The position numbers and the translations under genes were made by a program. Under the pieces are notes generated by a model, which saw only the letters and a program-made list of their open reading frames with translations, was not told where the DNA came from and made no database searches. Of a stretch of DNA of 64,000 nt, positions 1 to 64,000 are shown piece by piece; positions within the stretch are counted from its first letter, which is position 1, and the number at the start of each line of letters is the position of its first letter. Origin of the DNA: Thermalbibacter longus (GTDB lineage: Bacteria; Chloroflexota; Chloroflexia; Thermomicrobiales; Thermomicrobiaceae); assembly GCF_023806485.1 (NCBI RefSeq), contig NZ_JAMSLR010000003.1:186001-250000 (forward strand), written 5' to 3'.

Positions 1-409
1 GACTCCGGCTCACCGTCGCCTTGGGCAGCCGCACCACGAGCACGCCGTTCACGAACTCCGCCTCGGCATCGTCGGCCCGCACCGGGCCCGGCATAGTGAG
101 GACGCGCCGGAAGGTCCCGTAGCGCCGCTCGCGCACCAGCCAGGTTCCTTCCACCTCCGGCTCCTTGACCTCCCCGCTGAGCTGGAGCGTATCGCCGGAG
201 ACCTGGATCTGGACGTCCTCTGGGCGCGCCCCCGGGATCACAGCCATCACCACGTACGCTTCATCAGTCTCGGCGATGTCGACCGGTACGCCGATGCCGC
301 TCACCATCCCGGCGGCCCTCGGTCGGATCATGCTCTCGCGGAAGAGCTGGTCCATCATCTCTCGTAGTGGGAGCAGCTCGTTCCATGGATCCCAGCGACC
401 TGTGGACAT
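1..409 (-). CDS. Small heat shock protein, Hsp20/alpha-crystallin family (3' end outside window)
   Basis: ATP-independent holdase chaperone that binds unfolding proteins. The minus strand reads from an ATG at 409, behind an AGAGAGGTG ribosome site, through about 136 residues to the window edge. The N-terminus (MSTGRWDPWNELLPLREMMD) is typical of bacterial Hsp20. The alpha-crystallin core follows, with VPVDIAETDEAYVV, the PGARPEDVQIQV strand, a WLVRERRYGTFRRVL segment and the closing NGVLVVRLPK strand. The expected C-terminal tail with an IxI motif would lie beyond base 1, so only a few residues are missing. The M50 protease gene, also on the minus strand, lies 125 bp upstream. Family assignment is secure; the exact client range cannot be read. 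Confidence 0.9.
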   Translation of the reverse strand, partial: MSTGRWDPWNELLPLREMMDQLFRESMIRPRAAGMVSGIGVPVDIAETDEAYVVMAVIPGARPEDVQIQVSGDTLQLSGEVKEPEVEGTWLVRERRYGTFRRVLTMPGPVRADDAEAEFVNGVLVVRLPKATVSRS

Positions 410-534
410 GTTGCACCTCTCTTCCCAGCTTGAGCCGTTCGCTACGTATCCCTGTCGAGCTTCTGCGTACCGCGCGGCGACCGCTGTTCTTCCCGTCCGG
501 CTACTCGCGCCGGTGGCGGGAGGAGCATGCCCGG

Positions 535-1677
535 TCACCGGGCGATCAACCCGAGCGCCTCGGCGATGACCAGATAGCGGTCGCGGGGACGTCGCCCCTC
601 CTGCAAGTAACGATAGACGTGGACAAGCCGATCAGCGGTGAAGATGCCGCGGTAGCGCCCGTGCTCGACCACCGGTATCGAGGGGTGACCGCTCGCCAGC
701 ATGCGCTGGTGCGCGTCGTAGACCGAGGTGTCGACGTTGACCGTAACTACACTGGGGTCCATCACCTCCCGCACCAGCAGGCGACTGCCCACCTGGACGT
801 TGCGGAGGATGTCCTCTCGCCAGAGCATGCCGACGACTTTGCCCCCACTCACCACTGCCACATCGCGTGGCCCTCCCCGCAGCGCGTAGCGCAGCTCCTG
901 ATCCGGCCCGACTCCGCCCATGTCCCAGACGGCGAACTGGCCAACCGGCAGCCGCTGCATCGCTTGCTCTACCTCGATAAGCCGCGCCTCGACGGTTGCG
1001 GCGGCCAGCAGGAAGAGTGCCAGCAGCGGGAGCATCAGATCGCGGAGGAGAATGCCCGCGATCAGCAGCCCGAGCGCGAGCAAGTAGCCGAGTGAAACCG
1101 CAATGCGGGTAGCCATCAACCGGTCGCTCATCCAGCTCAGCCAGGCGCGCAGGATGCGGCCGCCGTCCATCGGGAACGCCGGCAACAGATTGAAGAGCGC
1201 CAGCAGCATGTTCGCTAGCCAGACGAGAAGCAGAAGGCTGCTGGGGCTGGTCTCCTGCGCGATGAGGAGAACGTCGAGCGGCTCGCGCACGCCCCGCCAC
1301 AGTAGCATGCCGACGAGCGCGGGCGTGAGGCCAGCCGCGACCACGAGGTTGAGCAGTGGGCCGGCCAGTGCCACCATGGCTTCGCTCCGCGGCGACAGCG
1401 GCGTCTGCTCGATGCGGGCTACGCCACCGATCGGCAGCAGCGTGATGTCCTGCACTTCCAACCCGTAGCGCTGGGCCAAAAACGAGTGGGCCAGCTCGTG
1501 CCCGGCCACGCTGACGAAAACCGCCAGCAGCAGGAACCCACCGAACAGCGCTCCGACCAGTGGATCATGCGCTGACCGCCCCCAGTGCCAGAAGACCCAG
1601 AGCAGGGCGATCACGACGGTCGGGTGAACCCGTACCTCGACCCCGCCGATCTTGCCGATGCGAAACCCGCGCCCCAT
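535..1677 (-). CDS. Site-2 protease family (M50) zinc metalloprotease with CBS domains
   Basis: Intramembrane metalloprotease of the SpoIVFB/S2P type, expected in the cytoplasmic membrane. With the chosen ATG at 1677 the protein is 380 residues. The zinc motif HELAH is at residues 60-64 and the third-ligand motif FPMDGGR around 168-174, with several hydrophobic helices between residues 20 and 225. The C-terminal part (about 240-380) reads as a CBS pair (VREVMDPSVVTVNVDTSVYD and a following repeat), which usually senses adenine nucleotides. The frame is open upstream to 1899, but family homologues start at MGRGFRIGKI and a GGTGG-rich ribosome site precedes 1677. The substrate is unknown. Confidence 0.88.
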   Translation of the reverse strand: MGRGFRIGKIGGVEVRVHPTVVIALLWVFWHWGRSAHDPLVGALFGGFLLLAVFVSVAGHELAHSFLAQRYGLEVQDITLLPIGGVARIEQTPLSPRSEAMVALAGPLLNLVVAAGLTPALVGMLLWRGVREPLDVLLIAQETSPSSLLLLVWLANMLLALFNLLPAFPMDGGRILRAWLSWMSDRLMATRIAVSLGYLLALGLLIAGILLRDLMLPLLALFLLAAATVEARLIEVEQAMQRLPVGQFAVWDMGGVGPDQELRYALRGGPRDVAVVSGGKVVGMLWREDILRNVQVGSRLLVREVMDPSVVTVNVDTSVYDAHQRMLASGHPSIPVVEHGRYRGIFTADRLVHVYRYLQEGRRPRDRYLVIAEALGLIAR

Positions 1678-1997
1678 TCCACCCGACCACTCTTGCTCGT
1701 CCCGAATGACCTGCTCAGAATATCGGCGCCGATGGGCAGCGCCGATAGCTGTACTTAATGTATAGAACGAATGAACTCCTGTCACCGGTGCGGGGCAGCC
1801 GCGCACCGCCTCTAGCATACCAGGATCCGCCGAGATGGCCGTATACGGTGGCAAATCGTGGTCTGAGGCGCCGGCGGTCGTGGCGCCCCGCCGCGCCACC
1901 GTCGCTCAACCGCGCACAACCTCCACTTCGCTCATCCGCTCCTGGCAGATCTGGCACTGGTCTCAGGAAACTCCCTGTACGAACGCGCTCTCTCCGT

Positions 1998-2027
1998 TTG
2001 GCATCGCGGGCGAGGTTGCGCTATCAT
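1998..2027 (+). promoter_or_regulatory. Predicted sigma-70 promoter of pyrB
   Basis: TTGGCA (1998-2003) is separated by 18 bp from TATCAT (2022-2027), which would place the transcription start near 2034 and leave a leader of about 115 nt before pyrB. No PyrR-type anti-antiterminator loop was recognised in that leader. The rest of the 472-bp divergent gap between the M50 protease gene and pyrB shows nothing else that can be named. Confidence 0.5.
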
Positions 2028-2149
2028 CAGCGCTGGGTTCCTCATCGGGTACTCCCTGGCGGGACAGAGCGTGCGTGGTGGCGGAAGCGTTGCGACCGCG
2101 ATCCTGCCTGCTGTGCTGGTCGAGAGCGGTTCTCGAGGAGGTGACGTCG

Positions 2150-3139
2150 ATGCCGGTTCCCAGGCACATCCTGGAAGTTCGACAGTTCGACCGGTCGTTC
2201 GTGCTCGAACTGTTCGAGCGTGCCGAGTCGATGCGCTCGCTCGCTGGCCCGGGGTTCAGCGCCCGGCTTCAGGGGAAGCTGATGGCCACGCTGTTCTTCG
2301 AGCCGAGCACGCGCACGCGGCTCAGCTTCGAGGCGGCCATGACCCGGTTGGGGGGCGGGGTGATCTCGGCTGAGTACGCCGGCGCGACCTCCTCGGCTGT
2401 CAAAGGGGAGACGATCGAGGACACGGCGCGTATCGTCGCCGGCTACGCCGACCTCCTCGTCATCCGCCATCCCGAGGCGGGCGCCGCGGCCCGCGCGGCG
2501 GCTGTCGTCGATGTCCCGGTCATCAACGCCGGAGATGGCCCCAACGAGCACCCGACCCAGGCCCTCCTGGACCTGTACACCATTTGGAAAGAGCTCGGCC
2601 GAATCGACGGGCTGCGCATCGCGCTGGTCGGTGATCTGCGCTATGGCCGGGCCGCGCGCTCGCTGGCCATGCTCTTGACCCAGACGCGCGACACCGAGCT
2701 GTTCCTGGTCGCGCCGCCGACGGCGCGGATGAGCCAGGAACTGCGGCTCGCGCTCAGTGGAGCGGGCGTGCGGGTGACCGAGCTGGACGATCTGGAGGGG
2801 CTGGCTCCCTCGCTCGACGTGATCTACCAGACGCGCATCCAGCGGGAACGATTCACTGACCTGGCCGACTACGAGGCGGCGAGAGGCCGGTACATCATCG
2901 ACCAGTCGTTGATGCGTCGTTTCAACCCCCAGGGGATCGTGCTGCACCCGCTCCCGCGAGTCGACGAGATCCACCCATCGGTCGACGACGACCCGCGGGC
3001 GGCGTATTTTCGCCAGGCTCGGCACGGGCTCTACCTGCGCATGGCCCTGCTCGACTGGGTCCTGGGCGAGCAGCCTGTGGTCGTCACTGCCTACTCGTCC
3101 GGTACGGCGGCTCCGGCCGGTGGCGATTCCGCCTCGTGA
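2150..3139 (+). CDS. pyrB: Aspartate carbamoyltransferase catalytic subunit
   Basis: Condenses carbamoyl phosphate with L-aspartate to give N-carbamoyl-L-aspartate, the committed step of pyrimidine synthesis. The protein is 329 residues, a normal length. The carbamoyl-phosphate loop STRTR is at residues 53-57, followed by the KGET loop, the HPTQALLDLY motif near 130 and the late HPLPR motif. The start at 2150 has a GAGGAGG site 8 bp upstream; the frame runs open to 1835 but that extension does not look like protein of this family. No pyrI or pyrC is adjacent, so it may act as a simple catalytic trimer or pair with proteins encoded elsewhere. Its last 49 bp overlap the convergent CorC-family gene. 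Confidence 0.95.
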   Translation: MPVPRHILEVRQFDRSFVLELFERAESMRSLAGPGFSARLQGKLMATLFFEPSTRTRLSFEAAMTRLGGGVISAEYAGATSSAVKGETIEDTARIVAGYADLLVIRHPEAGAAARAAAVVDVPVINAGDGPNEHPTQALLDLYTIWKELGRIDGLRIALVGDLRYGRAARSLAMLLTQTRDTELFLVAPPTARMSQELRLALSGAGVRVTELDDLEGLAPSLDVIYQTRIQRERFTDLADYEAARGRYIIDQSLMRRFNPQGIVLHPLPRVDEIHPSVDDDPRAAYFRQARHGLYLRMALLDWVLGEQPVVVTAYSSGTAAPAGGDSAS

Positions 3140-4437
3140 AGGCGCGTCAGCCGGACGCGGGATATTCGTAGCCCATCGAGCGCCTCTACCCGGAAAGCGT
3201 AGCCGTCGACCGCGACCGTATCGCCGATCTCCGGCTTGCGGCCGAGACGGCCGAAGACGTAGCCACCGACCGTGTCGAAGTTCGGGTCGTCGATGTCGAG
3301 GCCGAAGCGCTCGTTTACCTCGTCGATCAGCATCAGCCCATTGATCAGCACGTCCCCGTTCGGCAGGACCTCGACGTCGGGCTCTGGGCGCTCGAACTCG
3401 TCCTGGATCTCGCCGATCAGGCGTTCGATGATGTCCTCCAGCGTGACCAGCCCGGCCGTGCCACCGAACTCGTCGATCACGATGGCGACGTGAATTCTGC
3501 GCGATTGCATGGAACGGAGCAGCTCGCCGACCGGCAGGCTGTCCGGGACGGTCAGCGGCTGGCGCAACAGGTGCCGCAAGTCGATCCGGTCGGGCAGGCA
3601 ACCATCGCGCATCGCCGCGAAGAGATCTTTCACATGGAGGATACCGATGATCTGATCTAGGGTGTCCTCGTAGACCGGGTAGCGCGAGCGCCCTTCGCGG
3701 GCAATGATGCGGACCAACTCGGGCAGGGCAATCGTGACCGGGATCGCCACCATCTCGGTCCGCGGGACCATGATCTGGTAGACCGTGAGGTCGCTGAACA
3801 GCAGGACCCGGTGAATCAGCTCTCGCTCGCTCGACTCCAGTTCGCCCCGCTCGGCGCTTGTCTCCACCAGCATCTCCAGCTCTTCGACCGTATAGACGAG
3901 ATGCCGCTCGCTCTCGTAGCGCAGGCCGAACGGGCGCAGCGTCAGCTCGGTCATCCAGTAGATGACGAAGATGGCCGGTCGAAAGATCCAGGAGATCAAG
4001 CGCATCAGCTCGGCGGTCAGCAGCACGGTCCCTTCGGCCCGCTGGATGGCGATCATCTTCGGGACCTGTTCCCCGAAGACGATGTGCAGCAGCGTGATCA
4101 GGCCGAAGGCCAGAACGAACGCGGCTGTATGCGACGCCAGCCGGTGCCACGGCTCCGGCAGCTCGCTGAACAGTCCGCGAAACAGCGCGGCGAGGGCGGG
4201 CTCGCCGAGCCAGCCGAGCCCCAGGCTAGCCATCGTAATGCCCACCTGGGCCGCCGAGATGAACAGGTTCGGATCGTCCATAAATCGAAGGACGTGCCTG
4301 GCGAGCCGGTTGCCCTGCAACGCGAGCTGTTCCATCCGGGTTCGTCGCGCGGTGACGAGAGCGAACTCCGCCGCGACGAAGAGGGCGTTCGCGAGGATCA
4401 GAACGACGATCGCAGCGATCAGCAGTGCTTGTGGCAT
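3091..4437 (-). CDS. CorC/HlyC-family (CNNM-type) transporter protein with CBS domains
   Basis: Probable membrane divalent-cation (Mg2+/Co2+) efflux component. The 448-residue protein has a DUF21/CNNM membrane region (about 1-200, starting MPQALLIAAIVVLILANALF), a CBS pair (about 215-345, with VPRTEMVAIP and later VIDEFGGTAGLVTLEDIIER) and a C-terminal CorC_HlyC domain (about 360-440, with FDTVGGYVFG). This order is the family hallmark. The start ATG at 4437 has a GTGAGGT site upstream. The 3' end overlaps pyrB by 49 bp on the opposite strand. Ion specificity is inferred from the family only. Confidence 0.9.
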   Translation of the reverse strand: MPQALLIAAIVVLILANALFVAAEFALVTARRTRMEQLALQGNRLARHVLRFMDDPNLFISAAQVGITMASLGLGWLGEPALAALFRGLFSELPEPWHRLASHTAAFVLAFGLITLLHIVFGEQVPKMIAIQRAEGTVLLTAELMRLISWIFRPAIFVIYWMTELTLRPFGLRYESERHLVYTVEELEMLVETSAERGELESSERELIHRVLLFSDLTVYQIMVPRTEMVAIPVTIALPELVRIIAREGRSRYPVYEDTLDQIIGILHVKDLFAAMRDGCLPDRIDLRHLLRQPLTVPDSLPVGELLRSMQSRRIHVAIVIDEFGGTAGLVTLEDIIERLIGEIQDEFERPEPDVEVLPNGDVLINGLMLIDEVNERFGLDIDDPNFDTVGGYVFGRLGRKPEIGDTVAVDGYAFRVEALDGLRISRVRLTRLHEAESPPAGAAVPDE

Positions 4438-4581
4438 CGGTTCTTAATCGACCTCACCATGATCGAGGTCCGGCGCGGCCCCTCGCCTGCCCGCCGGATA
4501 ACCTGGCGCGTTCCATCGCCGTGCCCGCGCGCGCTGTCGGCCGGGATCGGGGGGCGGCTACCGGATTGCACATCGATTGCA

Positions 4582-5637
4582 TCAAATGCTCGCATAGTAC
4601 TCGGCGAGTCGTTCACGCGCGATCCGCCGGAGCTTGCGCAGCGCCTCGTTCTCGATCTGGCGCACCCGCTCGCGACTAATATTGAGCAGGTCACCGACTT
4701 CGGCCAGCGTTCTCGGCTGGCCGTCGGTCAGGCCGAACCGGAGTTGCAAGACCAGCCGCTCGCGCGGGCTCAGCGCCTCGAGCGCTTCGAGGATATCGCG
4801 TCGCATCAGCGACTCCTCGGCGATCTCCTCCGGCGACTGCGACACCTCGTCGGCGATCAGATCGCCTAGGCTCGTCTCGTCCTCCTCGCTCAGCGGGCGG
4901 TCGAGCGACACCGTGCGCTGGGCGGCCCGGACGATCTGCGCGATCTTCTCCGGCTGCACGCTCAGAGCCTCGGCGATCTCTTCCGGCCGGGGCTGGCGCC
5001 CGAGTTCCTGGGCGAGCTGGGTCACCACGCGGTGGTAGCGCGTGATGCTGTCGGTCATGTGGACCGGTAGCCGGATCGTCCGGCCCTGGTCGGCGATAGC
5101 TCGGGTAATCGCCTGCCGGATCCACCAGGTGGCGTACGTGCTGAAGCGATAGCCGCGTTGCCAGTCGAACTTCTCCACAGCGCGCATCAGCCCGATGTTC
5201 CCCTCCTGGATGAGGTCCAGGAGCGACAGGCCCCGGCCAACGTAGCGCTTGGCGATGCTCACCACCAGGCGGAGGTTAGCGCGCACGAAGCGTTGCAGCG
5301 CCTCCATGTCGCCGGCTTTGATCCGCTTCGCCAGCTCGACCTCTTCCTCGGGCGTCAGCAGCGGCGCTTCGGCGATCTCGCGCAGGTAAAGCCGCAGCGG
5401 GTCGCTGACGACTGATGGGTCTTCGCGCAGCAGCTCGTCGAGGTCCTCCTCGAGCAGGACTGGCTCGGCCTCGACGACCTCCGCGTCTACTGGCTCCGGC
5501 AGCGCCGGCTCCGCCTCGAGGGATTCCAGCTCGTCTTCCACCGGCGACGTATCAGCGGGCGCTGTGTCCTCTCCAGGCGAGTCGTCACGGCGGCTGCGGT
5601 GCGGGCGTTGCGGATCTCGCCGTCGGTTTCGGCTCAT
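4582..5637 (-). CDS. sigA: RNA polymerase sigma factor, RpoD/SigA family
   Basis: Primary-type sigma factor that directs RNA polymerase to -35/-10 promoters. From the ATG at 5637 the protein is 351 residues. An acidic N-terminal tail (about 1-75) replaces a full region 1.1. Region 1.2 follows ([20 protein letters not shown], about 79-98), then region 2 with the [19 protein letters not shown] core and the [19 protein letters not shown] melting/-10 segment, region 3 ([12 protein letters not shown]) and region 4 ending in [20 protein letters not shown]. Two ATGs (5646 and 5637) lie close together; a GGAGG 9 bp before 5637 favours the latter. A palindromic AGTATACT at about 5782-5789 in the divergent gap could supply a -10 element. 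It may be the housekeeping sigma or a close RpoD paralogue. Confidence 0.93.
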
Positions 5638-5822
5638 CCTCCGCATCCTCCAGCACGGGTAGGTCAGGCGTCCTGTTGGATCGAGTGGACGAGATTCCCC
5701 GCTCTCGGGTCGCGGCACGCTGACGCGCCGCTCCTCCCTGCCTTGCACTTCGATACTTCGCCCGATCTCTCCATGCCTCTGAGTATACTGTGTTGAGCGC
5801 AGCCGGTCGGGCTTCAAGAGCC

Positions 5823-5859
5823 GTCGCATCCTCCGCTTGGGGAGGATGAGGATTGAAAG
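5823..5859 (+). repeat. Solitary CRISPR-repeat-like hairpin, far from the array
   Basis: This 37-nt stretch matches the consensus repeat of the array at 19558-21634 at 32 of 37 positions, in the same strand orientation. Differences fall at repeat positions 4, 13, 14, 16 and 37: three are in the hairpin loop and one each at the edges. Both 8-nt stem arms (CATCCTCC and GGAGGATG) and the AGGATTGAAA part of the 3' handle are unchanged. It occupies the divergent gap between sigA and rad50, ending 22 bp before the rad50 start. No second repeat flanks it, so it is not an array. It may be a relict repeat, a crRNA-like RNA source or a hairpin in the rad50 leader. Confidence 0.85.
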
Positions 5860-5881
5860 ACCGCGGAGCACGAGGGCCGCA

Positions 5882-8443
5882 ATGATTCCTACCCGCTTGC
5901 GACTGAGCCACTTTCTCTGTTATCGCGAGCCGGTCGAGGTCGATTTCCAGGGTATCAAGCTCGCCTGTCTATCCGGCGAGAACGGCGCTGGCAAGTCGGC
6001 CCTGCTCGATGCCATCACCTGGGCACTGTGGGGAAAGGCGCGCAGCAATTCGGATCAGGATCTGCTCTCCCTGGGTGCCCGGGAGATGTGTGTCGAGTTC
6101 TCGTTTGTCCTGAACGGGCAGGAGTACCAGGTCATCCGCCGGCGCGCGATCGCGACGCCGGGAAGCTCGGGGCGGGCGATGCTCGAGCTGCATGCCCGCG
6201 ATGGCGAGCGCTGGCGCGTGCTCAGCGGGAACAACCTGCGCCATACCCAGAGCATCATCGACAAGATACTGGGCATCGACTACGACACCTTCATCAACTC
6301 CGCGTTTGTCCTCCAGAACCGGGCCGACGAGTTTACCACCAAGACGCCGGCCGAGCGCAAGCGGGTGCTCGGCGAGATCCTCAACCTGGGCGAGTACGAC
6401 CAGTACGAGCGACTGGCCCGCGAGGAGCTGCGGCGGCGCGAGCAGGAGATCCGCTCCATCGAGCAGGATCTCGAGGCGATCGAGAGCTACCTCCAGATCC
6501 TGCCCCAGCTCGAGGCCGAGGTCGCTGGACGGCGACGCGCGGTCGATGGGCTCCGCGCCCAGCTCGACGATCTCCGCCAGCGGCGGGACGAGGTCGTGAA
6601 GACGCTCCAGGTGCTGGAGACGGCCGAACGCGTCTCGGCGCAGCAGGCCCAGCGCGCGGAGCAACTGGCGTCGCAGGTTCAGGAGCGAGAGCGCCAGCGG
6701 GCGGAGCTGTGTGAGCGTGTCCGCGCGCATGAGGCCGTGCTTGCGCGGGCGGGCGAGATTACTGCCCGCTTCGAGCGCTGGCAGCAGCTTCGCCAGGCGA
6801 TGGACGAGCTGAACCGGCGACTGCACGAGCGCCAGGCCCTCCTGGCGGCCGAGCGACGGCTGGAAGACGGCATCCAGCGGGAGGTGCACTGCGTCGAGCG
6901 CGAACTCCACGCCTGCGAGCAGCAGATCGCGCACTGCGAGCGGGAGCTCGCGCGGCTCCCGGGGCTAGAGGGAGAGCGTAGCCGGCTGGATCGGGAGCTG
7001 GCGTCGCTGGGCGATCTCGACGACCAGATGCAGAGGCTCCAGGAGCACCTTCAGGAGCTCCAGAGTCGCCGTGGCGAGCTCCAAGCCGAATGCCGGCGGC
7101 TCAAGGAGCAGATGCAGGAACTCAAGGGGAAGATCGACCAGCTCGACGCGATCGATGCCGCCTGCCCGGTCTGCCTCCGGCCGCTCGCGGAGCACGAGCG
7201 CGACCGGTTGAAGACCGAGATCGCGTCGCAGGGGCGGGCCCTGGGCGACGAGTTCCGGTTGAGGCGGGCGGAGATTGACCAGATCGACGCCGAGCAGGCG
7301 GAGCGTCAGACGGAGATGGAGCGTCTCCAGCACGCGCGCGCTCAGCGGGACCGGCTGCGCCAGGAGCTGGCGAGGGTCGAGACGCAGCTTGCGGGCCTGA
7401 CCGAACGGCGGGCGGAGCTCGAGCGTCACCTGGCGAAGCGCCAGGAGCTGATGCAGGCGCTCGAGCGCGGCCTGCCCGGGGCTGAGCTGCGCAGCGAGCT
7501 CGAGGCCGTGCGCCAGAAGCTGGCCGCCATCCCGTACGACGAGCGTGAGGGGCAGGAGCTGGCCCAGCAGCTCCAGGAGGTGGCCGGCGCGGAGCAGGAG
7601 TACCAGGCGCTCGAGCGAGCCTCGCTGGCTGCAGAGCTCGAGCGCCGCCAGCTCGTGTCGCTGGAGGAGCAGATCGCAGCCGACCGCGCGGAGCTCGAGC
7701 GTCTACATCGAGAGATCGAGGAGTTGCGGTGCCAGATCGAGCGCGCGGCGCCCCTGCGCGAGCAGCGCGATCAGCTCCAGCAACGGATTCTGGAGGCCGA
7801 ACGGGCGCTCCACGAGGAGCAGGAGGCGCTCGGCCGGGCTCAGCAGCGGCTGGAAGATGCCTACGAGGAGCGTGAGCGCGCTGCCGAGTTGACGGCGCAG
7901 CGCCAGCAGCTCGTCACCGAGAAGGGCATCTACGAGGATCTCGTCAGGGCCTTCGGCAAGGGGGGTATCCAGGCGATGATCATCGAGAACATGATCCCCG
8001 AGCTGGAGGAGCGGGCGAACGCGATCCTCGACCGGATGCCGGGCAACGCGATGCGCCTGGAGTTCCGCACCCAGCGCCAGCGCCGGAGCGATGACGGGTT
8101 GATCGAGACCCTCGACATCGTGATCAGCGACGAGGCTGGCCGTCGCCCGTACGAGCTCTACAGCGGCGGGGAGATGTTCCGCATCAACTTCGCTATCCGG
8201 GTCGCGCTCAGCATGCTGCTGGCCCACCGCGCCGGTACCCGGCTGGAGCTCCTGGTCATCGACGAGGGCTTCGGCACTCAGGACGCCAAGGGGCGGGAGG
8301 GGCTCGTACAGGCGATCCGGGCCATCGAGGACGAGTTCGCGATGATCCTGGTCATTACCCATATCGACGAGCTGAAAGACCAGTTCCCGACCCGGATCAA
8401 CGTGGTCAAGACGCCACAGGGGTCGCAGGTCTTCGTCACCTAG
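5882..8443 (+). CDS. Rad50/SbcC-type SMC family ATPase
   Basis: ATPase arm of the Mre11-Rad50 (SbcCD) double-strand-break processing machine. The 853-residue protein has an N-terminal Walker A ([20 protein letters not shown], about residue 35 on), two long glutamate/arginine-rich coiled coils, a central zinc hook CPVC at about 428-431, the ABC signature YSGGE and a Walker B with [12 protein letters not shown] near the C-terminus. The ATG at 5882 gives [14 protein letters not shown], the usual family beginning; the frame is open to 5837 through the solitary CRISPR-like repeat, which is unlikely to be translated. The expected mre11/sbcD partner gene is not next to it. Downstream genes (nfeD, slipin) appear unrelated. 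Confidence 0.92.
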
Positions 8444-8508
8444 GCCGCGCGGTCACGGCAGATGCCCGCCGGGTATATACTTGTCCTGCGAGCGAACGGC
8501 GGGTTGAG

Positions 8509-9945
8509 ATGAACCGACGCGTTGCGACAGCCGCCACCCCCCTCAGGCGCGCGCTTGCCATCTTCCTCGTCATGAGCGGGCTGGCCTGGCTGCTTGCGGG
8601 CACGGCGCTGGGTAGCACGCCCCGCGTGCGCCTCATCGAAGTCGACGGCGCCATCACGCCGGTGATGGCGAACTACGTGCACCGTGGCATCCGGGAGGCA
8701 GAGCGCGCCGGCGACCACGCCGTCGTGATTCGGCTCAACACCCCCGGCGGCCTCAGCTCGGCCATGGACGATATCATCCAGGACATCCTGGCCAGCGAAG
8801 TGCCCGTCATCGTCTACGTCGCCCCCTCGGGCGCGCGGGCTGCCTCGGCTGGGGTTTACATCACCTATGCGGCTCACGTCGCGGCTATGGCCCCGGCTAC
8901 CAACATCGGGTCGGCCAGCCCCGTCCTGCTCGGGCAGGATGGGCAGCCGGCACAGACTGATGAGACGATGCAGCAGAAGGTCGTCAACGATGCGGTGGCC
9001 AAGATCAGGGGGTTAGCCGAGCTGCGCGGGCGCAACGCCGACTGGGCGGAGCAGGCCGTTCGCGAGGCGGTCAACATCACCGCTGACCAGGCGCTTCAGA
9101 TGGGCGTGATCGATGTCGTGGCGCCCAGCCTGGACGCCTTGCTCGACACGGTCGACGGGCGTCCCGTTACCACCATGGCTGGCGAGGTCACGCTGCAGAC
9201 GCGGGATGCCGAGATCGTCCCCGTAGATATGAACCTGGTCGAGCAGTTCTTCCAGATCCTGAGTGACCCGAACGTAGCATATATCCTGCTGAGCCTGGGC
9301 TTGCTCGGCATCTTCCTGGAGCTGGCCAACCCCGGGGCCGTCCTGCCTGGCGTGGTCGGCGGCATCTTCCTGCTGCTCGGGCTATTCGCGCTGGGGAACC
9401 TCGACGTGAACTGGGCCGGCGTGCTGCTCATGGCCTTCGGCTTCATCCTCTTCATCGCCGACCTCTATCTCCCGACCCACGGTGTGCTCACCGTGGGCGG
9501 AATCATCTCGTTTGCTCTGGGCTCGTTCCTGCTGATGCAATCGCCGATCAGCCCGGTCTTCCAGATCTCGCGCGCGGTGATCCTCACGGTCACGGCGCTG
9601 GTCGCCATCTCGTTCCTCGCCGTCATCACGCTGGTGGCCCGGGCGCATGCACGGCGGCCGGCGACGGGCAGGGAGGGATTGATCGGCACTGTCGGTGTCG
9701 TCCGGCGAGCCCTGGATCCAGAAGGGATGGTGTTCGTCGAGGGCGAGCTCTGGCGGGCGCGCAGCAACGCAGGGCGGATCTCAGAGGGGCAGCTTGTCCG
9801 GGTCGTCGGCGTCGAGGGCCTGCGGCTGACGGTGGCGCCGGTCGCGCCGGAGGAAGTCGAGACCGTCGCCGAGCAGCCACAGCCGGCCGGGGGAGTGCTG
9901 CGGCCGCTGGCTTCGATCACCCGGCGTGGCAACCCAGCGCAGTGA
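8509..9945 (+). CDS. NfeD family membrane protein with ClpP-like serine protease domain (long form)
   Basis: Membrane-bound serine protease thought to work with its slipin partner. The 478 residues comprise a signal sequence or membrane anchor (about 12-37), a ClpP/SppA-like protease domain (about 40-230), four or five membrane helices (about 245-375) and a C-terminal NfeD OB-fold domain (about 385-450). The protease segment contains NTPGGLSSAMDDIIQDIL and the catalytic serine segment ARAASAGVYI; a lysine in MQQKVVND is the likely general base. The slipin gene follows 84 bp downstream in the same direction. This NfeD-slipin pairing is a widely conserved operon, and the pair probably acts in membrane quality control. 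Confidence 0.9.
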   Translation: MNRRVATAATPLRRALAIFLVMSGLAWLLAGTALGSTPRVRLIEVDGAITPVMANYVHRGIREAERAGDHAVVIRLNTPGGLSSAMDDIIQDILASEVPVIVYVAPSGARAASAGVYITYAAHVAAMAPATNIGSASPVLLGQDGQPAQTDETMQQKVVNDAVAKIRGLAELRGRNADWAEQAVREAVNITADQALQMGVIDVVAPSLDALLDTVDGRPVTTMAGEVTLQTRDAEIVPVDMNLVEQFFQILSDPNVAYILLSLGLLGIFLELANPGAVLPGVVGGIFLLLGLFALGNLDVNWAGVLLMAFGFILFIADLYLPTHGVLTVGGIISFALGSFLLMQSPISPVFQISRAVILTVTALVAISFLAVITLVARAHARRPATGREGLIGTVGVVRRALDPEGMVFVEGELWRARSNAGRISEGQLVRVVGVEGLRLTVAPVAPEEVETVAEQPQPAGGVLRPLASITRRGNPAQ

Positions 9946-10029
9946 ACATGGTGAAGCGGAATCGAAAGGGGCCACGAAGCTGATCGCGCGTGGCCCGGTA
10001 GAAGGTGCCTGAGCGAAAGGAGTGCGCTG

Positions 10030-10824
10030 ATGAGCCCGAGTCTTATCGTATTCGCGGTCATTGCCCTGTTCATTCTCATGGTGCTGACCTCGGCGATCAA
10101 GATCGTGCAGGAGTACGAGCGGGGGGTCGTCTTCCGGCTCGGCCGGCTGGTGGGCCCGCGGGGGCCGGGCATCATCCTGCTGATTCCCTTCGTCGAGCGC
10201 ATGGTGAAGGTCGACCTGCGCACGCTCACCATGGACATCCCGGTGCAGGAGGTGATCACCCGCGACAACGTGACGATCCGGGTCAACGCGGTCGCGTACT
10301 TCCGGGTGGTCGATCCCAACGCTTCGGTGGTGAACGTGGCCGACTACATCCGGGCAACCTCGCAGATCGCCCAGACCACGCTGCGGAGCGTGCTGGGGCA
10401 GGTCGAGCTGGACGAGCTGCTGGCCGAGCGGGAGAAGATCAACCAGAAGCTCCAGGAGATCATCGACGAGCAGACCGAGCCGTGGGGCGTCAAGGTAAGC
10501 ATCGTCGAGGTCAAAGACGTTGAGCTGCCCGACACCATGCAGCGGGCGATGGCGCGCCAGGCTGAGGCGGAGCGCGAGAAGCGGGCCAAGATCATCCATG
10601 CCGAGGGAGAGTTCGCAGCGGCCAACCAGTTGGCCGAGGCTGCTCGAGTGCTGACGATCGTGCCGGGAGCGCTGCAGCTCCGCTACCTGCAGACGCTGAC
10701 CGAGATCGCGAGCGAGCGCAACAGCACGGTCATCTTCCCGGTGCCGATCGAGCTCTTGTCGGCGTTCATGGAGGACCGGCGGGCGGTGACTCGCACCGGG
10801 GCGCCGGCTGGCTCCTCCGACTAG
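10030..10824 (+). CDS. Slipin (stomatin/SPFH family) membrane protein
   Basis: SPFH-domain scaffold that forms oligomers at the inner membrane. The 264-residue protein begins with one hydrophobic helix (about 2-22). A stomatin-type SPFH domain follows, with the family segments [20 protein letters not shown] and [20 protein letters not shown], and then a helical [20 protein letters not shown] stretch. A strong AAAGGAG ribosome site lies upstream of ATG 10030. It sits directly behind the long-form nfeD gene; in archaeal homologues the NfeD protease cleaves the slipin C-terminus. Function here is inferred from that pairing. Confidence 0.92.
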
Positions 10825-10949
10825 CCGCGAGCGGTGGGCCGTCGCCTGCTGGCCTCTCCGCCGCGCGTGCTGGGGCGCGCACGCTCGCCTCCCATGAGCG
10901 GGTGGGGAACTCTACGCCAGCAGGGCAGAGCGTGGAGGGACGCTGAGCG

Positions 10950-11279
10950 ATGCGCCATCCGATCGGCGATCCGATCGAAGAGGTAGCCGACCTCCTGTGG
11001 CCGTACGTCGTGCCGCTGATCCGTCGGATCGATGCCGAAGAGTTCACGACGGTGCAGTTCATCGAGGCGATGCAGCTCGACGAGCCGACGCGCCAGGCGT
11101 ACGAAGAGGCGCTGCGCCGCTGGCCGGAGGCAGACCGCGAGCTGGCCAAGATGGTGGTGCACGGGCAGGTGATCCCGCAGCTCCTGCGCGAGAGCGGGCT
11201 GGTCGAGTGGGCCGGCTTCGCCTACGGCGAGGAGGATCCCTACGCCGTCCCTGCCTGGTGGCGCAAGCTCGAGCGGTGA
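10950..11279 (+). CDS. Small protein of unknown function
   Basis: A 109-residue acidic, helix-rich protein. The reading frame is credible because a GGAGG site precedes ATG 10950 and codon use matches neighbouring genes. It has no signal peptide, membrane segment or cysteine motif. Tryptophans are frequent (VADLLWPYVVP, RRWPEADRELAK, VEWAGFAYGEEDPYAVP and a WWRKLE tail). It lies between the slipin gene and cas3, in the same direction as both and 125 bp after the slipin stop. I do not recognise the family; the small size and position make a housekeeping or lineage-specific role equally possible. Confidence 0.6.
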   Translation: MRHPIGDPIEEVADLLWPYVVPLIRRIDAEEFTTVQFIEAMQLDEPTRQAYEEALRRWPEADRELAKMVVHGQVIPQLLRESGLVEWAGFAYGEEDPYAVPAWWRKLER

Positions 11280-11351
11280 ACCCTACAGGCCACAATTGCC
11301 GCATGAGGCAACATGGCCAGTGACGGCTCTTGGACTTTACCGAACGAGCAC

Positions 11352-11380
11352 TTGTCAGGCTCACCCTGTTTCTGTAATCT
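11352..11380 (+). promoter_or_regulatory. Possible sigma-70 promoter of cas3
   Basis: TTGTCA (11352-11357), a 17-bp spacer and TAATCT (11375-11380) lie 61 bp before the predicted cas3 start. The -35 is good and the -10 weak. The rest of the 161-bp gap after the upstream gene shows no other clear element. Confidence 0.4.
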
Positions 11381-11440
11381 TGAGTCATATAGGCGCTCTA
11401 GGGGAAGCGGGTACTGGCCTCCAATTCGGGGGATTCTCGT

Positions 11441-13678
11441 TTGTTAAGCAGGAATTTGAGGGTCGGTGATATCCCTGTTCTCTATGCGCACACGCCCAAC
11501 GCGGCGGGGCACTGGGATCTGCTCCACGAACACCTGCGGCGGGTGGCCGAGCGCGCCGCCGAGTTCGCTCGGCCCTTCGGGGGAGAGGCAATCGCGTATC
11601 TTCTCGGGATTTTTCACGACCTGGGAAAGGCTAACCCGGCCTTTCAGGAGTACCTGCGCGAGGCGGCAGCGGGACGCCAGAGAAACTCTGTCCCACACGC
11701 CAAGTACGGGGCGACGCTAGCCTATAGTGCGCTGTTCCATCATGGCCGGGAACCTGAGCGCTGGAAAGAGCTTGCCCTTCCGGTCGGCGCACACCACTCT
11801 GAGCTCGCGTGTGGCGGCACTTACGCTCAGGATCTCGGCCAGTGCTTGGATAAAGATACGGCCGTACTCGAGGCTATCTACGGCTACCTTCGCGTAGCGG
11901 GCGCCCGCGGCTGGTGGCAGCTTCCGAAACTCGATCTCGCCAAACTTCCGAAGCCAAACACAACCTCCCGAGAACTGTTCATCCGCATGCTGCTCTCGGT
12001 CCTGGTCGACGCTGACCGGTTGGACACCGAGGCGCACTTCGACGCCGCTCGAGTCACGCTCCGCCGTACCTGGCCCGAACTCGAGACGCTCTGGGAGCGG
12101 TTGGAGGCTGCTCAGAAGCGGCTACTGGCCGAAGCGAAGGATTCCGTCGTCAACCGCGTGCGGCGCGAGGTGTACGAAGCCTGCCTGCGCGCGGCCGAAG
12201 GCCCTCCGGGCATCTACCGCCTGACGGTGCCGACGGGTGGTGGCAAGACCCGGAGCGGGCTAGCCTTCGGGCTGCGGCATGCGCTGCGCCACGGCTTGCG
12301 CCGGATCGTCGTTGCCCTGCCGTACACGAGCATCATCGACCAGACAGCGACGGTCTACCGGCAAATCCTCGGCGAGGACTCGGTCCTGGAACATCACAGC
12401 GATTTCGAGCTTAAAGCGCGCGAGAGCCGTGATGAGGAGCGAAACGAGGCTCAGGACGAGGCCTACCTGCGCTGGCAGCTCGCGACCGAGAACTGGGATG
12501 CGCCGCTCATCGTCACCACCACTGTGCAGCTCTTCGAGAGCCTGCTCGGCAACCGGGCGTCCCCCGTGCGCAAGCTGCACAACTTGGCTCGCAGCGTGAT
12601 CATCCTCGACGAGGTTCAGACGCTGCCGCCCGAACTCCTCTCTCCGACCCTAGACGTCCTCCGCTGCCTGGTCGAGGGATACGGCGTTACGATTGTGCTC
12701 TCCACGGCGACACAGCCGACGTTCGAGGAGAGCCGTCTTCTCCGCGAGCTCGACGGCTATGAGATCCGCGAGATCGTCGAGGGCTACGCCGAGCATTTCC
12801 GGTTGCTGGAGCGCGTAGAGTACCGCGTGCTGCATGAGCCTGTCTCCTGGCAGGAGCTGGCGGACGAGATTCGCTGGCGTCACCAGGTCATGGTGATCCT
12901 CAACACCCGCCGCGACGCGCTGGCGGTGCTCGATCAGTTGGATGAAGACGAGGATGTTTTCCATCTCTCGACGCTGCTCTGCGGCGCGCATCGACGGGAG
13001 CTCCTGCAGGACATCGAGGAGAGGCTGAAAGGGGGTGAACCGGTTCGCCTGGTAAGCACCCAGGTCGTGGAGGCCGGCGTGGATCTCGACTTCCCGGAGG
13101 TGTGGCGGGCCATCGGCCCGCTCGATCGGATCGTCCAGGCGGCCGGCCGCTGCAACCGGGAGGGCAAGCGCGAGCGCGGGCAGGTCGTCATTTTCGAGCC
13201 CGCTGAGGGCGGGACACCGCGCGGCCCGTACCTCATCGGCCTCGAGAAGGCACGGTTCCTGCTCAGAGAGCATCCGGCGGAATCGCTGAACCGGCCTGAT
13301 CTGTACCGTCTCTATTACCGCCTGCTGTTCGACGCGGTAAATCCCGATAAACAACGTATCCAGGCGCTGCGGTCGGAGCTGAACTATCCAGAGGTGGCCG
13401 AGAAGTACCGGTTGATCGCCGACGACACGCTGCCGGTTCTCGTTTCCTGGGGCGCCGCCGAGCGGCGGCTTGCGGAGTGGCGGGCCAAGCCCAGCCGTGC
13501 CGCCTGGCGCCGCCTGCAGCCGTATCTGATCAGCCTGCGGCGGAACGACCTGGAGCGCTTGCGCAGGGAGGGCTGGGTGGAGCCGATAACCGAGGCCATG
13601 TACCGCTGGTGCGGGCAATACCACGAGCGACGGGGGATCGTTGCAGCAGTTCACGACCCGAGCGACTTGATCGTCTGA
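11441..13678 (+). CDS. cas3: CRISPR-associated nuclease/helicase Cas3 (type I-C)
   Basis: Effector of type I interference: recruited to Cascade-bound DNA, it nicks and unwinds the target 3'-5'. The 745 residues carry an N-terminal HD nuclease domain (YAHTPN, then IFHDLGKANPAFQEYL and the later HH pair in GAHHSEL). The superfamily 2 helicase has Walker A TVPTGGGKTRSG, a DEVQ motif II in ILDEVQTLPPELL, motif III STATQP and motif VI QAAGRCNREG. The start is probably the TTG at 11441 or the TTG at 11456, since no ATG fits the HD start; the latter has an AGGA just upstream. A 206-bp gap holding a crRNA-like element separates it from cas5. Confidence 0.95.
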   Translation: MLSRNLRVGDIPVLYAHTPNAAGHWDLLHEHLRRVAERAAEFARPFGGEAIAYLLGIFHDLGKANPAFQEYLREAAAGRQRNSVPHAKYGATLAYSALFHHGREPERWKELALPVGAHHSELACGGTYAQDLGQCLDKDTAVLEAIYGYLRVAGARGWWQLPKLDLAKLPKPNTTSRELFIRMLLSVLVDADRLDTEAHFDAARVTLRRTWPELETLWERLEAAQKRLLAEAKDSVVNRVRREVYEACLRAAEGPPGIYRLTVPTGGGKTRSGLAFGLRHALRHGLRRIVVALPYTSIIDQTATVYRQILGEDSVLEHHSDFELKARESRDEERNEAQDEAYLRWQLATENWDAPLIVTTTVQLFESLLGNRASPVRKLHNLARSVIILDEVQTLPPELLSPTLDVLRCLVEGYGVTIVLSTATQPTFEESRLLRELDGYEIREIVEGYAEHFRLLERVEYRVLHEPVSWQELADEIRWRHQVMVILNTRRDALAVLDQLDEDEDVFHLSTLLCGAHRRELLQDIEERLKGGEPVRLVSTQVVEAGVDLDFPEVWRAIGPLDRIVQAAGRCNREGKRERGQVVIFEPAEGGTPRGPYLIGLEKARFLLREHPAESLNRPDLYRLYYRLLFDAVNPDKQRIQALRSELNYPEVAEKYRLIADDTLPVLVSWGAAERRLAEWRAKPSRAAWRRLQPYLISLRRNDLERLRREGWVEPITEAMYRWCGQYHERRGIVAAVHDPSDLIV

Positions 13679-13684
13679 GCCGCC

Positions 13685-13769
13685 AAAGAGAAGAGATCGG
13701 GCATCAGCCCGATCTGAACCGACGGCGAAACCGTTTCGATCCCCGGCCTGCTGGCCGCGTTACAAGGAT
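13685..13769 (-). ncRNA. Candidate crRNA-like RNA (degenerate mini-CRISPR) in the cas3-cas5 gap
   Basis: Read on the minus strand. A 5-bp hairpin (CGGCC-AGCA-GGCCG, 13757 to 13744) is followed at once by GGGATCGAAAC (13743 to 13733), which matches the 11-nt array handle AGGATTGAAAC at 9 of 11 positions. Next come a 17-nt spacer-like stretch (13732 to 13716) and a perfect 9-bp hairpin (13715 to 13694) with a TGAT loop, followed by CTTCTCTTT, which looks like an intrinsic terminator. No gene on the minus strand would otherwise use that terminator. The upstream part of the repeat does not resemble the array repeat, and no clear minus-strand promoter was found. Transcription and processing are inference. 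Confidence 0.5.
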
Positions 13770-13811
13770 ATCATCCATGCTGTGAAGACTGAACCTACGG
13801 CTAAACGCAAC

Positions 13812-13840
13812 TTGACAGCAGCCCTGCCGACGGCTATCAT
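13812..13840 (+). promoter_or_regulatory. Strong predicted sigma-70 promoter of the cas5-cas8-cas7-cas4-cas1-cas2 operon
   Basis: Consensus TTGACA (13812-13817), a 17-bp spacer and TATCAT (13835-13840) predict a start near 13847, 38 bp before the GTG of cas5. This gives the Cascade and adaptation genes a promoter separate from cas3. A TTC trinucleotide at 13844-13846 followed by GGTCTCTCC lies exactly at the predicted start and partly matches the crRNA-like spacer described in the same gap. Confidence 0.75.
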
Positions 13841-13884
13841 TGATTCGGTCTCTCCATGACACCCAAGAAGGGAGCACGCTGCCC

Positions 13885-14583
13885 GTGAACCACGCTGAAG
13901 TCGGGGTGAAGGTCTGGGGGGAGTACGCCCTCTTCACCCGGCCTGAGTTCAAGTCCGAGCGCGTCAGCTACCAGGTCATCACTCCCTCAGCCGCGCGCGG
14001 CCTGTTGGAGGCAATCTTCTGGAAACCTCAGATCCGCTACGAGATCCGCCGCATCGGTGTGCTCCGCCTGGGAACCTTCACTACGATCCTGCGCAACGAG
14101 ATCGAGCAGCGACAGGGGACGAGGCCGATCTTCGTTGAGGATGTCCGGCAACAGCGCGCCAGCCTCGTCCTCAAGGACGTTGCCTACCTCATCCACGCGG
14201 AGATCGTCCCGCAGCCGTGGGAGAAGGAACCGGTTGTTAAATATCTCGACCAGTTCACCAGGCGGCTGCTTCGGGGCCAGTACCACCACACACCCTACCT
14301 GGGCACGCGCGAGTTCTCCTGCGCCTTCGAGCCTCCCGACGAGGAAACCCCCGACCCTGCGCTGAACCTCGATCTCGGTCTCATGCTATTCGATATTGCC
14401 TACGTCCCTAGTCGAGAGCGCCGCGAACTCGAGTTCATCCGCCACACCCCACAAGGGCCAGAGCGGACCTCCGGATATGCCCAGGCACTCTTCTTCCCCG
14501 CTAAGATCGAGAGCGGCTGGCTCACGGTACCGCCGGAGAAATATCGCGAACTCGCCCGCCTGGAGGAGCGAGCAGATGTTTAA
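13885..14583 (+). CDS. cas5c: CRISPR-associated protein Cas5c (Cas5d), pre-crRNA endonuclease of type I-C
   Basis: In type I-C systems, which lack Cas6, Cas5 cuts the repeat RNA at the base of its hairpin and stays bound to the 11-nt handle. The 232-residue protein begins at GTG 13885 behind a GGGAG site; the upstream ATG at 13840 overlaps the promoter -10 and is rejected. Family features include VWGEYALFTRPEFKSERVSY, the PSAARGLLEAIFWKP helix and the C-terminal glycine-rich part TPYLGTREFSCAF. The handle it would leave from the array repeat is AGGATTGAAAC, 11 nt, as expected for I-C. It overlaps cas8c by 8 bp. Confidence 0.93.
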   Translation: MNHAEVGVKVWGEYALFTRPEFKSERVSYQVITPSAARGLLEAIFWKPQIRYEIRRIGVLRLGTFTTILRNEIEQRQGTRPIFVEDVRQQRASLVLKDVAYLIHAEIVPQPWEKEPVVKYLDQFTRRLLRGQYHHTPYLGTREFSCAFEPPDEETPDPALNLDLGLMLFDIAYVPSRERRELEFIRHTPQGPERTSGYAQALFFPAKIESGWLTVPPEKYRELARLEERADV

Positions 14584-16426
14584 GGAACTCGTCGATCTCG
14601 GCCAGGAGCTCGAATCTCGGGGCACGCTCGTCCCGGCCGGCTTCTATGCGTACGGTCAGCCTATCCGCTGGATCGTCCACGTCTGGCCCAACCGCGTCTA
14701 CCTGGAGAAGACTGACCTCAACCGCCCACGCCCCTTCGATGGTCGAACGTCGGCGATCCGTGCCCATCCCCTGACTGACGAGGCGGGCTACGCGCTCGGC
14801 GTCGCCAGGCAACAGAAGGGTGTGGACAAGCGAGCTGGCGACAAGCACCGAGCCTTTCGCGCCCTGCTGGAGAAGCTGCTCGCTTCACCCCAGGTCAGTG
14901 ACCCGGCGCTGCGAGAGGCCATAGGCTGGGTCCTGCATGCCCTAGAGACCGGACTCGTGCAGCAGGACCCGCGCTACGACGAGGTCGAGTCCAAGGACTG
15001 GGTTTCGTTCGTCCCCGGCCAGGGGCCATACGCGGGCCAGCACCTCTTCGAACATCCCGAGGTCAAGGCGTTCTGGCTGGCCGAGCTCGAGGATCGTACA
15101 GCCTCCTCAGAGCGTGCTGGTAACTCCTCTGGAGCATGCGCCGTCTGCGGAGCGAACCTTCCACTGGTGAGGCGGATGCCAAAGGTCAAGCTGGTCAGCA
15201 CAGCTCCCTTGCACTCGCTGAACGCCGATGCCTTCGTCTCCTTCCACGCGGGGGCGGGCATCGCCGAGCACGCGCACCTCGGTATCTGTTTTGTCTGCGC
15301 GGATACCGCAGCGCGGGCATTCACCCACCTCGCGGACAGTGATCAGCACCGGCGTGTCCTCCTCTACGACAGCAACAGCCGCGATGCTCTTACCAACCAG
15401 ATCGCGCTCTTCTGGCTCAAGGCTCGGGCCAGGGTTCAGGCCGGTGAGGAGATCTTTGATCCTGCATCGCTCCTCAACTTGGTCAGTAGCGTGCTCGCGC
15501 CGGAACAGCGCGCCGATCAGGCCCCTACTGCCTCGCTACCGCAACTCGCCCGGCTGCTCGATCTCCCCTGGCGGCCCGAGGAGGCCGGCCTGAACCTGGA
15601 CGAGTGCGGCTTTTACCTGGCCATCCTCTCGCCGAACGTCGGCCGGATCGCCGTTCGTGACTGGATCACGGTCTCGCTCGCCCAGCTTCGCGAGAACCTG
15701 CGCCGTTTCCTTTCAGCCACATCCATCGTCTCGCCGTGGGGCGAGAGGGTGAGCCCCCAGTCCATCGCCCGGCTCCTGCAAGCGGCTCAGGCCACGAATC
15801 CGAACCTGACGCGGGGTCTCTTGCGCTGTGCCTATCTCGGTGAGAGTCCACCGCCAGGGCTGCGTGACGCGGCAGTCCTCCGCTTTCGGATCCCGTCTGT
15901 CCTCCAGGATCCTCGCGAAGGTTGGCGTGTCCAGGCACTGGCAAGCGCGCTCAAGCTCGTTGTCTTCTATGGGAAGGAGGAAGCACGCACGATGGACAGG
16001 TTATCAGCACAGCACAATCGCAGTGCCTACCTCTGTGGCCGCCTGCTGGCAATCCTCGAGGAGGCCCAGCTCCGCGCCGCCAACTTCAATCTCAACCGGA
16101 CGATCGTCGATCGGTTCTATGGAGCCGCCTCGACCGCGCCAGCGGCGACCTTCGGTGGGCTCATCAGGCTGGCTACCGTGGCCCACCTGCCCGAGGTGGG
16201 CCGGGACGTTCGAATCCTGCTGGAGGATGTGCTCTCGATGCTCGACGAGGCCGGCGGATTTCCGCGAGTGCTGACGCTGCCTGAACAAGCCGAGTTCGCT
16301 CTTGGCTTCTACCACCAGCGGGCGGACTTCCGCTCCCGGCGTGGACGGCGTGCAGCAGACGAGGCGATAGGCGGTGGCCCAGGTAACCAGGTGGCGGATT
16401 CTGGAGAAGAGGAGGTCACAGGATGA
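14576..16426 (+). CDS. cas8c: CRISPR-associated protein Cas8c (Csd1), large Cascade subunit of type I-C
   Basis: Large subunit that recognises the PAM and, through an internal start in some systems, also yields the small subunit. From ATG 14576 (GGAGGAG site upstream, overlapping the cas5 stop) the protein is 616 residues, typical of Csd1. The N-terminus MFKELVDLGQELESRGTLVP fits the family. Two CxxC pairs, CAVCGANLPL near residue 185 and CFVCAD near 240, form the usual zinc-binding element. The C-terminal part is helical (NRSAYLCGRLLAILEEAQLR). It ends in an ATGA overlap with cas7c, showing tight translational coupling. Confidence 0.93.
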   Translation: MFKELVDLGQELESRGTLVPAGFYAYGQPIRWIVHVWPNRVYLEKTDLNRPRPFDGRTSAIRAHPLTDEAGYALGVARQQKGVDKRAGDKHRAFRALLEKLLASPQVSDPALREAIGWVLHALETGLVQQDPRYDEVESKDWVSFVPGQGPYAGQHLFEHPEVKAFWLAELEDRTASSERAGNSSGACAVCGANLPLVRRMPKVKLVSTAPLHSLNADAFVSFHAGAGIAEHAHLGICFVCADTAARAFTHLADSDQHRRVLLYDSNSRDALTNQIALFWLKARARVQAGEEIFDPASLLNLVSSVLAPEQRADQAPTASLPQLARLLDLPWRPEEAGLNLDECGFYLAILSPNVGRIAVRDWITVSLAQLRENLRRFLSATSIVSPWGERVSPQSIARLLQAAQATNPNLTRGLLRCAYLGESPPPGLRDAAVLRFRIPSVLQDPREGWRVQALASALKLVVFYGKEEARTMDRLSAQHNRSAYLCGRLLAILEEAQLRAANFNLNRTIVDRFYGAASTAPAATFGGLIRLATVAHLPEVGRDVRILLEDVLSMLDEAGGFPRVLTLPEQAEFALGFYHQRADFRSRRGRRAADEAIGGGPGNQVADSGEEEVTG

Positions 16427-17310
16427 GCATCACCAATCCGAAGACCCGGCACGAGTTCGTGCTGCTCTTCGATGTCGTCAACGGCAACCCGAACGGCGAT
16501 CCTGACGCGGGCAACTTGCCCCGGGTCGATCCCGAGACGATGCACGGCCTGGTTACCGACGTAGCCCTGAAGCGCAAGGTCCGTGACTACGTGCAGAACC
16601 TCCAGCGCGACGAGGTAGGGAACCCGGCAGAAGGTTACGGTATCTTCATTCAGAGCCGGGTCGCGTTGAACATGCTGATCGAGCAGGCCGGCGATGCCGT
16701 GGGCATCAAGCAGAAGAGCAAGGTTCCCCAGGATGCGGTTCGCGTCGAGCTCTGTCGACGGTATTACGATATCCGCCTGTTCGGCGCTGTGCTCTCGACT
16801 GGCGACTTAAACGCCGGTCAGGTTCGTGGACCCATCCAGATCACCTTCGCGCGTTCTCTGCATCCGGTCGCCCCGCTCGACCTGTCGATCACGCGTAAGG
16901 CTCGTACGACCGAGGAGCGGATGCAGACGGGCGAGACAGAGATGGGCCGCAAACCCATCGTCCCGTACGGCCTCTATCGGGCTCACGGGTTTTTCAATCC
17001 TTACCTGGCCGAGCAGACAGGAGTGAGCGAGCGCGACCTCAAGCTCTTCTGGGAATCGATGCAGAACCTGTTCGAGTTCGACCGCTCGGCGGCGCGGGGC
17101 GAGATGGCCGTGCGCGGGCTCTTCGTTTTCACTCATGACAACCCGAAAGGCAACGCTCCTGCCCACAAGCTCTTCGAGTTGGTCCAGGTGCGCCGGCTCG
17201 ACGATGGGCGGCCGCCACGCTCATTTGGCGAGTACGAGATCGTCGCGCCACCGGCCGGCCCACTCCAAGCGCATGGCTTTCCGGGTATCACCCTCACTCG
17301 CCTGGTCTGA
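16423..17310 (+). CDS. cas7c: CRISPR-associated protein Cas7c (Csd2), Cascade backbone of type I-C
   Basis: RAMP-fold protein that polymerises along the crRNA spacer to build the Cascade backbone. The 295-residue length and the N-terminal EFVLLFDVVNGNPNGDPDAG and LPRVDPETMHGLVTDVALKR are diagnostic of Csd2. A thumb-like segment (VLSTGDLNAGQVRGPIQITF) and the conserved YGLYRAHGFFNPYLAEQTG follow. It starts within the cas8c stop codon (ATGA) with a GAGGAGG site. A 61-bp gap separates it from cas4. Confidence 0.95.
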   Translation: MSITNPKTRHEFVLLFDVVNGNPNGDPDAGNLPRVDPETMHGLVTDVALKRKVRDYVQNLQRDEVGNPAEGYGIFIQSRVALNMLIEQAGDAVGIKQKSKVPQDAVRVELCRRYYDIRLFGAVLSTGDLNAGQVRGPIQITFARSLHPVAPLDLSITRKARTTEERMQTGETEMGRKPIVPYGLYRAHGFFNPYLAEQTGVSERDLKLFWESMQNLFEFDRSAARGEMAVRGLFVFTHDNPKGNAPAHKLFELVQVRRLDDGRPPRSFGEYEIVAPPAGPLQAHGFPGITLTRLV

Positions 17311-17371
17311 CCTGCGCTGCACTTGCCCAAGCGAGGAAGGTACAGGGGGAGGATTGTGAGCGAGGCACGCC

Positions 17372-17989
17372 ATGGAATGGGACGACGATGACCGGATCCC
17401 GATTAGCGCCCTCCAGCACTTCGTCTACTGCCCACGCCAGTGCGCGCTCATCCACCTGGAGCAGGCCTGGGAAGAGAATGCCTTTACCTTGCGAGGACGA
17501 CGCGCCCACCAGGGCCTGGATATTCCAGACGGCTTGATCCGCGAGGGCGTCCGGGTCGAGTATGCCGTACCCCTCTGGTCCGATACTCTCGGGCTGAGTG
17601 GGCGGGCCGACGTGGTCGAGTTTCCCGACGGCGTGCCCTACCCCGTGGAGCATAAAGTCGGGTCACGCCGGGCGAGCCGGGCCGACGAGGTGCAGCTTTG
17701 CGCCCAGGCGCTGTGTCTCGAAGAGATGCTGGGCGTCGCGGTACCACGCGGAGCGCTCTTCTATCGCGCTTCCCGGCGCCGCCGGGAAGTCCAGTTCACC
17801 CCGGAGCTGAGGCAACGCGTCTACGAGGTGATCGAGGCTGTTCGTACGCTCCTTTCTCAGACTAGCTTGCCCCCGCCGGTGGCGGACGAGCGCTGCCCCG
17901 ACTGCTCGCTGATCGAGATCTGCCAGCCATATGCCCAAGCAGCCTTGGGCGAGCTTGTGGCTTCGCTCCGAGAGGAGGGTCTGAGTTGA
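17372..17989 (+). CDS. cas4: CRISPR-associated exonuclease Cas4
   Basis: Iron-sulfur RecB-like nuclease that trims prespacers and selects their PAM end during adaptation with Cas1-Cas2. The 205 residues include the first cluster cysteines at 20 and 24 (FVYCPRQCALIH) and the C-terminal cysteines in RCPDCSLIEIC (about 172-180). The nuclease core has GRADVVEF and an EHK motif, with QLCAQALCLEE after it. It lies between cas7c and cas1, and its stop overlaps the probable TTG start of cas1, consistent with a Cas4-Cas1 complex. Confidence 0.93.
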   Translation: MEWDDDDRIPISALQHFVYCPRQCALIHLEQAWEENAFTLRGRRAHQGLDIPDGLIREGVRVEYAVPLWSDTLGLSGRADVVEFPDGVPYPVEHKVGSRRASRADEVQLCAQALCLEEMLGVAVPRGALFYRASRRRREVQFTPELRQRVYEVIEAVRTLLSQTSLPPPVADERCPDCSLIEICQPYAQAALGELVASLREEGLS

Positions 17990-19056
17990 GATCATCTGCC
18001 CCGAAACAGCCGTCGAGCAGCGCGATGGGTCGCCCATCGGTGACAACACTCCTCAACACGCTCTTCGTGCAATCACAGGGCGCGTACCTGCGGCTGGATC
18101 ATGATACTGTGCGGATCGAGATCGACGGGCAGCCGGTCAGGCAGATCCCACTGCACCATCTGGACGGGATCTCCGTGTTCGGTAACGTACTGATCTCGAC
18201 TGCGCTGCTGCACCGTTGTGCCGAAGATGGGCGCAGCGTCACCTGGTTCGACACTCACGGACAATTCCGTGCCCGGCTCAACGGACCGATCTCCGGCAAC
18301 GTGCTGCTGCGCCGAGCCCAGCACTCAGCGCTCGATGACCCCGAGCGCACGCGCGCGCTCGCGTCCCAGTTCGTCCATGGCAAGCTGAGGAACGCGCTCT
18401 CCGTGCTCCAGCGCGCCAATCGTGAGTACGGCGGTGGGCCCCTGCTCGAAGCCGCCATTCGTGAACACCGCAACGCGCTCCGGCTACTCCCCTCCGTGCA
18501 GACGCTCGACGAGATCCGCGGCATCGAGGGAGTAGCAGCGACGAGCTACTTCGCGGCCTTTTCAGAGCTGGTGCGAGCGGGAGACCTGCCGTTCAGCGGC
18601 CGGACGCGTCGCCCTCCGCGCGATCCGGTCAACGCGGTGCTCTCGTTCGCCTATTCGCTGGTAACTCGTGACAGCATCGCAGCCCTGGAAGGCGTGGGGC
18701 TCGATCCGCAGATCGGCTATCTGCACGCGCTGCGGCCCGGCCGACCGGCCCTGGCGCTCGACTTGGTGGAGGAGCTTCGCCCCTGGCTGGCCGATCGCCT
18801 TTGCCTGACGCTAATCAACCGTCGACAGTTGACCCCACGCAACTTCGAGAGCCGACCAGGCGGGGCGGTGCATCTGACCGAAGAGGGGCGTCGCGAAGTC
18901 ATCACCGCATACCAGCGGCGCAAGCAGGAGACAATCAGTCATCCGCTGTTCAAGAGCCCGATCCCGATCGGGCTCGTCCCGCACGTGCAAGCGCGGCTCC
19001 TAGCCCGGTACCTGCGGGACGATCTCCCTCTCTACCCGCCATTCCTGCCGAAGTAG
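17986..19056 (+). CDS. cas1: CRISPR-associated integrase Cas1 (type I-C)
   Basis: Integrase subunit that inserts new spacers at the leader end of the array. The 356-residue frame contains TLLNTLFVQSQGAYLRLDHD, the catalytic glutamate region GIEGVAATSYFAAFSEL, the histidine in HALRPGRPALALDLVEELRP and the following acidic residues, so all metal ligands seem present. Two starts are possible: TTG 17986, which overlaps the cas4 stop and has a strong GAGGAGGG site, or ATG 18025, which better matches the usual N-terminus but lacks a ribosome site. cas2 follows after 21 bp. Confidence 0.94.
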   Translation: MRSSAPKQPSSSAMGRPSVTTLLNTLFVQSQGAYLRLDHDTVRIEIDGQPVRQIPLHHLDGISVFGNVLISTALLHRCAEDGRSVTWFDTHGQFRARLNGPISGNVLLRRAQHSALDDPERTRALASQFVHGKLRNALSVLQRANREYGGGPLLEAAIREHRNALRLLPSVQTLDEIRGIEGVAATSYFAAFSELVRAGDLPFSGRTRRPPRDPVNAVLSFAYSLVTRDSIAALEGVGLDPQIGYLHALRPGRPALALDLVEELRPWLADRLCLTLINRRQLTPRNFESRPGGAVHLTEEGRREVITAYQRRKQETISHPLFKSPIPIGLVPHVQARLLARYLRDDLPLYPPFLPK

Positions 19057-19077
19057 TAGGCACGCGGGGGCTGTCCG

Positions 19078-19377
19078 ATGCAGCGGTTTGACATTCTGGT
19101 GACCTACGACGTTGCGATCACGACGAAGGCAGGACTACGGCGGCTCCGCAAAGTTGCGACCGTCTGCCAGAACTATGGACAGCGTGTTCAACTCTCGGTG
19201 TTCGAGTGCCGCGTGACGCTGGCGCAGCTCGAGCAGCTCGAGTCCGAGCTACTGTCCATCATCGACCCGAAGAACGACAGCCTGAGGATCTATGTGCTGT
19301 ACGGAGGGCGGAACCGGTCGCTACGCGCGCACGGGCTGGATCGGTATGTGGACTTCGATGAGCCGATGGTTCTGTAA
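19078..19377 (+). CDS. cas2: CRISPR-associated protein Cas2
   Basis: Small ferredoxin-fold protein that bridges two Cas1 dimers in the spacer-integration complex. The 99 residues start MQRFDILVTYDVAITTKAGL, with the conserved VTYDV strand and the VCQNYGQRVQLSVFECRVT segment typical of I-C Cas2. The C-terminal strand GLDRYVDFDEPMVL is present. It is the last gene of the cas operon and is followed by the leader. Confidence 0.95.
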   Translation: MQRFDILVTYDVAITTKAGLRRLRKVATVCQNYGQRVQLSVFECRVTLAQLEQLESELLSIIDPKNDSLRIYVLYGGRNRSLRAHGLDRYVDFDEPMVL

Positions 19378-19557
19378 GCGCGGATGGGAAGCGGGTGGCC
19401 CGAGCCTGGGGCATTCGCGCCGCTCGATTTTGGCCTTCCTGGAAAGAAATCGTGGGATAGCAGCAGGGAGCAGGCCGGAGAGCAACGCGGGCTCGAGACC
19501 GGATCCGCGCAGAGGGCAGCAGATTTCCTCGTCAACACAGCGAATACGGCAATAGCC
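19378..19557 (+). promoter_or_regulatory. CRISPR leader region
   Basis: These 180 bp between the cas2 stop and the first repeat are the leader by position. They hold a relatively AT-rich stretch at about 19426-19452. A weak promoter-like pair (TTGGCC at 19430, 17 bp, TGGGAT at 19453) is visible but not convincing. Array transcription is expected rightward because the repeats end in GATTGAAAC on the plus strand. Confidence 0.6.
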
Positions 19558-21634
19558 GTCACATCCTCCCTTCGGGGAGGATGAGGATTGAAACCTGCGG
19601 GACCGCGCCCAGCGCTTCGCCCAGCAGGTGTCACATCCTCCCTGCGGGGAGGAGGAGGATTGAAACAATTCGAAGCCCGAGCCGTCGATCCTCGCGGTGG
19701 TCGTCCCATCCTCCCTTCGGGGAGGATGAGGAGTGAAACAATTCGAAGCCCGAGCCGTCGATCCTCGCGGTGGTCGTCCCATCCTCCCTTCGGGGAGGAT
19801 GAGGATTGAAACAATTCGAAGCCCGAGCCGTCGATCCTCGCGGTGGTCGTCACATCCTCCCTTCGGGGAGGATGAGGATTGAAACTTGCCGGTACGGATC
19901 AGACTCCAGTACGAGCGGCGTCACATCCTCCCTTCGGGGAGGATGAGGATTGAAACCGCTCTGTGCGACCTCGCTGTAAGACCCGACGGAACGTCACATC
20001 CTCCCTTCGGGGAGGATGAGGATTGAAACGTCCGCTGGGTCGAGGAGACCGACGCGGACACGGTCGTCACATCCTCCCTTCGGGGAGGATGAGGATTGAA
20101 ACCGTTCCAACGGGACATTACCCGCTGGGCGCTGCGTGTCACATCCTCCCTTCGGGGAGGATGAGGATTGAAACAACGCCTGGTTCCGGACGGGCGGCGT
20201 GCTGCAGAAGTCACATCCTCCCTTCGGGGAGGATGAGGATTGAAACTTCGTCTCGACGAGCGACGTCGTCGTGAACCGCCCGGTCACATCCTCCCTTCGG
20301 GGAGGATGAGGATTGAAACGCCGTTGCTGTCGAGGAGCAAGCTGAGTCGATCGAAAGTCACATCCTCCCTTCGGGGAGGATGAGGATTGAAACCGCATCA
20401 CGTTGTCGTAGATCGCCCGCTCGGCGGTGTCACATCCTCCCTTCGGGGAGGATGAGGATTGAAACTATGGGATGCTCCAGGGAGAGCTTAGTGCACCGGC
20501 GGTCACATCCTCCCTTCGGGGAGGATGAGGATTGAAACAACTGCTCGACAACGGCGGTAACAACCTCGGGGTCGCGTCACATCCTCCCTTCGGGGAGGAT
20601 GAGGATTGAAACGATAGCGAGCCAGGTGCCACTCGGCATCGAGGTCAGAGGTCACATCCTCCCTTCGGGGAGGATGAGGATTGAAACATGCCGACGATCG
20701 AGCCCTTGACCAGGTCAAAAGCCGTCACATCCTCCCTTCGGGGAGGATGAGGATTGAAACTCCCTGCGCCATGCCCGGCTGCCACAGCGGCTGGCCGGTC
20801 ACATCCTCCCTTCGGGGAGGATGAGGATTGAAACAGCGACGGCTTACGACCTGGGTGCGCGCTAAACAGGGTCACATCCTCCCTTCGGGGAGGATGAGGA
20901 TTGAAACTTCGGTGGCGAGCTGGATCTGGATCGCGACCGGGTCACATCCTCCCTTCGGGGAGGATGAGGATTGAAACGACACCCTCGAGGTGATGGGCGC
21001 GGTGGCTGAGCGGTCACATCCTCCCTTCGGGGAGGATGAGGATTGAAACTGCTTGAGAAATTAGTACTCGATCACTCGGTACTTGTCACATCCTCCCTTC
21101 GGGGAGGATGAGGATTGAAACGGCTTGCCCGTGCCGATGCCCTCGCGGTACCAGTAGAGTCACATCCTCCCTTCGGGGAGGATGAGGATTGAAACCGGAC
21201 GCTCTACAACGAGCTCGTCGGTGGATCGATGTCACATCCTCCCTTCGGGGAGGATGAGGATTGAAACGTCGAGGGGCAGAGTCTCCGGATCGATCCGTAC
21301 GGTCACATCCTCCCTTCGGGGAGGATGAGGATTGAAACACCAGGTGGCGGCCGAATGCGGGCTGGGCCTGCTAGTGTCACATCCTCCCTTCGGGGAGGAT
21401 GAGGATTGAAACAGCTCTACCAGGAAGTCGCCGTACGTCCGGCGCTTGGGTCACATCCTCCCTTCGGGGAGGATGAGGATTGAAACCTGGCTACGTTTGC
21501 GGCCGGGAAGGGCCTCCAGATCGTCACATCCTCCCTTCCGGGAGGATGAGGATTGAAACTGGATCGTGCTGCCGTAGTAGATATCGACGGTCGTGCTGTC
21601 ACATCCTCCCTTCCGGGAGGATGAGGAAGGTGTT
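19558..21634 (+). CRISPR. Type I-C CRISPR array: 29 repeats of 37 nt, 28 spacers of 33-38 nt
   Basis: Repeats run from 19558-19594 to a truncated copy at 21598-21634. Each starts GTCAC, forms a 9-bp stem (CATCCTCCC with GGGAGGATG) closed by a TTCG tetraloop, and ends in the 11-nt handle AGGATTGAAAC. Exceptions are at the ends. Repeat 2 (19630) has changes at positions 15 and 25. Repeat 3 (19703) has A4C and T31G, and repeat 4 (19776) has A4C. Repeats 28 and 29 have a TTCC loop, and repeat 29 loses the last seven bases of its handle, marking the trailer end. Spacers 2, 3 and 4 (19667, 19740, 19813; 36 nt) are identical; the other spacers look unique. Confidence 0.98.
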
Positions 21635-21644
21635 GCGCGCCCGC

Positions 21645-21673
21645 TTGACGGCGGGGCGGCGGCGTGCTATGGT
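21645..21673 (+). promoter_or_regulatory. Sigma-70 promoter of the metE riboswitch transcript
   Basis: TTGACG (21645-21650), a 17-bp spacer and TATGGT (21668-21673) predict a start near 21680, just before the SAM-I aptamer. It begins only about 10 bp after the decayed last CRISPR repeat. Confidence 0.7.
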
Positions 21674-21696
21674 CTCGCCAACAACGCGATGAGATG

Positions 21697-21805
21697 CCGC
21701 GCTCATCCAGAGTGGTGGAGGGGACGGCCCGAGGAAGCCCGGCAACCAGCGCGCACGCGCCAGGTGCCAACGCCGGCGGAGTGCATCTCCGCACGATGAG
21801 CGCGG
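21697..21805 (+). promoter_or_regulatory. SAM-I (S-box) riboswitch aptamer
   Basis: Binds S-adenosylmethionine and shuts off the downstream gene. The P1 helix is perfect: CCGCGCTCAT (21697-21706) pairs with ATGAGCGCGG (21796-21805). Core S-box blocks follow in order: CCAGAG, GGTGGAGGG, GGCCCGAGGAAGCCCGGCAA and CAGGTGCCAA, then a P4-type hairpin. An intrinsic terminator follows 12 nt after P1, and metE lies downstream, a classic target. Confidence 0.95.
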
Positions 21806-21817
21806 TCATGAGGGAAC

Positions 21818-21842
21818 CCTCCACCCTGGGTGGAGGTTTTTT
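21818..21842 (+). terminator. Intrinsic terminator controlled by the SAM-I riboswitch
   Basis: The arm CCTCCACCC (21818-21826) can pair with GGGTGGAGG (21828-21836) and is followed by six T. With SAM bound to the aptamer this hairpin should form and stop transcription 40 bp before metE. Confidence 0.9.
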
Positions 21843-21881
21843 GATCCCTCAGGCACAGCGACAGGGATGGAGGGTACCGAC

Positions 21882-24173
21882 ATGGCCAGGAGCTCGACTC
21901 TGGGACACCCCCGTATCGGAAAGCACCGCGAGCTGAAGCGCGCCGTCGAGGCCTACTGGGCAGGGAAGATCGACGAGGCCGCGCTCCAGCAGGCTGGACG
22001 GGAGATTCGCCAGGCCGCCTGGGCCGTGCAGCAGGCCGCCGGCATCGACCTGATCCCCTGCAACGACTTCAGCTTCTACGACCAGGTGCTCGACGCGATC
22101 TGCCTCGTCGGGCTGATCCCGGAGCGCTTCGGCCCGGCTGGGTCGACCGTGAGCCTGCCCGCCTACTTCGCGATGGCCCGCGGGGCCCCCGGCGTTCCAG
22201 CTCTCGAGCTGACGAAGTGGTTCGACACCAATTACCACTACCTGGTGCCGGAGTTCGATGCGCCGGTCGCGGGGATCGCCAGCAGCAAGCCGTTCGAGGA
22301 GTTCGCCGAGGCGACCGCGCAGCTCGGCCGGCCGGCGAAGCCGGTGCTGCTCGGCCCGGTCTCGCTTCTCTTGCTCGGCAAGCACCACACCAGACCCCTG
22401 GCTGAACACCTGCGCGGCCTCCTCCCGGCCTACGTCGAAGCCCTGCGCCGGTTGGGCCAAACCGGCGCCGAGTGGGTGCAGATCGACGAGCCGGTGCTCG
22501 TCGCCGACCGAACGGAGGACGAGCTCGCCCTCCTCCGCGCGGCGTACGAGGAGCTTGCGCGCGTCGACCAGCGGCCCAGGATCATGCTCCAGACCTACTA
22601 CGGTAGCCTCGACGAGCTGAGCTGGAGCCGGGTCATGGCGCTGCCGGTCGACGGCGTCGGCCTCGACTTCGTCCGCACGCCGGTCAACCGAGAGCTGCTG
22701 AACCGGCATGGCTTCCCCGCGAACAAGGTGCTCGGCGCAGGGGTGGTCAATGGGCGGAACGTCTGGCGCGCCAATCTCGTAGAGGCGCTCGAGCTGCTCG
22801 AGGAGATCGCGGAGCACGTCGAGGTCGATCGGATCTGGGTGCAGCCGTCGTGCTCGCTCCTCCATCTGCCACACGATGCGCGCCTGGAGACACACCTACC
22901 ACCCGAGATCGCAGCGCTGCTGGCCTTCGCTGAGCAGCGGCTAGAGGAGGTCGTCACGCTCACCCGCGGGCTCAACGAGGGACGGTCGGCCATCATCGAC
23001 GAGCTGGAGCGGAACGCCGAGATATTCCGCGTCGCGCTCGATTCGACGCGGATCCATCACCGGCCGACGCAGGAGCGGCTCGCCGCGCTCACCGAGGACG
23101 ATTTCCGGCGCAGCTCGCCGTACGAGGTACGGGCGGCGCTCCAGCGACGGCGCTTCGCGCTGCCGCTGTTCCCGACTACCACCATCGGCAGCTTCCCCCA
23201 AACGCCCGAGGTGCGCTCGGCGCGGGCACGCTGGCGCGCTGGCAAGCTCGGCGACGAAGAGTACTGGGGCTTCATCCGCGAGCAGATCGCGGCGCTCATC
23301 CGGCGCCAGGAGGAGATCGGGATCGATGTCCTCGTCCACGGGGAGTTCGAGCGCTCGGACATGGTCGAGTACTTCGCCGAGCAGCTCGAAGGGTTCATCG
23401 TCACCGAGCACGGCTGGGTACAGTCCTACGGTAGCCGCGCCGCGCGGCCGCCGATCATCTTCGGCGACGTCCACCGGCCGAAGCCGATGACGGTCGAGGT
23501 GAGCCGCTATGCCCAATCGCTGACCGATCGCCCGGTCAAGGGCATGCTGACTGGCCCGGTCACGATGCTGAACTGGTCGTTCGTCCGGGAAGACCTGTCG
23601 CGCCGCGACGTCGCGTACCAGATCGCGCTGGCGCTGCGCGACGAGGTGCGCGATTTGGAAGCTGCCGGGATCGCCATGATCCAGATCGACGAGCCGGCGC
23701 TGCGCGAGGGACTGCCGCTGCGGCGCCAGGAGTGGGACGAGTACCTGGACTGGGCGGTGAGAGCCTTCCGCCTGGCCTCCTCCGGCGTAGCCGACGAGAC
23801 GCAGATCCACTCGCATATGTGCTACAGCGAGTTCAACGACATCATCGAGGCGATCGACGCGCTCGACGCCGACGTGATCTCGATCGAGAACAGCCGGAGC
23901 CAGGGCGAGCTGCTGCGCGCCTTCCTCGATCGCCGCTACCCGCGGCAGATCGGGCCGGGCGTCTACGATGTCCACTCGGCCCGTGTCCCGAGCGTGGAGG
24001 AGATCGAGTCGCTGCTGCTCAAGGCAGCCGAGATCCTCGATCCAGAGCAGCTCTGGGTCAACCCGGACTGTGGCTTGAAGACGCGCCGCCCGGAGGAGGC
24101 CTGGCCCTCGCTGGAAAACATGGTCGAGGCGGCACGCCGGATGCGCGAGCGCTACCTGGCCAGGGTCGGGTGA
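21882..24173 (+). CDS. metE: Cobalamin-independent methionine synthase
   Basis: Transfers a methyl group from 5-methyltetrahydropteroyl-glutamate to homocysteine, making methionine without B12. The 763 residues from ATG 21882 cover both MetE barrels. The zinc site is visible as HSHMC (ligands near H645 and C647) and NPDCGLKTR (C730), with the expected intervening glutamate. The N-terminal half has the GHPRIGKHRELK start. The ATG at 21867 lies too early, whereas GGAGGG precedes 21882. Expression is predicted to fall when SAM is high, through the riboswitch upstream. The aminotransferase gene follows 10 bp after its stop, so both are probably controlled together. Confidence 0.96.
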   Translation: MARSSTLGHPRIGKHRELKRAVEAYWAGKIDEAALQQAGREIRQAAWAVQQAAGIDLIPCNDFSFYDQVLDAICLVGLIPERFGPAGSTVSLPAYFAMARGAPGVPALELTKWFDTNYHYLVPEFDAPVAGIASSKPFEEFAEATAQLGRPAKPVLLGPVSLLLLGKHHTRPLAEHLRGLLPAYVEALRRLGQTGAEWVQIDEPVLVADRTEDELALLRAAYEELARVDQRPRIMLQTYYGSLDELSWSRVMALPVDGVGLDFVRTPVNRELLNRHGFPANKVLGAGVVNGRNVWRANLVEALELLEEIAEHVEVDRIWVQPSCSLLHLPHDARLETHLPPEIAALLAFAEQRLEEVVTLTRGLNEGRSAIIDELERNAEIFRVALDSTRIHHRPTQERLAALTEDDFRRSSPYEVRAALQRRRFALPLFPTTTIGSFPQTPEVRSARARWRAGKLGDEEYWGFIREQIAALIRRQEEIGIDVLVHGEFERSDMVEYFAEQLEGFIVTEHGWVQSYGSRAARPPIIFGDVHRPKPMTVEVSRYAQSLTDRPVKGMLTGPVTMLNWSFVREDLSRRDVAYQIALALRDEVRDLEAAGIAMIQIDEPALREGLPLRRQEWDEYLDWAVRAFRLASSGVADETQIHSHMCYSEFNDIIEAIDALDADVISIENSRSQGELLRAFLDRRYPRQIGPGVYDVHSARVPSVEEIESLLLKAAEILDPEQLWVNPDCGLKTRRPEEAWPSLENMVEAARRMRERYLARVG

Positions 24174-24183
24174 GCGGGGAGCG

Positions 24184-25392
24184 ATGGCCATGGTGCCGGG
24201 AGCTCGGCGGCTCGAAGGGCTGGGCGTCACCATCTTCAGCGAGATGACCCGCCTGGCGATCGCCCACGGGGCGATCAACCTGGGGCAGGGCTTTCCCGAC
24301 TTCCCAGGGCCGGACTTCGTCAAGGAGGCCGCGGTGGCGGCCATCCGGGCCGACCTCAACCAGTACGCGCCCAGCCATGGTCTGCCCAGACTGCGGCAGG
24401 TGATCGCGAGGTCGTTCGAGCAGTCGTACGGGCACCCGGTCGATCCCGAGGGCGAGGTGACGGTTACCACCGGGGCGACCGAAGGACTGCACGCGGCGCT
24501 GCTGGCGCTGGTCGACCCCGGCGACGAGGTGATCGTCTTCGAGCCCTTCTACGACGCCTACCTGGCGCAGATCCGCTTCGCTGGGGGCGTGCCCCGGCCG
24601 GTGACGCTCTGGCCGCCGGACTGGCGCTTCGACCCGGACGAGCTCGCGGGGGCCTTCGGCCCGCGCACCCGCGCCGTCATCGTCAACACGCCGCACAACC
24701 CGACCGGGAAAGCCTTCACCCGTGACGAGCTCGCGCTGATCGCCGCGCTGTGCCAGGAGCACGATGTGCTGGCGATCACCGACGAGGTCTACGACCGGAT
24801 TCTCTACGACGGCGCCGTCCATATCCCGCTGGCGACCCTGCCGGGGATGTGGGAGCGGACGATTACCCTGAACAGTACCGGGAAGACCTTCTCGATGACG
24901 GGCTGGAAGATCGGCTGGGCCATCGCGCCGCCACCGCTCACCCAGGCGATCCGCACCGCGCACCAGTTCATCACCTTCGCCACCGCTACGCCGTTCCAGG
25001 AGGCGATGGCAGTGGCGCTGGAGCACGCCGCGGAGTCCGGATACTACGCCGAGCTGGCAGCGGCGTACAGCGAGCGGCGGGAGGCGCTGCGCCGGGCACT
25101 GGAGCTGGCCGGCCTGCCGGTGCTTCCCTGCTTGGGCAGCTACTTCCTGCTGGCGGACGCGAGCGGTCTCGGCTTCCCTGATGACGTCAGCCTCTGCCGT
25201 TACCTGGTGACCGAGGTCGGCGTCGCGGCGATCCCGCCTTCGGCCTTCTATGCCGACCCGGCGCGGGCACCGGTGCTGGCCCGGTTCTGCTTCGCCAAGC
25301 GGCTAGAGACAATCCAGGCGGCCGCCGAGCGACTTGCCAGGCTTCCGGACATGAACACCCCGGCCAAGCTTGCCCACGCAGCTCAGCGCTGA
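24184..25392 (+). CDS. PLP-dependent aminotransferase, class I/II (methionine/glutamine-type)
   Basis: A fold-type I aminotransferase of 402 residues. Family marks are INLGQGFPDFPGPDFVKEAA, the VTTGATEGLHAALLAL loop, NTPHNPTGKAF, ITDEVYDRILYDG and the PLP lysine at about residue 234 in NSTGKTFSMTGWKIGW. This subgroup includes kynurenine/glutamine transaminase and the methionine-salvage enzyme MtnE, which transaminates ketomethiobutyrate to methionine. Location 10 bp behind metE and under the same SAM-I riboswitch favours a methionine-related role, but the substrate cannot be read from sequence. Confidence 0.88.
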   Translation: MAMVPGARRLEGLGVTIFSEMTRLAIAHGAINLGQGFPDFPGPDFVKEAAVAAIRADLNQYAPSHGLPRLRQVIARSFEQSYGHPVDPEGEVTVTTGATEGLHAALLALVDPGDEVIVFEPFYDAYLAQIRFAGGVPRPVTLWPPDWRFDPDELAGAFGPRTRAVIVNTPHNPTGKAFTRDELALIAALCQEHDVLAITDEVYDRILYDGAVHIPLATLPGMWERTITLNSTGKTFSMTGWKIGWAIAPPPLTQAIRTAHQFITFATATPFQEAMAVALEHAAESGYYAELAAAYSERREALRRALELAGLPVLPCLGSYFLLADASGLGFPDDVSLCRYLVTEVGVAAIPPSAFYADPARAPVLARFCFAKRLETIQAAAERLARLPDMNTPAKLAHAAQR

Positions 25393-25525
25393 CCGTTGCG
25401 CTCGCTGCGTGTGCCGATGCGGGCCGGCCTAGGTGCTTTCGCCGCCCATGCCGAGGGCCTCCGGGCGACTGGCTCGGATGAAGCGTGACGCAGATCGCCG
25501 CGGCTGGCGCTCTGCAGCGGGGCAG

Positions 25526-25795
25526 CTACATCAGCCGCACATGGTACCGCTCGGCGATCTGGGCGACACTATCCATGTCCATTTCCAGGCTGTACTTCTC
25601 CCAGAGCGCGGCGAGCTGGGCGACGTCCGGCGGGCCGTCGGCTGGGATTCGCTCCGCCAGATCCTCGAAGTACCGTTCAAAGCCAGCCGGCGAGATGATC
25701 TCTAGCAGCCTGGCCGGCTGCGGGCCTTCGTTCCAAAAAGCGTGGGGGATGCCGCGCGGCTTCAGCACCAGCGCGCCGGGGCCCCATCTGGGCAC
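25526..25795 (-). pseudogene. Remnant of a cupin-domain protein (N-terminal half missing)
   Basis: The minus strand encodes ALVLKPRGIPHAFWNEGPQP and LLEIISPAGFERYFEDLAE, the second cupin motif and C-terminal helices of a small cupin family. The first cupin motif (HxH...E) is absent. The frame upstream reaches a TGA at about 25848 after only unrelated residues, and no ribosome site serves the GTG at 25795. It therefore looks like a truncated, probably inactive gene. The surrounding noncoding stretch supports decay. Confidence 0.65.
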
Positions 25796-26131
25796 TCCGT
25801 CTCGACGATCGATCGCCGCGCGGGCGGCGCTTTCGGCTCGTGTGCGGAATCACTAGCTCCGTGCCATGGGCGCAGTGTCGAGCCGTGCGCCGCTTCTATC
25901 ACGATGCACTTCTACCAAACGTGGGACAGCCCGTGGCTGGGCACACCGCGCTCTGAGATGTCGCCAGGTCGCTTGTGTGGAGACTTGATCGCCGGCGGCT
26001 GCGTGCCTATATCATCGGCGGCTATCGGTAGAGGACGCTGGATCGCGAGAGACAGCGCTCGGGCTCGCAGCGCAGCCAGAGTTCGATACGCTCTACCTCG
26101 TTGGTCTACGTGTCGGAAGGGATACGGCCCG
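25796..26131. other. Noncoding stretch between the cupin remnant and the amidohydrolase gene
   Basis: No reading frame here resembles a protein family, and no RNA gene or clear repeat was recognised. The frame of the amidohydrolase is open leftward to 25742, but that extension is low-complexity and lacks a ribosome site. It may contain decayed sequence from the same event that truncated the cupin gene, plus the amidohydrolase promoter, which was not identified. Confidence 0.5.
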
Positions 26132-27022
26132 ATGTTGATCGACGTGCACACCCACACGCCTCGTCACCGCGAGCGGCCCCGGGAGGAGCCCGGCAGCTCG
26201 CTCAGCGCGATCTGGCGGCCGGGTCAGCGGATCCCCACCGACTTCACCTGGGCCGACTATCTCGAAGCTCTGGAGCCGGCCGATCGAGCGATCGTGTTCA
26301 ATATCGCCGCCGATCCCCGCGGCGGCCGGATCGACGGATCGGGCATCGAGCAGCTCATGTACGAGGCGCGGCAGGTCAACGACGACACGGCTGCCTTCGT
26401 CCGGGCTTACCCGCACAAGCTGATCGGCTTCCTCTCCGTGCACCCGCACGATCCAGGGGTACTGGAAGAGATCGAGCGGGCGACGCAGGATCTGGGACTG
26501 CGCGGGATCAAGCTCGGCCCCAACTACCAGAACTTCGACCCTCTGGGCCCCGAGGCATTCCGGGTCTACCGGCGAGCGGAGGAGCTGGGCCTGCCGATCC
26601 TGCTCCACCAGGGAACCTCTCCGGTTCAATTCGCCGACCTCGACTACGCCCATCCCCGGCACATCGACCGGGTAGCGATGGCGTTCCCGTCGTTGAAGAT
26701 CATCCTGGCGCACATGGGGCACCCCTGGCAGGCCGATTGCTGTATGGTTATCCGCAAGCACCCGAACGTCTACGCCGACATCTCGGCCCAGTTCTATCGC
26801 CCCTGGTCGTACTACAACGCGCTGCGGCTCGCGACCGAGTGGGGTGTCCTGGACAAGCTCCTCTTCGGCTCGGATTACCCGTTCGCGACGCCTCGCGAGA
26901 CGCTGGATGCGCTCTATCGGGTCAATGACGTGATCGAGGGGACGAAGCTCCCTCCGGTGCCGATCCGAGAACTCGAGCGGATTGCCCAGCGCGATAGCCT
27001 GGCCCTGCTCGGGCTCGCGTAA
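26132..27022 (+). CDS. Amidohydrolase family protein (amidohydrolase_2, metal-dependent TIM barrel)
   Basis: Predicted metal-dependent hydrolase or decarboxylase of 296 residues. It starts MLIDVHTHTPRH, with the HxH metal motif at residues 6-8. It continues with GIKLGPNYQNFDP, a histidine in LPILLHQGTSP, the HMGHPWQADC strand and a late aspartate in LLFGSDYPFATPRET. All are standard for the ACMSD/resorcylate-decarboxylase branch. A GGAAGG site lies before ATG 26132. The gene stands alone, so the substrate stays unknown. Confidence 0.85.
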   Translation: MLIDVHTHTPRHRERPREEPGSSLSAIWRPGQRIPTDFTWADYLEALEPADRAIVFNIAADPRGGRIDGSGIEQLMYEARQVNDDTAAFVRAYPHKLIGFLSVHPHDPGVLEEIERATQDLGLRGIKLGPNYQNFDPLGPEAFRVYRRAEELGLPILLHQGTSPVQFADLDYAHPRHIDRVAMAFPSLKIILAHMGHPWQADCCMVIRKHPNVYADISAQFYRPWSYYNALRLATEWGVLDKLLFGSDYPFATPRETLDALYRVNDVIEGTKLPPVPIRELERIAQRDSLALLGLA

Positions 27023-27046
27023 TGCTCGTTTGTCTCGAACTGCAAG

Positions 27047-27088
27047 CTCCCGCGTCGGCAGTCGCACGAGCTGGGCAAGACGCGGGAG
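27047..27088. terminator. Hairpin between convergent genes, probable shared terminator
   Basis: CTCCCGCGTC (27047-27056) is the exact reverse complement of GACGCGGGAG (27079-27088), with a 22-nt loop. It lies between the amidohydrolase stop and the stop of the convergent methyltransferase. There is no T-run on either side, so factor-independent function is uncertain. Confidence 0.45.
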
Positions 27089-27098
27089 GCTCGCACTG

Positions 27099-28292
27099 CT
27101 AGCTGCCACCCGGCTGCGATGGCGAGCGCGAGGCTGGCACGCCGAGCAGGCGCTGTGGGCGCAGTCCACGCGGGAGCGGCGCGCTGGGGACGCGCTTGCC
27201 GATGACCATCACGCGGAAGCGTCCCATGCCGCCAGGGTCGATGAGGTGCATCGCCGCAGCGCGGGCGGCGAGGTAACCCTCCAGCGTCGTCTCCGGCCGG
27301 CTCTGGAGCTCGACCAGGAGCTCGCCGATACCCGCGTTGGCCAGGAACTCCGCTTGCGTCGTCAGGCCGAGCACTGCTAGGCCGTGCTGGCGAGCTGCGC
27401 GCTCCAGCGCGGTAAAGTCGACGTGGGCGGTGATGTCCTGCTCGCCGACTGCCCGGAACGGGTCGTCGCCGGCGGTGTGGCTCTGATAGGTCTTGAGCGT
27501 GCCGCGCGGAAAGCGATCCGGGTCATAGCGCTCGGCGGCCGGATAGCCATAGTCGAAGACCAGGACGTAGCCGCGCTCGAGGGCACGGGCCACCTCCGCG
27601 GCCCAGCGCTCCATCTCCAGGTTGACCTCAGTGACCTGACCCTCAGCGAGCCGCGCGCCGCTCGCTTCGAGGGAGGCGGCGAGGGCCGGCGTTGAGAGTG
27701 GGCCTGGGATCTCGACGAAGCCTTCTTCGCCCCAGCCCACGTAGAGCTCCAAGAGCTGGTTGCCTCGCCGGGCGACCCGGTGAAACGGCAAAGCGTCGAG
27801 GAATTCGTTCGCCAGCACCGCTCCAGTGAAAGGAGTCCCAGCCTCCGGCTCTTCCAGGAGGTGCTGGAAGCCGGCGGCCGCAAGGCGATCGGAGAGGGCA
27901 GCTAGGGCGGCAGGGCTGCGCTCTTCCGGCTGGTAGCGGAGCGCATCGACCAGCGGCGAGCGGACGCGTGCCAGGCCCTCCAGGAGGGTGAGGGCGAGCG
28001 TGCCAGCGCCGGGGCCGTACTCGCGCAGGGTAAACGGCACAGGGCGGTCGAGCAGGCGCCAGAGCTCGTCGAGCTGCCGGGCGAGCGTCCAGCCGAAGAG
28101 CGGGTGAGCCTCCGGCGCGGTGAGAAAGTCGCCGCCCCGCCCAGCCCGGAGGGCCGTGCGGTAGTAGCCGTGCTCCGGGTGGTAGAGGGCCAGCTCCATG
28201 AAGCGGGCGAAGGTCATCGGCCCGCGCTGCTCGATCTCGGCGCGGATCAGCTCGACCAGTTCGGGGTTGCCGCCTGTCCGTGCTGCGGGCAT
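27099..28292 (-). CDS. SAM-dependent methyltransferase, MidA/NDUFAF7 family (DUF185)
   Basis: Class I methyltransferase of 397 residues from ATG 28292 (GAGAGGTAGGGG site). The family signature is clear: RGPMTFARFMELALYHPEHG, YYRTALRAGRGGDFLTAPE, PLFGWTLARQL and the SAM-binding LREYGPGAGTLALTLLE. Later segments include ANEFLDALPFHRV and VFDYGYPAAERYD. The mitochondrial homologue NDUFAF7 methylates an arginine of a complex I subunit. Bacterial members probably modify a protein too, though the target is not established here. An upstream extension of the frame to 28652 runs through trmH on the other strand and is not credible. Confidence 0.85.
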   Translation of the reverse strand: MPAARTGGNPELVELIRAEIEQRGPMTFARFMELALYHPEHGYYRTALRAGRGGDFLTAPEAHPLFGWTLARQLDELWRLLDRPVPFTLREYGPGAGTLALTLLEGLARVRSPLVDALRYQPEERSPAALAALSDRLAAAGFQHLLEEPEAGTPFTGAVLANEFLDALPFHRVARRGNQLLELYVGWGEEGFVEIPGPLSTPALAASLEASGARLAEGQVTEVNLEMERWAAEVARALERGYVLVFDYGYPAAERYDPDRFPRGTLKTYQSHTAGDDPFRAVGEQDITAHVDFTALERAARQHGLAVLGLTTQAEFLANAGIGELLVELQSRPETTLEGYLAARAAAMHLIDPGGMGRFRVMVIGKRVPSAPLPRGLRPQRLLGVPASRSPSQPGGS

Positions 28293-28394
28293 GGCCCCTA
28301 CCTCTCGCTGCATGAAGTGTAGCGTCGACCCTGGAGTACCCTCTAAGGGGCCGGCGGCGCTCTGCGGAGAAGGCCAGGAGGACAGGGAGGCGCG

Positions 28395-29039
28395 ATGACT
28401 GAACGGAAGCCAGGACGACCGATCACTGAGCGGCGACTCCAGCGCATGCGGGAGGTGCTGGCTCGGCGTCAGCCTGACCTGGCTGTGGTGCTGGAGAACG
28501 TGCACGACCCGCACAACGTCAGTGCCGTACTCCGCTCCTGCGATGCCGCCGGGGTGCTGGCCGTTCATCTGGTGTACACCGTCGAGGAGTTTCCGGAGCT
28601 GAGCGAGAACGTCTCTGGCAGCGCGCTGCGGTGGCTCGATATCGTCGTGCACCCGAGCATCGAGGCGTGCTACCGGGCGCTACGGAGCCAGGGCATGACG
28701 GTCTACGCTACGTACCTGGGGGATCCGGCGAACAGCCATGACCTCTACGAGCTCGATCTGACCCGGCCGACCGCGTTCGTCTTCGGAAACGAGCAGCGGG
28801 GGGTCTCGGAGGAGGCGCTGGCGGCTGCCGACGGCAACGTCGTGGTCCCGATGATGGGGATGGTACGGAGCCTGAACATCTCGGTGGCCTGCGCCGTCTC
28901 GCTCTACGAGGCGGTGCGCCAGCGGCGACTGGCAGGGCAGTACTGCCGCCCCAAGCTGAGCGAGGCCGAGCGGCGGGCCCGGCTGCGCCGCTGGCTGGAG
29001 CGCGAGGGCCGCGCCCTCCCCGAGGAGCTGCTCGAATAA
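28395..29039 (+). CDS. trmH: TrmH family tRNA (guanosine-2'-O-)-methyltransferase
   Basis: SPOUT-fold methyltransferase expected to methylate the 2'-OH of G18 in tRNA. The 214 residues show the TrmH N-terminus (MTERKPGRPITERRLQRMRE), motif 1 ENVHDPHNVSAVLRSCDAAG, motif 2 FVFGNEQRGVSEEAL and the knotted motif 3 VPMMGMVRSLNISVACAVSL. The C-terminal basic extension (RRARLRRWLEREGRALPEEL) is typical of thermophile TrmH. A closely related rRNA 2'-O-methylase is the main alternative. The gene is divergent from the MidA-type gene with 102 bp between. Confidence 0.88.
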   Translation: MTERKPGRPITERRLQRMREVLARRQPDLAVVLENVHDPHNVSAVLRSCDAAGVLAVHLVYTVEEFPELSENVSGSALRWLDIVVHPSIEACYRALRSQGMTVYATYLGDPANSHDLYELDLTRPTAFVFGNEQRGVSEEALAAADGNVVVPMMGMVRSLNISVACAVSLYEAVRQRRLAGQYCRPKLSEAERRARLRRWLEREGRALPEELLE

Positions 29040-29049
29040 CCTTTACGAT

Positions 29050-29421
29050 TCAACCTCTCCCAGACTGATCCGACGCGAGCTTCGATTCGAGGTATGCCTT
29101 CAGCGCCACAGCGTTGTTGTGCTCGGTATCCCGCGCGCTGAAGAGCAGGGTGATCGGTCCCTGCCGGGCCGCTTCCAGTAACGGGCGCCACGACTCCGGC
29201 CGCTCGTCCAGCTCCGCCGCGTAGCGCCGCCGGAACTCATCCCATTTCGCCGGGTCGTGGTCGAACCAGCGGCGGAGCCCATCGCTCGGCGCGACCTCGC
29301 GCAGCCAGCCGTCGAGCAGCATTGCGTCCTTGCGCAGGCCACGCGGCCAGAGCCGCTCGACGAGGAAACGCTGCCCGTCTTCGGCCGCAGGTGGCTCGTA
29401 GACGCGCTTGATCCGAATCAC
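29050..29421 (-). CDS. DUF488 (YeaO-like) family protein
   Basis: A 123-residue protein of the DUF488 family, whose molecular function is unknown. Characteristic segments are IRIKRVYEPP, FLVERLWPRGLRKD, WLREVAPSDGLRRWFDHDP, KWDEFRRRYAAEL and ITLLFSARDTEHNNAVALKAYL. The start is a GTG at 29421 behind GGGAGG; the longer frame to 29721 is not supported. It converges on trmH, the two stops lying about 10 bp apart. Confidence 0.85.
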   Translation of the reverse strand: MIRIKRVYEPPAAEDGQRFLVERLWPRGLRKDAMLLDGWLREVAPSDGLRRWFDHDPAKWDEFRRRYAAELDERPESWRPLLEAARQGPITLLFSARDTEHNNAVALKAYLESKLASDQSGRG

Positions 29422-29632
29422 AGTCGCCTCCCGGCGGTTATCATCTCCCCTGCATGATCTTACCTGCTCCCCTGCCTGGCTATGAGTTCGCACAGTGAGC
29501 TTCCCCTGGCCGAGCGGCCAGAGCGAACTACTTGTCGCAGCACGAAACCAGGTCAACCCTCCGAGTGCGGAGGAGACCTCGTGGCGCGCGAGCCGGAGCT
29601 GATGATGTGGCTGAGGCAACGCTGATGCAGGC

Positions 29633-30118
29633 TCAATCGTCGTCGCTGGCCCGGCCCATCGCCTGCTGGCCCGATTCCTTCGCCACGCTGAGCCGCTCCT
29701 CGAGTCGACGGAAGAGGACAACCGTGACGATGCCGATCAGCGTGCCGACGATTGCGATCAGGTAGTAGCCGGCTCCCACCAGCATGCCGATCGCAGCGGC
29801 GACCCAGATACCGGCAGCCGTGGTGAGCCCGTAGACACGATCGCGAGCGCGCAGGATCATGCCACCGCCGAGGAAGCCCACCCCGGTCACGATGGTCGAG
29901 CCGATGCGCGAGGGGTCGATCAACCCGCCAGCGGTGGGCTGGCTGAAGTCCTGAGCCAGCAGCATCGAGCCAACCATAAACAGCGCGGCGCCCTCGGCCA
30001 CCAGCATATGCGTGCGAAGTCCCGCCGGCTTGTCGCTGAGCTCGCGCTCGAACCCCAGCGCGCCACCGAGGAGGGTAGCGAGCACGAGGCGGAGAACGGC
30101 CTCAGTTTCGGAGAGCAT
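29633..30118 (-). CDS. MgtC/SapB family membrane protein
   Basis: A 161-residue integral membrane protein with about four or five helices. It starts MLSETEAVLRLVLATLLGGA and carries the conserved LGFERELSDKPAGLRTHMLV, the VTGVGFLGGGMILR motif and the GLTTAAGIWVAAAIGMLVGA helix. MgtC proteins are linked to growth at low magnesium and, in pathogens, to inhibition of F-ATPase. This short form lacks the C-terminal ACT-like domain. A GAGGAG site precedes ATG 30118. Confidence 0.9.
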   Translation of the reverse strand: MLSETEAVLRLVLATLLGGALGFERELSDKPAGLRTHMLVAEGAALFMVGSMLLAQDFSQPTAGGLIDPSRIGSTIVTGVGFLGGGMILRARDRVYGLTTAAGIWVAAAIGMLVGAGYYLIAIVGTLIGIVTVVLFRRLEERLSVAKESGQQAMGRASDDD

Positions 30119-30382
30119 GGTTCACTCCTCTAACTCCGGGGGTTGGGAGGGGATGTCGTCACGGCCAGCAGTGCTTGGCGCCGGTGCGGCGACGATCGCT
30201 GCTCCGTCTTCGATGCCGGTCCGGCGTCACGATGCTGATCAGCAGCGAGCGCGCTCGTGCCCCACCGTGCGGTGACCGAGAATAGTCACATCTCTCAGAT
30301 TATGGTCCAGTAGAGCCGCGCAGGCAAACCGTCGCAATCAAGTGGCCCCGGCGCCACTTGCCAGCATAGGTCCTGTCCCTCG

Positions 30383-31372
30383 TCACGGCTGCACGAGGAC
30401 CACGGTGTAGTAGTGGATCCCGTCGGCGCTCACCTGCTCGGCCACGCCGAAGCGGCTGAACCGCCCATCGAGAATCACCGCGTGGTGAGCCGGGCTGGCC
30501 AGCAAGGACCGGGCAGCCTCCGCCGCTGTCTCCTCGAGCGGATAGTTGTTGCGCTGGATCGTCTCGCCGGCGTAGCTCCAGGGGACGCCCCACTGTCCCA
30601 GCAGGTCGAACACCGTGGTGCCCTCGGGCGATGTGTGGGAGAAGTAGCTCCGCTTCGCCATATCATCGCTGCGGAGCTGAGCGATCTGGGTAAGCATCGG
30701 GTCGTACTGGAGCGGGGCGAGGCCTGCCTGCTGGCGCGCCTCATTCAGTAGGATCGCGAGCTGCTGGGACAGCGAGACTGCGCTGTACTGCACGTCTCGC
30801 GCGCGCTGCTGCCAGACCACCTGGCCGAGCAGGCCGAGCAGCACCTCGTTCGCAGTGCCGGCGAACTCTGGGTGGTACTCGAAGCGAGCACGCTCGAAGT
30901 ACTGGATCAGCACGCCGCCCTCCCAGACGGCCTCGGTGATCGGGTAGCCGAAGATGCGAACCCCGCCTCGCGACTCCCAGTAACTGAGGAACTGCGGGGC
31001 GATGTTGTGGCCAGTCTCCGGGATGTAGTGCTGGCCATCCAGTGGAGCGACGGCTGAGAACGAGTGCCCCTCCTGCTCGGCGACCTCCCGGCCGAGCAAG
31101 CCGAGCAGCACCTCGTGCTCAGTACCCGCATATTCCGGGTGATATTCGAAGCGCTGGCGCTCGAAATACTGGACGAGGCGCCCGTCCTCGATCACGGGGG
31201 GGCTGATGGCGTGCCCGAAGGTCGAAAGGCCGCCGTAGCCTGCGTAGAAGCGCTGGAAGACCGGAGCGACCTCGTAGCCAGTGGGAGACGCCGCGCTCGC
31301 GGGGCCTGGCACGAGCAGGGTCGCCACGATGATCCCGACGAAGAGGACGAGCCAACGGCGGTAGATCGTCAC
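30383..31372 (-). CDS. Secreted CAP-domain (SCP/PR1-like) protein with two internal repeats
   Basis: Exported protein of 329 residues from GTG 31372, which has a strong GGTGAGGTGAG site. Residues 5-27 form a signal peptide ending ASA. Two repeats of about 65 residues follow (about 37-100 and 125-190), both containing an F/Y-rich core: VQYFERQRFEYHPE and IQYFERARFEYHPE, each ending VLLGLLG. The C-terminal CAP domain (about 215-329) has LNEARQQAGLAPLQYDP, SYFSHTSPEGTTVFDLL and HHAVILDGRFSRFG. Such repeats are common in Chloroflexota exoproteins and may bind cell-surface polymer. Biochemical activity is unknown. Confidence 0.85.
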   Translation of the reverse strand: MTIYRRWLVLFVGIIVATLLVPGPASAASPTGYEVAPVFQRFYAGYGGLSTFGHAISPPVIEDGRLVQYFERQRFEYHPEYAGTEHEVLLGLLGREVAEQEGHSFSAVAPLDGQHYIPETGHNIAPQFLSYWESRGGVRIFGYPITEAVWEGGVLIQYFERARFEYHPEFAGTANEVLLGLLGQVVWQQRARDVQYSAVSLSQQLAILLNEARQQAGLAPLQYDPMLTQIAQLRSDDMAKRSYFSHTSPEGTTVFDLLGQWGVPWSYAGETIQRNNYPLEETAAEAARSLLASPAHHAVILDGRFSRFGVAEQVSADGIHYYTVVLVQP

Positions 31373-31874
31373 TTCACTCACCTCACCGGTTACTGCCACC
31401 TTCGCTCGCTGCGGTGGCATACCCGGGAGGCTGGGCCACCGGAGGCTCAGTCCTCGTAGAGCTGGCAACCTGGCGATCTCCCATCGTCCGAGAGACCCAT
31501 GGCTTTGCGCCCCCGCCTCGCGACGGGTTTGCCCCTGCAGCTACTGCGAGTATTGAGGGGCGAGCCTCTCGCTACGATGGGCTATCTGGCCTGATCCCAG
31601 ATGCGACGATGGGGGACTCGTGAGGCGGTACCTTTGGGTGACCACAGGATGGGGTCGCCGGCGGTGCCTGCCAGGGTCAGTTGTGGAAGAGGCTTAGATC
31701 GTGACGGAGCCTCAATCATCGGCACGAGGGTTGATCGCGGGCTTGCCTGCTGAGGCAGGCTGTGGCCGGAAATGCCCTAGCCGGAGCATTGTACGGGCGA
31801 AGAATCGCCGCTCTCGGATTGGCCCAGAGCGAGACAGCGTGGCGACAATGAAGACGCGCCTTGCAGTGAGGTGG
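31373..31874. other. Noncoding stretch, possibly including a structured leader of the CAP gene
   Basis: About 500 bp without a credible gene. On the minus strand close to the CAP gene, GCCACC and GGTGGC arms (near 31401-31424) can form a hairpin, and CCTCCGG and CCGGTGAGG blocks lie nearby. These superficially recall a riboswitch, but no known aptamer core was matched. The part from 31450 to 31874 shows nothing that can be named. Confidence 0.35.
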
Positions 31875-32102
31875 CTACTTTCCGCGCTCCTTGCGGATCC
31901 CCTTGAAGGGCTTCCCGTCGGACTTTTGGCCGAGGAATTCCCCAGTCTGAGTGTCCCGCTTTGTCCAGGTCCCCGTCGCCGGATTGAAGACCTGGCTTCG
32001 CTTTCGTACCGAGCCACGGCGGAAGTTCTTGCCCGTATTCCTCGCCACCGGATTAGCCTCCGTACCTTCTGCGGTTTCGGCTGGTCGCTCTTGCCTTGAC
32101 AT
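31875..32102 (-). CDS. Small basic conserved-type protein (75 aa), unknown function
   Basis: A lysine/arginine-rich protein with a compact core FNPATGTWTKRDTQTGEFLG followed by QKSDGKPFKGIRKE. I recall similar NP-TG-x-W-x-KRDT...DGKPFKGVRKE short proteins in many bacteria, always of unknown function, so the frame is likely real. ATG 32102 is preceded by AGGA at proper spacing. It is transcribed divergently from the XRE-ImmA gene with 71 bp between, so it may share its control region and belong to the same module. Confidence 0.6.
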   Translation of the reverse strand: MSRQERPAETAEGTEANPVARNTGKNFRRGSVRKRSQVFNPATGTWTKRDTQTGEFLGQKSDGKPFKGIRKERGK

Positions 32103-32146
32103 GATATCCTGGTCTCGTTAAGATTCGCAAGTGAGGTGACATGCAG

Positions 32147-32159
32147 TAACGCTACGTTA
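32147..32159. promoter_or_regulatory. Inverted repeat, probable operator of the XRE-ImmA/PIN module
   Basis: TAACG-CTA-CGTTA is a perfect 5-bp inverted repeat centred 21 bp before the XRE-ImmA start, and a further CGTTAA copy lies at 32116-32121. Position and symmetry fit autorepression by the helix-turn-helix protein encoded just downstream. Confidence 0.5.
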
Positions 32160-32173
32160 ATGGAGATCGCGTA

Positions 32174-33343
32174 ATGGATTACGGGCGGCTGGGACTGCAG
32201 TTGCGCCGTGCTCGCGAGTATGCGCGGATGACGCAACTGGAAGCAGCGACTCAACTCGGCATCACGGGAGCGGCGTTGAGCCAGTACGAATCCGGCAAGC
32301 GTCGGATCGATGCGCTCACGCTCGAGCGGCTGTCCCGGCTCTATGGTGTGCCGCTAGCATTCTTCTTCCATGGAAAGACCATTCGGCACGATTGGGAAGA
32401 GTCCCTGCGCGCGAAGACACCTACCCTTTCCATCCAGGGTAAGGCAGGAATCGGCAGGCTGATCGAGCGCGTCCGAGATCTGGAGTACCTGTACCGCATT
32501 ACCGGAACGTTGTCCCCGAGCACATTCCATTCGCCGTTTGAGCCGCTCCACCATGAGGGTTTCAGTGAGCACGATGTCGTTGATTGGGCTGAGAAGGCAC
32601 GTCGATACTTCGATGTGGGCCACGCACCGTTACCCGATGTGCGCAGCTTTCTGGAGCGACAGGGATACCATGTGTTCATGGTTCCGCTTGGTCAGCAGCC
32701 AGACGATCTCTCGGGACTTTTCTTCATACACCCACAACTCGGTCCGATTGTGGCGGTGAACGAGGATCACCACATCGCTCGCCGCCCGTTCACCCTGGCG
32801 CACGAGCTTGCCCACGGACTCTTTCACTATGATCGCCCTGCTATCCTCTGCCGGAGTTCGGATCAGGACCCGCTTGAACGATTCGCTGATCGCTTCGCCT
32901 CTCACTTCTTGGTGCCGACCGAGGCGCTGCACGAGTGGCTGCGTGACCGGCGAATTCAGAAGGTCGAGCGTCCCGAGGAGGTTGTCCACCTCGCACGCTA
33001 TTTCGGTGTCAGCTACCTGATGATGCTCCGTCGCCTGAGAGAGGTACGGGGCCTCGGCGTGCCGGAAGAGCGGCTTCGCTCGGTCAAGCCGGTGGCGCTA
33101 GCAAAGAGCCTGGGATATCCGGTTGCACCGTACGAGTTCGGTGACCAACCGCTCCCGCTCGAGGAGCGTGTGCCTCGCATCTACCTGGATCTGGCCTACC
33201 GTGGAGCTCTGGAGGGGCAGATTTCGGTGAGCCGAGCCGCGGAGCTCCTCGGGGTGAGCGATATCGAGCTGGAGGAGCGGCTCGAACAGCTCGCGGAGGC
33301 TCAGGCCGCTCCTGCAACCGAGGCGTTGGAGATTTATGCCTGA
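32174..33343 (+). CDS. XRE family regulator fused to ImmA/IrrE-type metallopeptidase
   Basis: A 389-residue two-domain protein. The N-terminal XRE helix-turn-helix (about 4-60) reads RRAREYARMTQLEAATQLGI and LSQYESGKRRIDALTLERLS. The ImmA/IrrE zinc peptidase domain (about 165-290) has the HExxH motif FTLAHELAHGLFHYD, with a downstream FADRFASHFLVPTE helix. Proteins of this design act as antitoxins or as derepression proteases in toxin-antitoxin pairs and mobile elements. The PIN-like gene overlaps its 3' end by 8 bp, which supports a toxin-antitoxin module. The operator-like repeat upstream suggests autoregulation. Confidence 0.88.
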   Translation: MDYGRLGLQLRRAREYARMTQLEAATQLGITGAALSQYESGKRRIDALTLERLSRLYGVPLAFFFHGKTIRHDWEESLRAKTPTLSIQGKAGIGRLIERVRDLEYLYRITGTLSPSTFHSPFEPLHHEGFSEHDVVDWAEKARRYFDVGHAPLPDVRSFLERQGYHVFMVPLGQQPDDLSGLFFIHPQLGPIVAVNEDHHIARRPFTLAHELAHGLFHYDRPAILCRSSDQDPLERFADRFASHFLVPTEALHEWLRDRRIQKVERPEEVVHLARYFGVSYLMMLRRLREVRGLGVPEERLRSVKPVALAKSLGYPVAPYEFGDQPLPLEERVPRIYLDLAYRGALEGQISVSRAAELLGVSDIELEERLEQLAEAQAAPATEALEIYA

Positions 33344-33965
33344 GTTCATTCTCGATACGGTGGTGCTGCGCGTGATGTCCTTCGCTCACCGCGATGGCTT
33401 GGACATACTACTTCAGGCCCTAGGGATCCAGGTTATGCGGTGCCCGGCCGAGGTCTATAACCGGGATGAGGACGCTGTACCGCTCGGGGACCCGGACGAC
33501 TCTCTCAGCGAACTGGCACGCGGCTTGCGCTATGCCCGCCGGCAGCTCCAGGAGCAGGCACACGCGCTCAACCGCTACCGTACATGGCTCTGCAATGCGA
33601 CCCAGATCGTTCAGCATTTGAACCAGGGAAGCCTCATTATCGATCCGCTTCTACTAGAGGAACTGCCCCGCCGTGAAGATCTGAGGAATCTCTATGGGAT
33701 CGGCCGCGGGGAAGCGGCAGCGCTGACCCTGGTAGAGCGCTACCACCCGGATGCAGTTTTCCTCTCCTCGGATAAGCAAGCCTGCAGCGTCTCGCAGCGG
33801 CTCGGCTTTCCCCACCTTACGCTCTACGACGTGCTGGACCAATGGGTCAGCCGAGTCAGCCCTACGCGCGGGCTGTTCGACGTGGTGGTGAGCGGTATGG
33901 AGATGGCGCGATTCAAACCGGACGCACAGCGCATCGCCGAACTTCGGCATCGACTGTGGAGGTAA
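33336..33965 (+). CDS. PIN-like domain protein, probable toxin partner of XRE-ImmA
   Basis: A 209-residue protein translated from ATG 33336, 8 bp inside the preceding gene, with TGGAG upstream. PIN-type acidic residues can be placed in the N-terminal strand FILDTVVL, in GRGEAAALTLVERYHPDAVF and in LSSDKQACSVSQRLGF, the usual positions of the metal-binding D, E and D. A long charged insertion (about 50-110) sits between the first and second motif. PIN proteins encoded beside XRE-ImmA proteins have been predicted as RNase toxins. That role is inferred here from architecture and overlap. Confidence 0.7.
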   Translation: MPEFILDTVVLRVMSFAHRDGLDILLQALGIQVMRCPAEVYNRDEDAVPLGDPDDSLSELARGLRYARRQLQEQAHALNRYRTWLCNATQIVQHLNQGSLIIDPLLLEELPRREDLRNLYGIGRGEAAALTLVERYHPDAVFLSSDKQACSVSQRLGFPHLTLYDVLDQWVSRVSPTRGLFDVVVSGMEMARFKPDAQRIAELRHRLWR

Positions 33966-34150
33966 GATCTGAAGGCAACGCCGCGATATCCGTTCACCAC
34001 TGATGCCAGCCGTTTGGCCGGAAGTGATCCTGTGGCCGGTGCATCCCACCACCGGGCAGACTTTCCAAGGGATCTTCCTGCTCCAGGCTAGAGTACCCCT
34101 CGCTCGTCCGTACTTACCTCGTCACTCCCCGTTTTCGAGTCCGCGGAACT

Positions 34151-35158
34151 CTAGGCAGCCCAGTCGTCTGGCCGGATCAGGAGCACGAGCGTCCCATCGT
34201 GCTGAATGAGCCGCTCGGCTTCAGGCGTCACCCAGGTGCCGACGACTACCGGCTGGGCAGTCAGGCCGATACGCCGCGCCAGCGCCGCCCGGTCCCGAGC
34301 CCGCTGCACGTCTCTCACGCCGATGCCCCAAGAGACCTCGGCGATCAGGTATACCTCGCTCCGGTCGTCGGGCTGCTGCCCTCTGACGACGACGTCGGCC
34401 TCGATCAGTCGATCCGCCTCCTCCGGAGACAAGGTGCCCTGATCCTGCGCGTCGTCGACCAACTGCGCGAATTGCTCCTCGGAGACGAGGCGCGGACGAC
34501 GGATAAGCCTTCGGAAGAGGGCGTGCGCCTTCCGCCTCGCGCGCTCCTCCAGGCTCCAGCCCTTGAGCCTGCCGAGGTCGTCGGCCATCCGCTGCACCGC
34601 ATCCGCCAGCACGCTGACCTGCGCGGCTAGTTGTTCCAGTCGCTCCTCGGTGCGGCGCTGGGCTTCGGCCAGAGCGTCCACCCGGGCTGCCAGTGAGTCG
34701 AGCCGTTCCTCTGTGCGGCGCTGGGCTTCGGCGAGCTCGTCGACCCGGGCGGCCAGCGCATCCACGCGCGCGGTGAGCTGCTGCAGCCGCTCCTCGGTGT
34801 GCCGTTGGGCTTCGGCGAGCTCGTCCATCCGGACTGCCAGCGCGTCGAGCCGCGCGGCCAGCGCGTCGACGCGGACTGTCAACGCGTCGAGCCGCTCCTC
34901 GGTGCGGCGCTGGGCTTCGGCGAGCGTCGTCAGGGCCTCGGCGAGGCGCGCCTGGGTTATCTCCACACGCTCCAGGCGCTCCAACGCCTGCTGCTGCAGC
35001 CGTGCCATCTCGCGAACGATGCCGGCCAGCTCCCGCGTCAGGCCGGGCAAGGCGAGCAGCTCCTCGGTCAGCACAATGCGCCGCAGCTCGGCGCGCCACT
35101 CCGGGTGCTCCTCCAGCAGGCGAATCAGCTCGTGCAGGTCATCGGTGCTCAGTGTCAC
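34151..35158 (-). CDS. DUF3782-like protein: heptad-repeat coiled coil plus PD-(D/E)XK-like C-terminal domain
   Basis: A 335-residue protein from GTG 35158 (GAGAGGAC site). Residues about 45-215 form a long coiled coil built from units beginning LAEAQRRTEERL. Successive units are 35, 28 and 21 residues, all multiples of seven. The C-terminal part (about 225-335) contains ADRLIEADVVVRG, EVYLIAEVSW and VVVGTWVTPEAERL, a pattern like PD-(D/E)XK nuclease folds. DUF3782 proteins are found in cyanobacteria, Chloroflexota and archaea and their role is not established. It has no obvious partner gene. Confidence 0.7.
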   Translation of the reverse strand: MTLSTDDLHELIRLLEEHPEWRAELRRIVLTEELLALPGLTRELAGIVREMARLQQQALERLERVEITQARLAEALTTLAEAQRRTEERLDALTVRVDALAARLDALAVRMDELAEAQRHTEERLQQLTARVDALAARVDELAEAQRRTEERLDSLAARVDALAEAQRRTEERLEQLAAQVSVLADAVQRMADDLGRLKGWSLEERARRKAHALFRRLIRRPRLVSEEQFAQLVDDAQDQGTLSPEEADRLIEADVVVRGQQPDDRSEVYLIAEVSWGIGVRDVQRARDRAALARRIGLTAQPVVVGTWVTPEAERLIQHDGTLVLLIRPDDWAA

Positions 35159-35525
35159 GGATCGTCCTCTCGGTCTCAACTTCTGCTATTGTATCGAAAT
35201 CTCGGCGGACCGGGGCATGACGCTCTCCGGGCGTCGCTAGCCTGCCGCCGAGCGGATACGATTCCTTCAGGCCCGCGGCCATCCCGCGGCCTGCGCCGCG
35301 GGCAATGTGGCCGATGTCGCGCCGTTCGCTCTGGACGTCGACGAGGCCGGCGCGGCAGGGTAAAAGGGAAAGGGGAAGGTTCGGCCACTTGATGCACTCC
35401 TCCACCTCAGTACCCGTGGCGGTAGCCGAGCTTCCTGCTCGTGGCCGATGACGAGGAACATGCATGGATCTGCCGTGCTACAGCGGTACCTGTGGAAGGG
35501 TTCGTGACTGAGGAGAGAGAAAGGC
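35159..35525. other. Intergenic region with a GC-rich hairpin
   Basis: In 367 bp between the divergent coiled-coil and EamA genes, GCCCGCGGC (35271-35279) pairs with GCCGCGGGC (35295-35303) around a 15-nt loop that itself contains another CCGCGGCC. No gene is credible here, and no promoter was identified with confidence. Confidence 0.4.
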
Positions 35526-36482
35526 GTGGGCACCCGCCCGCTCTCCGGTGCGCGCCGGCACGCGGATGAGGCGAGCAGCGCGCACGGGGAACAGCTCTGG
35601 GGCAGCCTGGCCGTGCTGCTCTCGACGGTCGGCTTCGGCGCGCTGCCGACCCTGACCAAGCTGGCCTACGCGGCCGGGTTGAACGTGCCCACCCTGCTCA
35701 GTTTCCGCTTCGGCTTGGCGGCGCTGGCCATCTGGGGCACGCTGGCCATCCGACGGCAAGCGAGAGGGCCGGGCCGGCACGTCTTCGCTTTCCTGCTGCT
35801 GGCAGCGTGCTTTATCGGCAATACCGCGCTCTTCTTCTCCAGCCTGCGCTACGCGCCGGCCACGGCGGCCGCTGTGCTGTTCTACACCTACCCGGTGGTG
35901 GTGGCGCTCCTCGCGTTCATCTTCCTGAGAGAGCCGCTGACGCTCCAACGAGCGCTGGCGCTGGCGCTGGCTGTGCTCGGCTGCGCGGTCGTCCTCGGGC
36001 TCTCCATCGACGTCGTCGATGCCCGGGGGATGGTCTTCGCGCTGGCGTCAGGCGTGGTCTACGCCGCGTACATCGTGCTGAGCAGCCGGCTGCTGCGCGG
36101 CGCGGCCGTCGCGGTCGCCAGTGCCTGGATCATGACGTTCATGGCGGTGGCGTTTGCCAGCTTCGGGGTGGCGACCGGGTCGCTCGATGTCTCCTTCGCG
36201 CCTGCGGGCTGGCTTCTGTTGCTCCTGATCGTCACGGTCTCGACTGTGATGCCGGTGCAGCTCTTCCTGGCCGGTACCCTGAGGGTCGGGCCGACGCTGG
36301 CCTCGATCCTGGGCACGATGGAGCCGGTCTTTGCCGTGCTGTTCGCAGCGCTGGTCCTTGGCGAGCGGCTGGGCTGGCCCCAAGCGATCGGCGGCGGCTT
36401 GATTGTCTTGGCCGTACTGCTGCTCCGCCTGCCACCGAGCCCGCTGGCTAACCTGGCTCGGTGGCGTAGCGGGACGTCGTAG
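35526..36482 (+). CDS. EamA/DMT superfamily transporter
   Basis: A membrane permease of 318 residues with about ten helices arranged as two EamA repeats (about 25-145 and 165-305). It starts at GTG 35526. Typical segments are STVGFGALPTLTKLAYAAGL, LRYAPATAAAVLFYTYPVVV and GPTLASILGTMEPVFAVLFA, followed by the closing GERLGWPQAIGGGLIVLAVL. Members export or import amino acids, sugars or other small metabolites; specificity cannot be inferred. The next gene, on the same strand, begins 98 bp later. Confidence 0.88.
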   Translation: MGTRPLSGARRHADEASSAHGEQLWGSLAVLLSTVGFGALPTLTKLAYAAGLNVPTLLSFRFGLAALAIWGTLAIRRQARGPGRHVFAFLLLAACFIGNTALFFSSLRYAPATAAAVLFYTYPVVVALLAFIFLREPLTLQRALALALAVLGCAVVLGLSIDVVDARGMVFALASGVVYAAYIVLSSRLLRGAAVAVASAWIMTFMAVAFASFGVATGSLDVSFAPAGWLLLLLIVTVSTVMPVQLFLAGTLRVGPTLASILGTMEPVFAVLFAALVLGERLGWPQAIGGGLIVLAVLLLRLPPSPLANLARWRSGTS

Positions 36483-36580
36483 GACAGGGCAATCCCCGGA
36501 TCTCTGGGGCGCTCTCGCCCCGATCCTGGAACGCGGTAGGATACGAGCGGGTACGTTCGCTTTCGAGAAGGTGGGGAGCT

Positions 36581-37930
36581 ATGTCGATCTCCTGGCAGCA
36601 GATCCGCGACGAGGTGACGCACCACCTGCAGGCGCTCATCCGCTTCAACACGGTGAACCCGCCGGGGAACGAGACGCAAGCGGCGGCCTACCTGGCGTCC
36701 GCGCTCCAGCAGGAAGGCATCGAGGCTCAGGTCGTCGAGAGCGCGCCGGGCCGGGGCAACCTGGTGGCAAGGATCCGTGGCGAGGGCCGGGCGCGCCCCT
36801 TGCTCTTGATGGCGCACAGCGATGTCGTGAGCGTCGAGCCGGAGAAGTGGACACACGATCCCTTCGGGGGCGAGATCGTCGACGGGAAGGTGTGGGGACG
36901 CGGCGCGGTCGACACGAAATGCCTCGTCGCCTGCGAGCTGATGGTCATGCTGCTGGTGAAGCGGCTAGGGCTGACCCTCGACCGCGACCTGATCATGGCG
37001 ACCTTCGCTGACGAGGAGGCGGGTGGCCGCTACGGCGCCGGCTGGATGTGGCAGAACCGGCGCGAGCTGATCGACGCCGAGTACGCGATCAACGAGGGGG
37101 GTGGCGCAGCGCTCGAGGTAGCCGGCCACCGCTTCTACCTCTGCCAGACCGGCGAGAAGGGCGGCGCCCGCATGCGACTGACCGCTCGCGGGGAACCCGG
37201 ACACGCCTCGATGCCGTTGCCCGATACGGCGATGCGCCGTGCTGCCCAGGCGGTGGTGGCGCTGACCGGCCACACCTTCCCCACGGTGATGACCCGAACG
37301 GTCGAGCGGATGCTGCGGGCGATCGGGCAGAAGGTCGGTGGTGAGCTCGAGCGGCAGGTCGAGTCAGTCATGCGTGAACCGACCTGGGATAACTTGGCGA
37401 GGCTGCCGCTCAACGAGCCCGAGCGGCGGATGCTCTACGCGATGACCCGCAACACCGCGGTACCGACGATCATCCAGGGCGGGCATCGGATCAACGTGAT
37501 CCCCTCGGAGGTCACGGTCGACGTCGACGGCCGGATCCTTCCCGGTCAGAGCCCGGAGTCGTTCGTCGCCGAAGTTCAGGCTCTCCTCGGCGATCTCGTC
37601 GAAGTCGAGCTTACCAGCCGGAGCATCGCGCTGGAGGCGGATCCTGCTTCGCCGCTGTTCGACACGATCCGAACGGTTATGCAGGAACTGGACCCAGGGA
37701 GCGAGGTGGTGCCGTACCTGGTGCCGGGAGGCACCGATGCCAAGAGTCTCCCGGGGATCAAGGTCTACGGGTTCATGCCGATGCGCGACCACCCTGAGGA
37801 GTTCGATTTGGCACACGCGCACGACGAGCGCATCTCGATCTCGACGCTCGAGTTCGCGGTTCGGGCGCTGTTCGAGATCGTGACCCGCTTCTGCCATGCC
37901 AGGAGCGCCGACAGGGTGGCGGCGGGATGA
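36581..37930 (+). CDS. M20 family metallopeptidase (ArgE/DapE-like)
   Basis: Zinc-dependent amidohydrolase of 449 residues. The motifs appear in order: LLLMAHSDVVSVEPEKWTHD with the first ligand histidine, GRGAVDTKCLVACELM with the bridging aspartate, and FADEEAGGRYGAGW with the catalytic and ligand glutamates. The dimerisation domain begins near RMRLTARGEPGHASMPLPD. A C-terminal histidine lies in DLAHAHDERIS. The family includes acetylornithine deacetylase, succinyl-diaminopimelate desuccinylase and carboxypeptidases, and the substrate here is open. It overlaps the HAD gene by ATGA. Confidence 0.88.
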   Translation: MSISWQQIRDEVTHHLQALIRFNTVNPPGNETQAAAYLASALQQEGIEAQVVESAPGRGNLVARIRGEGRARPLLLMAHSDVVSVEPEKWTHDPFGGEIVDGKVWGRGAVDTKCLVACELMVMLLVKRLGLTLDRDLIMATFADEEAGGRYGAGWMWQNRRELIDAEYAINEGGGAALEVAGHRFYLCQTGEKGGARMRLTARGEPGHASMPLPDTAMRRAAQAVVALTGHTFPTVMTRTVERMLRAIGQKVGGELERQVESVMREPTWDNLARLPLNEPERRMLYAMTRNTAVPTIIQGGHRINVIPSEVTVDVDGRILPGQSPESFVAEVQALLGDLVEVELTSRSIALEADPASPLFDTIRTVMQELDPGSEVVPYLVPGGTDAKSLPGIKVYGFMPMRDHPEEFDLAHAHDERISISTLEFAVRALFEIVTRFCHARSADRVAAG

Positions 37931-38646
37931 TGCGTGGCCTCGTCCTCTTCGACATCGACGGTACTCTGCTGCGCGCTGGCGATCGCGAGCATGCCCGGGC
38001 CTTCGTCGAGGCAATGACCGAAGTCTTCGGACGGCCGATCGACCTGGACGGGGTGCCGCTGGCCGGGATGCTCGACAGCGAGATCGCCCGGCTGGCCCTG
38101 GAGCGAGAGGGCATTACCCCTGTCGAGGTCGAGGCGAAGCTCCCCCTGGTGATGCGCCGGATGGGGGAGCACTACTCTGGGCGCGTACTGGCGGGCGATC
38201 GGGTGACTTGGGTGCTCGCAGGAGCAGTCGAGTCGGCCCTCGCGCTCGCCGATGCGGGCTACGCGCTGGGCGTGTTGACCGGCAACGCCCGGACCGTGGC
38301 GCGGGCGAAGCTGGCGGCTGCCGGCGTGGACGGGCTGTTCCCAGTCGGGGCCTATGGAGACCAGGCGCACACGCGCGGCGAGCTGGTATGGCTGGCGTGC
38401 GCTGAGGCCGAGCGTCACTACGGCGTGCGCTTTCTCGTCCACCGCGTCGTCCTCATCGGCGACACGCCGCGCGACATCGCTGCCGCGCGTGCTGCTGGGG
38501 CCAGAGTGCTTGCCGTGGCGACCGGTCGCTACAGCGTCCGCGAGCTCGAGGCAGAGGGGGCTGACGCGGTGCTGCCAGACCTGTCGGATCCGGTGACCAC
38601 GCTGGCTGCGGTGGAGGCAATACTGAGCGGTTCGTCCGCCGGGTGA
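37927..38646 (+). CDS. HAD superfamily hydrolase (phosphoglycolate-phosphatase-like)
   Basis: A 239-residue haloacid-dehalogenase phosphatase. Motif I is LVLFDIDGTLLRAGD with the nucleophile aspartate at residue 9. Motif II is GVLTGNART, and motifs III/IV are VVLIGDTPRDIAAARAAGA. The helical cap (about 18-85) is of the C1 type used by phosphoglycolate and related phosphatases. It is translationally coupled to the M20 peptidase gene. A substrate cannot be named. Confidence 0.86.
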   Translation: MMRGLVLFDIDGTLLRAGDREHARAFVEAMTEVFGRPIDLDGVPLAGMLDSEIARLALEREGITPVEVEAKLPLVMRRMGEHYSGRVLAGDRVTWVLAGAVESALALADAGYALGVLTGNARTVARAKLAAAGVDGLFPVGAYGDQAHTRGELVWLACAEAERHYGVRFLVHRVVLIGDTPRDIAAARAAGARVLAVATGRYSVRELEAEGADAVLPDLSDPVTTLAAVEAILSGSSAG

Positions 38647-38684
38647 GCGGCTGCGGCGTCGAGAGCGCCGAACACAGAACATCA

Positions 38685-38716
38685 GGCCCGGTCGTAGCGC
38701 GCAACCAGACCGGGCC
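38685..38716. terminator. Hairpin between convergent HAD and ilvE genes
   Basis: GGCCCGGTC (38685-38693) is the reverse complement of GACCGGGCC (38708-38716) with a 14-nt loop. It sits in the 97-bp gap between two converging stops and could end transcription from both sides, although no T-run follows. Confidence 0.5.
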
Positions 38717-38743
38717 CGGCTCGATTGCGTCCCTGCGGCGAGG

Positions 38744-39691
38744 TCAGGCGCGTGCCAGTTGGGCTAGTCCAACCGGGGTTCGCCATTCGGCCCGGCGCGG
38801 ATCCTTCCCACGCAGCACGTCATGGAAGAGCTGCTCGAGCCGCCGCGTGATCGGGCCGATCGTTCCCTCGCCGACCTGGTAGTGGTCGATCTCGACGATC
38901 GGTGTGATCTCGGCAGCAGTGCCGCAGAGGAAGACCTCGTCAGCAATGTAGAGCTCGGTGCGGTCGACCGTCCGTTCTTCTACTACTAGCCCGAGCTCGT
39001 CGCGCGCGAGCTGGATCAGCGCGTCCCGGGTGATGCTTTCGAGGATGCTGCTCGTCAGGTCGGGCGTGATCAGCTTGCCGTCACGCACCAGCATCAGGCA
39101 AGCTCCCGGCCCCTCGGCGACCTTTCCCTGCGTGTTGAGCAGGATGGCCACGTCGTATCCGTCCAGCGCCGCTTCCATCGAGGCGAGCTGGCTGTTGCGG
39201 TAGTTCGAGATGTTCTTGACGCGCGGCGGCATCACATCGTCGGAGATGCGTCGCCAGGAACTCACCCGGGCTTTGACGGTCTTGCCCGTTAGCAGGTGCG
39301 ACGGCATCGGGCGGGTGGCGATGAACATCTGTGAATCGGAGCTGAAACCGCTGAAGCTCCGCGGCCCCGCGCCGCGATACGCCACTGGGTTGATGTAGGT
39401 ATCTTCCCGGCAGTCGTTGTCGCGCAGGAGTTGCAGGATCGCCGCAGTCAGCTCGTCGATCGAGTGCTTCTGCTCCAGTCGCACCAGCTTCATCGAGCGC
39501 GAGAGCCGCTCGAGATGCTCGCGCAGCCGGAACACGTAGGCCTCGCCGGCCTCCTCGTTCCAGTAGGCCCGGATCCCCTCGAAGACTGCGCCGACCGTCG
39601 ACCAGCCGAGCTCGGTGACGTGGACGGTCGCCTCTTCCCACCGGACTTGCCGGCCGTTCCACCACAGGTATGTCGGGTGCCCGCTGCTCAC
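38744..39691 (-). CDS. ilvE: Branched-chain amino acid aminotransferase
   Basis: Fold-type IV PLP enzyme that makes leucine, isoleucine and valine from their 2-oxo acids. The 315 residues include VFEGIRAYWNEEAGEAYVFR, RLSRSMKLV, the PLP lysine K159 in PPRVKNISNYRN, and QGKVAEGPGACLML. The phosphate-binding SSILESITRDALIQLA and the C-terminal EVFLCGTAAEITPI follow. The start is GTG 39691 behind GAGGAGGG. D-amino-acid transaminases and aminodeoxychorismate lyase share the fold, but the length and N-terminus fit IlvE. Confidence 0.92.
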   Translation of the reverse strand: MSSGHPTYLWWNGRQVRWEEATVHVTELGWSTVGAVFEGIRAYWNEEAGEAYVFRLREHLERLSRSMKLVRLEQKHSIDELTAAILQLLRDNDCREDTYINPVAYRGAGPRSFSGFSSDSQMFIATRPMPSHLLTGKTVKARVSSWRRISDDVMPPRVKNISNYRNSQLASMEAALDGYDVAILLNTQGKVAEGPGACLMLVRDGKLITPDLTSSILESITRDALIQLARDELGLVVEERTVDRTELYIADEVFLCGTAAEITPIVEIDHYQVGEGTIGPITRRLEQLFHDVLRGKDPRRAEWRTPVGLAQLARA

Positions 39692-39833
39692 GTGACCCTC
39701 CTCGATGCACTACCGTTCCACTGCGGCGGCTTCGCCAGCTCTTCGCGCACCGCCCTGGTGCCGTTGCCTCCCCATCGTATCACCCCGTGCATGGCTTGAA
39801 AACAACGGGTCCGCGGGCGATCGAGCTGCCCCG

Positions 39834-41630
39834 CTATCCGCCCTGGCGATCGCCGAGCCACACGTACCACTTGAACCGGCTGAAGAGTCGGTTCGGGCCC
39901 ACTGGGTCGCCCTGGCGGTTGCGCGGTATAGCGCGAACCCAGGGCTTGACGAGAAGGGCTGCCGCTGGATAGCCGACCGGTACGTAGATCCCCTGCTCCT
40001 GCAGGATGCGCTCGCACTGGCGGTAGATCGCCAATCGACGCAGGCGATCGGTCTCCCGATCGCCGAGGCGGATCAAGGCATCGAAGTTCGGATCTGCCCA
40101 GCCCAGCCCCTGGATCTGCCGGCGCTCGCTGGCGAACAAGACGGCATAGGCTGCGCTGGGATCAGGGTAGGGGAAGTCCCAGCGGAGCCAGAGAAGCTGG
40201 AAGTCACCTCGTTCCAGCACTGTCTCCCACTCTTGGCTGGGCACCTCGCGAAGCGTCAGCGGCATGCCGAGGTTTCCAGCGAGCTGGCCGACGATGTCCT
40301 CGACCAGTGTCCGCTCCGGCGTGCCCATCCCCTCACGAGCCGACAGTGTCACGGGCGGCCAGGCTGCGGGGTCTGTGTACGGTGTCGAACCCAGCAGCCG
40401 TCGCGCCGCGTCAGGGTCGAACCGCTGGCCGGCCAGGATCTCGTCGCTCTCGTCCAGGTGGCCGGCGATCCCGGGCGGGATCAGGGAGAAGGCTGGTGTC
40501 ACTGCGCCGTAGACCAGTTGCCACAGGCGCTGCCGGTCGATCGCCCGTCCGAGCGCGCGGCGCACTGCGAGCTGGTCGAACGGCGGCCGCTGCGTATTCG
40601 GTACGAGGATCCAGATGGCCGGCTCGGTCGGCCGGACAAGCTGCGGGCCGAGCACCGGGTCGAGCGCGACCGAGCTCAGCGAACCGGCAGCGACGGAGAC
40701 CAGGTCGAGATCGCCGCGAAAGTAGGCAACCAATCCCTCCTGGGCAGGCAAGATCGGCGTGACGCAGCGATCGATCCGCAGGTCGCGATTCCAGTAGTTC
40801 GGGTTCCTGCTGAGCGTGAAGGCGCGGCCATGCTCCCAGCTCGCGAGCTGGAAGGGTCCGTTGGACACGCAGTGTCCGGCTTCGGTCCAGCGATCGCCCC
40901 ACGTCTCGACGGACGGGCGGTGCGCTGGAAGCAGGCCAGGTAGACCGAGCAGGATCGGGAAGTAGCTCCTCGGGTGCTCGAGCTCGATCTCGAGCGTCCA
41001 GTCGTCCAGCGCGCGCACGCCGAGCGAGGCCGGGTCAGCCCCCTGCTGGTTGACGGCCCGCGCATTGACGACGTCGAAGAGCAGCGAGGCCTGTGGAGCC
41101 CCGGTCTCCGGCGCTAGCATCCGCTGCCACGACCAGACGAAGTCCTGGGCTCGTACCGGGTCGCCGTTCGACCAGCCTGAGCGATTACGGCGCAGGGTGA
41201 ACACCCAGCGCCGGCTATCGCCGCTCGATTGCCAGGACTCTGCCCAGTCCGGCACGGGTTCATAGTCCGGGGTGAGGGCAACGAGGCCGCCGAACAACTC
41301 GGGGTCGCCGCCACAGCCGGCGTTTGCGTTGAAGTCGTGGCTCAGCGGGTCTTCGAGAAATCCACCCTGGTAGAACACAACAGGTGGGGAAAGAGTAGGA
41401 GACGGCGAGGGGGTTGCCGTGGGAGATGGGGGTGGAGCAGCCGGCGTGGTGACCCTCGGGGACGGCGACACGACGGGCTGCTCTGCAGTGGGCGCTGGGG
41501 AAGAAACCCGTTGCCGTTCCCGGTAGACGAGGAGAGCGCTGCCAGAGACGGCAGCGAACGCTCCGATCCAGCCGAGCAGCCGGCGCCGGGTCAGCCGGTG
41601 GCCTGGCACTGTCGGTGGGCGGTCAGGCAT
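39834..41630 (-). CDS. ABC transporter solute-binding protein, family 5 (oligopeptide type)
   Basis: Exported binding protein of 598 residues from ATG 41630 (GGTGAGG site); the ATG at 41663 is an alternative. A twin-arginine-like leader (RRRLLGWIGAFAAVSGSALL) is followed by a proline/threonine/serine-rich linker (about 45-85). The SBP_bac_5 domain then has WVFTLRRNRSGWSNGDPVRA, the QDFVWSWQRM helix and IYRQCERILQEQGIYVPVG. It likely binds peptides. The matching permease and ATPase genes are not adjacent, so it either serves a transporter encoded elsewhere or acts alone. Confidence 0.87.
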   Translation of the reverse strand: MPDRPPTVPGHRLTRRRLLGWIGAFAAVSGSALLVYRERQRVSSPAPTAEQPVVSPSPRVTTPAAPPPSPTATPSPSPTLSPPVVFYQGGFLEDPLSHDFNANAGCGGDPELFGGLVALTPDYEPVPDWAESWQSSGDSRRWVFTLRRNRSGWSNGDPVRAQDFVWSWQRMLAPETGAPQASLLFDVVNARAVNQQGADPASLGVRALDDWTLEIELEHPRSYFPILLGLPGLLPAHRPSVETWGDRWTEAGHCVSNGPFQLASWEHGRAFTLSRNPNYWNRDLRIDRCVTPILPAQEGLVAYFRGDLDLVSVAAGSLSSVALDPVLGPQLVRPTEPAIWILVPNTQRPPFDQLAVRRALGRAIDRQRLWQLVYGAVTPAFSLIPPGIAGHLDESDEILAGQRFDPDAARRLLGSTPYTDPAAWPPVTLSAREGMGTPERTLVEDIVGQLAGNLGMPLTLREVPSQEWETVLERGDFQLLWLRWDFPYPDPSAAYAVLFASERRQIQGLGWADPNFDALIRLGDRETDRLRRLAIYRQCERILQEQGIYVPVGYPAAALLVKPWVRAIPRNRQGDPVGPNRLFSRFKWYVWLGDRQGG

Positions 41631-41706
41631 CGGCGGTGGCCTCACCCGCGCCCCCTTTCGCATCTCCCGGCTGCCGCGGCCACCTCCTGAGGCCGACACG
41701 CGACGT

Positions 41707-42693
41707 TCAGTCGAGCCGCACGACCCCAGGGGGAGATTCGCCGGTGACGAGGAAGGCTCGAGCTGCCGCGCCGTAGATCCCGGCATCGGTTCCGAGCGCC
41801 GACGGCAGAATGCGCACCTGATCGACGATGTACGTGATGGCGTAGTGTGGCAGCCAGCGCTTGAGCGGGTCAAGGAGCAGGTCACCCGCCTGAGCCACTC
41901 CCCCGCCGATGACGATCAGCTCCGGGTTGAAGACGTTGACCAGTCCGGCCAAGCCGACCGCCAGAGCGCGCCCCGCATTCTCGAAGATACTGCGCGCTGC
42001 CGCATCGCCGGCCTGGGCGACCGCTGTTACCAGCTCAGCCGTCACGGGCCCTCCAGCAGCCGCCCGGCGAAGTGCCTCTGACCGCCCAGAGTGGGCCAGG
42101 GCCTCGCCATCCCGGGCAAGAGCCCAGCCACTGACGTAAGCTTCCAGGCAGCCGATCCCGCCGCAGTGACACCGTGGGCCATCGGGGTTCACTGAGAGGT
42201 GCCCGACCTCGGCTCCCAGCCCCCGGTACCCCTCGATGAGCTGGCCGTGGGAGATGATGCCGCTCCCGAACCCGGTGCCGATCATCACGTGGATGAGATG
42301 ACGGCAGCCGCGCGCCGCGCCGAACATCACCTTGCCCAGAGCTGCGCCGTTGCCGTCGTTCCCGATCACGATGCGCCGGCCTAGCCGCTCGGCGAGCATC
42401 GCCCGGAGTGGCACATTGCGCCAGCCAGGCAGGTTCGGCCCGAAATAGATGATCCCTGCATCCGGATCGAGCGGGCCCGGCGCCACGACGCCGACAGGGA
42501 TCTCAGGACCGGCACCGGAGGCAGCGATCACCTGCTCGGCGAGGTCGATCATTCGCTCGACGACTGCTTGGACCCCTTCCTCCACCCGGGTCAGGGTGCT
42601 GACGTGGTGCAGGAGGGAACCCTCCGCCGTGACGAGCGCCGCCCGGATGTTGGTGCCGCCGAAGTCGATCGCGATCGCGGCCGGAATCCCCAT
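41707..42693 (-). CDS. ROK family sugar kinase (glucokinase-like)
   Basis: ATP-dependent hexose kinase or related ROK protein of 328 residues. It begins IAIDFGGTNIRAALV, the phosphate-1 motif, and has VGVVAPGPLDP, the catalytic GNDGNGAALGKVMFG region and MIGTGFGSGI. The ROK zinc site is in CHCGGIGCLEAYVSG. No DNA-binding domain is present, so it is an enzyme rather than an Xyl-type repressor. It follows the GT2 gene by 36 bp on the same strand, suggesting co-transcription in sugar or glycan metabolism. Confidence 0.9.
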   Translation of the reverse strand: MGIPAAIAIDFGGTNIRAALVTAEGSLLHHVSTLTRVEEGVQAVVERMIDLAEQVIAASGAGPEIPVGVVAPGPLDPDAGIIYFGPNLPGWRNVPLRAMLAERLGRRIVIGNDGNGAALGKVMFGAARGCRHLIHVMIGTGFGSGIISHGQLIEGYRGLGAEVGHLSVNPDGPRCHCGGIGCLEAYVSGWALARDGEALAHSGRSEALRRAAAGGPVTAELVTAVAQAGDAAARSIFENAGRALAVGLAGLVNVFNPELIVIGGGVAQAGDLLLDPLKRWLPHYAITYIVDQVRILPSALGTDAGIYGAAARAFLVTGESPPGVVRLD

Positions 42694-42729
42694 GGCGTAC
42701 TCCCTGCCGGGTATCCTACCGGAAGGCTG

Positions 42730-43443
42730 TCAGTCCAGGAAGCGACAGCGTAGCAGGGTGACCAGCACCGTAATCCCGTCGCGCCAGGTGATCTTCTTGC
42801 CTTCCCAGTACTCGCGCCCATTGTAGGCGATCGGGACTTCGTAGATGCGGTAGCCTCGCTTGAGAATCTGCGCGGTGATCTCCGGGTCGAATCCCCAGCG
42901 ATCGCTGCGCAGGCGAAGCCGGCGGGCAACTTCGGCGGTGAAGACCTTGTAGCCGGTCTCCATGTCGGTCAGGGTGGTGTCGTAGAGCAGATTGGTGACC
43001 AGCGTGAGGAAGCGATTGCCGACGGCGTGCCAGAAGTACATGGCCTTGTGCTCACCGAGGAAACGAGAACCGTAGACGACCTGCGTTCGCCCCTCGACGA
43101 TCGGCCGTAGCAGCACTGGATAGTCCCGCGGGTCATACTCCAGGTCGGCATCCTGGATGATCAACACATCGCCGGTGGCCGCCGTGAGCGCGGTGCGGAC
43201 GGCAGCCCCCTTGCCCCGGTTCACGGCGTGATAGATGACCTTGAGATCCCTCGCGCCTTCCGCCTCCTGGGCCAGCGCCTCCCTGGTGCCATCGGTCGAG
43301 CCGTCATCCACGACGACGATCTCGCGCTGGTAGGGCAGCTCGACAGCCCGCACCCGCCGAATCAGCTCGAGAATCGTGCGCTCCTCGTTGTAGACCGGGA
43401 TCAAGACCGAGATGCGCTCGATCGGCCTGCTCGGGTTCCCCAC
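42730..43443 (-). CDS. GT2 family glycosyltransferase (dolichol-phosphate mannosyltransferase-like)
   Basis: A 237-residue GT-A fold enzyme without membrane helices. Key segments are ISVLIPVYNEERTILELIRR, VVVDDGSTDGTREAL, the metal-binding DADLEYDPRDYP and GSRFLGEHKAMYFWHAVGN. WGFDPEITAQILKRGYRIYE comes near the end. It resembles enzymes that transfer a sugar to polyprenyl phosphate for surface glycans. The start is GTG 43443 with GGGGAGG upstream. Donor and acceptor are not known. Confidence 0.88.
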   Translation of the reverse strand: MGNPSRPIERISVLIPVYNEERTILELIRRVRAVELPYQREIVVVDDGSTDGTREALAQEAEGARDLKVIYHAVNRGKGAAVRTALTAATGDVLIIQDADLEYDPRDYPVLLRPIVEGRTQVVYGSRFLGEHKAMYFWHAVGNRFLTLVTNLLYDTTLTDMETGYKVFTAEVARRLRLRSDRWGFDPEITAQILKRGYRIYEVPIAYNGREYWEGKKITWRDGITVLVTLLRCRFLD

Positions 43444-43530
43444 CCTGACCTCCCCGTCGCCGATCCGCCGTCCCCCATCGCGCAGGGCCGGCCGGAACGA
43501 CCCTTTGCCTCAGGCCGCTCCGGCCGCAGT

Positions 43531-44991
43531 TTACAGGATGAACTTGCTTAGGTCCTCGTCCGCCACGATGTCGCCGACGCGCGATCGGACGTATTCCGCG
43601 TCGATGCGCACCTCCTGGCCTCCGAGTTCGGCCGCGTTGAAGGACACGTCCTCCAGCACTCGCTCCATGATGGTCGACAGCCGGCGAGCGCCGATGTCTT
43701 CCGTTCGAGCGTTCACTTCGGCCGCCAGCCGGGCGATCTCCCGCAGACCGTCCTCGGTGAAGGAGAGCTCCACGCCTTCGACCCGGAGCAGCTCGGCGTA
43801 CTGGCGCGTGAGCGCGTTCTCAGGCACGGTGAGGATCCGGTAGAGGTCCTCTTCGCTCAGCCGCTGCAACTCAACCCGGATCGGGAAGCGCCCCTGCAGC
43901 TCCGGGATTAGGTCGGACGGGCTCGCGTTGTGGAAGGCGCCGGCCGCGATGAAGAGCATGTGGTCTGTCCGGACCGGGCCGTAGCGGGTCATCACCACCG
44001 AGCCCTCTACGATGGGCAGTAGATCGCGCTGGACGCCCTCGCCGGAGATGTCGGGGCCGTAGTCGCCGTCGCGGCTGATCAGCTTGTCGATCTCGTCGAT
44101 GAAGATGATGCCGCTCTCTTCGGCTCGCTTAATCGCCGCCTCCACCACCGCATCGAAGTCGACCAAACGCTGGGCCTCCTGCTGGGTCAGGATGCGGCGT
44201 GCCTCGCGGACCGAGACCCGGCGGGTCCGGCGTCGCGAGTGGAAGCTCTCCAGGAACTCGGTGAAGGTGTCCTGCAGCTCCTCCAGGCTCAAAGCGCCAT
44301 TCCCGTCGGCTGGCGTGAAGTAGACGTCGAACTCTCCCTCCAGGTCCAGTTCGATCGTCTCGTCTTCCAGGACCTCGCGGTTCAGCAGGTCGAGCAGGCG
44401 CTGGCGCTGGCGGTTCATCCGGCGCTTGAGCGCCGCCCGTCGCTTGCGCCGCTCGGTTGCCGCCTCATCAGAAGAGGCGCGCTCGTCCTCGTCCTCGTCT
44501 TCTTCAGCGATCTGACGCCGCTGGCGCTGCTCGACCAGGAGGTCGGCCAGTCGCTGGAGGGCCGCTCGCGCCGCCTCGTCGCGGACCGCCTCCAGCCGCT
44601 CGCCGTGCAGCATGCTGATACTGACTTCGACGAGCTCGCGGACGATCGACTCGACGTCGCGCCCGACATACCCGACCTCGGTGAACTTGGTCGCCTCCAC
44701 TTTGACGAAGGGCGCGTCGACCAGCTTCGCCACCCGGCGGGCGATCTCAGTCTTCCCTACGCCAGTAGGGCCGATCATCAGGATGTTTCTGGGGACGATG
44801 TCGCGTCGTACGTCCTCCGGGAGCTGCTGCCAGCGCCAGCGGTTGCGGATCGCGACCGCGACAGCGCGCTTGGCCTGCTCCTGGCCGACGATGTAGCGAT
44901 CCAGTTCGGCTACGATCTGAGTCGGGGTCAACAGCGCTCGGTTGGTCGGGATACGGGTGACGTTCGTGGTCATGCTCTGTTCAGCGATCAT
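43531..44991 (-). CDS. hslU: HslU, ATPase subunit of the HslUV protease
   Basis: AAA+ unfoldase that feeds proteins into the HslV chamber. The 486 residues contain [20 protein letters not shown], Walker [15 protein letters not shown], the pore loop region [18 protein letters not shown], a charged I-domain (about 135-240), Walker [11 protein letters not shown] and the C-terminal [10 protein letters not shown]. That last segment is the tail that inserts into HslV, so the partnership is explicit. It starts inside the hslV stop region (11-bp overlap). An internal ATG at 44973 is a possible alternative start. Confidence 0.95.
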
Positions 44992-45559
44992 CGGCCTCGT
45001 ACTCTTGTCGTTCCGGTGGCACTGTGATGAGTGTCACCTGGTCGTTCGTGTAGATACAGAGATCCGCGGCCACCTGCATGGCCGCTCGCGCGATCTGCGG
45101 GGCAGTAAGGCCGGTGTGGCGCAGAAGCGCTCGAGCCGCCGCAGCGGCGTAAGGTCCCCCGGTCCCGATGGCCGCCACCCCGTCGTCCGGTTCGATCACG
45201 TCTCCCTCGCCGGAGAGCAGCAGGAGTTGGCCGGGATCACCCACCAGGAGCTGCGCCTCTAGTCGCCGCAGGTAGCGATCGGTTCGCCACTCGCGCGCCA
45301 GTTCCACTGCCGCTCGGCGCAGGTCGCCGTCCCAGGCCTTCAGGTGCTGCTCGAACTTATCGAACAGCGTCAGCGCGTCGGCTACCGCGCCGGCAAATCC
45401 GGCAACGACGTGGCCATCGAACAGCGGGCGGATCTTGCGCGCGCGGTGCTTGAGCACGACGTCTCCGGCGGTGACCTGCCCGTCCCCGGCGACCGCCACG
45501 ACGCCGTCCCGGAGCACGCCCAGGATCGTTGTCCCATGCCAGGTGGTGGCTACACCCAT
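44981..45559 (-). CDS. hslV: HslV, proteolytic subunit of the HslUV protease
   Basis: N-terminal-nucleophile threonine protease. From ATG 45559 it is 192 residues, with a short propeptide before [12 protein letters not shown]; cleavage should expose the first threonine of TTIL. Conserved segments are [40 protein letters not shown] and [16 protein letters not shown]. An earlier ATG at 45604, with its own AGGT, would add 15 residues to the propeptide and cannot be excluded. It is coupled to hslU and lies 90 bp downstream of topA, which is transcribed in the same direction. Confidence 0.94.
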
Positions 45560-45649
45560 GCGCCCCGTGACCTCTCCGCGCGGCCACCGTGGCCGTAACC
45601 TCATAATTTTACCTCGCTGGGGCGAGCCTGGAGGTACCGGGATGACGCC

Positions 45650-47947
<2,298 letters not shown>

Positions 47948-48203
47948 CCTACCCGTACGTTCTCTACCTCAGACTATTCGTCAGATTCGGCATGAGTCTG
48001 AAGGATCGCTATTCCGCTCGGGTCTTCCTCACCGGGCCTGTCCGAGCGTGATCACCGTAGCCACCGATTCACGGTTTATCCATATTTACCTGACCGGGCC
48101 TCCGCCACCCAGCCTACCATGCTCGCCAACTGCTGGTGGCCCGTGTCGGAGCAAGGAGGATACCACGGCGGCCACTCGGCGACCCGGGTCAGCCATCACA
48201 GGT

Positions 48204-49289
48204 TCAGGCTCCGGCATAGTGCTGCGCGCCGAGGTGCCGCACCAGCCCCTTGAGTTGCATCTGCATGAGCAGTGCGCTGACCTGGCTGATGCCGAGGCCG
48301 AGCTGGGCCGCCAGGTCGTCGATATGGCAGGGGCCTGGCCTGAGGTGTGCCAGGATCTCACGCTCCTCCGGCGAGGCAGGCAACGCGGCCCGGGCTTCGA
48401 GCGTGAGCTGGCGGGCCTCCAACCGGAGATCCCGGAGGATATCTTCCGCTGAGCCGATCGGCGTCGCTCCCTCGCGCAAGAGCTGGAGCGTCCCCGCGCT
48501 CATCGGCGAGAAGATCGGGCCGGGGACGGCGTAGACCGTTCGTCCCTGATCAGCGGCGAAGTTGGCGGTGATCAGCGCCCCGCTCTTGCGCGGCGCCTCG
48601 ACGACCACCACGCCCAGCGAGAGCCCGCTGATCAGCCGGTTGCGGACCGGGAAGTTCCTGGCCACCGGTTGCTCGCCGGGAGGGAATTCGGTCACCAGCG
48701 CGCCCTGCCCGGCGATCCGCTCGGCTAGCCGCCCGTGCTCTGGCGGGTAGATGACATCGATGCCGCTGCCGAGGACGGCGATCGTCCGGCCTCCGGCGTC
48801 GAGCGCGGCCTCGTGCGCGACGCGATCGATGCCGCGGGCGAGCCCGCTGACGATGACCACACCGCGCGAGGCGAGTTCGCCGCTGAGCTGGCGAGCGACG
48901 TCCTTGCCGTACGCCGTCGGTCGGCGAGTGCCGACGAGTGCGACGGCCTGCTCGTCCTCGGCCCTGAGCTCACCCCGCACGAAGAGAACGAGCGGCGGGC
49001 TGGCGATCTCTTTGAGCAGGCGCGGGTAGGCGTCGTCAGCCAGCGGGATGAGTGTCGCGCCGCTGCGCCGCGCCCGCTCCAGTTCCCGCCCGAGGTCGAG
49101 CTGGCGACGTTTCTCGACCAGAGTCTCGACGACCCGCTCCGGCAAGCCGGCCTGCCGCAGCGCTGCTGGGCTCGCGTGCCAGGCTGCCTCCAGGCTACCG
49201 AACCGGGCGATCAGCGTCTCGAGCCGCCCGGCGCTGACCCCTGGAACCAGATGGAAGCCGAGCCAGTAGCCGATGTCCGGCGACGACAT
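48204..49289 (-). CDS. dprA: DNA processing protein DprA (Smf)
   Basis: Loads RecA onto incoming single-stranded DNA in natural transformation. The 361 residues (ATG 49289, AAGGGG site) hold a SAM/HhH-like N-terminal part (YWLGFHLVPGVSAGRLETLI) and the Rossmann core: VALVGTRRPTAYGKDVARQL, IVSGLARGIDRVAHEAAL and GSGIDVIYPPEH, then NFPVRNRLISGLSLGVVVVE. A C-terminal winged-helix domain (about 295-360) reads EREILAHLRPGPCHIDDLAA. It lies 256 bp upstream of topA on the same strand. Confidence 0.93.
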   Translation of the reverse strand: MSSPDIGYWLGFHLVPGVSAGRLETLIARFGSLEAAWHASPAALRQAGLPERVVETLVEKRRQLDLGRELERARRSGATLIPLADDAYPRLLKEIASPPLVLFVRGELRAEDEQAVALVGTRRPTAYGKDVARQLSGELASRGVVIVSGLARGIDRVAHEAALDAGGRTIAVLGSGIDVIYPPEHGRLAERIAGQGALVTEFPPGEQPVARNFPVRNRLISGLSLGVVVVEAPRKSGALITANFAADQGRTVYAVPGPIFSPMSAGTLQLLREGATPIGSAEDILRDLRLEARQLTLEARAALPASPEEREILAHLRPGPCHIDDLAAQLGLGISQVSALLMQMQLKGLVRHLGAQHYAGA

Positions 49290-49428
49290 CCCGACCCCTT
49301 CCCGAGCCGGCGGCAATCCTAGCAGCGGCCGGGAAGCCGGGCAATTGTGGCAGTGCCGGCGACGAGAACGGGCATTCCGGTACTGCGCTAGAATTGTTCG
49401 CTGGGCGTGATGAAGCTGGGGCGAGGCA

Positions 49429-50142
49429 ATGGCGACGGTTTTCCTGGTCGAAGACGATGAGAGCCTCAGCAACGCGGTGGCCTACAACCTCCGGCGGGCC
49501 GGGTACGACGTCGTCGCGCTCGCCGATGGCGAGGCCGCGCTGCGCGCGCTCGCCGCCCAGCAGCCCGACCTGATCGTCCTCGACATCATGCTCCCCACCA
49601 TCGACGGCTTCGAGGTCTGCCGCCAGGTACGGCGCACCAGCTCCGTGCCGATCCTAGTGCTCACGGCGCGGGACGACGAGGTCGACCGGGTCGTCGGGCT
49701 CGAGCTAGGGGCTGACGATTACCTCACCAAACCGTTCTCCATGCGGGAGCTGCTGGCCAGAGTCAAAGCCCTGTTGCGCCGCCGCGCGCTGCTGATCGAG
49801 GAGCTCCAGCGCGATCGGGAGATACCCCCCGAGCGGCTGGCGATCGGTCCTGTGACGATCGATCTGGCGGCACGTCGCGTCTGGCGCTCGGGACAGGAAG
49901 TGGCGCTCAAACCGAAGGAGTACGACCTGCTCGTCTACCTGGCTCGCCACCAGGGCCGGGTCTGTACCTCGGATGGGCTCCTGCGCGCGGTCTGGGGCTA
50001 CGATGGCTATGGCGATACGCGGACGCTGGCGGTCCATATCCACGGGCTGCGTGAGAAGCTAGAAGACGATCCGCGTCATCCGCGGCTCATCGAGACGGTG
50101 AGAGGAATCGGCTATCGCCTCTCGCCACGTGCGACCTCGTAA
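49429..50142 (+). CDS. OmpR/PhoB family response regulator
   Basis: A 237-residue transcription factor. The receiver (about 1-115) has the acidic pair in VFLVEDDESL, phospho-acceptor D51 in LIVLDIMLPTIDG, the switch threonine in ILVLTARDDE and the lysine in [13 protein letters not shown]. The winged-helix domain (about 140-235) has LKPKEYDLLVYLARHQGRVC and VHIHGLREKLEDDPRHPRLI. It is divergent from dprA and 86 bp upstream of the histidine kinase gene, forming a two-component pair that resembles PhoP-PhoR. Confidence 0.92.
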   Translation: MATVFLVEDDESLSNAVAYNLRRAGYDVVALADGEAALRALAAQQPDLIVLDIMLPTIDGFEVCRQVRRTSSVPILVLTARDDEVDRVVGLELGADDYLTKPFSMRELLARVKALLRRRALLIEELQRDREIPPERLAIGPVTIDLAARRVWRSGQEVALKPKEYDLLVYLARHQGRVCTSDGLLRAVWGYDGYGDTRTLAVHIHGLREKLEDDPRHPRLIETVRGIGYRLSPRATS

Positions 50143-50228
50143 GCTGGCCCAGGAGACGCGCTGACCCGGCTGCCGGTCTCCCTGTTCATGGGCCGGCAAC
50201 CTGGCGGCGGGCTCGATTTTCTACGATT

Positions 50229-51608
50229 GTGCTGAGGCGATGGCTGTCTCGCCGAGGTGGACGGGTGCCTTCTCCGTTGCTGCTCTCCGCTCCGATGCTG
50301 CTTCCTGAGTTGGCGCCGGGGGCTGGGGGCATCCTGGCGCTCGCGCTTGCCGCCGCGCTCGGTGCGCTCGCAGCAGTGCTGGCGATGCGCTGGAGCTCTC
50401 GTCGCCAGCTCGCGGCTCGGGTGCAGGCACTCCAGCGCCAGCTCGCTGCGCACCATGCTGAGGTGCGGCCGCTACGAGAGCCGGTCTCGCTGCCCGACCC
50501 GCTGGAGGGGCTGCGCGCGCAGCTCGACGAGGCGCTCCGGGTGTCTGGAGAGCAGCGACGACTGGCCGAGGCGGAGCGCGAGCGGCTTCACCGGATCCTG
50601 GAGCACCTGAGCGACGGCATTGTCATCATCGATGCCGAGGGCAAGGTCAGGCTCCTCAACCGGGCAGCGCAGGAACTGCTGGGCACCGGGCGCAGCCGGG
50701 CGATCGGCCGTCCGTACCCCGAGGTGCTGCGCGACTACGAGCTGGACGAGCTGATTCGCGCCGCCGCAGCTGGGGTTACGAGCCCACCGAGCCGCTTCGT
50801 GGAGCTCGGGCGCCCGCGGCGAACGGTACAGGCCCTGGCCTCGTCGCTGCCCGGCCCGAGCGGGCCGATGGTAACACTGATTCTGCGCGACATCACCGAG
50901 CTACGGCGCACCGAGGCGATCCGGCGGGATTTCATCGCCAATGTCTCGCACGACCTGAGGACTCCGCTAGCCGGCTTACAGGCGCTCGTCGAGACCCTGC
51001 TCGATGGCGCGCTCGATGACCCAGCAGTGGCTCGCGACTTCCTCAACCGGATCGCCACGGAAGTCGATCACCTTACCCGTCTGGTGACGCAGCTCCTCGA
51101 GCTCAGCCGTGCTGAGGCCGGCCAGCTCCCCCTTCATCGGGTGCCCACCGACCTGTCGGCGCTCATCCAGCAGGCGCTAGCTCGCTTCGAGCCGCGTGCC
51201 CGCGCGAAGGAATTGGAGCTGGAGACCAACCTACCCGCGGAGCTCCCAGTCGTCTCCTGCGATCCGGAGCGGATCGGCCAGGTGCTCTCCAACCTCCTCG
51301 ACAATGCCATCAAGTTCACCCCACCCGGCGGGCGCATTACGGTGAGCGCGGAGGCAACGGCGACCGAGGTGCGTGTCGCCGTCAGCGATACCGGGCCGGG
51401 GATCCCGTCCGACGACCTGGACCGGATCTTCGAGCGCTTCTACAAGGGCGACCGCTCGCGCTCCAACAGCGGGAGCGGACTGGGCCTAGCGATCGTGAAG
51501 CACCTCGTGCAGCTCCACGGGGGTAGGGTCTGGGCGGCGAGCCCACCACGCTCGGGAGCGACCATCGGTTTCAGCCTGCCTGTGGATTTCACATCCGCTT
51601 CACAGTAG
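50229..51608 (+). CDS. Membrane sensor histidine kinase, PhoR-like
   Basis: A 459-residue kinase. It has an N-terminal membrane anchor (about 33-52, GILALALAAALGALAAVLAM), a coiled linker, a PAS domain (about 125-235, IVIIDAEGKVRLLNRAAQEL), the H-box FIANVSHDLRTPLAGLQALV and the ATPase domain with LLDNAIKFTPPGG, DTGPGIPSDD and SGSGLGLAIVKHLVQLHGG. The GTG start at 50229 lacks a clear ribosome site, so a later start (for example ATG 50295) is possible. Its partner regulator is encoded just upstream, and the pst operon downstream makes phosphate a plausible signal. Confidence 0.9.
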   Translation: MLRRWLSRRGGRVPSPLLLSAPMLLPELAPGAGGILALALAAALGALAAVLAMRWSSRRQLAARVQALQRQLAAHHAEVRPLREPVSLPDPLEGLRAQLDEALRVSGEQRRLAEAERERLHRILEHLSDGIVIIDAEGKVRLLNRAAQELLGTGRSRAIGRPYPEVLRDYELDELIRAAAAGVTSPPSRFVELGRPRRTVQALASSLPGPSGPMVTLILRDITELRRTEAIRRDFIANVSHDLRTPLAGLQALVETLLDGALDDPAVARDFLNRIATEVDHLTRLVTQLLELSRAEAGQLPLHRVPTDLSALIQQALARFEPRARAKELELETNLPAELPVVSCDPERIGQVLSNLLDNAIKFTPPGGRITVSAEATATEVRVAVSDTGPGIPSDDLDRIFERFYKGDRSRSNSGSGLGLAIVKHLVQLHGGRVWAASPPRSGATIGFSLPVDFTSASQ

Positions 51609-51735
51609 CCGTTCACTCGGAGCGTATGCTCGTCGTGGAGGGCGATCCGCGAGAACCCTCCAGCCTGGAGCAGGGCCGGCGACGACCGGCCAGTGCTGTC
51701 ACAGCCTTGTGAGCCCCCCACATCTCCCTAATACC

Positions 51736-51766
51736 GGGCGGTGATGTCCCCCCACCATCACCGCCC
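51736..51766 (+). terminator. Probable terminator after the histidine kinase gene
   Basis: GGGCGGTGATG (51736-51746) pairs perfectly with CATCACCGCCC (51756-51766) around a 9-nt loop and is followed by TTCCCGCTCTT. The 11-bp stem is strong, although the T content after it is modest. Confidence 0.6.
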
Positions 51767-51881
51767 TTCCCGCTCTTCGGGCACCCCTCTCCCGCACTGC
51801 GCGAGCGAGGGGCTGGAGGTGGGCGGGGAGATCGACCGCTGGAGTCTCCGTGGTTGACTTGAGGTACTCGCTGTCAGGAGC

Positions 51882-52307
51882 ATGGATGGTGGGGGACGCA
51901 TCGCGCGGGGCGTAGCAGTGTCGCAGCAACGAACGACTACAAGGTGGATCGGGCCGATTATCCTGGTCGAGCGCGAGTGGCCGGCCCGGGCGTATCTCAA
52001 AGCGCAGCTCGAAGAGGATGGGCTCTGGGTGGTCGCCGTGCCTGGCCCGGGTGACGCTCTCGCGTACCTGGAACGGTGGGAGCTCTCGCCCGCGCTGTTG
52101 ATCCTCGACCTGGCCCGGCAGTCTGCCGGGGAGCTGCCACGCGTCCTGGAGCTCCTCCGCCGCTGGCCGGACGTTCCGGTCATCGTGCTCAAGAGCTCGA
52201 TGCTCGCCGGGCAGCCCGACGTCGAAGCCCGGGCTGCCCGCGTGCTGGTGCGTCCCTTCAGCATCGATGACGTGGTGCGAGCCGTCGCCGGACTGCTGCG
52301 GGGTTAG
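51882..52307 (+). CDS. Degenerate receiver-domain protein (pseudo-receiver), unknown role
   Basis: A 141-residue protein shaped like a stand-alone response-regulator receiver (from about residue 24). The beta-1 strand reads GPIILVEREWPARAYL, where the acidic pair has become ERE. The phospho-acceptor strand ALLILDLARQSAGELP keeps an aspartate. The switch threonine is replaced (PVIVLKSSML), and the usual lysine is arginine (VLVRPFSIDDVVRAV). Normal phosphorylation is doubtful. The ATG at 51882 has AGGAG only one base away, so a GTG at 51918 may be used. It lies between a terminator and the Pho-regulated operon. Confidence 0.6.
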   Translation: MDGGGRIARGVAVSQQRTTTRWIGPIILVEREWPARAYLKAQLEEDGLWVVAVPGPGDALAYLERWELSPALLILDLARQSAGELPRVLELLRRWPDVPVIVLKSSMLAGQPDVEARAARVLVRPFSIDDVVRAVAGLLRG

Positions 52308-52342
52308 GCCCGTGCTGGCGCCAGGCAGCGGGTGGCGCTCGT

Positions 52343-52393
52343 GTTCCCCCTCCGTTAATCGCGCGTTAATTCCCCGCTCGCACTGCGTTAACT
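52343..52393 (+). promoter_or_regulatory. Pho box: five units with 11-bp period
   Basis: Heptamers spaced exactly 11 bp apart read GTTCCCC (52343), GTTAATC (52354), GTTAATT (52365), GCTCGCA (52376) and GTTAACT (52387). Direct repeats of 7+4 bp are the binding pattern of PhoB/PhoP regulators. The array ends 28 bp before the start of the PhoB-like regulator gene that leads the pst operon. Confidence 0.7.
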
Positions 52394-52420
52394 CCCGCTC
52401 GCTACAGTGGAGGAGGACGG

Positions 52421-53231
52421 ATGGCGGAGCACGCCAGAGCCTCGCCGGGGAGCGGGCATCAGATGGCCGAACAGCGTGAGCGTGGGGTTTCTCGCGGTAG
52501 CCAGAGCGTCGACCGGCGCCGCGCGGTGGTGGTAGAGGACGACGCGACGCTGGCCGAGCTGCTGCGCTACAACCTGGAGCGACACGGCTACAGCGCATGG
52601 GTCGCTCCTGATGGCAAGCAGGCGCTGATGCTGGTGCGCTCAGTACGGCCCGACATCGTGATCCTCGACCTGATGCTGCCCGGCATCGATGGCCGGGACG
52701 TCTGCCGGCTCATCCGCAAGTGGTCACCCGTACCGATCCTGATGCTGACTGCCCGCGACGGCGAGGAGGATGTCGTCGCTGGGTTCGCTGCTGGCGCTGA
52801 CGACTACCTGACCAAGCCATTCCGCATGCGCGAGCTGATGGCTCGGGTCGAGGCGCTCGTGCGGCGGGCAGCGGCGTCCAGCGGCGAACCGCAGGTGTTG
52901 ACCGCCGGCAGGCTAGCGATCTTCCTCGACGAGCACCGGGTGCTCTATCATGATCGAGAGATTCATCTTCCACCGAAAGAGTTCGCCCTGCTGGCGGCGC
53001 TGGTGAAGCGGGCCGGTCAGGCCTGCACCCGTGCGGAGCTCCTCGACCTGGTGTGGGGCCAGGAGGTGATCGTCGATCCTCGCAACATCGATGTGCATAT
53101 CCGGCGGATTCGAGCAGCGCTGGAAGGAGAGCCAGATGGATCGCACCTGATCCAGACCGTACACGGCGTTGGCTACCGGTTCACTCCGGACGCGAGCGAG
53201 TGGGCGATAGTCGAGACAGGAGGAGAACAGC

Positions 53232-53254
<23 letters not shown>
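52421..53254 (+). CDS. PhoB-like response regulator heading the pst operon
   Basis: A 277-residue OmpR-family regulator from ATG 52421 (GGAGGAGG site). A variable tail (about 1-33) precedes the receiver, which has [14 protein letters not shown], the phospho-acceptor in [17 protein letters not shown], and [20 protein letters not shown] with DDYLTKPF. The winged helix has [20 protein letters not shown] and [20 protein letters not shown]. No kinase gene is adjacent; the kinase at 50229 is the nearest candidate. Its 3' end overlaps pstS by 23 bp, so it is part of the operon and may bind the Pho box upstream of itself. Confidence 0.9.
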
Positions 53255-54383
<1,129 letters not shown>

Positions 54384-54464
54384 GCGAGCCAGCGCGTCGA
54401 GTGGTCTACCCCGGTTTGGTCGGGACGAGTAGAATCGGCCGGGGAGAGGGGGCAGGTACCGTCG

Positions 54465-55457
54465 ATGGAGCGCGCGCCGGGCATCCCACAGCCAGTCGAG
54501 GCTCTACCTGCGGTGTCGCTCGCCGAACGGCGCGAGCGGATCCAGCGCGTGCTGCGTGGCGATCTCGCGGAGGACCGGCGGCGCCGGCTCCGCGAGCGCC
54601 TGATTACCGGCTGGCTCTTCCTGGCGGCGGCGATCTCCGTCCTCACGACTGCGGGGATCATCTATACCCTGAGCATCGAGACGATCCACTTCTTCCAGCG
54701 AGTCTCGCTCGTCGAGTTCTTCACCGATACGCAGTGGACACCGCTCTTCGCCGAGAAGCACTTCGGGATCGCTCCGCTCGCGGTCGCGACGCTGCTGGTC
54801 TCGTCCATCGCCATGCTCGTCGCGCTGCCCCTCGGGTTGCTGGCAGCGATCGGCCTGGCCGAGTACTTGCCTCCTCGCCTGGCACGCCTGATCAAGCCGA
54901 TCCTCGAGATCCTGGCCGGCGTGCCGACTGTGGTGTACGGCTACTTCGCGCTGCTCTTCGTGACCCCGCTGCTCCAGCGCTTCATCCCTAACCTGCAAGT
55001 CTTCAACGTGCTGTCGGCCGGTCTGGTGATGGGGATCATGATCCTGCCGCTGGTCGCCTCGCTCTCTCAGGACGCGATGCTGGCCGTGCCCCAGTCCCTG
55101 CGCGAGGCGGCCTACGCGCTGGGCGCGACGAAGCTCGAGGTGGTATGGCGCGTGGTCGTGCCGGCCTCGCTCTCCGGCATCGTCGCCTCGTTCATCCTGG
55201 CGGTCTCGCGGGCGGTGGGTGAGACGATGATCGTGGTGATCGCGATGGGGAACACTCCGCGGCTCTCGTTCAACCCGCTGGAGCAGATGCAGGCGATGAC
55301 TGCCTACATTGTCCAGGTGAGCCTGGGTGACACCCCGCACGGCACGCTCGAGTACCAGACGATCTTCGCCGTCGGCACGACGCTCTTCCTGATTACGATG
55401 GGCCTGAACCTGCTCAGCTTCCGCTTCCTGCGGCGCTTCCGGGAGATCTACCAGTGA
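54465..55457 (+). CDS. pstC: Phosphate ABC transporter permease PstC
   Basis: Inner-membrane permease of 330 residues with six main helices after a charged N-terminal tail (about 1-48). The BPD_transp_1 signature is [20 protein letters not shown], and PVVYGYF-type residues occur in [20 protein letters not shown]. The C-terminal [20 protein letters not shown] helix is typical of PstC. It overlaps pstA by GTGA, so the two permeases are translated in step. Confidence 0.95.
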
Positions 55458-56359
55458 CGGGGACGCAGCTTAAGCCGGCCGTGGACACCGAGACGGAGTT
55501 CCAGCCCCGGCTCTCGCTGCGCCGGAAGGTCGGCGCCGTCTTCGGAGTGCTGACGGTCGTGGCGATGGCGATCGGGCTGCTGACCCTCGGGGCGCTCATC
55601 GTCGACGTGGTGCGCGACGGCTGGTCGGTGCTCTCGTGGGACTTCATCCTGAACTTCCCGTCGCGCCGGGCGAGTGCTGCTGGGATCCGCTCGGCGCTCG
55701 TGGGCACGATCTATATGATGGTGCTCACCGCGGTGATCGCCTTCCCGCTGGGGGTATCGGCCGCGGTCTACCTCGAGGAGTTCGCTCCGAAGAACCGGCT
55801 GACGAGCTTCATCGAGCTAAACATCTCGAACCTGGCCGCGGTCCCCTCGATCGTCTACGGGCTGCTCGGGCTCGGAATCTTCGTGCGCACCTTCGCGCTG
55901 GGGCGGAGCCTGATCGCCGGGGCGCTGACGCTGAGCCTCCTGATCCTGCCGATCATCATCATCGCCGGCCGGGAGGCGCTGCGCGCGGTACCGCCCTCGA
56001 TCCGCGAGGCCGGCTATGCGCTGGGCGCGTCGCGCTGGCAGACGGTGCGGATGTTCGTCTTGCCGGTGGCGATGCCTGGTATCCTGACCGGTACCATCCT
56101 GGCGCTCTCGCGCGCGATCGGCGAGACGGCCCCCCTGATCACGATCGGCGCGCTCACCTACGTGGCCTTCACGCCGGGAAGCCTATTCGATCCGTTCACC
56201 GTAATGCCTATTCAGATCTACAACTGGATCTCGCGTCCCCAGCCGGCTTTCCACCAGCTCGCCGCCGGCGGCATCATCATCTTGCTCGCCGTGCTCCTGA
56301 CGTTCAACGCGGTAGCGATCCTGCTGCGCGCGCGCTTGCAGCGCCAGATTCGCGACTGA
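55454..56359 (+). CDS. pstA: Phosphate ABC transporter permease PstA
   Basis: Second Pst permease, 301 residues, starting at GTG 55454 within the pstC stop. It has about six helices and the family segments [40 protein letters not shown], and the ATPase-contact loop [20 protein letters not shown]. The conserved [20 protein letters not shown] helix follows. It pairs with PstC to form the translocation channel. The first pstB gene begins 12 bp after its stop. Confidence 0.95.
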
Positions 56360-56371
56360 GAGGGCGAGGGC

Positions 56372-57181
56372 ATGAGCGCACCGACGACCGAGCGCCGCCA
56401 CATCGTCGTTCCGCCCGGCCAGCCCGCGCTTCGTGTCGAGACGCTTTCAGTCTGGTACGGCACACGCCAGGCTATCCGCGAGATTTCGATGGTGATTCCG
56501 GAGCGAAGTATCACCGCGATTATCGGCCCGTCGGGCTGTGGCAAGAGCACGCTGCTGCGTGCCTTCAACCGGATGCACGACACAACGCCTGGCGCCCGGG
56601 TGGAGGGCAAGGTCTGGAGGAACGGGATCGACCTCTATGCGCCGGATACCGACCCGGTCTGGGTGCGCCGGCAGATCGGGATGATCTTCCAGCGACCGAA
56701 CCCGTTCCCCAAGTCGATCTTCGAAAACGTCGCGTTCGGCCTGCGGGTCAACGGCTACCGGGGTGACGTGGCAGCGCGGGTGGAGCAGGCATTGCGGGCG
56801 GCCGCGCTGTGGGACGAGGTCAAGGACAAGCTCGACGCCAGCGCCCTGGCGTTGTCCGGTGGGCAGCAGCAGCGGCTGTGCATCGCGCGGGCGCTCGCTA
56901 TCGAGCCGCAGATCCTGCTGATGGACGAGCCATGCTCAGCGCTCGATCCCGTGGCGACGATGCGGATCGAAGACCTGATGCGCGAGCTGGCGAAGTCGTA
57001 TACCATCGTCATCGTGACGCACAATATGCAGCAGGCCTCCCGGGTCTCGGACTATACGGCCTTCATGCTGGCCGGTGAGGATCGGATCGGTGAGCTTATC
57101 GAATACGCGCCGACGCGAGAGATGTTCATCCGCCCGCGAGACCGGCGAACCGAGGACTACATCACCGGGCGGATCGGATAA
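56372..57181 (+). CDS. pstB: Phosphate ABC transporter ATPase PstB (first copy)
   Basis: ATPase of the phosphate importer, 269 residues. Walker A is [20 protein letters not shown], the Q-loop [19 protein letters not shown], the signature [20 protein letters not shown] and Walker [16 protein letters not shown]. The H-loop is in [20 protein letters not shown]. All catalytic elements are intact. It ends YITGRIG, the usual PstB tail. A second pstB follows 102 bp downstream. Confidence 0.94.
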
Positions 57182-57283
57182 GGGCGCAGGCCGTCGCGAG
57201 CTGCTGCCAGGCGAGCGGCGCTCTGCGCCTGCCGTGGCATGCTGCCGGAGCCAGATCCCCAGCCGCGGCGAGGAGCGAGGCCG

Positions 57284-58132
57284 ATGAGCGATCCCCTGGT
57301 CTCAGTGACCGTGCGCCAGCGAGAGCCAGAGCAGAGGCTCGCAGAGCGCGAGGCCGTGGCAGCCAGCATGGCTGTGGAACGGCTGAGCGCGTTCTACGGA
57401 TCGTTTCAGGCGCTGGCGGATATCACGTTCCCGATCCACCCAGCAGCAGTGACCGCGGTCATCGGGCCCTCGGGCTGCGGCAAGTCCACCTTCATCCGTT
57501 GCCTCAATCGACTGCACGAGCTGGCCCCCGGCGCCCGGATCAGCGGCCGCGTCCTGCTCGACGGCGTCGACATCTACGACCCCGCGATCGACCCAGCCCG
57601 GGTACGCCAGTTGATCGGGATGGTGTTCCAGAAGCCGAACCCGTTCCCACACCTCTCGATCTACGACAACGTGCTCGCGGGCATCCGCTTGCACCACTCC
57701 CGCATCCCCAAGCCGCAGGCCGACGACATCGTGGAGCGCAGTCTTCGGGCGGCCGCGCTGTGGGACGAGGTCAAGGACAAGCTCGGCGCTCCCGGCTCAT
57801 CGCTCTCCGGTGGGCAGCAGCAGCGACTGTGCATCGCGCGGGCGCTGGCCATCGAGCCGGAGGTGCTGCTGATGGACGAGCCGACCAGTGCGCTCGACCC
57901 CATCGCGACCTACCACATCGAGGAGCTGATCGCCGAGCTGAAGCGGCGCTACACCATCGTCATCGTCACGCACAACATGCAGCAGGCCGCCCGGATCGCC
58001 GACTACGTCGCATTCCTCTTAGCCGGCGAGGAGCGAACCGGGCGCCTGATCGAGTTCGACACGGCGGAGCAGATCTTCACCAATCCCAAGCGGCGCGAGA
58101 CCGAGGAGTACATCACCGGCAAGATCGGTTGA
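57284..58132 (+). CDS. pstB: Phosphate ABC transporter ATPase PstB (second copy)
   Basis: A second complete PstB of 282 residues, starting at ATG 57284 behind GAGGAGCGAGG. It has Walker [22 protein letters not shown]-loop [20 protein letters not shown], the signature [20 protein letters not shown] and [20 protein letters not shown], and it ends YITGKIG. It differs from the first copy throughout and has a distinct N-terminal tail (about 1-25). The two may form a heterodimer or be alternatives used with the single PstCA pair. Confidence 0.93.
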
Positions 58133-58388
58133 GGGCAGAGTGCGCGCTCGTTCGCGCGGCCGCTCGGACCGTGCTGTGTGGGAGATAGGCCGAAAGCGGC
58201 GTCCGGTGTGATAGAATGAGCCAAATCATGCTGGCTCCGGTGCAGTCGTAGTCGATCTGCGCGCAGTTCGCATCCAGAGGCTGCAGTTGCCGCTCGCTCA
58301 TCCGCCTAGCGAGGGGCAGGGGACTGCGGGGAGAGCGGAGACCCGATCGAGACGACGTCTGACCGGTAAGAGAACAGGTAGGTGCGTC

Positions 58389-59087
58389 ATGGGGATGGCT
58401 GTCCGGACGCGAGCCGAATTCGAGCGCGAGCTTCAATCTTTGCGCGAAGAAGTGCTCCATCTCGGGAGCATGGTCGAGAAAGCTGTGCAGCGTGCGGTGC
58501 AGGCCCTCAAGAGTCGCGACACAGCGCTGGCCACGGAGGTCATCCAGAGCGATAAGGAGATCGATGAGCGTACCTATGCGCTGGAAGAGAAGGCCCTGCT
58601 CCTGATCGCGACCCAACAGCCGCTGGCGACCGATCTCCGGGTCATCGCGGCGACGCTCTTCATCATCAGCGAGCTCGAGCGGATCGGCGACTACGCAGAG
58701 GGTATCGCCAAGATCGCGCAGCGCTTGGCCGGCCAGCCACCGCTCAAGCCGCTGATCGATATCCCGCGGATGGCTGAGGTTTCGGCCGAGATGCTGCGCG
58801 GCAGCCTGGACGCCTTCATCGACCGCGATCTCGAAGCTTGCCGCGCGATCTGGCGGCGCGACGACGAGGTTGATGCGCTCTACGACCAGGTCTATCGCGA
58901 GCTGCTGACCTACATGATCAGCGACCCGTCCACGATCGAGCGAGCGACGCTCTTGCTCTGGACTGCGCACAACCTGGAACGCATCGCCGACCGGGTCACC
59001 AACATCTGCGAGCGGATCGCTTTTGTGATCACCGGCGACCCGCGAGCCCTTCCGGGCGAAGTCGAGCCCGACTATCCGAACACGTAA
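58389..59087 (+). CDS. phoU: Phosphate signalling regulator PhoU
   Basis: Peripheral protein that links the Pst transporter to the Pho kinase and represses it when phosphate is ample. From ATG 58389 (AGGTAGGTG site) it has 232 residues and two three-helix bundles. Each bundle carries the metal-binding E-x-x-x-D motif, seen in SELERIGDYAEGIAKIAQRL and HNLERIADRVTNICERIAF. The longer frame to 58287 is not supported. It closes the pst operon, separated from the second pstB by 256 bp, where a weak independent promoter is possible. Confidence 0.94.
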   Translation: MGMAVRTRAEFERELQSLREEVLHLGSMVEKAVQRAVQALKSRDTALATEVIQSDKEIDERTYALEEKALLLIATQQPLATDLRVIAATLFIISELERIGDYAEGIAKIAQRLAGQPPLKPLIDIPRMAEVSAEMLRGSLDAFIDRDLEACRAIWRRDDEVDALYDQVYRELLTYMISDPSTIERATLLLWTAHNLERIADRVTNICERIAFVITGDPRALPGEVEPDYPNT

Positions 59088-59092
59088 GGAGT

Positions 59093-59122
59093 GAGCGCCG
59101 GCCTACCCCTAGGCCTTCGCTC
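59093..59122 (+). terminator. Hairpin after phoU, possible end of the pst operon
   Basis: GAGCG and GGCCT on the left pair with AGGCC and CGCTC on the right, giving two 5-bp helices separated by a CC/TT internal loop and capped by ACCCCT. There is no clear T-run, so termination may need a factor. Confidence 0.45.
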
Positions 59123-59199
59123 CCTGTGTCCGGCTCGGCGCGTGACCTGATCGCGAGCTGTCGGTCCCGGCGAGGGCGACATCCACCACGGCGCTAGCG

Positions 59200-59850
59200 T
59201 CAGGCGCTCAGGCGCTGGCACGCGCGGTCGCTCGCCTCCTCGTTGTCGTCGATGAGAGCCCCAGACTCCCGGGTCTTGTCTCCGGTATCAGCCAGCCGCT
59301 GCCGGGCACGGTGCAGGATCCTGCGGACCGTCCGCGGGTGGCAGCCCAGCAGCGCCGCGATCTCGCGCAACTGGAGACCTGCGGTGACACGCAGCTCGAG
59401 CACCAGGAGCTCGCGCTCGGGCAAGCCGGTGAGTTCATCGATCACCAGGAGGGCGTGGTCTGGCGCCGCGACCGGTTCCGGGTCATGGAGCGACGATGCC
59501 CCGGCGGGGTGCCCGCGCTCCAACCGCGCGACGGCCTGGCGCAGCATCGCCGGGAACCAGCGAAAGAAGTACCCGGCGAAGCTGGACTTGCCCTGCCAGC
59601 GTCGCACCAGCTCGCAGAAGACGAGGAACGCTTCCTGCTCGACGTCTGCCGGCTCGCAGGCATGAAGCGCGGAGCGCTGCGCGCAGCGCCGGGCGAAGCG
59701 CCCGATCTTGAACGCGAACGTCTCGTAGAGCGCGTTGCGTGCGGCAGGATCCTCCTTGGCGCGATGAGCCAGGCGGTTCAGCACTGCGTCGAGTTCGGGC
59801 GTGAGGTCGAAGTCGGGCGGAACAACCAGCCCCTCGAGCACGACCGTCAC
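59200..59850 (-). CDS. ECF-like sigma-70 family sigma factor
   Basis: A 216-residue alternative sigma factor from GTG 59850 (GGAGACTG site). A divergent region 2 is read as PAARNALYETFAFKIGRFAR and EPADVEQEAFLVFCELVRRW, with a GYFFRWFPAMLRQAV segment. Region 4 is clearer: LPERELLVLELRVTAGLQLR followed by EIAALLGCHPRTVRRILHRA. No anti-sigma gene is adjacent, and the C-terminal tail (about 188-216) is acidic and of unknown role. It may respond to a stress not visible in the context. Confidence 0.75.
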   Translation of the reverse strand: MTVVLEGLVVPPDFDLTPELDAVLNRLAHRAKEDPAARNALYETFAFKIGRFARRCAQRSALHACEPADVEQEAFLVFCELVRRWQGKSSFAGYFFRWFPAMLRQAVARLERGHPAGASSLHDPEPVAAPDHALLVIDELTGLPERELLVLELRVTAGLQLREIAALLGCHPRTVRRILHRARQRLADTGDKTRESGALIDDNEEASDRACQRLSA

Positions 59851-60079
59851 GGTGACAGTCTCCTTCCATGCACCCTCTGGCGGCAGGAGCGAACCGGGGT
59901 TCGCTGCTGCTCGCCCGCCGGCGCGGCTACAGGCCGGCGACGAAGGCGCTATCGCGCTCTGAACCGGTGGATTGCCCTGGGCGGGCTCGAGCGGGAGGGC
60001 TTCCTCGGCGACGCACTACAGTGGGGAGGAGGCCCATGAGAGCGGCTTGCCCTGACCTTCGGCATGCAGGAGCCGCGCG

Positions 60080-60322
60080 TCAGCTATCCCTGCCGGGCGC
60101 GGCCTCGTCGAGGGGATGCAGTTGCAGCACGTGCCTGGCGCCGCAGCGCGGACAGGTTGCTTCCAGCCATCCCTGGGCGACGTAGCGCCGCTGGCGTACC
60201 TTCACTTCGATCCTCCCCGTCTCGTCGTAGATGGCCAGCAGCACCGGGGGGTTGGCGCAGTCGCAGACCCAGCGGAAGCGCAGAGGGGCCTGTTCGGTCG
60301 CGTCGATCGATCGACGGGTCAT
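60080..60322 (-). CDS. Small protein with paired cysteine motifs (probable zinc ribbon)
   Basis: An 80-residue protein with two cysteine pairs, CDC near residue 20 (FRWVCDCANPPVLLAIYDE) and CPRCG near 57 (EATCPRCGARHVLQLHP). These could bind one zinc ion. A GGAGGACGAAGG site precedes ATG 60322. It begins 20 bp after the dinB stop on the same strand and may be co-transcribed with dinB. The family is not recognised. Confidence 0.65.
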   Translation of the reverse strand: MTRRSIDATEQAPLRFRWVCDCANPPVLLAIYDETGRIEVKVRQRRYVAQGWLEATCPRCGARHVLQLHPLDEAAPGRDS

Positions 60323-60342
60323 CCTTCGTCCTCCGTCACAGA

Positions 60343-61566
60343 CTAGCGGCGTTCGAGGGCCGATACCAGAAGACGGGCAGGGCCGACCGGATACCCGAGC
60401 GCGGTGCCGGGTCGCCGGGATGATGCCCCGGCTGCGTCACGCCGGGCAGCGAGCCGGTCGAGCGCTCGCAGGAGCAGCAGCGCGCGGAGTGGTCTGGGAT
60501 CGAAGAGCGCGAGCTGCACCGCCAGCGGTGCCAGGCCGCTCACGCGCACACCCAGTAGCCGAACCGGGCGGCGCCACTCGTCCAGCAGCTCGAAGGCGAG
60601 GCCAACGGCTGCCTCGGCGATCTCACGCCCATCGATCGTAGGGCGTGCGAGGCGGCGCTGCCGGCCGAGTGTCGTGAAGTCGTCGAACCGCACTTTGACG
60701 CTGACGACCTGCCCCTGCAACCCTTCGAGGCGCATCTCCCGGGCCGTCTTCTCGGACAGCTCGCGGAGCGCCTGGCGGATCTCGCTCCGTTCGCTCAGGT
60801 CTCGGTGAAAGGTGCGCTCGTGCCCGATCGACTTCGGCGCGCGCTCCTCCGGCGTGACCGGCCGCGGGTCGATCCCCTGGGCCCGCTGGTGTACCTCCTC
60901 GGCACGGCGGCCGAAGACGACGCGCAGCCAGTACGGTGGTATCTGCGCGAGCTGGCCGAGGGTGCGCACGCCGAGCTCGCGCAGTCGCCGGGCGGCGTTC
61001 GGCCCGATGCCGGGCAGGTAGTCCACCGGCAGCGGGGCCAGGAACGTCGCTTCCTGGCCTGGCGGGATCAGACGCAGGCCGTCTGGCTTGGCGAGATCGG
61101 CAGCGACCTTGGCGACCGTCCGGTTGGTGGCGATCCCGACGGTCACGCTCAAGCCCAGCTCCGCGCGCACCCGCTGGCGCAGTCGCCGGCCGGCAGCCGC
61201 GGGCTCTTCGGGCCAGCGTGGTGCCGGGCCGAGTTCGAGGCATGCCTCATCGATGCTCAGATGCTCGACGAGGGAGCTGAGGTCGCTCAGGATGGCGCGG
61301 AACTGCGCGGCCAGCTCGCGGTAGTAGGCGAAGTCCACCGGCAGGAAGACCGCCTGCGGGCAGAGCCGCTCCGCTTGTCTGATCGGCATGCCCGAGCGGA
61401 TGCCGTAGCGGCGGGCTTCATAGCTGGCCGAGGAGACGACACCCCTCCCACCAGGGCGCCCACCGACGATGAGCGGCTTACCAGCCAGCTCCGGACGTCG
61501 ACGTACCTCCGCGGCGGCGAAGAAGGCGTCGAGGTCCGCGTGGAGAACGGCTCGCTGCGCGTCCAC
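60343..61566 (-). CDS. dinB: DNA polymerase IV (Y family)
   Basis: Error-prone translesion polymerase of 407 residues, starting at GTG 61566. The palm carries the metal aspartate in VLHADLDAFFAAAEVRRRPE and the SIDEACLEL pair, with VVSSASYEARRYGIRSGMPI between. VTVGIATNRTVAKVAADLAK and the helix-hairpin-helix LPGIGPNAARRLRELGVRTL follow. The little-finger domain includes SIGHERTFHRDLSERSEIRQ. No beta-clamp motif was identified with confidence in the divergent tail. The promoter and LexA box upstream indicate SOS control. Confidence 0.94.
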   Translation of the reverse strand: MDAQRAVLHADLDAFFAAAEVRRRPELAGKPLIVGGRPGGRGVVSSASYEARRYGIRSGMPIRQAERLCPQAVFLPVDFAYYRELAAQFRAILSDLSSLVEHLSIDEACLELGPAPRWPEEPAAAGRRLRQRVRAELGLSVTVGIATNRTVAKVAADLAKPDGLRLIPPGQEATFLAPLPVDYLPGIGPNAARRLRELGVRTLGQLAQIPPYWLRVVFGRRAEEVHQRAQGIDPRPVTPEERAPKSIGHERTFHRDLSERSEIRQALRELSEKTAREMRLEGLQGQVVSVKVRFDDFTTLGRQRRLARPTIDGREIAEAAVGLAFELLDEWRRPVRLLGVRVSGLAPLAVQLALFDPRPLRALLLLRALDRLAARRDAAGASSRRPGTALGYPVGPARLLVSALERR

Positions 61567-61598
61567 CCGATCCCAACCCCTTCCCTAACACCGGATTA

Positions 61599-61641
61599 GA
61601 ACATCTGTTCGTATTCTACGCTGCGAGCCTGCCGGTGTCAA
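61599..61641 (-). promoter_or_regulatory. SOS-type promoter of dinB: LexA box with consensus -35/-10
   Basis: On the minus strand TTGACA (61641 to 61636), a 17-bp spacer and TAGAAT (61618 to 61613) form a near-perfect promoter. GAAC-AGAT-GTTC (61610 to 61599) starts 2 bp after the -10 and matches the GAAC-N4-GTTC LexA box of Gram-positive-type SOS systems. A repressor bound there would cover the transcription start. Confidence 0.85.
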
Positions 61642-61988
61642 GGGTCGTTCGTTCGCCTAGGACGGATCATCCCATCTCCTGCGGTGGGGGAACGCTGGTT
61701 ATCGCTTCACGGATTTCATAGGCAGGAGTCATCTCGCCTCCGGCCGTGGGGAACGCCGCCTGGAGGAGGGGGACCCGTTCAGTGGGCTTGCATGGTGCGA
61801 GCGGAGCTTCGAGAGCAGCGCGCAGACAGTCTCCCGCCGTGGTCGGAGTCCTGGCCGGTATGGGGGCTGGGGGTGGCGGAGAACGCGCTCGCCCGCGGCA
61901 GGATCGCGGGTCACCTAGCTGAGGTGAGCATAGGGGGCGACCTGGGTCGCCCCCTCGAAATCGCACGCCTGTCCTCGTGGCGAGACCC
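61642..61988. other. Intergenic region with a GC hairpin behind the E2 gene
   Basis: No gene is credible here. AGGGGGCGAC (61932-61941) and GTCGCCCCCT (61946-61955) form a perfect 10-bp stem with a CTGG loop about 34 bp after the E2 stop. It is probably the 3' border of the dehydrogenase transcript, although no T-run follows on the minus strand. The remaining 290 bp show nothing recognisable. Confidence 0.5.
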
Positions 61989-63317
61989 TCAGCGCACGAG
62001 CAGGAGCATCGGGTGCTCCAGCAGGTGCTTGACCTCCGCCAGGAACTGGGCTGCAGCGACGCCGTCGGCCACCCGGTGGTCGGTCGACAGCGTCATCCGC
62101 ATCCGCTGCGAGGGAGCCAGCTCACCGTCAGCCCGGTAGACCGGCTCCTTGATGATGCTCCCGACCGCCAGGATCGCGGCCTGTGGCGGGTTGATGACGG
62201 CGGTGAAGTGCTCGACCAGCCCATACATGCCGAGGTTGCTGATGGTGAACGTTCCGCCCTGGTACTCCTCGGGCCGCAGCTCGCCGGTGCGAGCCCGGTT
62301 GATCAGATCCTTGCTGAGCCGGGCGATCTCGCCCAGCGGCTTGTGGTCGGCATCGACGATGTACGGCGTGATGAGCCCGTTCTCGACCGCGACCGCGATG
62401 GCGATGTCGATCCGCTTGTAGACTCGAAGCTGGGTTCCGGCGAAGCTGGCGTTGAGGCCGCGGTGCTTGCGCAGGGCGAGCGCGCAGGCTTTGACCAGCA
62501 TGTCGGTGATCGAGACCTTTTCTGCTTCGTCGTCGACCTGCTCGTTGATCTGCTTGCGAAGCGCCAGCGCGGCGTCCATCTCGACGACCGTCGTCACGTA
62601 GAAGTGCGGGGCCTGCTGGTGGCTCTCCGCCATGCGCCGGGCGATGGTCTGTCGCATCCGGCTGAGGTCGACTACCTCGAACTCCGGCAGGCCGGGGGCG
62701 ACTGCCGCGGGCGGAACCTCCACTGCTGGTCGGGGCGGCGCTGCCGGCGCGGCCGGCGCAGCCGGGGCGGCCGGAGCTGCGACCTCGGCCGGCGGTACCT
62801 CCGGCGCGGCTGCCGGGCGGCCGATGAGCGGCATGATGTCTTCCTTGACGATGCGCCCTCCTGGGCCGCTGCCGCGAACCTGGTTCAGATCGATCCCGTG
62901 CTCGGCGGCCAGCCGGCGTACCAGCGGCGAAGCGCGCACCCGTTCACCCGGAGCGCGCTCGGCGACGGCCTCCGTCACCTGGGCGGCCGGCGCGCCCACC
63001 GGTTGCTCGGCCTTCTCCTCCCGTCGCGCTCGGCCATCCGCGGCGGCGGCAGGCGCTGTTGCAACCTCGACCTGCTCGCCCGGCTCGCCGACGATGGCGA
63101 TCGGCTGGCCGACCGGGATCGTTTGCCCCTCCTGCGCCACGAGCTTCAGGAGCACCCCGCTCTCGAACGATTCGATCTCCAGGTTCACTTTATCGGTCTC
63201 GATCTCGGCGATCGGCTCCCCGCGCTCCACGCGGTCGCCTTCCCGCTTGAGCCAGCGCAGGATGGTGCCCTCGGTCATGTCATACCCCATCTGGGGCATG
63301 ACGATCGGCTTAGCCAT
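61989..63317 (-). CDS. Dihydrolipoamide acyltransferase (E2) of a 2-oxoacid dehydrogenase complex
   Basis: Core acyltransferase of 442 residues. The lipoyl domain (about 1-78) has its lipoylated lysine at K43 in EIETDKVNLEIES. The peripheral-subunit-binding domain (about 128-163) reads RASPLVRRLAAEHGIDLNQV. An alanine/proline linker (about 170-210) leads to the catalytic domain, with the active-site motif STDHRVADG near 413. It probably belongs to the pyruvate dehydrogenase or acetoin/branched-chain type; the substrate is not fixed by sequence. The E1-beta gene lies 48 bp upstream on the same strand. Confidence 0.93.
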   Translation of the reverse strand: MAKPIVMPQMGYDMTEGTILRWLKREGDRVERGEPIAEIETDKVNLEIESFESGVLLKLVAQEGQTIPVGQPIAIVGEPGEQVEVATAPAAAADGRARREEKAEQPVGAPAAQVTEAVAERAPGERVRASPLVRRLAAEHGIDLNQVRGSGPGGRIVKEDIMPLIGRPAAAPEVPPAEVAAPAAPAAPAAPAAPPRPAVEVPPAAVAPGLPEFEVVDLSRMRQTIARRMAESHQQAPHFYVTTVVEMDAALALRKQINEQVDDEAEKVSITDMLVKACALALRKHRGLNASFAGTQLRVYKRIDIAIAVAVENGLITPYIVDADHKPLGEIARLSKDLINRARTGELRPEEYQGGTFTISNLGMYGLVEHFTAVINPPQAAILAVGSIIKEPVYRADGELAPSQRMRMTLSTDHRVADGVAAAQFLAEVKHLLEHPMLLLVR

Positions 63318-63365
63318 CAGTCGTTCCTCCGCGCTCGTGACTGGCTGACCGCTCGATCGCTTCCG

Positions 63366-64000
63366 CTAGCCGACGGCGACCGGCTGCTTCTGGTAGAGCA
63401 CCTGGCGCACCGCTTCGACCACCTGGTCTTTATTGGGCACCACCAGGCGCTCGAGGTTCCGCGCGTACGGCATCGGCACCTCCAGGCTGCCAACCCGGGC
63501 GATCGGCGCATCGAGGTAATCGAAGGCCTTCTCTTGTACCGCCGCAGCGATCTCGGCACCCATGGCCAGCGTGCGCCAGCCCTCCTCGACCACCACTAGC
63601 CGGTTCGTCTTCTGGACTGAGCGAACAACCGTATCGATATCCAGCGGGCGGAGCACCCGCAGGTCGATGACCTCGCACTCGATCCCCTCGCGGGCCAGCT
63701 CCTCGGCCGCTCCCAGCGCCAAGTAGTACCCGCGCGACCACGAGACGATGGTCACGTCGGTTCCCTCGCGGCGCACCTCGGCGCCCTCCAGCGGCAAGAG
63801 GAAGTCCTCGTCGTCCGGCACCTCGCCCCGGTTGCGGTAGATCAGAGAGTGCTCGATGAAGATCACCGGGTCGTTGCCGCGGATGGCCGACTTGAGGAAT
63901 CCCTTCGCGTCCTTCGGCACGGCCGGCATCACGACGCGGAGGCCGGGTACGTGGGCGAACCAGTGCTCGAACGTCTGGGAGTGCGTAGCGCCGAGCTGGC
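63366..64000 (-). CDS. 2-oxoacid dehydrogenase E1 component, beta subunit (5' end outside window)
   Basis: C-terminal part, about 210 residues, of a thiamine-diphosphate E1-beta subunit. The frame enters from the window edge as QLGATHSQTFEHWFAHVPGL. It continues VVMPAVPKDAKGFLKSAIRG, PVIFIEHSLIYRN, the transketolase C-terminal segment VTIVSWSRGYYLALGAAEEL and VIDLRVLRPLDIDTVVRSVQ. These are canonical for pyruvate or acetoin dehydrogenase beta chains. The E1-alpha gene should lie just beyond base 64000. The internal ATG at 63932 is not the true start. Confidence 0.93.
   Translation of the reverse strand, partial: QLGATHSQTFEHWFAHVPGLRVVMPAVPKDAKGFLKSAIRGNDPVIFIEHSLIYRNRGEVPDDEDFLLPLEGAEVRREGTDVTIVSWSRGYYLALGAAEELAREGIECEVIDLRVLRPLDIDTVVRSVQKTNRLVVVEEGWRTLAMGAEIAAAVQEKAFDYLDAPIARVGSLEVPMPYARNLERLVVPNKDQVVEAVRQVLYQKQPVAVG

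Follow-up and report, generated by a model that had tools for sequence, protein, structure and literature searches.

Does the gap between cas3 and cas5 in this type I-C CRISPR-Cas locus of Thermalbibacter longus hold a guide with which Cascade controls the synthesis of its own subunits? The window, i.e. the whole stretch of 64,000 nucleotides that was analyzed, contains a complete type I-C locus (cas3, cas5c, cas8c, cas7c, cas4, cas1 and cas2, together with an array), in which 206 bases separate the cas3 stop (13678) from the cas5 GTG (13885). A first-pass annotation had placed in this gap a natural crRNA-like guide for self-repression by Cascade. That idea proved to be the best supported of those considered here, but the target proposed for the guide did not stand, the real match being found at 13807-13791, near the -35 box of the cas5 promoter (Table 1). 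As judged from sequence comparison, we consider it likely that the element is a CreR-type crRNA-like RNA through which type I-C Cascade represses cas5-cas8-cas7-cas4-cas1-cas2.

Table 1. Features of the cas3-cas5 gap and its surroundings (window coordinates, except for the three peptide genes, which carry the coordinates of their own loci)
Feature	Coordinates	Strand	Remarks
cas3 (HD nuclease + helicase)	11441..13678	+	
Intrinsic terminator, AGATCGGGC-TGAT-GCCCGATCT + CTTCTCTTT	13685..13715	-	found by scan
17-nt guide (pseudo-spacer), GGTTTCGCCGTCGGTTC	13716..13732	-	
11-nt 5' handle, GGGATCGAAAC	13733..13743	-	9/11 identical to array handle AGGATTGAAAC
Hairpin of degenerate repeat, CGGCC-AGCA-GGCCG, 5 bp	13744..13757	-	directly abuts handle, like the 9-bp stem in the array repeat
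Candidate guide-RNA promoter, TTCACA-16-TGTAAC	13759..13786	-	weak, 9/12; start site uncertain
Target protospacer, CGTTTAGCCGTAGGTTC	13791..13807	-	14/17 identical to guide
PAM position of target, TTG	13808..13810	-	non-consensus for I-C
cas5-operon promoter, TTGACA-17-TATCAT	13812..13840	+	11/12 consensus
cas5c, GTG start	13885..14583	+	type I-C crRNA-processing subunit
cas8c	14570..16426	+	start approximate
cas7c	16423..17310	+	
cas4, cas1, cas2	17372..19377	+	
CRISPR array, 29 repeats	19558..21634	+	37-nt repeat GTCACATCCTCCCTTCGGGGAGGATGAGGATTGAAAC
Hydrophobic peptide gene, L029 (Streptomyces)	4615-4743		directly downstream of element's target
Hydrophobic peptide gene, L091 (Streptomyces)	1618-1743		directly downstream of element's target
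Hydrophobic peptide gene, L095 (Streptomyces)	1605-1739		directly downstream of element's target

The array provides the standard against which the gap can be read: its repeat is predicted to fold into a 9-bp stem abutting the last 11 nucleotides, AGGATTGAAAC, which, given what is established about Cas5c processing, would be the 5' handle of the type I-C crRNA. The same arrangement is present on the minus strand of the gap, just as the first-pass annotation had described it: the hairpin (13757-13744) runs straight into a handle-like sequence (13743-13733), and the 17-nucleotide stretch that follows is closed by a 9-bp hairpin (13715-13694) and CTTCTCTTT, which a scan recognized as an intrinsic terminator and which stands where a second repeat would be. 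Shuffling the gap produces a 9/11 handle by itself about 5% of the time, whereas one that is directly abutted by a perfect stem of 5 bp or more arose in just 7 of 20,000 shuffles, so that the repeat-like part exceeds chance; the element is real. Outside the array, the combination of handle and abutting stem is seen elsewhere in the window only at a standalone repeat (5823-5859). Apart from its handle and stem, the element is degenerate (19/37 identities with the array repeat overall), and the canonical array unit, i.e. two intact repeats around a spacer of 34-37 nucleotides, is absent, a single repeat-like unit being followed by the terminator. In the predicted RNA fold the handle pairs with the guide, which could hinder loading.

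The standalone repeat at 5823-5859 (plus strand) is nearly intact (32/37, with stem and handle kept) and is the sole close copy of the repeat outside the array in the whole genome; its neighbours are an rpoD-like sigma gene on the minus strand and an SbcC-like gene on the plus strand. The 17 nucleotides that follow it have no convincing target in the genome: the sole masked genome match lies inside a coding gene, with GTG at the place of the PAM, and was judged to be due to chance. Within the array, the same spacer, AATTCGAAGCCCGAGCCGTCGATCCTCGC, occupies three consecutive units (19630-19841) with repeat variants around them, which is a local duplication of the array.

The guide of the gap element was compared with the gap itself, with the whole window and with the 3.6-Mb genome. 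When the promoter stretch was shuffled 20,000 times, 9 of the shuffles reached the 14/17 identity that the guide shows with the protospacer at the cas5 promoter; the mismatches between guide and protospacer fall at positions 1, 6 and 12 only, and identity extends to positions 18-19, two bases into the terminator stem. When 6 and 12 are ignored and position 1 is left out, the resulting pattern, GTTTNGCCGTNGGTTC, is matched perfectly at exactly two places in the 3.6-Mb genome, namely the guide and its target, the next-best copies having 2 mismatches and a frequency not above that of a reversed control pattern. No further target came to light, whether ahead of cas3 or elsewhere: nothing else in the window scored above 12/15, and every other site in the genome had 2 mismatches or more. 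The consensus PAM of type I-C is TTC; a comparison of the array spacers with phage records, from which the PAM was to be derived, gave no protospacer match. The positions of two of the mismatches recall what is known of other type I effectors, in which bases 6 and 12, every sixth base, are unpaired; in the Thermotoga I-B complex a mismatch at position 6 is without effect, and a mismatch at position 1 nearly abolishes binding by a type I-B effector (PMC13199841). The CreA of H. hubeiense pairs at positions 1-5 and 7-11 (PMC8501985).

The geometry of the target site bears directly on the question of repression. No shuffle of the region yields an equal of the cas5-operon promoter. This promoter, which is internal and does not include cas3 among its genes, reads directly into cas5, the 5' leader being about 38 nucleotides long. 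Between the PAM position of the target and the -35 box lies just a single base, which would bring bound Cascade up against the promoter. On the opposite strand, the expected start of the candidate guide-RNA promoter would fall inside the hairpin loop. The cas5 leader also contains a ten-codon open reading frame, ATGACACCCAAGAAGGGAGCACGCTGCCCGTGA (ATGACACCC...CCGTGA; 13856-13888, plus strand), whose stop overlaps the GTG start of cas5.

From these features we infer transcription, loading, binding, repression and feedback as follows. The gap would give rise to a short minus-strand RNA comprising the degenerate repeat (stem-loop and 11-nt handle), a guide of 17-19 nucleotides and the terminator. 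Cas5c would either trim this RNA or bind at the base of its stem, and within I-C Cascade the RNA would take the position of an array crRNA. The loaded complex would bind at 13807-13791, right next to the -35 box of the cas5-cas8c-cas7-cas4-cas1-cas2 promoter, and block this promoter as well as, probably, that of the guide itself. Its R-loop would extend over much of the weak candidate guide-RNA promoter. Because pairing stops after 19 positions, Cas3 should not be recruited and the chromosome should remain uncut. The more free Cascade there is, the stronger repression would become, and it would ease once array crRNAs or anti-CRISPRs had taken that Cascade up; repression that tracks spare Cascade by crRNA competition has been described for CreR (PMC12737573).

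Self-control of CRISPR by a crRNA-like guide is a known strategy, probably encountered here in type I-C. The original CreR study, said to have appeared in Cell Host & Microbe in 2023, reportedly dealt with types I-B, I-E and V-A. In the literature that was searched, no published type I-C CreR turned up. CreRs are cas-regulating crRNA-like RNAs (PMC12737573, PMC12948488). Like them, the window element joins a degenerate repeat to a short guide that partly matches the cognate cas promoter, it is accompanied by no toxin gene, and autorepression by the effector is predicted; the sequence features of CreR that are present comprise an off-array repeat with a handle, a match to a cas promoter, tolerance at 6 and 12, and a complete effector; the PAM at its target, TTG, departs from the I-C consensus. 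Unlike them, it belongs to type I-C, where the repeat would be handled by Cas5c instead of Cas6, it consists of one repeat and a terminator instead of a mini-CRISPR, and it sits between cas3 and cas5, its target promoter being internal. The one-repeat CreA of Haloarcula hispanica offers an anatomical parallel, with one degenerate repeat, a guide and a T-rich terminator (PMC8501985), and the break in pairing at position 6 has its counterpart in the related H. hubeiense CreA (PMC8501985). However, the target in the window is the cas5 promoter and not a toxin, as it is for the CreA of CreTA, the system is type I-C and not I-B, and identity extends to position 19, versus about 11 in CreA (PMC8501985). 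Racrs, the repeat-mimicking anti-CRISPR RNAs of phages, which include RacrIC1 (PMC10651486), likewise are solitary repeat-like RNAs expected to load into type I-C proteins, but the window element lies inside a host cas locus and its guide matches a local promoter.

We also asked whether such elements recur in other type I-C loci. Type I-C cas5 loci were gathered from public genomes, plasmids and relatives, which gave 96 regions, each covering 720 bases upstream of and into cas5. The rule applied called for a handle at least 7/10 identical to GGATTGAAAC, for the next 17 nucleotides to be at least 14/17 identical to another place in the region, and for TT in the PAM. This rule is blind to positions 6 and 12; several of the loci were first found with a score that ignored these two positions, and the rule, run later, returned the same set. 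It singled out 8 of the 96 I-C regions before cas5, as against 1 of the 620 control tiles taken from these loci (Fisher, P = 6e-7; 4e-6 without the window locus). Besides the window, these loci come from Puniceicoccales (L023), Opitutales (L038), Streptomyces (L029, L091 and L095) and Saccharopolyspora (L033 and L117, same genus), and with three Streptomyces and two Saccharopolyspora members the eight are not all independent. Across them, 14 of 21 mismatches fall at 6 or 12 (binomial, 5e-9), the PAMs are TTC (three), TTT (two), GTT (two) and TTG (the window), and inspection by eye showed that in all eight the guide is followed by a terminator-like hairpin sequence and not by a second repeat.

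It is the kinship among these loci that makes covariation visible: within the three Streptomyces loci, as within the two of Saccharopolyspora, the handle and terminator are kept while the guides differ, each matching its own target, so that guide and target change together. The first-pass annotation had asked for conservation of the handle and of the target pairing in related I-C loci; guide and target do covary in other loci, but the nearest relatives lack the element. Indeed, none of the I-C loci of the same genus, family or order carries one, and in Thermus, the closest relative by Cas5, cas3 and cas5 are adjacent, which leaves no room for it. No close relative of the window locus was found, and the covariation thus speaks for this kind of element and not for the copy in the window. 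Two loci deserve separate mention. L064, from the same phylum as the window, has a weaker candidate (971, plus strand, and 1033, minus strand) with a 7/10 handle and with guide positions 1-5 and 7-11 matching a TTG-flanked site. In the Opitutales locus L038 (4843-4992), the target of the element lies about 17 bases after a TTGACA and before a 49-aa open reading frame upstream of cas5; this element could be CreTA-like or a CreR.

The recurrence also helps to weigh the other explanations of the window element. The two similar 17-mers (13732-13716 and 13807-13791) might be a pair of sites for an ordinary DNA-binding regulator, the likeness to the handle being incidental. The two are indeed direct repeats, spaced 75 bp from each other and unique to the cas5 promoter region, which also contains palindromic stretches and, inside the promoter spacer, a third partial copy, CCGACGGC. 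Such a reading is nevertheless quite improbable: handle, abutting stem and terminator align with a crRNA, the mismatches include 6 and 12, and the layout is found again ahead of cas5 in unrelated I-C loci whose guides and targets are entirely different, something that one regulator cannot explain. Another doubt concerns function. Counted against a CreR are the TTG PAM, the mismatch at position 1, the fold of the handle onto the guide, the weak 9/12 minus-strand promoter and the degenerate repeat, and we could be looking at the decaying remnant of a once-working crRNA-like element, inactivated by its PAM, its position-1 mismatch and its degenerate repeat. The non-consensus PAM, the mismatch in the seed and the weak promoter would fit this history, but stem and terminator are intact, all other guide-target pairs are kept and changes otherwise occur at the unread positions 6 and 12 only, and we hold decay to be unlikely.

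The remaining alternatives retain a guide and give it another target or another purpose. It might be an antitoxin-type guide of the CreA kind, set over a tiny toxin transcript and not over the cas operon. The homologous elements of Streptomyces do precede a conserved gene for a hydrophobic peptide of 41-44 aa, and the window does have a mini-ORF, the ten-codon frame at 13856-13888, as a candidate toxin. However, cas5 follows directly on the promoter, the mini-ORF lacks a ribosome-binding site and shows, by eye, no run of rare codons, and no open reading frame of at least 25 aa in the window both begins downstream of the promoter and terminates ahead of cas5, all of which makes a toxin here very improbable. 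Lastly, the first-pass annotation had aimed the guide at the transcription-start region (13847-13857), behind the plus-strand TTC at 13844. The sequence there, TTC-GGTCTCTCCAT, is as it was described, with a canonical PAM and 8 of the first 11 bases matched. The seed mismatches at 4 and 7, a match that stops after position 11 and a score of 8/15 once 6 and 12 are disregarded, which four other places in the gap equal, nonetheless mark 13844-13857 as a chance-level target, and a guide directed to it is barely credible.

While the CreR-type reading is the one we favour for the window, the Streptomyces loci suggest a different one. In these, a hydrophobic peptide of 41-44 aa, conserved across strains, is encoded between cas3 and cas5, and the targets of the elements lie at the start of the peptide gene, not at cas5; no Pfam family scored above the cut-off for the peptide. 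By analogy, what occupies the same genomic slot here may possibly be a type I-C toxin-antitoxin pair resembling CreTA, made up of peptide and element. We further propose, tentatively and at slightly less than an even chance, that in type I-C a one-repeat guide with a terminator, handled by Cas5c, has evolved repeatedly in the cas3-cas5 gap, and that this slot switches roles between a CreR, i.e. a cas5 autorepressor as in the window, and a CreTA, i.e. an antitoxin to the peptide as on Streptomyces plasmids. This CreTA-like side result is perhaps the more novel of the two.

If the CreR-type reading is true, RNA-guided self-control reaches a CRISPR subtype that is widespread and lacks Cas6, and its control point would be an internal promoter that parts the effector and adaptation genes from cas3. 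The simple sequence rule used here can serve to find such elements in other genomes, and the guide-target pairs that covary strain by strain form a ready set with which to ask how much pairing represses without triggering Cas3.
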